Source: a virus. From it: a DNA stretch of 26,103 nt. The stretch's first letter is position 1, and each line of letters opens with the position of its first letter. Under the pieces are notes generated by a model that saw only the letters and a list, made by a program, of their open reading frames with translations, ran no database searches and was not told the DNA's origin. Shown here one piece after another: positions 1 to 26,103 of this stretch. The position numbers and the translations under genes are program-made. The stretch lies in the IMG/VR virus record IMGVR_UViG_3300031787_000731, positions 1 through 26,103 of that record; one strand, given 5' to 3'.

Positions 1-32
1 CCCCAAATAATTTGATGACCCTGCCTACGCCC

Positions 33-2228
33 CTACTGACCCTGCCACGCCTGCGGAGGCACTTTCAGCTGCCTTACCCCGTTGGACTTACGCCCCTGGT
101 TGCCGTTCAGCTTGCGGACCATCTGACCCGCCGTGTTAATGTCGGAACGTAACGGACGGTCAACCCCGATCTCGATCAACAGGTCGGTTACGGTCATCCA
201 GCGCCACGTTTGCTCGTCGCTGGACCAGTCCAGGCGGCTGGAAATCCGGTCTTCGATAGGGTCTCGAACCTCGAATTCCTCGTTGGCCTGGTTCAGCTGG
301 GCCATCTCCTCGGGCTGCAGGAACCACGATTCGCCCTGCTCATACAGCGCATGCACCTCGGCCCAGAGCTGCTGCATGTCGATGTTATGGTCGTGGTTGA
401 TGGAATCGCATTCGATAACCCAATACCTGCGATTACCGGTGGCGTCATGGAGAAACTCTCTCGGATTAACTGAAGCGAAAAAAACCGTGCGCCTGGCATA
501 TTCAGATTCGCGCTTTGCATATGCGCGGCGTAATACATCACGGTCGCGCGTAAGGAATGCTTTCAGCTGGGCAATATCCGCTTTGCGAAAAGTCGCGTCC
601 AATTCTCCGAGTTCAACAAGCCAGAATGAGCAGACTTGTTTTACTGAATCTCGATCCTCAGGCCGCAGCATCATTCCATCCTGCGCGAGTCTGGTTTCAG
701 CAGGGACCAAAGACTTAAACCATTTAGTCTTTCCCACATATTGCGCACCCTGCAACACCAGCACGCCATGCGCAGACACGCCCTCGGGCTCAAACGCTGC
801 CGCTACCGCGGATATCAGCCAACGGCGGATCAGAATCTCCTTCAATGCCGCCGGCCCGCTGGACACAATCGTGTCGTACAGCGCCTGCAGGCGGCTCTGG
901 CCGTCCCACGGGCGGCTCAGGATGTAGGTTGCCGCCGGGTTGTATTGGTTCTGGTCGGCTAGGTAGGTGACGAAATCGGAAATCTTGTCGGTGGGCATCC
1001 TGTAGCGCGCACACCAGCTGATGAGCCAAGCCAGGCTCGCGTTCGCCCGGTTGTCGATCGAAAACCGACCGTTGGGTATCAGGACCTCCTCGTCCTTTGA
1101 TATCACGTTGTAACGGATTGTCACGTTGAGCCGCCGGGTGATCTCGGCAAAGTTCTCGATCGTGCCCAGCACCTTGCCCTTGTCGGTAGTGTCCGGTAGC
1201 GGTGCCATGAGCCCAGTGTCACCGACCGTGATCTCCCCGGTCTCTGGGTCAATGCGCTCGGCCACCTGCCGCGGCCGCGGTGCCCTTGTGAGCCCCATCT
1301 GCTGGGCAGCATCCCGTGCCGCCATCGACAGGTCGCCTTGATGCTCATACTCAGCAAACAGATCGAACGGCCCAACTGGCTGATTCGACTCGTCGCTGCA
1401 GAGCGGGTCAGAGGCGTGATGGATCCAGCATTTGTTGTCGTCGGGCCAGACCACGACGCCCGGCAGCTTGGTTTTGCTATGCGGTGACAGCCACCGGTTG
1501 CCTTGGCGGCGGTACCCATAGCGCGCCAGCGCGTCCGTAATGCTGTGCGCTTGATCGTAAGCCTCGATGACCGAATCGCCTTGCCGCTGGGCTCGAGGTG
1601 GTGCTGCCGGCCTGCTGGGCACCGACCACGGGCATACGGCCTGCAACTGAGGCTTAAGCGCGTCCCAGTTAGACCAGAGCGCCAGCAACCAGTCCGGCGG
1701 CTCTGGGAGCCCTGCGGCAGCTCGAGGGCGCGTCAGCCAAGCGTAAGGCTGGCCGGTAGCCGGGTGGATTGACGGCGGCAACACGTCCTGGCGCTGCTGG
1801 TCCGTGGCCGCGCGGAGCTCGAACACCGTGATGCGTCCCGAGCCGTCGCGGCTGGGCCAGGTCAGCGAGTGATAGTCCAACTGGACCCCTGCAGGCACCC
1901 GGAACATGACCCGGACGCTTGGCGGTTGCCCTTGGCATGTCGGGTGCTGGGCAATCAGCGCATCCAGGTCCCAGCCGAACTCAGCGCAGATCGCGCGGGT
2001 TGACTCAAGGTCGTCAACGTCGAAGCTGCAGACCCTGCTGGGCCCAAGCGCCACGCCGATATTGGCGTCAGGGTTAGCCAGCCAGTAGTCGCGGGCTTGG
2101 ACTTGTGTGGTGATGAGGTTGCGGCCCCAGTCGTCGGTTAAGGGTCGCTTCTGGCGAGGCGGCAGCGGCACAAGTTGCATGCCCAGCTGGGCTACATAGC
2201 TGGCCGCGTAATCGGCTGTGGTCGTCAT
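33..2228 (-). CDS. Primase-polymerase / VapE-type SF3-like helicase (replication initiator)
   Basis: A 731-aa protein. Residues about 1-200 look like a bifunctional primase/polymerase (Prim-Pol) domain, with an acidic FDVDD motif near residues 69-73. Residues about 370-650 match the VapE/D5-like P-loop helicase family: Walker A GAQYVGKT at about 494-501, an acidic VELGELD Walker B region near 538, and an ASVNP...TGNRRYW sensor/arginine segment at about 586-602. The middle (about 235-310) has a Cys/His-containing primase-like linker. Such fusions open and prime phage or plasmid origins. The start is set by the ATGA overlap with the upstream gene; an in-frame start 66 nt earlier would lie deep inside that gene. 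It is the last gene of the leftward operon. No DNA polymerase is seen in the window, so host polymerase is probably recruited (inference). Confidence 0.9.
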   Translation of the reverse strand: MTTTADYAASYVAQLGMQLVPLPPRQKRPLTDDWGRNLITTQVQARDYWLANPDANIGVALGPSRVCSFDVDDLESTRAICAEFGWDLDALIAQHPTCQGQPPSVRVMFRVPAGVQLDYHSLTWPSRDGSGRITVFELRAATDQQRQDVLPPSIHPATGQPYAWLTRPRAAAGLPEPPDWLLALWSNWDALKPQLQAVCPWSVPSRPAAPPRAQRQGDSVIEAYDQAHSITDALARYGYRRQGNRWLSPHSKTKLPGVVVWPDDNKCWIHHASDPLCSDESNQPVGPFDLFAEYEHQGDLSMAARDAAQQMGLTRAPRPRQVAERIDPETGEITVGDTGLMAPLPDTTDKGKVLGTIENFAEITRRLNVTIRYNVISKDEEVLIPNGRFSIDNRANASLAWLISWCARYRMPTDKISDFVTYLADQNQYNPAATYILSRPWDGQSRLQALYDTIVSSGPAALKEILIRRWLISAVAAAFEPEGVSAHGVLVLQGAQYVGKTKWFKSLVPAETRLAQDGMMLRPEDRDSVKQVCSFWLVELGELDATFRKADIAQLKAFLTRDRDVLRRAYAKRESEYARRTVFFASVNPREFLHDATGNRRYWVIECDSINHDHNIDMQQLWAEVHALYEQGESWFLQPEEMAQLNQANEEFEVRDPIEDRISSRLDWSSDEQTWRWMTVTDLLIEIGVDRPLRSDINTAGQMVRKLNGNQGRKSNGVRQLKVPPQAWQGQ

Positions 2229-2485
2229 CGTGCATCGACCCGCGCCCGGTTCTCGACGGCGTGGACTACGATAGATGCGCCCAGCGTGCGCCAAGCTCCG
2301 TCAACGGCACGCTCATCGCGCTGTGTGAAGTCGCGATGCCAGTAGACGATTAAGGCGTCGTCGTGGTCACTAAGCCCGGCAATGATGTTGTCGGCGTCAA
2401 CGCCCAGCGACTGCTCAATAAGCCGGCGTGCTTTCTCAAGGCGCTGAATGCGCCATTTATGTCCGTCAGATGCGGTGAGCTTCAC
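2225..2485 (-). CDS. Small hypothetical protein
   Basis: 86 aa if the GTG at 2485-2483 is used. An upstream ATG at 2554 would add 23 residues but overlap the HTH gene by 89 nt, so I prefer the GTG, which overlaps that gene's stop by 20 nt. The protein is charged, with a predicted helix (KWRIQRLEKARRLIEQSL) followed by a segment rich in D, H and V. I recognise no family, signal peptide or membrane segment. It overlaps the primase/helicase gene by ATGA, so the two are probably translationally coupled. A role as a small replication accessory is only guilt by association. Confidence 0.6.
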   Translation of the reverse strand: MKLTASDGHKWRIQRLEKARRLIEQSLGVDADNIIAGLSDHDDALIVYWHRDFTQRDERAVDGAWRTLGASIVVHAVENRARVDAR

Positions 2486-2660
2486 GGTTGTCCCTGTTGG
2501 TTGCGATGATGCGCAGTAGCGCAATGGCGGATCCAGGCACGCGAGTGTGGCCATGCCGCCAGTTAATGACCGTCTGGTCAGATACGCCGCATAACTGCTG
2601 GACCTCTCGGTTGAGCAGTCCAGCGCGGCGTTGCAGTCGTCGGAATTCAGTCGGTGACAC
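2466..2660 (-). CDS. Small XRE/Cro-like HTH DNA-binding protein
   Basis: 64 aa from GTG 2660-2658, which has an AGGA ribosome-binding site about 8 nt upstream. A longer in-frame ATG start at 2726 would run through the small gene at 2647-2811 and has no better site. The body is a compact helix-turn-helix: FRRLQRRAGLLNREVQQLCGVSD, then the recognition helix QTVINWRHGHTRVP. This is typical of lambda-repressor-fold proteins in phage early regions. It overlaps the stop of the upstream 54-aa gene by 14 nt. It could act as a local regulator or as an origin-binding protein beside the replicative helicase; the sequence does not decide. Confidence 0.75.
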   Translation of the reverse strand: MSPTEFRRLQRRAGLLNREVQQLCGVSDQTVINWRHGHTRVPGSAIALLRIIATNRDNREAHRI

Positions 2661-2811
2661 CGTTGAGTTCCTGTTTGATGGTTTTGAAGTAGTCAGGATT
2701 GGCCTCGGTGGGTGGCACGAACCCAAAGCGCCGCCATGTGGCGAGCACGTTGGTCTGAGCGGCTGGCGTGTACTTGAACCGTGAGTCGTGCAGCGGTATT
2801 GCGGGTTTCAT
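2647..2811 (-). CDS. Small conserved-looking phage protein (54 aa)
   Basis: A 54-codon frame starting MKPAIPLHDSRFKYTPA and ending LNGVTD. The start is secure: a perfect AAGGAG ribosome-binding site lies 8 nt upstream, and the ATG overlaps the stop of the upstream 113-aa gene (ATGA). The sequence contains W-RR-FGFVPP, and I recall similar short proteins of unknown function from proteobacterial phage early operons, though I cannot check that here. There is no membrane segment and no metal motif. It is easily missed by gene callers because of its length. Confidence 0.75.
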   Translation of the reverse strand: MKPAIPLHDSRFKYTPAAQTNVLATWRRFGFVPPTEANPDYFKTIKQELNGVTD

Positions 2812-3149
2812 TTGATTGCTCCTTTGGTGAAGTTGGACATTGCTCGTTGAAGTGTTCTGGCAGCTTGGCGCTGCCGGTAGTGCAACTGCCTGAGCTTGTC
2901 AGGCAGCGGCGGTGGTCTGCGAGCGTCGGCCCCGCGGCCCCAGGTGTAATGCGCGACGCGGCGCTGCTTTGGCCCAGCAAGCGACCAGACGGCGATGTGG
3001 CAGAGCTTGTGCTTGTGCAGGGCTTTGACGTAGTCGCGTACGGTGAACTCATGCAGCCCCAGCTCGTCCTGTATGTCTTGGATCGTCACAGGCCCATCGA
3101 CCAGCATGCCGACCAGGCGTGCGTAGAGGATAGGCCCCATGCGGATCAC
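2808..3149 (-). CDS. Winged-helix-like DNA-binding protein
   Basis: 113 aa from GTG 3149 (GTGA overlap with the upstream stop), or 110 aa from the ATG at 3140; neither has a good ribosome-binding site, so the start is uncertain. Residues about 8-60 form a winged-HTH pattern: ARLVGMLVDGPVTIQDIQDELG, then a recognition helix in EFTVRDYVKALHKHKL, then a wing-like IAVWSLAGPKQRRVAHYTW. The C-terminal half is very basic (DKLRQLHYRQRQAARTLQR), fitting nucleic-acid binding. It sits among other small HTH proteins in the operon. A role in controlling early transcription is inferred. Confidence 0.7.
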   Translation of the reverse strand: MIRMGPILYARLVGMLVDGPVTIQDIQDELGLHEFTVRDYVKALHKHKLCHIAVWSLAGPKQRRVAHYTWGRGADARRPPPLPDKLRQLHYRQRQAARTLQRAMSNFTKGAIK

Positions 3150-3373
3150 AGGTGAGCCCTTAATGCGGCGGCGGCTTCCTCGCAGACCTTGGCCGGGTAG
3201 ATGGTCACGATGTGGCCGTTGGGCTTGCGTACCGTCCAGCTAACGCCCTGCTCGTGCTTGGCGATGAGGTCGAGGGCGTCAAGGGCTTTGTGTGCAGCAG
3301 GGGTGATCGCCAGCAACTTGTCGATGCCGTTGCGGGCGATCGTCGCGAGGTCTTCGGTAAGTTGTTGGGTCAT
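3146..3373 (-). CDS. Hypothetical protein (75 aa)
   Basis: A 75-aa acidic-to-neutral protein, mostly helical by eye, starting MTQQLTEDLATIARNGIDKLL. The second half (SWTVRKPNGHIVTIYPAKVCEEAAAALRAHL) looks like a short beta-beta-alpha unit. No known family is recognised. It overlaps the upstream 260-aa gene by ATGA and the downstream winged-helix gene by GTGA, which supports it as a translated cistron. Confidence 0.65.
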   Translation of the reverse strand: MTQQLTEDLATIARNGIDKLLAITPAAHKALDALDLIAKHEQGVSWTVRKPNGHIVTIYPAKVCEEAAAALRAHL

Positions 3374-4152
3374 GTGTTGATGGCCTTTAGCTTTGCTTCA
3401 ATGGCTTGGGTGTAGTGAACCACCTCATCTGGCGACAAAAACATGCTGCGTCCCGCGCTACGGTCGCCTGCAAATATGCTGTGCCCTGTCATCCTCTCCC
3501 ACTCGTCCTCGATATCCTGCGTCGTCAGCCCGGCCCATTGACGCGGTGCGGCGTAGAGAGGCACCGTATGCGGCGGATCTGGCTCCATCACAAAACAATC
3601 GGGCCATCCGTGAATTCTCTGGTCAACGTAAGCAACCGGCTTCTGCGTGACGGCAGGTGGTGCAGCGTATAGCGGTCGCACGTTAAAACCGTTCTCTCGT
3701 TTAATGTCAGCATAGTCCTGAGTCACCCAGTCCCGGATTACCTCGTCTCGGTTGTCTGCCATAAAGTCAAACATCCACGCTACCGGCTTCGCCTTCTGCC
3801 GCGCACAGACCAAGCAACCATCACCAGGAATAATGGCTTTCCAACCGCATTCCTTGCACAGTTCAAGCGAGGTCTGGTCGTATTGCTCGATGGCAGCAAT
3901 CCTGCTAATCAAAACATACGGCCGATAATTCGCTGACACGTCATTGTCTGTAGCATCCATGTAGCTGCCGTCGGCAAAATTTAACCGGTAATAATCAGGT
4001 GCAATCGGACGCTGCTTGTGAACGCTAACAATCACAGCTACGTCATGGGTCTCTTTGTCCGCTATGAAATCCGCAGGTTCAAGTAATTCGTACCAGCGCG
4101 GGTCGACCGCGGTATAGCCGCAGGCCATGCGAATAATGTCGTCTTGCGTCAT
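3370..4152 (-). CDS. Phage protein with zinc-ribbon motif and repeated PLYAAP segments
   Basis: 260 aa from ATG 4152, chosen because it overlaps the upstream stop (ATGA) and follows a GGGAGTGAG ribosome-binding region. An in-frame codon 21 nt upstream (4173) could also initiate but lies inside the neighbour. Residues about 105-117 hold CKECG...CLVC, a CxxC-x(n)-CxxC zinc-ribbon pattern. PLYAAP occurs twice (RPLYAAPPA and VPLYAAPRQ), each at the end of a segment beginning KPVAW or KPVAY. This PVA...PLYAAP modular pattern recurs in uncharacterised early proteins of temperate phages (from memory). The C-terminus (DIEDEWERMTGH...VVHYTQAIEAKLK) is helical. Function unknown. Confidence 0.75.
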   Translation of the reverse strand: MTQDDIIRMACGYTAVDPRWYELLEPADFIADKETHDVAVIVSVHKQRPIAPDYYRLNFADGSYMDATDNDVSANYRPYVLISRIAAIEQYDQTSLELCKECGWKAIIPGDGCLVCARQKAKPVAWMFDFMADNRDEVIRDWVTQDYADIKRENGFNVRPLYAAPPAVTQKPVAYVDQRIHGWPDCFVMEPDPPHTVPLYAAPRQWAGLTTQDIEDEWERMTGHSIFAGDRSAGRSMFLSPDEVVHYTQAIEAKLKAINT

Positions 4153-4340
4153 TTCTTTCTCACTCCCAACCAATTAAACGGGACTCTTTGACCAAACCCG
4201 GAAAACGTCAAACGGTTTACTCGTGCATACATTGCGTTGCGTATGACCGCTTTGCCGTCTCCAGGCAACTTAGCTTTGTCGACGTAGTAGTCGATGATGC
4301 CTTTGCAATCTTGTATAAGATCGTCAACGACGGTCACCAT
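4149..4340 (-). CDS. Hypothetical protein (63 aa)
   Basis: 63 aa, basic C-terminus (WLGVRKK). The ATG at 4340 has a GAGG ribosome-binding site about 7 nt upstream. The stop overlaps the next gene by ATGA. It starts 16 nt beyond the stop of the winged-helix gene at 4356, so it fits the same operon. No recognisable domain, signal peptide or membrane helix. A helical core (VVDDLIQDCKGIIDYYVDKAKL) followed by a basic tail is all that can be said. Confidence 0.6.
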   Translation of the reverse strand: MVTVVDDLIQDCKGIIDYYVDKAKLPGDGKAVIRNAMYARVNRLTFSGFGQRVPFNWLGVRKK

Positions 4341-4355
4341 AGCGCCTCGCCGACC

Positions 4356-4640
4356 TCAGTCGTCATATCCGCGAACGTGCGGATAGGACGTTGGGATAAC
4401 GGCGGCTGGTCGCTCGGCCTGATCAACTGGTTGGGAAACGGCCACTGTACGGTAGCGGGCTGCGGACCAGAATTGTCGGCGACCGACAACTGTGGAGACA
4501 ACCAACTGTTGGTCTTCGAGTTCGATAAGCGCATTGCGTACCCCTGTGATTGAAAGCATGAAGCGTTCAGTAAGCGACTGAACGGTGGCTGGTGTCTTAT
4601 GTGTTCGCAAGTAGCCGAGAAGCTTTTCGCGCGTGGTCAT
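4356..4640 (-). CDS. Winged-helix DNA-binding protein (94 aa)
   Basis: 94 aa. Residues 1-58 are a clear winged HTH: MTTREKLLGYLRTHKTPATVQSLTERF, then the recognition helix SITGVRNALIELEDQQLV and the beta-wing VVGRRQFWSAARYR. The tail (about 65-94) is proline-rich and probably unstructured. The start has GGAG about 8 nt upstream and overlaps the preceding stop (ATGA). The arrangement resembles small MarR/ArsR-fold regulators and replication accessory proteins of phages; the target is unknown. Confidence 0.75.
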   Translation of the reverse strand: MTTREKLLGYLRTHKTPATVQSLTERFMLSITGVRNALIELEDQQLVVSTVVGRRQFWSAARYRTVAVSQPVDQAERPAAVIPTSYPHVRGYDD

Positions 4641-4762
4641 TCCTTGGCTCCGACCATTGCAACAAGCATTACGGCAAGCGCGGCGCCAAGCGGCCAGGCT
4701 GTATCCAGCGCAACAGCAGCGCCGGTAGCAGCGGCAGATAGCACAAGTGCGATCAGTGGCAT
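4637..4762 (-). CDS. Small hydrophobic membrane peptide (41 aa)
   Basis: 41 aa, starting MPLIALVLSAAATGAAVALD and ending VMLVAMVGAKE. Almost the whole chain is hydrophobic, with a short break at LDTAWPLG, so it is one long or two short membrane segments. I chose the ATG at 4762-4760, one base after the upstream gene's stop and preceded by GAAG. An in-frame ATG at 4780 lacks a ribosome-binding site and would overlap the neighbour by 17 nt. A membrane peptide inside a replication operon is unexpected; it might be a host-takeover or exclusion peptide, but nothing proves that. Confidence 0.6.
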   Translation of the reverse strand: MPLIALVLSAAATGAAVALDTAWPLGAALAVMLVAMVGAKE

Positions 4763-4763
4763 G

Positions 4764-5003
4764 TCACGCTTCAACTGCATACGACAGTGCCCAGCTGGGC
4801 AACTGGCACCATTCGACACGACCGGATGCAGTGCGGTTGGCTGCAAGCGCGACGTAACCGACGCCGCAAGACTCGACAGATGCCTCGCACGCGGTGGCGA
4901 GACTGTCGACCAGCTGCTGGTCTTGGCTGCATGACGGATCAGCAGCGTTCTCGACCAGAAACGCGCGAATGTAAGCACGACCCATTGAGTTGACGTTAGG
5001 CAT
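4764..5003 (-). CDS. Cysteine-containing hypothetical protein (79 aa)
   Basis: 79 aa with an excellent AAGGAG ribosome-binding site 6 nt before the ATG. It has four cysteines (SC, AC, SC and WC), unusual for a short cytoplasmic phage protein, and a helical N-terminal half (GRAYIRAFLVENAADPSC). There is no signal peptide. It is the first cistron after a 52-nt non-coding gap (5004-5055), so it may be translated independently of the upstream nuclease gene. Family not recognised. Confidence 0.7.
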   Translation of the reverse strand: MPNVNSMGRAYIRAFLVENAADPSCSQDQQLVDSLATACEASVESCGVGYVALAANRTASGRVEWCQLPSWALSYAVEA

Positions 5004-5020
5004 GTTGATCTCCTTGTTGT

Positions 5021-5037
5021 CCGCGACGGCGCCGCGG
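5021..5037 (-). other. Short GC-rich hairpin between cistrons
   Basis: In the 52-nt gap after the VRR-NUC gene, a 5-bp stem (CCGCG/CGCGG) with a 7-nt loop lies 18 nt ahead of the next ATG, just before its AAGGAG. There is no following T-run, so it is not a standard terminator. It might influence mRNA processing or translation of the 79-aa gene, or mean nothing. Confidence 0.3.
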
Positions 5038-5055
5038 TGAGGAGACTATGCCAAG

Positions 5056-5406
5056 TTATTTGGGGCGCGTCAACAGGGCAAGTGCATCTTGTGTTGATCT
5101 AGCTATACCTGCAATGCCGCCGCCCAGCTGGACCTGGCGTATGAAGTTGAGCTGCGCCTCAGTCGGCCGGCCTCGCGGCGCCTTGACCTCAATCGCAGTG
5201 AATACGCCTACCTTGGTGCCTACCATCTCGTGCGTGATCAGCACCGGTGTCCAGCCGATGAGGTCGGATCCCCCAGGATTGCCGACCCCGTAGCGGATGA
5301 CGCGGCCGGTCTCGTCGCGGTACGCGCCGATGTTGTTCCGGTGCATGACAGACCCGGCCCGCGAAAGTGCAAGCCGGATCTGCTGCTGGATAGCTGCTTC
5401 ACTCAC
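5056..5406 (-). CDS. VRR-NUC domain nuclease
   Basis: 116 aa, the normal length for stand-alone phage VRR-NUC (PD-(D/E)XK superfamily) nucleases. Seen in order: E3 and Q7-Q9 in the first helix, RYGVGNPGGSDLIGW with the catalytic Asp, FTAIEVKAPRGRPTEAQ with the E-x-K catalytic pair, and the QLNFIRQVQLGGGIAGIA helix. The family cleaves structured DNA such as Holliday-junction-like intermediates. The start is GTG at 5406, overlapping the DUF3310 gene's stop by 8 nt. Its place in the replication operon fits resolution of recombination or replication intermediates. Confidence 0.88.
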   Translation of the reverse strand: MSEAAIQQQIRLALSRAGSVMHRNNIGAYRDETGRVIRYGVGNPGGSDLIGWTPVLITHEMVGTKVGVFTAIEVKAPRGRPTEAQLNFIRQVQLGGGIAGIARSTQDALALLTRPK

Positions 5407-5674
5407 GCTGCGAGATGAGCTTGTCGATGTACCAGCGGGCTTTCTTTAAATCCTCAAGCCCGTTCTTGTGTTTCCAGCGCCACAAATACTTAATCGCATT
5501 GGCCGTGCAGACAGCATCAATCCCCTGCAGGTCAATCGTTGCGGCCTCTAGCGCGTCAATGCACTCGATCCCGCCGCGCGTGTAATGCGCAGGATGATTG
5601 ACCTGGTCGATCGCCTTGCGTTTGGATTGAAACTCATTCCAAGCGGCCTCCTCGTATGCGTCGCAGTCATCCAT
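5399..5674 (-). CDS. DUF3310 family protein
   Basis: 91 aa. It contains the family hallmark VNHPAHYTRGGIECIDALEA and the C-terminal KYLWRWKHKNGLEDLKKARWYIDKLI. DUF3310 proteins are widespread in phage early operons and are sometimes labelled SaV-like or nucleotide-kinase-like, but a biochemical role is not settled. The start is ATG 5674 with GAGGA about 8 nt upstream; a TTG 15 nt earlier is in frame but carries the ribosome-binding site inside it. It overlaps the 55-aa gene upstream by 8 nt. Confidence 0.88.
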   Translation of the reverse strand: MDDCDAYEEAAWNEFQSKRKAIDQVNHPAHYTRGGIECIDALEAATIDLQGIDAVCTANAIKYLWRWKHKNGLEDLKKARWYIDKLISQRE

Positions 5675-5834
5675 TGTTGGGTTCCTCAATCTTCAGCTGG
5701 TGTTGCAGCAATCTGGCTTCTGCAACGATCTCACAACATGCACTGCGAGCTTCAGCCCAGCGCTGCTGTTGGACCAACATATCGACGGCTGCGACGCGGT
5801 TTTTGAGGTATTCAAGGATGGTGGCGGAGTTCAT
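5667..5834 (-). CDS. Small helical protein (55 aa)
   Basis: 55 codons, starting MNSATILEYLKNRVAAVDML and ending LKIEEPNNG. The chain is nearly all helix with a heptad-like pattern (VDMLVQQQRWAEARSACC, EIVAEARLLQHQL), so it may form a short coiled coil. GAGG lies 7 nt before the ATG. It sits 8 nt after the SSB-like gene and overlaps DUF3310, so coupling is likely. Family not recognised. Confidence 0.7.
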   Translation of the reverse strand: MNSATILEYLKNRVAAVDMLVQQQRWAEARSACCEIVAEARLLQHQLKIEEPNNG

Positions 5835-5842
5835 GATTGGCC

Positions 5843-6124
5843 TCAAAAGGGTATGTCGTCGGTATCATGCCGCTGTTGTTGCTGCCTCGGTGCCGGCGCC
5901 TGCTGCTGGTCATCCTTTGGCGTAAACATCGAAACCATTACGCGATCCTTGCCAGGCTCACGCGGAACCGCCGCCAGGTTGATGAGCGGGTCCAACAGAG
6001 CATAGTGACCGCCGTCGTCGCCTTGCATAACGACACCGATGTTCTGGTACCTGGATTTCTGCTTGCCGTCACGGTCGGTGTAACTGCCGGTCTTTACTGC
6101 TAAATCAAATTTTTTGCGTGCCAT
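5843..6124 (-). CDS. SSB-like single-stranded DNA-binding protein
   Basis: 93 aa from ATG 6124 (GAGGA ribosome-binding site 7 nt upstream). The N-terminal part (MARKKFDLAVKTGSYTDRDG, then SRYQNIGVVMQG, HYALLDPLINLAAV and RVMVSMFTP) reads as a compact beta-rich OB-fold-like domain. It is followed by a Q/P-rich linker and the acidic C-terminal tip DTDDIPF. That tip is the interaction tail of bacterial SSB proteins, which binds helicases, nucleases and primases. It is shorter than E. coli SSB (178 aa), as is common in phages. It lies between helicase and nuclease genes, as expected for a replication or annealing partner. An alternative start 72 nt upstream has no support. Confidence 0.8.
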   Translation of the reverse strand: MARKKFDLAVKTGSYTDRDGKQKSRYQNIGVVMQGDDGGHYALLDPLINLAAVPREPGKDRVMVSMFTPKDDQQQAPAPRQQQQRHDTDDIPF

Positions 6125-6141
6125 AGGTTCCTCAAGGTTAT

Positions 6142-6158
6142 CGGGGGATGCGCCCCCG
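6142..6158 (-). other. GC hairpin in the ssb leader
   Basis: A perfect 6-bp stem (CGGGGG/CCCCCG) with a 5-nt loop lies in the 90-nt non-coding leader between the zinc-ribbon gene and the SSB-like gene. Its base is 17 nt before the start codon, just ahead of the GAGGA. There is no T-run, so it is not a classical terminator. It could be an RNA operator for SSB autoregulation or a processing site (inference). Confidence 0.4.
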
Positions 6159-6214
6159 TCCGGTGTCTTTCCACCCGTCTGCAATTGCCCAGCCACAGGG
6201 AAGGAGACGTGCTG

Positions 6215-6487
6215 TCAATTGCTGCCGGTGTTATTGCCGCCACCTTCGGCTGGGCGGTGTGCCCACAACTGCCTGACAAGCATCCGGAGTTGATTCGCAG
6301 CTGGTGCACCACGATGACGCTCAACATCCGCTAAAAATTTTCGCCGCACCTCAACGCTTGGCATAGCGATGACTGTACGCGCTTCGCACTCTTGACGCCA
6401 TGCCTCGCATTGATGGCACACAACGCGACCGTCGTATAGGGTTTTGAACGGCCCGGTCTCGCAGAGCTGGCAGCCAAGGCAGGTCAT
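6215..6487 (-). CDS. Zinc-ribbon phage protein (DUF7696-like)
   Basis: 90 aa. CLGCQLC near the start and CHQC at residues about 24-27 give a CxxC...CxxC zinc-binding pattern. They are followed by WRQECEARTVIAMPSVEVRRKFLADVERHRGAPAANQLRMLVRQLW, a conserved-looking helical segment I associate with DUF7696 phage proteins (from memory, moderately sure). The tail is disordered. The start overlaps the upstream gene's stop by ATGA. A small zinc protein in a replication operon may bind nucleic acid, but no function is established. Confidence 0.75.
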   Translation of the reverse strand: MTCLGCQLCETGPFKTLYDGRVVCHQCEAWRQECEARTVIAMPSVEVRRKFLADVERHRGAPAANQLRMLVRQLWAHRPAEGGGNNTGSN

Positions 6488-6825
6488 GGCAGCGTCACCG
6501 TGTAACCGCGCCGCTCGAGGAGCTGGATCGCCTTGGTGACCCTCATGTTCTCGATACCCTCGGCCGTAGTGCCGCCGTAGCCTGGTTTACGCCCGCGCGG
6601 TGGCAGGTAGTCGACATCGCCTGCGCGATACATCGTCGTGATGCTGCGAGCGTATTTGACTTCAGAGCGCGGATTGTAGTCCTCGAACATCACGATCGCT
6701 CCGCAGGCCATCATGCGCAGTCGCGTCTTGCCTTTGAAGTTCCGAAAACCCGCTTCCTCGATTTCCTTGGCCGTCCTCGGCCCGACGGCTCGCAGCCAGC
6801 GCTGCAGCTCGAATGCTCTAGTCAT
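6484..6825 (-). CDS. Hypothetical DNA-binding-like protein (113 aa)
   Basis: 113 aa from ATG 6825, which overlaps the helicase stop (ATGA) and has GGAG about 9 nt upstream. Residues 1-50 (FELQRWLRAVGPRTAKEIEEAGFRNFKGKTRLRMMACGAIVMF) look like a winged-helix unit in which the TAKEIEEAG segment would start the HTH. The C-terminus (TAEGIENMRVTKAIQLLERRGYTVTLP) is helical. The family is not recognised with certainty. Coupling with the helicase suggests a partner role. Confidence 0.7.
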   Translation of the reverse strand: MTRAFELQRWLRAVGPRTAKEIEEAGFRNFKGKTRLRMMACGAIVMFEDYNPRSEVKYARSITTMYRAGDVDYLPPRGRKPGYGGTTAEGIENMRVTKAIQLLERRGYTVTLP

Positions 6826-8189
6826 GGCCTGAGACTCCTCGAGCCGCGCACCCTCGCCATTTGATATACCCATCCTATTGAATACCCTCGTTTGATAGCA
6901 ATATCCCTCAAAGCCTCAATCGTCCGCGCCTGACGCACCTCGTCGCGCTGTTGGCGTTTGATTTCCTCAATCTGGGCGAGCTCACCGGCACGCTGCTGCA
7001 GCTTGGTCAATCGAGGCGCCTGGCGATGACCGCACGCTGGGCACTCTGGCGCTGGCCGGTAGACGAAGAAGCATTGCTCACACTGCCGAACGACCTCGGG
7101 CTTGTCTTCGCTGGACCGCGTGCGCTTCGGTGTGCCAGTGAGAGCCCACTCTCGCGAATCGGTAGGCAGGCCGTGGCGGAAGCAGTTCCCGGCATGGTCC
7201 AGCACGATCAGCTCGCGCTTGCCTGGCGCCGTCCGCAGCCCGCGGCCGATGCTCTGCAGGTATTTCACGACCGACTGCGTAGGCGCCAGCATGATCACGC
7301 AACCAATGCCAGGCGCGTCGACGCCGGCGACCCAGAGCTGGCAGTTGACGACGACATCAATGTCGCCCGCGTTGAGCCCGTGCAAAGCCTCGCGCCGGAT
7401 GGCCTCGGGACTGTGCCCACCGATAGCCATTGCCCGATACCCGGCAGCCGCGAACTCCGACGCGACATCGTTGGCGTGTCTTATGTTCGTGGCGAAAGCG
7501 ACCGCCGGGCGGCCATGCGCAAGCTTCCGATAGTGCTCGACCGCGCTGCCGGTGATGCTGGGCCGGTTCATCCGGTCGGCGACCTCGCCAGGCGCATAGT
7601 CGCCGGCCACCGTCCGCACGCCGGTGAGGTCGGGCTGGCTCGGCGCAAAGTATCGGATCGGCACGAGCAGCTGCTGCGCGATGAGCTCCTGCGTGGTACA
7701 GCTGGGAACCAGCGTGTCGAATATCTCATCCAGCCCCCGGCCATCGAGCCGCACCGGTGTCGCGGTCAGGCCCAGCAGGTGCGGCCGGCCAGCGTCCTCG
7801 ATGACCTTGCGATAAGTCTCCGCAACGGCCAAGTGACACTCGTCGATCACGATCAGGTCTGGCTTGCGGTAACGGCCCAGCCGACGCGCTGCGGTCTGGA
7901 CCATCACGATCTGGACCGGCTGGTCGGGCTGATCCGGTCGACCGGCCATGATGTGCCCGTGCGGGATACGCTGGCTGGTGAGCTTGGCGCTGGTCGCGTC
8001 GAGGATCTCCCGCAGGTGCGCCAGAAACCAGACCGATCGGCCCTTGGCGACTGCTTCGCGGATGATCACCGATGCCGTATGACTCTTGCCGCCACCGGTG
8101 GCCATGACCAGCACCGGCGCTTTGTGCCCAGCACGATAAGCCGCGCGGAGATCGTCAATCGCCTTGAGCTGGTGCAGGCGTAAGGTCAC
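6822..8189 (-). CDS. SF2 DEAD/DEAH-box-type helicase with C-terminal zinc finger
   Basis: 455 aa. Walker A ATGGGKS at residues 30-36, DECH box at 116-119, GLTATP motif III region near 140, and motif VI QSIGRGLR at 312-319 define a type-III-restriction/UvsW-like superfamily 2 helicase. C..C and C..C at about 370-386 (CEQC and CPACG) form a zinc ribbon, followed by a helical, charged tail. The start is GTG 8189, with GGGAGG 8 nt upstream and a GTGA overlap with the small HTH gene; the longer in-frame start at 8228 lies inside that gene. In phages such helicases remodel replication forks or recombination intermediates. Confidence 0.92.
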   Translation of the reverse strand: MTLRLHQLKAIDDLRAAYRAGHKAPVLVMATGGGKSHTASVIIREAVAKGRSVWFLAHLREILDATSAKLTSQRIPHGHIMAGRPDQPDQPVQIVMVQTAARRLGRYRKPDLIVIDECHLAVAETYRKVIEDAGRPHLLGLTATPVRLDGRGLDEIFDTLVPSCTTQELIAQQLLVPIRYFAPSQPDLTGVRTVAGDYAPGEVADRMNRPSITGSAVEHYRKLAHGRPAVAFATNIRHANDVASEFAAAGYRAMAIGGHSPEAIRREALHGLNAGDIDVVVNCQLWVAGVDAPGIGCVIMLAPTQSVVKYLQSIGRGLRTAPGKRELIVLDHAGNCFRHGLPTDSREWALTGTPKRTRSSEDKPEVVRQCEQCFFVYRPAPECPACGHRQAPRLTKLQQRAGELAQIEEIKRQQRDEVRQARTIEALRDIAIKRGYSIGWVYQMARVRGSRSLRP

Positions 8190-8362
8190 CGCCGCAACCT
8201 CCCAGCCGCCGACACAATTCGCGCCCAAGTTGAGTACCGCGGCGTGCCACCCTTATACCAACGCGACACCGTGGCCCAGCTAACCCCGGCCTCGGTCAGC
8301 AGTTCGCTCACGGTCACGCGAGCGTCCCATGCCAGTTCGCGGAGTTGCCATTTAATGTCCAT
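8186..8362 (-). CDS. Small HTH regulator, first gene of the leftward operon
   Basis: 58 codons, starting MDIKWQLRELAWDARVTVSE and ending VSAAGRLRR. The HTH is evident: TVSELLTEAGVS, then the recognition helix WATVSRWYKGGTPRYSTWARIV. No ribosome-binding site precedes the ATG, and a TATAAT box ends only 5 nt before it, so the transcript may be leaderless. It is the promoter-proximal gene of the replication operon, overlapping the helicase by GTGA, and it lies next to the divergent operator region. A Cro-like role at that operator is a reasonable inference. Confidence 0.78.
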   Translation of the reverse strand: MDIKWQLRELAWDARVTVSELLTEAGVSWATVSRWYKGGTPRYSTWARIVSAAGRLRR

Positions 8363-8367
8363 GACAA

Positions 8368-8373
8368 ATTATA
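8368..8373 (-). promoter_or_regulatory. Leftward early promoter, -10 box
   Basis: A perfect TATAAT on the minus strand lies 5 nt before the ATG of the HTH gene. The predicted transcription start falls on the A or T of that ATG. At 16-18 nt spacing the -35 hexamers are poor (TTTCTT region 8391-8396, 2 of 6 matches), so the promoter may need an activator, as lambda PRM does. Position and perfect -10 support it; no -35 does. Confidence 0.6.
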
Positions 8374-8383
8374 ACGGCTGAAA

Positions 8384-8399
8384 TACTTGCAAGAAAGTA
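8384..8399. promoter_or_regulatory. Putative operator, 16-bp dyad
   Basis: TACTTGCAAGAAAGTA is a dyad with 6 of 8 base pairs matching (half-sites TACTT and AAGTA). It covers the -35 region of both divergent promoters. Its size and position resemble lambdoid operators. The adjacent small HTH protein is the obvious candidate ligand. Only one copy is obvious in the 81-nt intergenic region. Confidence 0.45.
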
Positions 8400-8416
8400 A
8401 AAAGCGGGATTAAGAT
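8387..8416 (+). promoter_or_regulatory. Rightward promoter for the recombination operon
   Basis: TTGCAA (8387-8392, 4 of 6 to TTGACA), an 18-nt spacer, then TAAGAT (8411-8416, 4 of 6 to TATAAT). The start would be near 8423, giving a leader of about 20 nt containing AGGGAA ahead of the ATG at 8444. It overlaps the dyad at 8384-8399, so binding there would block it. Confidence 0.5.
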
Positions 8417-8443
8417 AGATGCCCCACAACACAGGGAACCACA

Positions 8444-9289
8444 ATGGAACCAGGAATCTACGACTACATCCCCAACGAGCAGTACCACGCTGGGCCTGGC
8501 ATTAGCCAGTCAGCGTTATCGGTGATGGCACGAAGCCCGCTGCATTATTGGGCTCGATATGTTGACCCAAACCGTGAGCCGACTGAGCCGACACCGGCCA
8601 TGAAGCTGGGCACTGCAATCCACACTGCGGTGCTTGAGCCAGATCTGTTCGACAAGCAGTACATCATCGCGCCTGACGTTGATCGGCGAACGAAGGAGGG
8701 CAAGGCCGTCTGGCAACAGGCAGTCGAGCAAGCCGATGCGATCGGCGGCGCGTTGATCTCATACGACGACGCGATGCTCTGCGGCCGCATTGCCCAGCAG
8801 GTGCGCGAGCATCCGATGGCACGCAAGGTGTTCGCAACCGGTCAGGTCGAGCGCTCGGTGTATTGGAATGACCCCGAGACCGGGTTGTTGTGCCGCGCTC
8901 GGCCGGATCTGATGAACCTGCCGCTGTTGGTGGATCTTAAGTCTACTGACGACGCAAGTCCTGCAGGGTTTCAGAAGTCGGCGTGGAACTTTCGCTATTG
9001 GATGCAAGCCGCCTGGTACATCGATGGCATTGAGCAGGCGACCGGTATCAAGCCGGATGCGTTCATCTTCGCGGCGTTTGAGAAGACCGCGCCGTTCGCG
9101 TGCGCCTTCTATTTCGCCGATGAGCCGATGCTCGAGATGGGTCGGCGTGAGTACCGCAAGCTGCTGCAATTGTTGGCCAACTGCATCGCAACAGACACAT
9201 GGCCAGGTTATCCCGCCGAGGTGCGGGCTTTGGGTGTGCCCAGCTGGGCGATTACAGCGGCCGAGCGTGCCGCAGGGGAGCAAGCATGA
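8444..9289 (+). CDS. RecE-like PD-(D/E)XK exonuclease (DUF3799 type)
   Basis: 281 aa. Seen in order: ISQSALSVMARSPLHYWARY near the start, GTAIHTAVLEP with His60, RARPDLM with Asp155, DLKST with Asp164 and Lys166, and QAAWYIDG near 188-195. This is the RecB-type nuclease signature of the exodeoxyribonuclease-8-like phage family, which degrades one strand from double-strand ends to leave an ssDNA tail. It is much shorter than E. coli RecE (866 aa) and equals only its catalytic domain, as usual in phages. AGGGAACCACA precedes the ATG. It is first in the plus operon, overlapping the ATPase gene by ATGA, as exonuclease and annealase genes typically are. Confidence 0.9.
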   Translation: MEPGIYDYIPNEQYHAGPGISQSALSVMARSPLHYWARYVDPNREPTEPTPAMKLGTAIHTAVLEPDLFDKQYIIAPDVDRRTKEGKAVWQQAVEQADAIGGALISYDDAMLCGRIAQQVREHPMARKVFATGQVERSVYWNDPETGLLCRARPDLMNLPLLVDLKSTDDASPAGFQKSAWNFRYWMQAAWYIDGIEQATGIKPDAFIFAAFEKTAPFACAFYFADEPMLEMGRREYRKLLQLLANCIATDTWPGYPAEVRALGVPSWAITAAERAAGEQA

Positions 9290-10200
9290 GCTTCATCATC
9301 CGCAAGGCAGAGCGCCAGGGCGCGCGACTGCTCATCCAACTGTCCGGGGTATCGGGATCCGGCAAAACCTACTCGGCACTGCAACTGGCCTACGGCCTTG
9401 CTGGACAACAGGCCGACAAGATAGTCCTGATCGATTCTGAAAATCGCCGCGGCAGCTTGTACGCGAACGCGCTCCCACAGCCGTTCAACATCCTCGACTT
9501 CTATGCGCCGTTCTCCCCGGCCCGCTACATCGAGGCGATCGACGCGGCATGCCAGGCCGGCGCTGAGGTCATCGTAATCGACTCAGTGACGCATGAGTAC
9601 GAATCCGAGGGCGGTGTCGAATGGATAGCGAACCAAACCCGGTTCCCAGACTGGAAGAAAGCCAAGGCCGAGCACAAGCGCTTCATGACCCATATGCTGC
9701 AGTCTCCGGCTCATATCATCGCCTGCACCCGCGCCCGCGAGAAGGTGGATTTCTCGGATCCCAAGAACCCTCGCCCGCTGGGCATCCAGCCGATCCAGGA
9801 GAAGAACTTTTCGTTCGAGTCTACCGTGTCACTGATGATGCACGATCAAGGTCGCCGCCAAGACGTGCTCAAGTGCCCAGCAGAGCTGCAATCAGTGCTG
9901 GGTCGAGGCTCAGGGTACATTACAGCCGCCGACGGCCTTGCGTTGCGTCAATGGGTCGATGGTGCGGCCCCTGTTGACCAGGAGACCGAGCACCATCGCG
10001 GGATGCTGCAGAACGCAACCGAGAAGGGCCTGCAGGCGCTCCAAGCTGCTTGGCAAGCGACACCTAGCCGGGTGCGCCAGACGCTGGGCAGGCCGTTCCT
10101 TGAGCAACTGAAGGCTGCAGCGGCCGAGTACGACACCCTGCGCGGCGGCGCAAACCAGGTGCCGGATGCGGTGGCGTCACTTAACGAAGGGGTGTTTTGA
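9286..10200 (+). CDS. RecA-fold P-loop ATPase, Sak4-like annealase candidate (AAA_24)
   Basis: 304 aa from ATG 9286 (GGGGAG 5 nt upstream, ATGA overlap with the exonuclease stop). Walker A GVSGSGKT at 21-28, KIVLIDSE at about 45-52, Walker B AEVIVIDS near 93-100, and HIIACTRAREKV at about 144-154 as a sensor-like strand. This layout is that of phage AAA_24 ATP-binding proteins, which include the Sak4 single-strand annealing group. The C-terminal 80 residues are helical and probably family-variable. Coupling to a RecE-like nuclease strongly suggests homologous recombination by annealing. A plain RecA-like ATPase with another role remains possible. Confidence 0.8.
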   Translation: MSFIIRKAERQGARLLIQLSGVSGSGKTYSALQLAYGLAGQQADKIVLIDSENRRGSLYANALPQPFNILDFYAPFSPARYIEAIDAACQAGAEVIVIDSVTHEYESEGGVEWIANQTRFPDWKKAKAEHKRFMTHMLQSPAHIIACTRAREKVDFSDPKNPRPLGIQPIQEKNFSFESTVSLMMHDQGRRQDVLKCPAELQSVLGRGSGYITAADGLALRQWVDGAAPVDQETEHHRGMLQNATEKGLQALQAAWQATPSRVRQTLGRPFLEQLKAAAAEYDTLRGGANQVPDAVASLNEGVF

Positions 10201-10382
10201 TGGACTACCTGACGCCGCAGCAAGTGCGCGACAGGTATCAGGGGCGCATTTCGCTGCAGACGCTGGCCAATTGGCGGTATCAGGGCACTGGCCCTCAGTA
10301 CCTCAAGCTTGGCGGCAGAGTGCTTTATCCGCTGGTTGAGTTACTTGCGTGGGAACGCGAGCGGACTTCCAAGAACCTCTGA
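10200..10382 (+). CDS. AlpA/excisionase-like HTH protein
   Basis: 60 aa from ATG 10200, overlapping the ATPase stop (TGATG), with AAGGGG 7 nt upstream. LTPQQVRDRYQGRISLQTLANWRYQGTGPQYLKLGGRVLYPLVELLAWERER is a textbook MerR-type winged HTH (HTH_17), the fold of AlpA, TorI and phage excisionases. No integrase is visible nearby, so excision is only one option; local transcription control is another. Its last 58 nt are antisense to the end of the TraR-like gene. Confidence 0.85.
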   Translation: MDYLTPQQVRDRYQGRISLQTLANWRYQGTGPQYLKLGGRVLYPLVELLAWERERTSKNL

Positions 10383-10549
10383 CAGTCTATGCAACGTGGC
10401 AAGCCCAGCGCACGCCGTGCAGGTGCGTTGGGCTCGTCACAGTCGATGCAAAACTCCGGCGCAATCAATTGAGGTTTGTTGCGCAGCTCTTGAAGCCTGC
10501 GCTCCATCTCCCATAACGCTCGGTCGTTGGCGATGTCGGCGTCGTCCAT
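10325..10549 (-). CDS. TraR/DksA-type C4 zinc-finger protein
   Basis: 74 aa, the usual TraR size. An N-terminal helix (ANDRALWEMERRLQELRN) is followed by FCIDC...PRCIDCQRFLE, the C4 zinc-finger signature of the TraR family, with a basic, unstructured tail. TraR proteins bind the secondary channel of host RNA polymerase and reprogram promoters without ppGpp. The ATG at 10549 overlaps the endolysin stop (TGATG). As the last gene of the late lysis block it would be made late. Whether this copy keeps the acidic tip residues needed for activity is not obvious: AND near the start is a candidate. Confidence 0.87.
   Translation of the reverse strand: MDDADIANDRALWEMERRLQELRNKPQLIAPEFCIDCDEPNAPARRALGLPRCIDCQRFLEVRSRSHASNSTSG
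10403..10433 (+). terminator. Candidate hairpin terminator of the plus operon, inside the opposing gene
   Basis: An 11-bp stem (10403-10413 with 10423-10433, one G·T pair) with a 9-nt loop begins 20 nt after the stop of the AlpA-like gene. It has no T-run, and the bases are also coding on the minus strand, so it may be a weak or Rho-assisted terminator, or merely a result of the cysteine-rich coding sequence opposite. Confidence 0.35.
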
Positions 10550-11061
10550 CAGCCGACCATGCGCTCCGCAGCCTCGGTCACCTCGTTTACGCGCCGCTCC
10601 CAGCCGCGGCCGAACGTGTCCCATGTCTTGAGTTCGCGCAGGAAGTTGAGCCGGATCTCTTTGTACTTGGCAACAATGTCGGCGGCTGGCATGGCGGCAA
10701 CCGCGGCCAAGGTACCGGGCCCGATCGCGCCGTCCGGTGTCGCGCCGACACACTCCTGCAGCCACTTGGCGGCACGGCCTGGACCTGAGTTGATCGCAGC
10801 ATCGAACACGACGTAATCGACGCCTGCTGGCAGCTGGTCACCCTTAACCTTGTCCCAGTACCGCGTGCGATACAGCGGCGCAACATCGTTGGGCTGCAGC
10901 GCCCGCATGTCCTGCTCGGTCACAGGATGACCGCAGAATTCCTCCCACACGGTTTTGGTGCAGCCTAAGTTAGTGATGCCACCTGGGTCGGACGGGTGGT
11001 GAACGAAGCCTCCCTCGTGGTGCAACACCGCCGCAAGCGCTGAGTCCCAGTTCTCTTTCAT
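10549..11061 (-). CDS. Endolysin, GH108 N-acetylmuramidase
   Basis: 170 aa, typical for the family. VLHHEGGFVHHPSDPGGITNLGCT near the N-terminus carries the catalytic Glu16 and the EGG-x(n)-DPGG-TN-G-T signature. YWDKVKGDQLPAGVDYVVFDAAINSGPGRAAKWLQECVG and DGAIGPGTLAAV match the second half, a PG-binding-type unit. It cleaves the glycan backbone of peptidoglycan. There is no signal peptide or SAR helix, so release should depend on the adjacent holin. The ATG overlaps the holin stop (ATGA). Confidence 0.93.
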   Translation of the reverse strand: MKENWDSALAAVLHHEGGFVHHPSDPGGITNLGCTKTVWEEFCGHPVTEQDMRALQPNDVAPLYRTRYWDKVKGDQLPAGVDYVVFDAAINSGPGRAAKWLQECVGATPDGAIGPGTLAAVAAMPAADIVAKYKEIRLNFLRELKTWDTFGRGWERRVNEVTEAAERMVG

Positions 11062-11471
11062 TTTTTCAGTATGTCCTTTTGTTGACTTGAGTTGCTGGAG
11101 CCAAGCCAGAAGTTGTAAACCGATGCAGTCTCTCGAGCCAAGACGCCAAGCAGCAGCATCATGACATCAGATCCGGTTAGCGACATCCATCCAGTCGCCG
11201 CACCGACCAGCAAACCAAAGAACCCGGTAACCGTGATGATGGACAAAAACGCAGGCATCTTGCTCCGCGTCGCCTTCTGCATCTCACGGGCGCTGTCGGT
11301 GTTCTTGACATTTAGCTCGAAAATCTTGGTCTCGTTCGCCATCTTGGCCAGATCGCCGTTTTGCTCGAGCTGGGCAAGCTGTTGCTTGGCTGCAGCAGCA
11401 GCAGCCGGGTCAGGCAGCACCCGGTCTAGGATCTTGCCGCCGACTTCAAGAAGGGGTCCGAGGGGCAGCAT
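11058..11471 (-). CDS. Holin of the 3TM/GTA-release type
   Basis: 137 aa with CAGGAG about 8 nt upstream. The N-terminal half is amphipathic and charged, with an alanine run and then QQLAQLEQ. Two strong hydrophobic segments follow at about 73-96 (PAFLSIITVTGFFGLLVGAATG) and 101-122 (SDVMMLLLGVLARETASVYNFW), then the polar SSNSSQQKDILKK. The pattern RSKMPAF...YNFWLGSS is that of the holin_3TMs family of phages and gene transfer agents. It is followed directly by the endolysin. It overlaps the upstream 2-TM gene by 26 nt. Confidence 0.85.
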   Translation of the reverse strand: MLPLGPLLEVGGKILDRVLPDPAAAAAAKQQLAQLEQNGDLAKMANETKIFELNVKNTDSAREMQKATRSKMPAFLSIITVTGFFGLLVGAATGWMSLTGSDVMMLLLGVLARETASVYNFWLGSSNSSQQKDILKK

Positions 11472-11751
11472 TGCTGGTCTCCTGGGGTGGTTCTGCGGGT
11501 AGCTTGGCGTTAAGAACGTCCTTGCCCTTGATGGCCAGCAGTGTAGCCAATGAGCCGAGGATGTACTTGCTCATGTCGGAAAGCAGGAAAAAGAACTGCT
11601 TGTCCGCGGGCGCGATGCCTGACATTGGCTGGGTCACGAACACAAGCGAGTACAGCGAAAAGAACACCATGCCCATGACGGTCAGGGCAAACACAATGCC
11701 AATGAAAAAGCGCAGCGTACTGTCCAGCTGCTCGGGCGATCGGTTGATCAC
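11446..11751 (-). CDS. Two-TM membrane protein, possible second holin or antiholin
   Basis: 101 aa from GTG 11751 (GTGA overlap with the lipoprotein stop). Hydrophobic segments at about 14-40 (FFIGIVFALTVMGMVFFSLYSLVFV) and 57-73 (MSKYILGSLATLLAIKG) are separated by a short polar loop. The C-terminus is proline-rich and soluble. Topology and position directly before the holin suggest an antiholin or accessory holin, but no family is recognised with certainty. It could also be an inner-membrane protein unrelated to lysis. Confidence 0.72.
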   Translation of the reverse strand: MINRSPEQLDSTLRFFIGIVFALTVMGMVFFSLYSLVFVTQPMSGIAPADKQFFFLLSDMSKYILGSLATLLAIKGKDVLNAKLPAEPPQETSNAAPRTPS

Positions 11752-11975
11752 GGCTCGCGCTCCGATTTCATGTCGTTGGGTCGGTTTAGCTGGTCAGGGC
11801 AAGTGCCATTGATCGCGCAATGCGGTCGCTTGCACTCCGCTTCTTCCCAGTTCTTCGGGTCTTGGCACGGGTAACGAAAACGCTCATTACAGCCGGTAAG
11901 CAATGCTATGCACAACGATAAAGTCAGGCCAAGCAACGACCAGCGGAAGCACTGCAACGATGTCTCGTATCGCAT
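11748..11975 (-). CDS. Small lipoprotein, candidate outer-membrane spanin (Rz1-like)
   Basis: 75 aa. A basic start (MRYETSLQCFRW) precedes a hydrophobic stretch and the lipobox LLTGC, with mature Cys at about 29. The mature part, CNERFRYPCQDPKNWEEAECKRPHCAINGTCPDQL, has four further cysteines. I recall similar short lipoproteins in lysis regions of aquatic phages. It begins one base after the stop of a TM/coiled-coil protein, the order used by i-spanin/o-spanin pairs. Spanin function is inferred from architecture. The Cys-rich mature part is unlike proline-rich Rz1, so a different envelope role is possible. Confidence 0.72.
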   Translation of the reverse strand: MRYETSLQCFRWSLLGLTLSLCIALLTGCNERFRYPCQDPKNWEEAECKRPHCAINGTCPDQLNRPNDMKSEREP

Positions 11976-11976
11976 G

Positions 11977-12546
11977 CTATCTGCCCAACGGATTGCTGGT
12001 GGCGCGCTTGAGCACTGACATCTCAGACCGCAGCGCCGCAGCCGTCGCATCAAGGTCCTGCTTGACGCTGGCCAACCTGGCCTCGATCTCGCGTTGCTGG
12101 CTGGTGAGCGCAACCTTCAGTTCTCGCTGCTGGCTATCAAGCGCAGACTTGACCTCGCGCACTTGGCTCTCTGCCAAAGACTTCGTCTCACGCCCCATCG
12201 CTGCGGCTTCGGTAGCTGTGCCCAGCGCAACGGCCTTGGTTTCTCGAGCAAGCGCGATGGCATCGCTGGACCGCTCTGCAATGCGTACTACGGCCTCGGC
12301 GGTCGCGATCTGGCGCTCCTTGATCGCCTGCATCTCAATCTGCAGCGTCTTCATTGCCTCGCGGATTTCGGCGTCGTTATACGGTTTGAACTTGTCAACA
12401 GCCTCGATCGTCTCAATCATCCGACCATAAAACTTCATTCCGCCGTAGGCCGTCCCACCTATTACGGGCAGGCCCGTTAGGATCAAGCCAAGAATCATCT
12501 GACTGGAGAAGTTGACCGAGTAGCTCTTGTTCTCGTCGCCAGGCAT
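11977..12546 (-). CDS. N-terminal TM plus long coiled-coil protein, candidate inner-membrane spanin
   Basis: 189 aa with a CAGGAG ribosome-binding site 7 nt before the ATG. One membrane segment (MILGLILTGLPVIGGTAYGG, about 17-36) is followed by about 140 residues of heptad-rich coiled coil (from YNDAEIREAMKTLQIEMQAIKE to DLDATAAALRSEMSVLKR). It includes imperfect repeats of the form SQQRE-(L/I)-(K/E). N-in/C-out topology with a periplasmic coiled coil is that of Rz-type i-spanins, and the next gene is a lipoprotein. A structural or tail-associated coiled-coil protein is the alternative. Confidence 0.7.
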   Translation of the reverse strand: MPGDENKSYSVNFSSQMILGLILTGLPVIGGTAYGGMKFYGRMIETIEAVDKFKPYNDAEIREAMKTLQIEMQAIKERQIATAEAVVRIAERSSDAIALARETKAVALGTATEAAAMGRETKSLAESQVREVKSALDSQQRELKVALTSQQREIEARLASVKQDLDATAAALRSEMSVLKRATSNPLGR

Positions 12547-13234
12547 CAGGAAACTCCTGAGACAGAGGGATAGGATTTATCAATGATACCTGTGGTCGAA
12601 TGACTTGCGGTGACACTGATCGCTGCGGCAACGCAGGCGCAGCTGGTGCAGTGGTCGAAGCCGGTGGCGCAGCACTGACCGTGCTCGAGTGCGGCAAGGT
12701 TGGCTGGTGCGCCGGCAGATCCGCAAGGGTGAGATGCTTGGGCAACTCCGGTAGTTTCAGCACTGCTGGAATCCGCTCTCTGGGCAACTCCACGGCTGGG
12801 ATCTGACGCACGCATGTTGACGCTACTTTTTGCCAGCTTTGCCAGGTTGCTGACCCGAACGGGTCGGTGCAGACGCTTTGGCGCGTGTGCGTTTCGGTGC
12901 CGGTGTATCCAGCGGGGCAGGCTTTCGTCGCCGTCTCGACGCTGCTTCGGCAGGATGGCTGCTTGGGTGCAGGTTGGCAGGTGCTATCTTTGAAGTACCA
13001 GCCGGTATCGAAGGGGACTCCGTTGACGCAGCCTGCTTCGCGGTATCGCCACTGGCCACCGATTCCGCTCGGGCACGGCTCAGGGCTGATCCACGATCGA
13101 GTGCAAGTCGCTCCTGAATTCTGGCCAGCAGGGCAAGCGCACGCGAGAACATCACTGTGCCACCACAGGCACGCGGCCATAAAGCTTGCGATAACGGTCA
13201 GGATGAAGTTCGATCCATGCCTGTCTGGCTGCAT
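12413..13234 (-). CDS. Exported cysteine-rich protein with internal repeat
   Basis: 273 aa from ATG 13234, with GGGAG 8 nt upstream. Residues 9-32 form a signal peptide (ILTVIASFMAACLWWHSDVLACA). The mature N-terminal half has about 10 cysteines and two related blocks, each opening ACPAG and each about 37 residues, rich in W, T and G. The second half is a proline-rich stalk, then a charged tail. The Cys/Trp repeats recall extracellular modules of conjugative TraN-like or filamentous-phage adsorption proteins, but I do not assign a family. It overlaps the upstream gene by 83 nt and the coiled-coil gene downstream by 134 nt, both out of frame, which is unusual. It probably acts in the periplasm or at the surface. 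Confidence 0.68.
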   Translation of the reverse strand: MQPDRHGSNFILTVIASFMAACLWWHSDVLACACPAGQNSGATCTRSWISPEPCPSGIGGQWRYREAGCVNGVPFDTGWYFKDSTCQPAPKQPSCRSSVETATKACPAGYTGTETHTRQSVCTDPFGSATWQSWQKVASTCVRQIPAVELPRERIPAVLKLPELPKHLTLADLPAHQPTLPHSSTVSAAPPASTTAPAAPALPQRSVSPQVIRPQVSLINPIPLSQEFPDAWRREQELLGQLLQSDDSWLDPNGPARNRWDGLRRNEVLWSDD

Positions 13235-13586
13235 CGCCGATACTCCCTCCGATTGGACAAGGTGAGCCCGCCATTTCCATTGCCTCCCATACGCGGATGT
13301 CTTGGCACAGGATGGCGACGGCCGACACCTTGAGCCCAACGTCATTGAGAACCTTGGCCAGCTTGATGCGCTGACAGTTCTCGTCATGTATCACAGTGCC
13401 GCCCGAAAACCCGATTACGGTGCTGGACACGGCTCCAGACACCGGCACGGCGCAAACGTCCTGGCTCATCATCGAGATTGACGGGCTCATTGCCGCTGCA
13501 GGCGGCTGACCGCGGTAGTTAACGGTTGTGTCCTGTCCAACTGCCAGTGCAGGTAGCAATACGACAGAGAATGCAAGCGCTCGCAT
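13152..13586 (-). CDS. Exported protein of unknown function
   Basis: 144 aa from ATG 13586, one base after the upstream stop, with GAGG nearby. A signal peptide MRALAFSVVLLPALAVGQD is likely cleaved before QD. The mature chain has SQDVCAVPVSGAVSSTVIGFSGGTVIHDENCQRIKLAKVLNDVGLKVSAVAILCQDIRVWEAMEMAGSPCP with four cysteines, probably two disulfides. Similar exported proteins of unknown role occur beside tail-fibre and lysis genes in environmental phages (from memory). It lies between two membrane-associated proteins, so an envelope role is inferred. Confidence 0.75.
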   Translation of the reverse strand: MRALAFSVVLLPALAVGQDTTVNYRGQPPAAAMSPSISMMSQDVCAVPVSGAVSSTVIGFSGGTVIHDENCQRIKLAKVLNDVGLKVSAVAILCQDIRVWEAMEMAGSPCPIGGSIGDAARQAWIELHPDRYRKLYGRVPVVAQ

Positions 13587-13587
13587 C

Positions 13588-14076
13588 TCAACCTCGAGGC
13601 CAAGCGTGAATGATGTAGTTGCCGAGGTGAAACAGGATGATGCCGCCGGTGCCGACAACGACAGCGATCAGCGCCCGCTCCTTTCTCTGTTTGGCCAACC
13701 GCTCACGCTCACGCTGGGCGGCAAGCTCTGCAGCTTTGCGCCGCTGCACCACCGCGTTGTGCTCGCGCTGGATATCCTCCCAGACATCAGCCTGGCCGCT
13801 CCATACTAGATGCTGCTTTAAATCCTCTGTCATTTCGCGAATTTTCTTGGCTGCGATTACAGACTCAAGCGCCTCGCTCATTGCCGACTGCTGCTGACTA
13901 TCTCCTTTGACCTTCGATCGCTCGTCCGTGCTGGCCTTTTGCAGCTTATCCTGCGCATCGAACAGTTTCATAAAATCGCCGAGACAATCTTGTGCTGACC
14001 TTCCGACTTGGATGGCCTGCTTTATACCTGCAACAGCGGCCTGCGCGGTTGCCAAGATTGCGGCGACTTCGATCAT
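13588..14076 (-). CDS. Coiled-coil protein with C-terminal membrane anchor
   Basis: 162 aa. The helical N-terminus (EVAAILATAQAAVAGIKQAIQ, then DCLGDFMKLFDAQDKLQKAS) is followed by a long charged coiled coil (SEALESVIAAKKIREMTEDLKQHLVW ... AELAAQRERERLAKQRKERA). A single C-terminal TM (LIAVVVGTGGIILFHLGNYII) leaves a tail of five residues. The ATG overlaps the upstream stop (ATGA). Reverse topology compared with the candidate i-spanin: here the coil would stay in the cytoplasm. Function unknown; similar proteins occur near phage lysis genes. Confidence 0.75.
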   Translation of the reverse strand: MIEVAAILATAQAAVAGIKQAIQVGRSAQDCLGDFMKLFDAQDKLQKASTDERSKVKGDSQQQSAMSEALESVIAAKKIREMTEDLKQHLVWSGQADVWEDIQREHNAVVQRRKAAELAAQRERERLAKQRKERALIAVVVGTGGIILFHLGNYIIHAWPRG

Positions 14077-14237
14077 TTGACCCGCAGAACAAGCGACAAC
14101 AACAGAATTATGATCGCGCCTGCAGAACCAATGAGGATGGTCTCAAGCCGCTTCAACCGCGCATTGATACCCTCATAACGCACTGCGCAGACTTCTTCGT
14201 GCGTCATCAACTTTGCCTCAAGATCGTGTTGTTCCAT
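14073..14237 (-). CDS. Small coiled-coil/TM protein (54 aa)
   Basis: 54 codons, starting MEQHDLEAKLMTHEEVCAVR and ending LSLVLRVK. A short amphipathic helix (THEEVCAVRYEGINARLKRLE) leads into one TM (TILIGSAGAIIILLLSLVL). This resembles the small hemolysin-XhlA-like proteins next to phage lysis genes. No good ribosome-binding site is visible, and it starts 2 nt after the fibre gene's stop, so it likely depends on translational coupling. Its stop overlaps the next ATG. Confidence 0.7.
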   Translation of the reverse strand: MEQHDLEAKLMTHEEVCAVRYEGINARLKRLETILIGSAGAIIILLLSLVLRVK

Positions 14238-14239
14238 GA

Positions 14240-14905
14240 TTATTCGTACAGGATGTTGATAGAACCACTTTGGAAGGTATCTGTGCCATTGACCATCGTA
14301 ATTCGGACACGATCAAGTACGGAACTTAAAGATCTGCGACCTGCGCCAATTGCATTGGTGGGTTGACTGTCAGATAAATTTGATGAGTAAATCCAATTAT
14401 TACCATCAATATTTGTTAATACAATTTGGCCATTAATGAATGCAGTTGATACAACAGCTTCTTGAATCAAGAAACCAGCAGATGATGTACTGCTACCAGG
14501 TGAACCGCTGAATTGATTGCACGACGACGTATACCCAGAGGTTACAAATCCGGAAGACGTACCAAGCTGGACAAGCATGTTGCTTGTCCCGCTCGTTGAT
14601 ATGTTGGACAACATTATTGTGATACGTCTTGTACCGTTTGGTATCCCAGTGAAATCACATGCAACCGAGACCGGTGATTGAGATGTTCCACGAATAAGAG
14701 GTTGGAAAGATAGCCAGTCTGTATTGCTTGGATTGCGAATCTTTAAAATGCCAAGCGTAGTGTCATACCAAATCTGATTGGCATACGTCGTGGTTGGCGC
14801 AGTCGTACCAGAGTTGGCCGTCGCAATCGCTGCCAAAGCGTTGTTGAGATCGGCGCGGAAGTTGGCGCCGGTGTCGTTTGCGAGAATGTAGTCGTGTTGG
14901 CTCAT
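14240..14905 (-). CDS. Tail-fibre protein 2 (short paralogue)
   Basis: 221 aa. Residues 1-68 match the N-terminus of the next fibre: MSQHDY..AN..G...RADLN.ALAAI...NSGT.AP...A.Q.WYDTT....K.RN..NT.W. This is a module found at the base of fibres in many environmental phages. The rest is S/T/G/N-rich beta structure with no recognised enzymatic motif. The ATG directly follows the stop of the larger fibre gene, with GGAG about 8 nt upstream. Lower GC and different codon use from the flanking genes suggest exchange. Host receptor binding is inferred. Confidence 0.82.
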   Translation of the reverse strand: MSQHDYILANDTGANFRADLNNALAAIATANSGTTAPTTTYANQIWYDTTLGILKIRNPSNTDWLSFQPLIRGTSQSPVSVACDFTGIPNGTRRITIMLSNISTSGTSNMLVQLGTSSGFVTSGYTSSCNQFSGSPGSSTSSAGFLIQEAVVSTAFINGQIVLTNIDGNNWIYSSNLSDSQPTNAIGAGRRSLSSVLDRVRITMVNGTDTFQSGSINILYE

Positions 14906-15997
14906 TTATAGCTCCGCTGATGCAAGATATGTCCATGAAGCATTTACTTGCCCGGCGGCGGCGACGGTAACCACGTTATGTATTACACGATTGTTAAACG
15001 GGCCAAGCACTAAATTGCTTGAATTGCTGTATGTGACTGCACCAACAATGCTAGCAGTTGGCGTTGCACGCATCGGTACTGGCAAAGTTGTTGGGACAAG
15101 ATATTGAGCCCCGGTGTTTCCTTGGTATACCTGCGAAAAAACTAATTCTTGAACTGCGTATCGCTGACACATGGCCAGCTCATCATTAAACATCCGATGC
15201 TCAAACGGTGTCGCCACACCGCCAAGCTCAAACTGGACATCACGAATCGTCAACGTCTGAGACGCCAACAGCGCGCCAGTCGTGAACACGATTTCAAGAC
15301 CGGTTTGAGCAGTAGCCCCGGTGTTGATTTGCGCTGAGTACGTTGCTTCAGTTGACGTAATTGAAAACGTGCCAGTGGCGATCTGCGTGCGCGTTGGTGA
15401 TGCGAGCGTGCCAAAGGCGTCCACTGTATTGGCGCGATAAACGGTCCATGTGATTGATGTCAATGCGCTGGATGAGATTTTCGCTGACAAGGTGCAAATT
15501 TCACCTGCCATGTCATAGCAATTGACCTGCTCAATGCGCTGTCCAAACCCGACGCCTGTGTTGCTGGCCGCGCCTGTAAACCGATAATAAGTTGGAGCGA
15601 GTGATACTGGTTGATACTTAGCTCCAGTGACATTAGCGCCTGTGCAGTACGCATACCATCTATCAACCGTATATGCCAAGGCCGCGCCTGCCGTTATTGT
15701 TTGACTGGCAAATGCGTTACGCTGACTGATTCGCATCGCACCATTGATGATGCGATTTCTGTGCCCAGCAAGGTGGCCACCGGCGATTGCTTCGGCCTGC
15801 GCAACCCATCCAGTGTTGGCTGAGTTACGCTGTTTCATTGCGTCGTTTGTGGTGTCATACCAGACTTGCCCAGCAACAGTCGCCGCAGGAGCGGATGTTC
15901 CAGAGTTCTGTGATTGAATAGCGCCGGCAAGCGCATTGAGGTCAGCTCTAACGCTGGACCCGCTGCCGTTCGCTACGTCATAGTCGTGCTGGCTCAT
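14906..15997 (-). CDS. Tail-fibre protein 1
   Basis: 363 aa, AGGGG about 8 nt before the ATG. It has the same N-terminal module as the neighbouring short fibre, then an RNRIINGAMRISQRNAFASQTITAG motif typical of phage tail-fibre and carbohydrate-binding beta-sandwich regions. The central beta-sandwich includes TLTIRDVQFELGGVATPFEHRMFNDELAMCQRY, a signature recurrent in tail-fibre tips. The C-terminal 70 residues resemble a variable receptor-binding tip. It lies just downstream of the J-like tip protein, the expected site of side or tip fibres. Confidence 0.87.
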   Translation of the reverse strand: MSQHDYDVANGSGSSVRADLNALAGAIQSQNSGTSAPAATVAGQVWYDTTNDAMKQRNSANTGWVAQAEAIAGGHLAGHRNRIINGAMRISQRNAFASQTITAGAALAYTVDRWYAYCTGANVTGAKYQPVSLAPTYYRFTGAASNTGVGFGQRIEQVNCYDMAGEICTLSAKISSSALTSITWTVYRANTVDAFGTLASPTRTQIATGTFSITSTEATYSAQINTGATAQTGLEIVFTTGALLASQTLTIRDVQFELGGVATPFEHRMFNDELAMCQRYAVQELVFSQVYQGNTGAQYLVPTTLPVPMRATPTASIVGAVTYSNSSNLVLGPFNNRVIHNVVTVAAAGQVNASWTYLASAEL

Positions 15998-16005
15998 GTA
16001 TACCC

Positions 16006-19000
16006 CTAGGTCGTCTTGTAGCCGTAGCCCTTGGCAATCCAGTCCATTGTTCTGGCCACATTGGTGCCGGCTGAATTCTTAAAGGTGACAGTGAATCCGG
16101 TGGCGGATTGTGCTGACATCACGATGTAGTCCCCGGTGGCCATGTTGTACGGCGTCACCGCAATCGCTGGCGTCGAATAGAACTGATTGGCAAACGTCAC
16201 CGACAGGCCAGAGGTTGTGACGGCAATATTGTTGGCGCTTTCGATGCGATCTGGAACATCGATTGTAACGCCAAGATCAGATACCTCAACTTGCGTGTAC
16301 GGGTCAGTTCCACGATCGACCAACAGCCTGAACTTGAACGCTCGAGCGGTGTAATCACCAAGATAGAACGTGCGCCAAGCAGACCATATTGGGGTGCCAG
16401 CTGGATCATCGTTGGTCGTTGCGATTTGGAATGAGATGGCGGCATCGCCCAGCTCTTGCTCGCCGTCAAAGTTGAGCACCGCATCCCAGTCAGTCCAGCT
16501 GTCGACATAGTTGACCGGTATGTCACCAAGATCAAGGTCGCCAATGCTGTCTATGGTTGGCCAATTGTCGACAAGGTTGGCTAAATTTACCGCTGCAGCT
16601 GCGAAATTGACAGACACGCGGCTGGTGTAGATAGCGCTTACATCGATGTATGACGAAAACTCGTACTCTCCAGATTGAACCACTGGATCTGGATACACTT
16701 CGCCTTCTTCATAAGTTCCTGCAGTAAAGTCAAGATCGAGCGAAGGGGTTGGAACCAAGTCTAATTTAAGTTTGTTCGATTCCACGAACATGTTGGTTTT
16801 GGTGCCGGTGAAGCCAGGATCTTGATCGCTGGTCACCACCGCGTTGTACTGGATGATCGACAGGGTCTGACTCAATATGGTTGCAGTGCCTAACGAATAT
16901 TGACCAGTGCTGTCGACAGCCTTGGCAAGATACGTCCCTGCGGCAATGGGCACCGTGCCGCTTGTGGCCGATCCAGCAAACTCTGCGACTGGTATCGACG
17001 TGTTCCACGTTGCGCTGGTGGTGAGATCAGAGTACCGAATGGCGATCTGGCCGCCAATGCGGACATCCAGGTCTGGATGTTGGTCCCACTGCAAGAGACC
17101 GTTTGCGCCCTGAGCCACCAGCTGGAGCCCCGTGACATTTGCCGGGTTGGCGGTCTTGCCCAGCACGGAGGCGGTGAACGTGTAGGCAGCTGACTTCTTG
17201 CCTGTGATGTTCAGCGCGTACACCGTGATGATGTAAGTGCCAACCTCGCAATCAAGCAGCTCAAGCGAAGCCGATTGCGTGGTGTATTGCACCAGGTTCT
17301 GCTGGTCAATGCGAACCTCAACCAAGTAACTTGTCGCGCGGCTCGGCGGCGTCCAAGTGATGGTTGCGCCAACCTTCACGTCTGTCGTTGTCGTATACAG
17401 ATACTCGGTGACTGCACCATTGGTGACGGGGTCGGTTGCGTCGTCAAGGATTGAGATGTCTCGAGGAGTGATGACCAGCCCGTTTTCGACGGCATCGTAC
17501 TTGTCTGGATTGTGTTTCAGTGCCGTTATGTCAACAGATCCGTCGTTTTCAGATACCGTGACGATTCTAAAAATTTGCTCTTGGATTGTCTGCCGTGAAA
17601 TGATCCATTGAGCATTGGCTTGCGGAGCTTGAGAAAGTGCCGTTGTGAGCGTTATGACTTGATTAGAAATGGACGATATTGCTCGTGACTCTACCGTGTT
17701 ATCCGGCAACATCACAATCATCGTCCATTCGCCGTCAATGAAGTAATCAGTTCCACTAGTTGATCTAGCGAACGGTACGACTGAGTAGGCTGTACCAGCA
17801 CTGTTTGCAATAGTTAAATTGACGATGTATTGGGTACCGCTACTCGAAAGCACAAAAAATTCAAATCCAATCCCAGTCAAAGCGATTAGATCGTCAATTG
17901 TGATTTGTGTCGTAGTCGCAGACTTTACCCGGCCACCCATGCGGGCACCAGCTCGAGCCGAGTCAGCAACCTTGATCACATCACCAGGCCGCGCAACGGC
18001 GCCCTCAATGCCAGTGCTGAACGTAACCGTCTCTGACTCAAGTTCCTCAGAAAACAAAAGCCAGCGACCAACTCGATTGGCCTGGCCGCGCGAGGTGCAG
18101 CCGAACGCGGTGACCTCAGTCTGGATTACTCCAAGGCGAGCGATTTGCGTTGCGTTCTCGACGTACTCAATCTTCTGACGATACTGGTCGTCCGGATCAT
18201 TCCAAGTGACCAGCGCCACGGTGTGCTTGGCCTTTGCGCTCGCACCTGAATATATGAACTGGCCATTGACGACGTTCGCCTGCGTGTACAAAGCCACGGC
18301 GTCCTTAGGCGCATCCTGCGAGACGGTCAGCGAACCGGATGACCAATAAACCATCCCGCGAAACACGCTCGCCAGATCGTTGATGACCTTAAACGCTTCT
18401 TGCCGCGACTGCAAGTAAAGATTGCAGGTGAAGCGAGGTTCTGTACCGCCAAACCCGTCGTTGACCTGCTCGTCGCAATACTGGCTGACCGTGTACAACG
18501 CCCACTTATCAACCTGAGCAGCCGGCACATAGGTGCCCAGCCCGTATCGCTCGTTGGTCACCAGATCGTAGAACACCCAAGCCGGGTTGTCGGTCCACGC
18601 TGTCTTAAACGTACCGTCCCAGATGCCGCTATATGTCCGAGCAACTGGGTCGTAGTTGACCGGTACTTGGATCTTGAGCAACTTGAGATCAAATGCTCGA
18701 GACGGTATGCCTTGGAACGCAGCCGAATCAAATCGCATTGAGATCAGCGCGGAGTTGGGATACCGAAGCTTGGCCTCAATAATCTCTGTGTAGCTGTCCC
18801 AGTAGGTTTTGTTCTGTAGCGACAGATCAGTTGCATCAGCTGTAATGCGCCGCACCCGGACGTTCCAAGGAGCAGATCCGGTCAATGCAATGCGGTAGGC
18901 TCGCTGGTACTTTGAAGTCGCTTTGCCATCGATCGTGTCGTTTACCTGTGTGACGTAGCTGCCGCCACTGGCTTGCACGTCGATTGCGATCTGAACACTG

Positions 19001-19359
19001 GTTCCAGCTTGCTTACCGTCATTCTCGGCTTTGTACAGGGCGAGCACTGACAACACTACTCGAACCGCATCCACTTCAGAATTGGACACCGTCCTGACCA
19101 ACGATGTTGCCGCAGTGACCTCGCTAGAAACCGCAATCGCTGATTCGACGGCTGCAGCAGACGGAATATAGGTCTGCGCTTGCGTACCGGTGCGCCCCTC
19201 AAACGTCACGTTCTGAAAGTTGCGGCTACCGTCAGCGTTCTCAAGAACAGTGCCATTAAGATAGATTGACTTGGCACCGTCGACCAAACCGACGATTTCG
19301 CCTTCGCTGACAAGGTCCAGCACTTGGGCGAATGCGCGTGATTGAAGGGTGGTAGCCAT
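16006..19359 (-). CDS. J: Tail tip attachment protein J (lambda gpJ-like)
   Basis: 1117 aa, close to lambda gpJ (1132). The N-terminal part (ALDLVSEGEIVGL-like QVLDLVSEGEIVGLVDG, then SIYLNGT) and WDGTFKTAWTDNPAWVFYDLVTNERYGLG are hallmark gpJ/TipJ segments. Fibronectin-type-III-like repeats follow near 660-830, and the C-terminal third (about 900-1117) is the likely variable receptor-binding end. It forms the conical tail tip and contacts the outer-membrane receptor. It lies immediately after gene I, in lambda order. No strong ribosome-binding site precedes the ATG. Confidence 0.95.
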   Translation of the reverse strand: MATTLQSRAFAQVLDLVSEGEIVGLVDGAKSIYLNGTVLENADGSRNFQNVTFEGRTGTQAQTYIPSAAAVESAIAVSSEVTAATSLVRTVSNSEVDAVRVVLSVLALYKAENDGKQAGTSVQIAIDVQASGGSYVTQVNDTIDGKATSKYQRAYRIALTGSAPWNVRVRRITADATDLSLQNKTYWDSYTEIIEAKLRYPNSALISMRFDSAAFQGIPSRAFDLKLLKIQVPVNYDPVARTYSGIWDGTFKTAWTDNPAWVFYDLVTNERYGLGTYVPAAQVDKWALYTVSQYCDEQVNDGFGGTEPRFTCNLYLQSRQEAFKVINDLASVFRGMVYWSSGSLTVSQDAPKDAVALYTQANVVNGQFIYSGASAKAKHTVALVTWNDPDDQYRQKIEYVENATQIARLGVIQTEVTAFGCTSRGQANRVGRWLLFSEELESETVTFSTGIEGAVARPGDVIKVADSARAGARMGGRVKSATTTQITIDDLIALTGIGFEFFVLSSSGTQYIVNLTIANSAGTAYSVVPFARSTSGTDYFIDGEWTMIVMLPDNTVESRAISSISNQVITLTTALSQAPQANAQWIISRQTIQEQIFRIVTVSENDGSVDITALKHNPDKYDAVENGLVITPRDISILDDATDPVTNGAVTEYLYTTTTDVKVGATITWTPPSRATSYLVEVRIDQQNLVQYTTQSASLELLDCEVGTYIITVYALNITGKKSAAYTFTASVLGKTANPANVTGLQLVAQGANGLLQWDQHPDLDVRIGGQIAIRYSDLTTSATWNTSIPVAEFAGSATSGTVPIAAGTYLAKAVDSTGQYSLGTATILSQTLSIIQYNAVVTSDQDPGFTGTKTNMFVESNKLKLDLVPTPSLDLDFTAGTYEEGEVYPDPVVQSGEYEFSSYIDVSAIYTSRVSVNFAAAAVNLANLVDNWPTIDSIGDLDLGDIPVNYVDSWTDWDAVLNFDGEQELGDAAISFQIATTNDDPAGTPIWSAWRTFYLGDYTARAFKFRLLVDRGTDPYTQVEVSDLGVTIDVPDRIESANNIAVTTSGLSVTFANQFYSTPAIAVTPYNMATGDYIVMSAQSATGFTVTFKNSAGTNVARTMDWIAKGYGYKTT

Positions 19360-19370
19360 ATCAATGCGTG

Positions 19371-20042
19371 CTATGTCTGAACAGCATTTGGATCGTAAGC
19401 ATTCGGATCGTAAAACGCCGCCGGATCAGCAACTTTTTCCTCAATAACAGAGATGTCGTCTACCGTGATGCCGGCTGAGATCACCGCGCTGCCGACGATC
19501 ATCCTGCCATAGCCGATCGGGACAGGGTTGCCCTGGGCGGTGACATTGACTGGGCCGTCGAAAATATAGCTTGATGGTGTGGCTTCCAATGGCTGTACAC
19601 CTTGCGGTGTCGGTGCAAGCAGCTGCGCAACACCGCCGAGGGCGAGGGAGACGCCTACACCAAACGCGACTTGACCAGCCAAGCCAGAGAACACAAGCCC
19701 AGCTTCTCCAAGCGTCGCGCCACCAGTGTAAAAGGCCAACGCGATCAATGCACCGCCAATCAATATCTTCGTAAGCGGATTATCTCCACCAGCCCCCATG
19801 ATCACTGGCGCAATGATCACTCGCCTGCTGGCAGGGTTATGCAGCTCCGACGCAGTGATCGACTCATCGCCTGAGATCACTCGATAGCCGACGTTGCGCT
19901 CCGCCGAGCTGGACATCCAAGATACGAAATCAGGGAAGTTAGCCGCAAGCGCTCGAATAGCTTCTGCAGGCGATCGCACGTCCATGCGATGCTGCCGACC
20001 GTAGCGCTTACCAAGCTCACCCAATAACAGGATCGTCAGCAT
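19371..20042 (-). CDS. I: Tail assembly protein I
   Basis: 223 aa, the same length as lambda gpI. The N-terminal ubiquitin-like unit (LTILLLGELGKRYGRQHRMDVRSPAEAIRALAANFPDF) is followed by a glycine/alanine-rich hydrophobic centre (PLTKILIGGALIALAFYTGGATLG ... GVGVSLALGGVAQLLAP), then VPIGYGRMIVGSAVISAGI near the C-terminus. Needed for tail-tip assembly and not usually found in virions in lambda. It overlaps gene K by 26 nt and precedes J by 11 nt. Confidence 0.92.
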   Translation of the reverse strand: MLTILLLGELGKRYGRQHRMDVRSPAEAIRALAANFPDFVSWMSSSAERNVGYRVISGDESITASELHNPASRRVIIAPVIMGAGGDNPLTKILIGGALIALAFYTGGATLGEAGLVFSGLAGQVAFGVGVSLALGGVAQLLAPTPQGVQPLEATPSSYIFDGPVNVTAQGNPVPIGYGRMIVGSAVISAGITVDDISVIEEKVADPAAFYDPNAYDPNAVQT

Positions 20043-20721
20043 ATCTCAATGCGTGTGTAACGCGCCGCATCCATGTGTCGTCCAGCATCTCTCGGCCAGA
20101 CAGGCGATTTTGAACGTGGTGCAGGATGACATTATCGCCCAGATAGATCGCTGCGTGGTTGACAACTTTGCTGCCGACTCGCATCAATAAAGCATCACCA
20201 GGCTCAACCTCACTAAGTCTAATCTCACGAAACCCTTCATCGCGAAAATGGTCGCAATACAGGTCATCTCCGTGCTTCCACCATTCGACATTACGATCGT
20301 AGTCGTTAAGGTAGATTGATCCGTTGATCCGGTACCAGTCACGAACCAAAGTGTAGCAATCCGACTCCGCATGAACCCATTGTCGGCCAATCAAATCTGG
20401 CGTGTAACCCTGCGGCTCGCAGTATGCCCAACTGCCGTTAGGCACCGACACAATGTGCCACGGTAACCCGCTAGCTTGACACGCTTGACGATCGATTGAG
20501 CTGGGCGTTGGCAGCATGTTAGGGTGACTGTGCACTACCGCCACCACTTCGCCCATGTCAGAAGCTCGAGCGTAGTCGTTTGGGTCCATCAGAAAACATG
20601 ATGCTGCGTTTGATAGGTTGTCGCACGGGTGATACGTTGGCCCGCGGCTCGCCATGACAACCAGACCGCAAGACTCGCGCGGAAACTCGGTCATCGCATG
20701 CGTGTAGGCATCGCGTCTCAT
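20017..20721 (-). CDS. K: Tail tip protein K: JAMM peptidase plus NlpC/P60
   Basis: 234 aa from ATG 20721 (ATGA overlap with gene L). The N-terminal domain is JAMM/Mov34: Glu17 in PRESCG, then HSHP with His64 and His66, and Asp77 after ten residues, the complete metal-binding set. The C-terminal domain is NlpC/P60: Cys122 in AESDCYTLVRDWY and His189 in VVNHAAIYLGD. Lambda K has the same two-domain plan, and such proteins are thought to process tail parts or cut peptidoglycan during entry. An in-frame start at 20901 would bury it in gene L. Confidence 0.93.
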   Translation of the reverse strand: MRRDAYTHAMTEFPRESCGLVVMASRGPTYHPCDNLSNAASCFLMDPNDYARASDMGEVVAVVHSHPNMLPTPSSIDRQACQASGLPWHIVSVPNGSWAYCEPQGYTPDLIGRQWVHAESDCYTLVRDWYRINGSIYLNDYDRNVEWWKHGDDLYCDHFRDEGFREIRLSEVEPGDALLMRVGSKVVNHAAIYLGDNVILHHVQNRLSGREMLDDTWMRRVTHALRYADDPVIG

Positions 20722-21464
20722 CGCGTGAGCCCAGCTGCTGGGAACCCGCCAAACGGCAAAGGTTGGTATTCGCCAAACCGCAGCTTGCAGCTGGACAAAC
20801 GCTTGCCACACGCATCCAGCGCGAGCGAACCGACAACTTGATCGGACGTATTCCAGTAGTTGCTGCCAGAGTATCCGCACTGCGTGCTGCGGTACTTCCA
20901 AGTGCAGACGTTTTGAATGATCTGCCTGCGCGGCAGCTGAACCCCAGCAACATCAAACGCCGCAGCAAGTTCGAACTCGACAACGTCCTTGGTCTCGACG
21001 ACCTTTCGATCAACGTAAAAGATCTCGTCAGCAAACTCCGCGGTCGGATCCGCGCTGCTGGACCGCACGCGATAGTCCTGCGCAGTGAAGTTCAAGTCCA
21101 GCGACTGCTGATTAAAGTTTGCGTCATCAAGATACTTGACCAACGTGCGCTTGCGGGTGACCTTCGCACCTTGAAGATCCGAGTATGCCAGCACCAGCGC
21201 CGTGATCGTCCCGGCCACGTTGGACACAGCAATCTTTGGTCTTGGCAATTGACCATTACCCGAAAACTCAAACCCGCCGACCTGAATAGGAAAAGCAGTG
21301 TAAGTGTTGCCTTGCCAGACGACATTGCCACGCAATTGGTTGGTGCCAGCATGGAAACGATACAGGCTGCCGCCAAAACTGGTGCAATCCAGTACGAACA
21401 GCTCAATAATCGCGCTTGGGGCGAGCTTCTGGATCTCCGACGTAATGGTTGACGGTGTCGTCAC
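20718..21464 (-). CDS. L: Minor tail protein L (cysteine-containing tip protein)
   Basis: 248 aa, close to lambda L (232). The N-terminal beta-rich domain (IIELFVLDCTSFGG, then VVWQGNTYTAFPIQVGGFEFSGNGQLPRPKI) and C-terminal four cysteines at 187, 196, 219 and 226 match the family. Lambda gpL is reported to hold an iron-sulfur cluster in this C-terminal domain. The start is GTG 21464, overlapping gene M's stop (GTGA). Confidence 0.92.
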   Translation of the reverse strand: MTTPSTITSEIQKLAPSAIIELFVLDCTSFGGSLYRFHAGTNQLRGNVVWQGNTYTAFPIQVGGFEFSGNGQLPRPKIAVSNVAGTITALVLAYSDLQGAKVTRKRTLVKYLDDANFNQQSLDLNFTAQDYRVRSSSADPTAEFADEIFYVDRKVVETKDVVEFELAAAFDVAGVQLPRRQIIQNVCTWKYRSTQCGYSGSNYWNTSDQVVGSLALDACGKRLSSCKLRFGEYQPLPFGGFPAAGLTR

Positions 21465-21796
21465 TCGAACACCTGTTCAAACGATGCGGTAACCGTGTTG
21501 ATGTTGAATCGGTTCATCGTCTTCTGCCATTCGCGGCAGATCACCTTGATCGATGCTGTCGAGTCTGGCGGCGTCCAGTCGAAAGCCTCGACCGCGCCTC
21601 GAGCGGACAGGAAACCAGTGATGGCTGTGGTGTCCGTGTTGGAACGATTGGCAAACGTCAGGTTCCAGCGCTGCGGCTGCGTGTTGATCCCGTCAGCCTG
21701 GCGCTGCTCATACCCATCACCAAACTGAATCGATCGCACACGCGGCTTGATTGACACCTGTGCCGAATAATCTGGAGCGTATGTGAAAGTAGGCAT
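21461..21796 (-). CDS. M: Minor tail protein M
   Basis: 111 aa (lambda M is 109). FTYAPDYSAQVSIKPRVRSIQFGDGYEQRQADGINTQPQRWNLTF and the end ..RFNINTVTASFEQVFE are the standard M signature. It joins the tape-measure end to the tail tip. It begins one base after the tape-measure stop. Confidence 0.92.
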   Translation of the reverse strand: MPTFTYAPDYSAQVSIKPRVRSIQFGDGYEQRQADGINTQPQRWNLTFANRSNTDTTAITGFLSARGAVEAFDWTPPDSTASIKVICREWQKTMNRFNINTVTASFEQVFE

Positions 21797-21797
21797 A

Positions 21798-23957
21798 TCA
21801 CGCCGCCGCTAAAATGCCGCCAGGACGGCGTTGATTGATCAGCTCGGCCTTGACTGCGCCTGCAATGAGCCTGCCCAGCTGGCCAGCGCCCTGATCGTTC
21901 TGAACCTGCGGAGCGCCGCCGTCAACCGACACGTTAACGACAACTGAAGTGCTGCCGCCGCCTTGCATCGTAACCGGAATCGAGCGGCCGTCTGGCAGCG
22001 GGACATAAGCCTCTGGCATTGAGCCTTCGCCAAACACAGCAAGCTGCGGGCTGTTGGCGATGCCGCCGCGGGCATAGCGCTTCAAAGGCTGCAATCCGCT
22101 GGACGACATAACGCCGCCCATTGCCAAACCAGGGATTGCGCGAAGCGTACTGATGTCTGTTGGTGCCGGAGTCAATGCAGCGCCTAACATCGAAAATAAT
22201 GGCTTCATAAGCGTCTGATACGACACCATTGTGATGATGTCCTTGATTACAGACCTTGCCATATCTTTAAATGATGTCTTGACTCCCATCGCAAAATCAG
22301 CAAATGCGCTTGCTGATTGTTTACCCCATCCTTCTAGCGCTTGGGTCAATTCACGCAATAGGTTTTTCTGTTCTTTCGCTGCGCCGCTAAATTCCTCTGA
22401 TGCTTTTTGCACACTGCGAATATAGGTATCGTATGTGATGACATTTCGCTGTAGCAGAGACTGCATCCGATCCAACTCGTCGTTGTACTTTTCAAGCGGC
22501 GTCCGGTTCTGCTCCGTTACTTGCCGGCCTTCAGCCTCAAGCTTCATGCGATCCATCACCAATCGCCGCGACTCCTCGTCACGCAGCTTCTGAGCGTCAG
22601 CGGCACGCTTGCGTTCTTCTTCGCCTAAGCGTTCTTGATCACGCAATGCTGACACCGCATTCAACAAGCTGCGGTAATGCGCGATCTCGTCATCTGTCAT
22701 GCCCAACCGATCAGCAAGCAACAGCTGATAACCAAGCTCACCAACAGTCAATTTGGTGATCTCGTCTCGGACCTTTTGAAGCATGTCAGCTCGCTGCTTC
22801 GCGCGCGCGGCTTCTTCTTGCGCGGCTTTTTTGCGCTCTTCTTCGGCTTTCTTTTCTTCGTCAATGCCTCGTTTATTGTCAGCGGCAATGGCGGCACGGA
22901 TTGCAGCTTGCTGTTCCTCAAGGCCCATCATTTCGTTGAGGGCGTCGATTTGACCTTGCAGACGCAGCATCTCAGGACTCGCACCTGGTGCAATCTGCCC
23001 ACGTTGTGTCATGCGTTGTTGCATAAATCTCGCAGAGTCAAGCCGAGCTTGCAGCCCCGCCAGCTCCTCACCAACCGTCTCAACCCGGCCAATGCTTTTC
23101 ATCTTGTCAAGCGCTGACCCAATTGCAGAAGTCAACGAATTCCAAGCACGTTCGAGTGAGCCAAGTCTTACTTGGCGCGTAGCAAGCGAATCATTTAAAG
23201 CATCCGCAGCAAACTTAATCGCCTCATCGTTGCGACCTTGTTCTTCAAGCTGCCGGATATAAGCGAACTGCTCGCGGCTCAAAAAGTTAAAATTGCGGTT
23301 GGTTTTGACTGCCCAATCCGACGCACTATCGGTTAGGCCATCGAACATCTTGACCACCTCATCGCGCGTGGCACCCGTCAGACGCTGGATGTTGCCCATG
23401 GCGGTCGCAACTGACCGCACAGCTCCAGGGCCGATGTCTCCGGTTCCAACCGCAGCCGATAGAAACCCTCGAGCGTTGGACATCGACGCCTGCGTCGTCG
23501 CAGCAATCGCCTCAGCCATGCGCTCGTAATTGTCCGCGGTGATGCCGGCGAAGTTGCCGGTCAATGCCAAGGTGCGCGAAAACTCGCGGCTTTCTTTGTA
23601 CCCAGCGATAAACGCCGCGCCGACGCCACCAATCGCTCCAGCAAGCAGCGCGAATCCACCCACCGCAGGCGTGATAACCGATCCAATGCCGCGGATCGCA
23701 TTACCAATTCCGCCAAACGATGTAGTGATCTGCGAGCCCTGCTGCAGCAGAACCATCAGCGGGTTCTGCCCACCTGCCAAGCTGACAGCAACGTCCTGAA
23801 ACTGCGCCGGCAACTGGCGCATCGCGTTGTTGATCTGACGGGCCGACGTGTCACCCTGCTGACCCATGCGCTTGAGGCTGTCGGTCAGTCGATCGACCTG
23901 TTGCGTCCCTTGCACATTGGCAGAAATGCCGATGGCAAGAGGAAAGTTTAACGCCAC
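21798..23957 (-). CDS. H: Tape measure protein
   Basis: 719 aa from GTG 23957, with GGGAG about 7 nt upstream. The N-terminus (VQGTQQVDRLTDSLKRMGQQGD, then LPAQFQDVAVSLAGGQNPLMVLLQQGSQI) is the phage tail-length tape-measure signature. A glycine/alanine hydrophobic segment lies near 90-120, a long charged coiled coil spans about 350-500, and the C-terminal domain (GLQPLKRYARGGIANSPQLAVFGEGSMPEAYVPLPDG) is lambda-tail-like. It sets tail length and is ejected with DNA; by the lambda rule its length implies a tail of roughly 100 nm (inference). Confidence 0.95.
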   Translation of the reverse strand: MALNFPLAIGISANVQGTQQVDRLTDSLKRMGQQGDTSARQINNAMRQLPAQFQDVAVSLAGGQNPLMVLLQQGSQITTSFGGIGNAIRGIGSVITPAVGGFALLAGAIGGVGAAFIAGYKESREFSRTLALTGNFAGITADNYERMAEAIAATTQASMSNARGFLSAAVGTGDIGPGAVRSVATAMGNIQRLTGATRDEVVKMFDGLTDSASDWAVKTNRNFNFLSREQFAYIRQLEEQGRNDEAIKFAADALNDSLATRQVRLGSLERAWNSLTSAIGSALDKMKSIGRVETVGEELAGLQARLDSARFMQQRMTQRGQIAPGASPEMLRLQGQIDALNEMMGLEEQQAAIRAAIAADNKRGIDEEKKAEEERKKAAQEEAARAKQRADMLQKVRDEITKLTVGELGYQLLLADRLGMTDDEIAHYRSLLNAVSALRDQERLGEEERKRAADAQKLRDEESRRLVMDRMKLEAEGRQVTEQNRTPLEKYNDELDRMQSLLQRNVITYDTYIRSVQKASEEFSGAAKEQKNLLRELTQALEGWGKQSASAFADFAMGVKTSFKDMARSVIKDIITMVSYQTLMKPLFSMLGAALTPAPTDISTLRAIPGLAMGGVMSSSGLQPLKRYARGGIANSPQLAVFGEGSMPEAYVPLPDGRSIPVTMQGGGSTSVVVNVSVDGGAPQVQNDQGAGQLGRLIAGAVKAELINQRRPGGILAAA

Positions 23958-23958
23958 G

Positions 23959-24632
23959 TCAGCTCTCCCGCTTATTCAGAACCTGCAGCGCCGCAAGTTC
24001 CATCGTCTGCAGATCATTCATCATTGCAGCCTGATCTGCCACAGCATGGATTTTAAACAATGCCTCGACAGCAGGATAGTTCAAACCAAGGAAGATGCCA
24101 GTCGATGATACGTTCCACTGGGTCTGCAGTCTCAAGAACATAACGACAGAGTCGGTGTTTTCTTCCCAGACCGCAAAATCCGTGTCAGCTTGAGGCAAGC
24201 TGTCCAGCTGTTCAGCAGTCGCCCCAAACGCCGCAAGATCCTCTGCTGTATCGTCTTGTACGCCGCCCTGCGCCCAGTGCCTGGCGGCGTCAATCAGTTT
24301 TTTCGCTTGGCGCCTGACAAGCTGGCGAACAGCGCCAGAACGATACTGCCAGCGACCATTGGCACCTCAAGCAGCTGGTCCAGCGCCTGCGCCGAGAACG
24401 GCACCGCACCATCCTGGTCAACTACGCTCGACCACCCAACCATCACCTCACGCACCAGATCCACGTCGCGGATCTCCTCGCGCTCAATGAGCTTGCGGAT
24501 CTCCTCAATGCGAGACTGTGTAAGACGCTTGAACTCAGCGTCAAACGTGGCTTTCTCAGTGCGTCCACCGTCAGCAGGAACTTCGACCGTTACCGGCCAG
24601 GTGTAGGTGTCAGATTGCGATAGTTTGAACAT
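23959..24632 (-). CDS. G-T tail assembly chaperone fusion made by -1 frameshift
   Basis: Translation from 24632 in the G frame through AAA AAC (24302-24297), then a -1 shift reading CTG ATT GAC from 24297, gives 224 aa: 112 of G plus 112 of T. The -1 frame has no stop from the slip site to 23959. The T part includes DAARHWAQGG, VWEENTDSV and FLRLQTQW, and LNYPAVEALFKI near its C-terminus, matching DUF1799 phage proteins. The T frame has no convincing own start: the TTG at 24198 lacks a ribosome-binding site. In lambda, G and G-T chaperone the major tail protein around the tape measure. The fusion follows from sequence; its production in vivo is inferred. Confidence 0.82.
24260..24303 (-). promoter_or_regulatory. 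Programmed -1 ribosomal frameshift site
   Basis: The slippery heptamer A AAA AAC occupies 24303-24297 with the right phase, and the G stop TGA follows immediately. After a 6-nt spacer comes a perfect 8-bp stem (24290-24283 with 24267-24260, ACGCCGCC/GGCGGCGT) with a 15-nt loop. Phase, spacer and stem match classical -1 stimulators. Confidence 0.85.
24294..24632 (-). CDS. G: Tail assembly chaperone G
   Basis: 112 aa, the short unshifted product. It reads FKLSQSDTYTWPVTVEVPADGGRTEKATFDAEFKRLTQSRIEEIRKLIEREE, a beta strand pair then helices, the pattern of siphophage tail chaperones. It ends ...LSGAKRKN at the slippery site. It lies between the DUF7936-like gene and the tape measure, the lambda position for G. 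The ribosome-binding site before the ATG is weak (AAAGTTGATTA), so coupling to the upstream gene is likely. Confidence 0.87.
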   Translation of the reverse strand: MFKLSQSDTYTWPVTVEVPADGGRTEKATFDAEFKRLTQSRIEEIRKLIEREEIRDVDLVREVMVGWSSVVDQDGAVPFSAQALDQLLEVPMVAGSIVLALFASLSGAKRKN

Positions 24633-24658
24633 TAATCAACTTTGATGTGGTTGCAACT

Positions 24659-24970
24659 CTACGCAGCCCACGGCAGCGGTGGCGCTACCACGGGCGGATT
24701 CTTTTGATTCTCGATCTGTTGCAAGACTGCCGCTTCAGTGGCGTCCTTGTCAACCCCATTCGCCCAGATCCATTCGAGCACTTGCTCTTGGGTCAGGCTG
24801 GCGTAGGGTGTAAAGGACTCAGGATCAGGCGAGGGCAGCGAGCAGGTGGCGTAGACAGAAGCTGAGTAGCCGTCTACGGTATCCGAGCACTGCCAGTGAG
24901 CCACGATGCAAACGTCAGACAGATCGCCTTCTGATACTTTGCAGTCAAGACGGGAGATGTTCCAGTTCAT
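24659..24970 (-). CDS. DUF7936-like phage protein
   Basis: 103 aa. MNWNISRLDCKVSEGDLSDVCIVAHWQCS opens a small beta domain; TPYASLTQEQVLEWIWANGVDKDATEAAVLQQIENQKNPPVVAPPLPWAA is the conserved C-terminal helix pair with the ...PLPWA ending of DUF7936. I know this family from environmental and cyanobacterial tailed phages, where it neighbours tail-fibre genes and has no known function. It starts 2 nt after the fibre gene's stop. Here it lies directly before G, an unusual position for the lambda scheme. Confidence 0.8.
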   Translation of the reverse strand: MNWNISRLDCKVSEGDLSDVCIVAHWQCSDTVDGYSASVYATCSLPSPDPESFTPYASLTQEQVLEWIWANGVDKDATEAAVLQQIENQKNPPVVAPPLPWAA

Positions 24971-24972
24971 TA

Positions 24973-26103
24973 TTAAGCCCCTTTGAGTGCGGCCACTTCG
25001 GCCTCTAGGGTTTCAATACGGGCCATTGCTTCTTGCAGGGCTTTGATGGCTGCGTGATACATATCGGTCGTGTAGATCGTCTTGTACGGCACTTCGCCTT
25101 CTGTCGCTTCGCCAAATCCATCGTTGCTCACAAACTCAGGCGCAACAGATTCAACCTGCTGGGCAATTACGCCGATGTTTGCAATGTCATCGGTTTGGTC
25201 TTTGTACCTGAACGATACGATCTCAAGCGACTTGATCTTGTCCCAGTACGAAGCAACCGGGGCAATATCCGTTTTAAGCCGAGCGTCTGACAAGTTGACA
25301 TCGTTTGCTTGGTAGTTGGCAAGACCGCCGTTGGATCGGATAGATGCGCGTTGGTTAGCATCGCCATAACAACGAAGGAAAAATGAATCTGTTGAGTTTG
25401 GATCAGCGGTTAAATTGATGTATACACCATATGCGCCAGACACGGCACTAGATGTACTTGTTACACGAACAGAATCAGTATTGTTGGTTTGATAAAACTC
25501 GTTGTATCCGCCAGTGCTGTCTGCGTAGGTCCCCGTATTACTCGCCTTAAAGTACCCACCGCTGGTGATACGGGCGCGTTCTGCATTAGTCCCCGCATTT
25601 GATGTCAAAAAGCGAATAAGCGTGCTACCACCGCTAGAGTTTGCGTTAAGCGTTAACTCACCGCTACTGCCGCCATAATTCAAATAGCCGTAATTTGTAT
25701 TGCTGCCATTACCATCGTGGAATGCGACTTGGGTTGTCCCGCCTACAACTGTTGCTCTACCAATTGCTGTTGTACCACCAACCATCCAATTCCCACTAGC
25801 ATCCAGCGTCATTGCTTGGGTGAAGGTGATCGGGTCGCCTGCGGTGCCGGAGGGGGCGTTGTACCAAATGTGTCTTCCGCTGCTTGAGTTATAACGAGTT
25901 GCAAAACCTGTATTGATGTAGTTCCAAGTAGAACCACCAGAAGTTAAGAAAGCGTTATTTCCAATTTCAAGCGCAATATTATCAACAGCGTAAAAAGAAG
26001 CCTGTCTAACTTGTGCGACTGTTGAACCAGATGTATACCAAGCACTAGGCGTCACCCCCAGACCGAGGTTGCCGGAGGAGTTGAGGGTCATGTCTACGCT
26101 ACT
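24973..26103 (-). CDS. Tail fibre with C-terminal S74 intramolecular chaperone (5' truncated)
   Basis: The frame is open to the window edge (26103) with no start signal, so the gene begins outside; at least 376 residues are here. Repeated MTLNSSGNLGLGVTPSAW/MTLDASGNWMVGGTTAIG-type segments and long S/T/G/N-rich beta stretches mark a trimeric fibre shaft. The C-terminal 110 residues contain NLSDARLKTDI, the S74 signature with the autocleavage Ser, then IVSFRYKDQTDDIANIGVIAQQVESVAPEFVS, and end in a coiled coil (IKALQEAMARIETLEAEVAALKGA). The domain trimerises the fibre and then cuts itself off. AT-rich relative to the tail genes. Confidence 0.9.
   Translation of the reverse strand, partial: SSVDMTLNSSGNLGLGVTPSAWYTSGSTVAQVRQASFYAVDNIALEIGNNAFLTSGGSTWNYINTGFATRYNSSSGRHIWYNAPSGTAGDPITFTQAMTLDASGNWMVGGTTAIGRATVVGGTTQVAFHDGNGSNTNYGYLNYGGSSGELTLNANSSGGSTLIRFLTSNAGTNAERARITSGGYFKASNTGTYADSTGGYNEFYQTNNTDSVRVTSTSSAVSGAYGVYINLTADPNSTDSFFLRCYGDANQRASIRSNGGLANYQANDVNLSDARLKTDIAPVASYWDKIKSLEIVSFRYKDQTDDIANIGVIAQQVESVAPEFVSNDGFGEATEGEVPYKTIYTTDMYHAAIKALQEAMARIETLEAEVAALKGA

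Follow-up and report, generated by a model that had tools for sequence, protein, structure and literature searches.

A predicted −1 ribosomal frameshift signal joining G-like and DUF1799 T-like tail assembly chaperones in a virus record from IMG/VR

Introduction

In phage lambda, a programmed −1 ribosomal frameshift sets the ratio of the tail assembly chaperones G and G-T, and frameshifting of this type is established and widespread (PMC5009743). The lambda heptamer, G GGA AAG, lies 15 nt before the G stop codon and is followed by weak pairing (−6.3 kcal/mol in the stretch compared). For the archaeal viruses HCTV-1 and HCTV-2, the sites G_GGA_AAC and A_AAA_AAC have been reported (PMC5009743). 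In E. coli, A AAA AAC is among the weak sites, yet such sites are used by insertion sequences (PMC4066793). In IS1, the motif AAAAAAC (A6C) lies near the end of the upstream frame and a low-rate −1 shift yields the InsA-InsB′ fusion (PMC12428005); IS1 differs from the locus described here in that the shift serves transposase regulation and the proteins are unrelated.

The locus lies in virus record IMGVR_UViG_3300031787_000731, positions 1 to 26,103; this whole stretch of 26,103 nt is called here the window. Like lambda, it has a small chaperone with a −1 extension immediately ahead of the tape measure gene, a heptamer of the X XXY YYZ type and the same gene order. It differs from lambda in that its heptamer, A AAA AAC, abuts the stop codon, in a strong downstream hairpin and in the nature of the T domain, which is DUF1799.

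Results

Tail gene context of the junction

Three minus-strand frames make up the region of interest:

24632-24294, minus strand: open reading frame of a G-like tail assembly chaperone, 112 aa plus a TGA stop
24297-23959, minus strand: T extension of 112 aa with DUF1799, in the −1 frame, read only after a shift
23957-21798, minus strand: tape measure protein (H-like), directly downstream of T (PF06791, E 7.6e-57)

The G and T frames thus stand directly upstream of the tape measure gene, and the order G, T, tape measure, M, L, K, I, J matches that of lambda. The tube gene is outside the window; relatives have a gene for a tail tube or major tail protein ahead of G. Before G, the window encodes a DUF7936 protein (24970-24659) and, at 25-26 kb in a frame still open at the window end, a protein whose C-terminus carries an S74 endosialidase-type chaperone domain; relative to lambda, this is an unusual position for a fibre-like gene. 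The K-like open reading frame (20017-20901, with a TTG as its called start) and the end of the L-like one (20718-21464) overlap by about 180 nt; since the K domains begin well inside the K-like frame, K probably starts further downstream than called.

G matches phrog_569 (E 2.8e-23) and, at 20.0 bits (E 8e-4), Phage_TAC_4 (PF08748); since the latter score falls under the curated cut-off of 21.1, G is referred to here as TAC_4-like. Both Phage_TAC_4 and DUF1799 are matched at E ≤ 0.01 by all 12 fusion proteins of an alignment of the family (A1), with a best Phage_TAC_4 match of E 8e-6. The AlphaFold model of G (pLDDT 86) resembles, in a fold search of BFVD and with modest E-values, predicted structures named ‘Tape measure chaperone', and the matches include Serratia phage Scapp (129-aa and 236-aa forms) and Enterobacter phage Ec_L1. 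Sequence and fold searches of the PDB with G give no meaningful match. The T extension matches DUF1799 (PF08809) with 43.2 bits, above the cut-off of 26, and phrog_680 with E 1.3e-25. Its frame comprises 33 codons up to a TTG at 24198 and 79 codons thereafter, 112 in all, and its union with G gives a 224-aa G-T fusion with the joint ...KRKN-LIDAAR....

Anatomy of the predicted frameshift site

The minus strand at the junction reads ...GGC GCC AAG CGA AAA AAC TGA TTG ACGCCGCC AGGCACTGGGCGCAG GGCGGCGT..., in which the following elements are recognized:

24303-24297, minus strand: slippery heptamer A AAA AAC, in the phase xxA AAA AAC, with AAA in the P site and AAC in the A site
24296-24294, minus strand: 0-frame TGA stop adjoining the heptamer; the −1 frame reads it as part of CTG ATT (Leu-Ile)
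24296-24291, minus strand: 6-nt spacer TGATTG between heptamer and stem
24290-24283, minus strand: 5′ arm of the stem, ACGCCGCC
24267-24260, minus strand: 3′ arm of the stem, GGCGGCGT

The arms form a perfect 8-bp stem around a 15-nt loop. Beginning 6 nt after the heptamer, this structure falls within the 5-8 nt of the canonical bacterial −1 programmed frameshift signal; spacers in relatives are mostly of 3-8 nt. The folding energy of the stem region is −21.9 kcal/mol, whereas dinucleotide shuffles give −14.0 (z −3.65). The motif itself is not rare, with three AAAAAAC in the window against 1.98 in shuffles, and it is by position and phase, rather than by motif alone, that the site is unlikely to have arisen by chance: the probability of one AAAAAAC in phase against the G stop is estimated at about 4e-5. 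Rfam and tRNA scans of the window return no matches. All coordinates and counts that the original prediction gave for heptamer, spacer, stem and frames were rechecked, and every number holds.

Conservation of heptamer and stop codon

Relatives of the whole fusion were collected by two scans of viral contigs, together with nine named phages from a protein search, whereas a scan of genome contigs with the fusion alignment gave no confirmed relative. Among the 178 homologous junctions examined, many of them near-identical, 170 carry X XXA AAC immediately before the G stop. Within a close set, this is the case for all 83 junctions with a readable G stop (window included), which fall into 41 clusters at 80% identity. 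Every cluster has the heptamer in phase at the G stop, A AAA AAC in 39 and G GGA AAC, which likewise conforms to the X XXY YYZ pattern of slippery sites, in two; TGA, TAA or TAG follows directly in all 41. The same arrangement is seen in 87 of the 92 junctions of a wider set of enterobacterial and other phages and prophages, in which some contigs are near-identical and HK639 and phiES15 appear a second time.

The codons around the slip site show where constraint lies. The P-site lysine codon is AAA in all 39 A AAA AAC clusters, while a lysine two positions upstream of it is encoded by AAG in 16 and by AAA in 13. The codon that supplies the first A of the heptamer is CGA, AGA, GCA, GAA, GTA or ACA, with CAA found in single loci; the amino acid hence varies (Arg, Ala, Glu, Val, Thr, Gln) and the final A is always kept.

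The exceptions are few. In one locus (L087), a codon separates G GGA AAC from the stop. Five Klebsiella phage junctions (L090, L099, L180, L181 and L182) lack the heptamer and show GCA AAA GTY TAA or CAA AAG CCT TAA, again with the stop one codon later; these relatives may use single-tRNA slips (A_AAA, A_AAG). L099, L180 and L181 are from Webervirus, and L090 and L182 correspond to HJK1 and P61_2. Two HK639-like contigs, L100 and L109 (1526-1534), have a slip run longer by one A, so that G and T share a frame; this is either a sequencing error at the run or a real fusion. In a further relative (L012), the T frame runs from 1464 without a stop into the tape measure protein, for 612 codons to the contig end; T and H may therefore be fused there, or a base may be missing.

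The site had originally been described as unusual among lambdoid examples. The contrast with G GGA AAG of lambda holds; however, A AAA AAC at the stop is the rule in DUF1799-type phages, and because it is common to these phages, including those of E. coli, it is not peculiar to the phage analysed here.

Downstream pairing and an upstream Shine–Dalgarno-like stretch

Ala-Ala and Gly-Gly codons are complementary by nature, and the downstream pairing was for this reason compared with synonymous recodings, which encode the same peptide and are drawn with each locus's own codon usage. Pairing is stronger than in the recodings, with a mean z of −1.64 and a summed z of −10.5 over the 41 clusters, 23 of which fall below −1.64. 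Five control windows further into T give summed z values of −1.0 to +2.5. The stem outlasts altered sequence and altered partners across clades, as seen in L021 (GGCGCAGCTCG/TGGGTTGCGCC), L027 (CCGCTGCTAT/GTAGTAGCGG), L030 (GCCGCCCA/TGGGCGGC), L031 and L036 (GCCGCTGTAGAGC/GTTCTATAGCGGC). Most homologues carry a stem, and L073, L019 and L038 are among those with little. Loss of heptamer and stem among homologues that retain T, to which the original prediction had pointed as the outcome that would count against it, is not the pattern found: the heptamer persists in all 41 close clusters.

Within the close clade the 8-bp stem is kept, with changes from G-C to G-U only, and the stem columns show no covariation clearly above shuffles. 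This comparison carries no information, as most columns are invariant or show change on a single side, and the outcome is also partly explained by the inherent complementarity of the Ala-Ala and Gly-Gly codons. Upstream of the heptamer, the family as a whole favours a Shine–Dalgarno-like (SD-like) stretch (summed z −4.0; controls −0.6 to +2.8); in the window itself this stretch is weak. In the 41 loci it lies around a conserved glycine codon, 9-27 nt upstream of the G stop.

Probable programmed frameshifting and alternative readings

Taken from sequence comparison, a programmed −1 ribosomal frameshift very probably sets the ratio of the chaperones G and G-T at this locus, as in lambda. It is the only reading that fits the heptamer, the stem and the missing T start, all with their conservation, and the original prediction of a −1 shift between a lambda G-like and a DUF1799 T-like chaperone agrees with each of them. 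The majority of ribosomes would read ...AAG CGA AAA AAC and stop at TGA to give G, of 112 aa. A minority would be held back by the hairpin and slip back by one base, their tRNAs leaving AAA and AAC to pair anew with AAA and AAA; these ribosomes would continue with CTG ATT GAC... and produce the fusion, which has the DUF1799 domain at its end. If the analogy with lambda holds, many copies of G and few of G-T would then coat the tape measure protein, with the T part recruiting the tail tube subunit. Points against this reading are the weakness of A AAA AAC in E. coli, which may or may not be the host of this virus, the lack of clear covariation in the close clade, the small stem of some relatives and the weak SD-like stretch of the window. 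The site is real and, in all likelihood, functional.

Gene finders call separate T open reading frames in relatives, and T might accordingly be a gene of its own, translated from the TTG at 24198 or another internal start through coupling to the G stop, with no frameshift. Such initiation is very unlikely. A conserved T start codon was looked for across the clusters and none was found: start codons after the joint are scattered, mostly without a Shine–Dalgarno sequence, and six clusters (L027, L030, L035, L040, L049 and L077) have none within the first 130 nt. Any start lies beyond three residues that follow the joint and are invariant in alignment A1 (Leu113, Ala116 and Trp120), and from the joint itself onward the −1 frame shows a third-position bias, with 30 variable third positions in the first 33 codons against 13 first and 10 second positions. 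An independent start would also leave the frozen heptamer unexplained. With no conserved start accompanied by a Shine–Dalgarno sequence and with residues conserved from the joint onward, independent initiation of T is rejected. The run of six A, seven in some relatives, raises another route to the same fusion, in which RNA polymerase slips and yields an mRNA with an extra A that places G and T in one frame, much as the additional A does in the DNA of L100 and L109. Six A is short for efficient transcript slippage in bacteria. Moreover, two clusters and several single loci carry G GGA AAC, which offers no run to slip on and keeps the X XXY YYZ rule, a switch that argues against polymerase slippage; the hairpin and the stop directly after the site also fit ribosomes better. 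Polymerase slippage is extremely improbable and is rejected on these grounds.

A variant of ribosomal frameshifting concerns the step at which the ribosome slips. Most slips could follow translocation, when the stop codon occupies the A site and the two tRNAs the E and P sites, in competition with the release factor, which would make the adjacent stop part of the signal. Codon choice points in this direction: where the next −1 codon starts with G, the preceding leucine codon is CTA in six of six clusters, though CTA makes up 7% of leucine codons, and CTA before such a codon keeps a TAG stop. The joint log10 probability of keeping the stop is −12.6 if clusters are independent, a figure that gives a scale and not a P value, because they are not. 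Lambda, with its stop at a distance, has no such arrangement. A stop codon at the same position is natural in Rous sarcoma and barley yellow dwarf viruses (PMC4373837), and, as recounted in that article, bacterial ribosomes compete with RF2 when they slip on an HIV-type site whose A-site codon is a stop (Horsfield 1995). Against this, the stop would likewise be maintained by selection for a clean end to G, the next 0-frame stop in the window being 54 codons on; all three stop codons are in use, without a single weak context; the stop stands one codon later in the Webervirus relatives and in L087; and the HIV tests recounted in the same article found that a stop at that position lowered apparent frameshifting (PMC4373837). 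Post-translocation slippage as the main route is accordingly judged unlikely, though it retains some weight. The broader proposition, that DUF1799-type phages share a signal X XXA AAC TRR in which the stop beside a weak heptamer is part of the mechanism, is slightly more doubtful. If it were true, the ribosome would slip while awaiting the release factor, and the ratio of G to G-T would be tied to termination efficiency. The near-fixed stop beside a site that is weak in E. coli provides a natural set with which to test whether bacterial −1 frameshifting competes with termination.

Discussion

The literature searched, mostly without subscription papers, yielded no paper that treats the signal as a feature of the DUF1799 family. 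A homologous shift is already present in the annotation of RcapMu (as a note) and Sushi (as a joined CDS), and homologous sites are annotated in Skenny (PMC6763657) and U136B (PMC8104045). The expectation that annotation pipelines overlook T is therefore borne out in part: T is often split or dropped, but some phages have the shift annotated. For the virus analysed and many of its relatives, the gene call to be corrected is that of T, which is best described as a −1 extension of G.

Among the closest described systems is that of gp12/gp13 in Acinetobacter phage vB_AbaS_Loki, for which A AAA AAC has been published, with the same motif in IME_AB3 (PMC5313236). Loki has an HK97 gp10-like gene between the chaperones and the tape measure gene, and its likeness to the window is drawn from its description. 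DUF1799-type G/T pairs with homologous proteins on both sides of the joint occur in E. coli phages HK639, SECphi18 and Bas11 and Cronobacter phage phiES15, as well as in Synechococcus phages S-CBS1, S-LBS1 and S-CBS3 and Rhodobacter phages RC1 and RcapMu. Protein identity to the window is about 30-41% where the whole fusion is matched, the enterobacterial phages being matched on the T side only. These named phages have A AAA AAC directly before the stop, except RC1 and RcapMu, which have G GGA AAC instead, and their G/T pairs are mostly annotated as two hypothetical proteins. The kind of site is thus already known from lambda and from many relatives of the phage analysed, and the present locus adds to this class of recoding a clean case together with a family-wide alignment.
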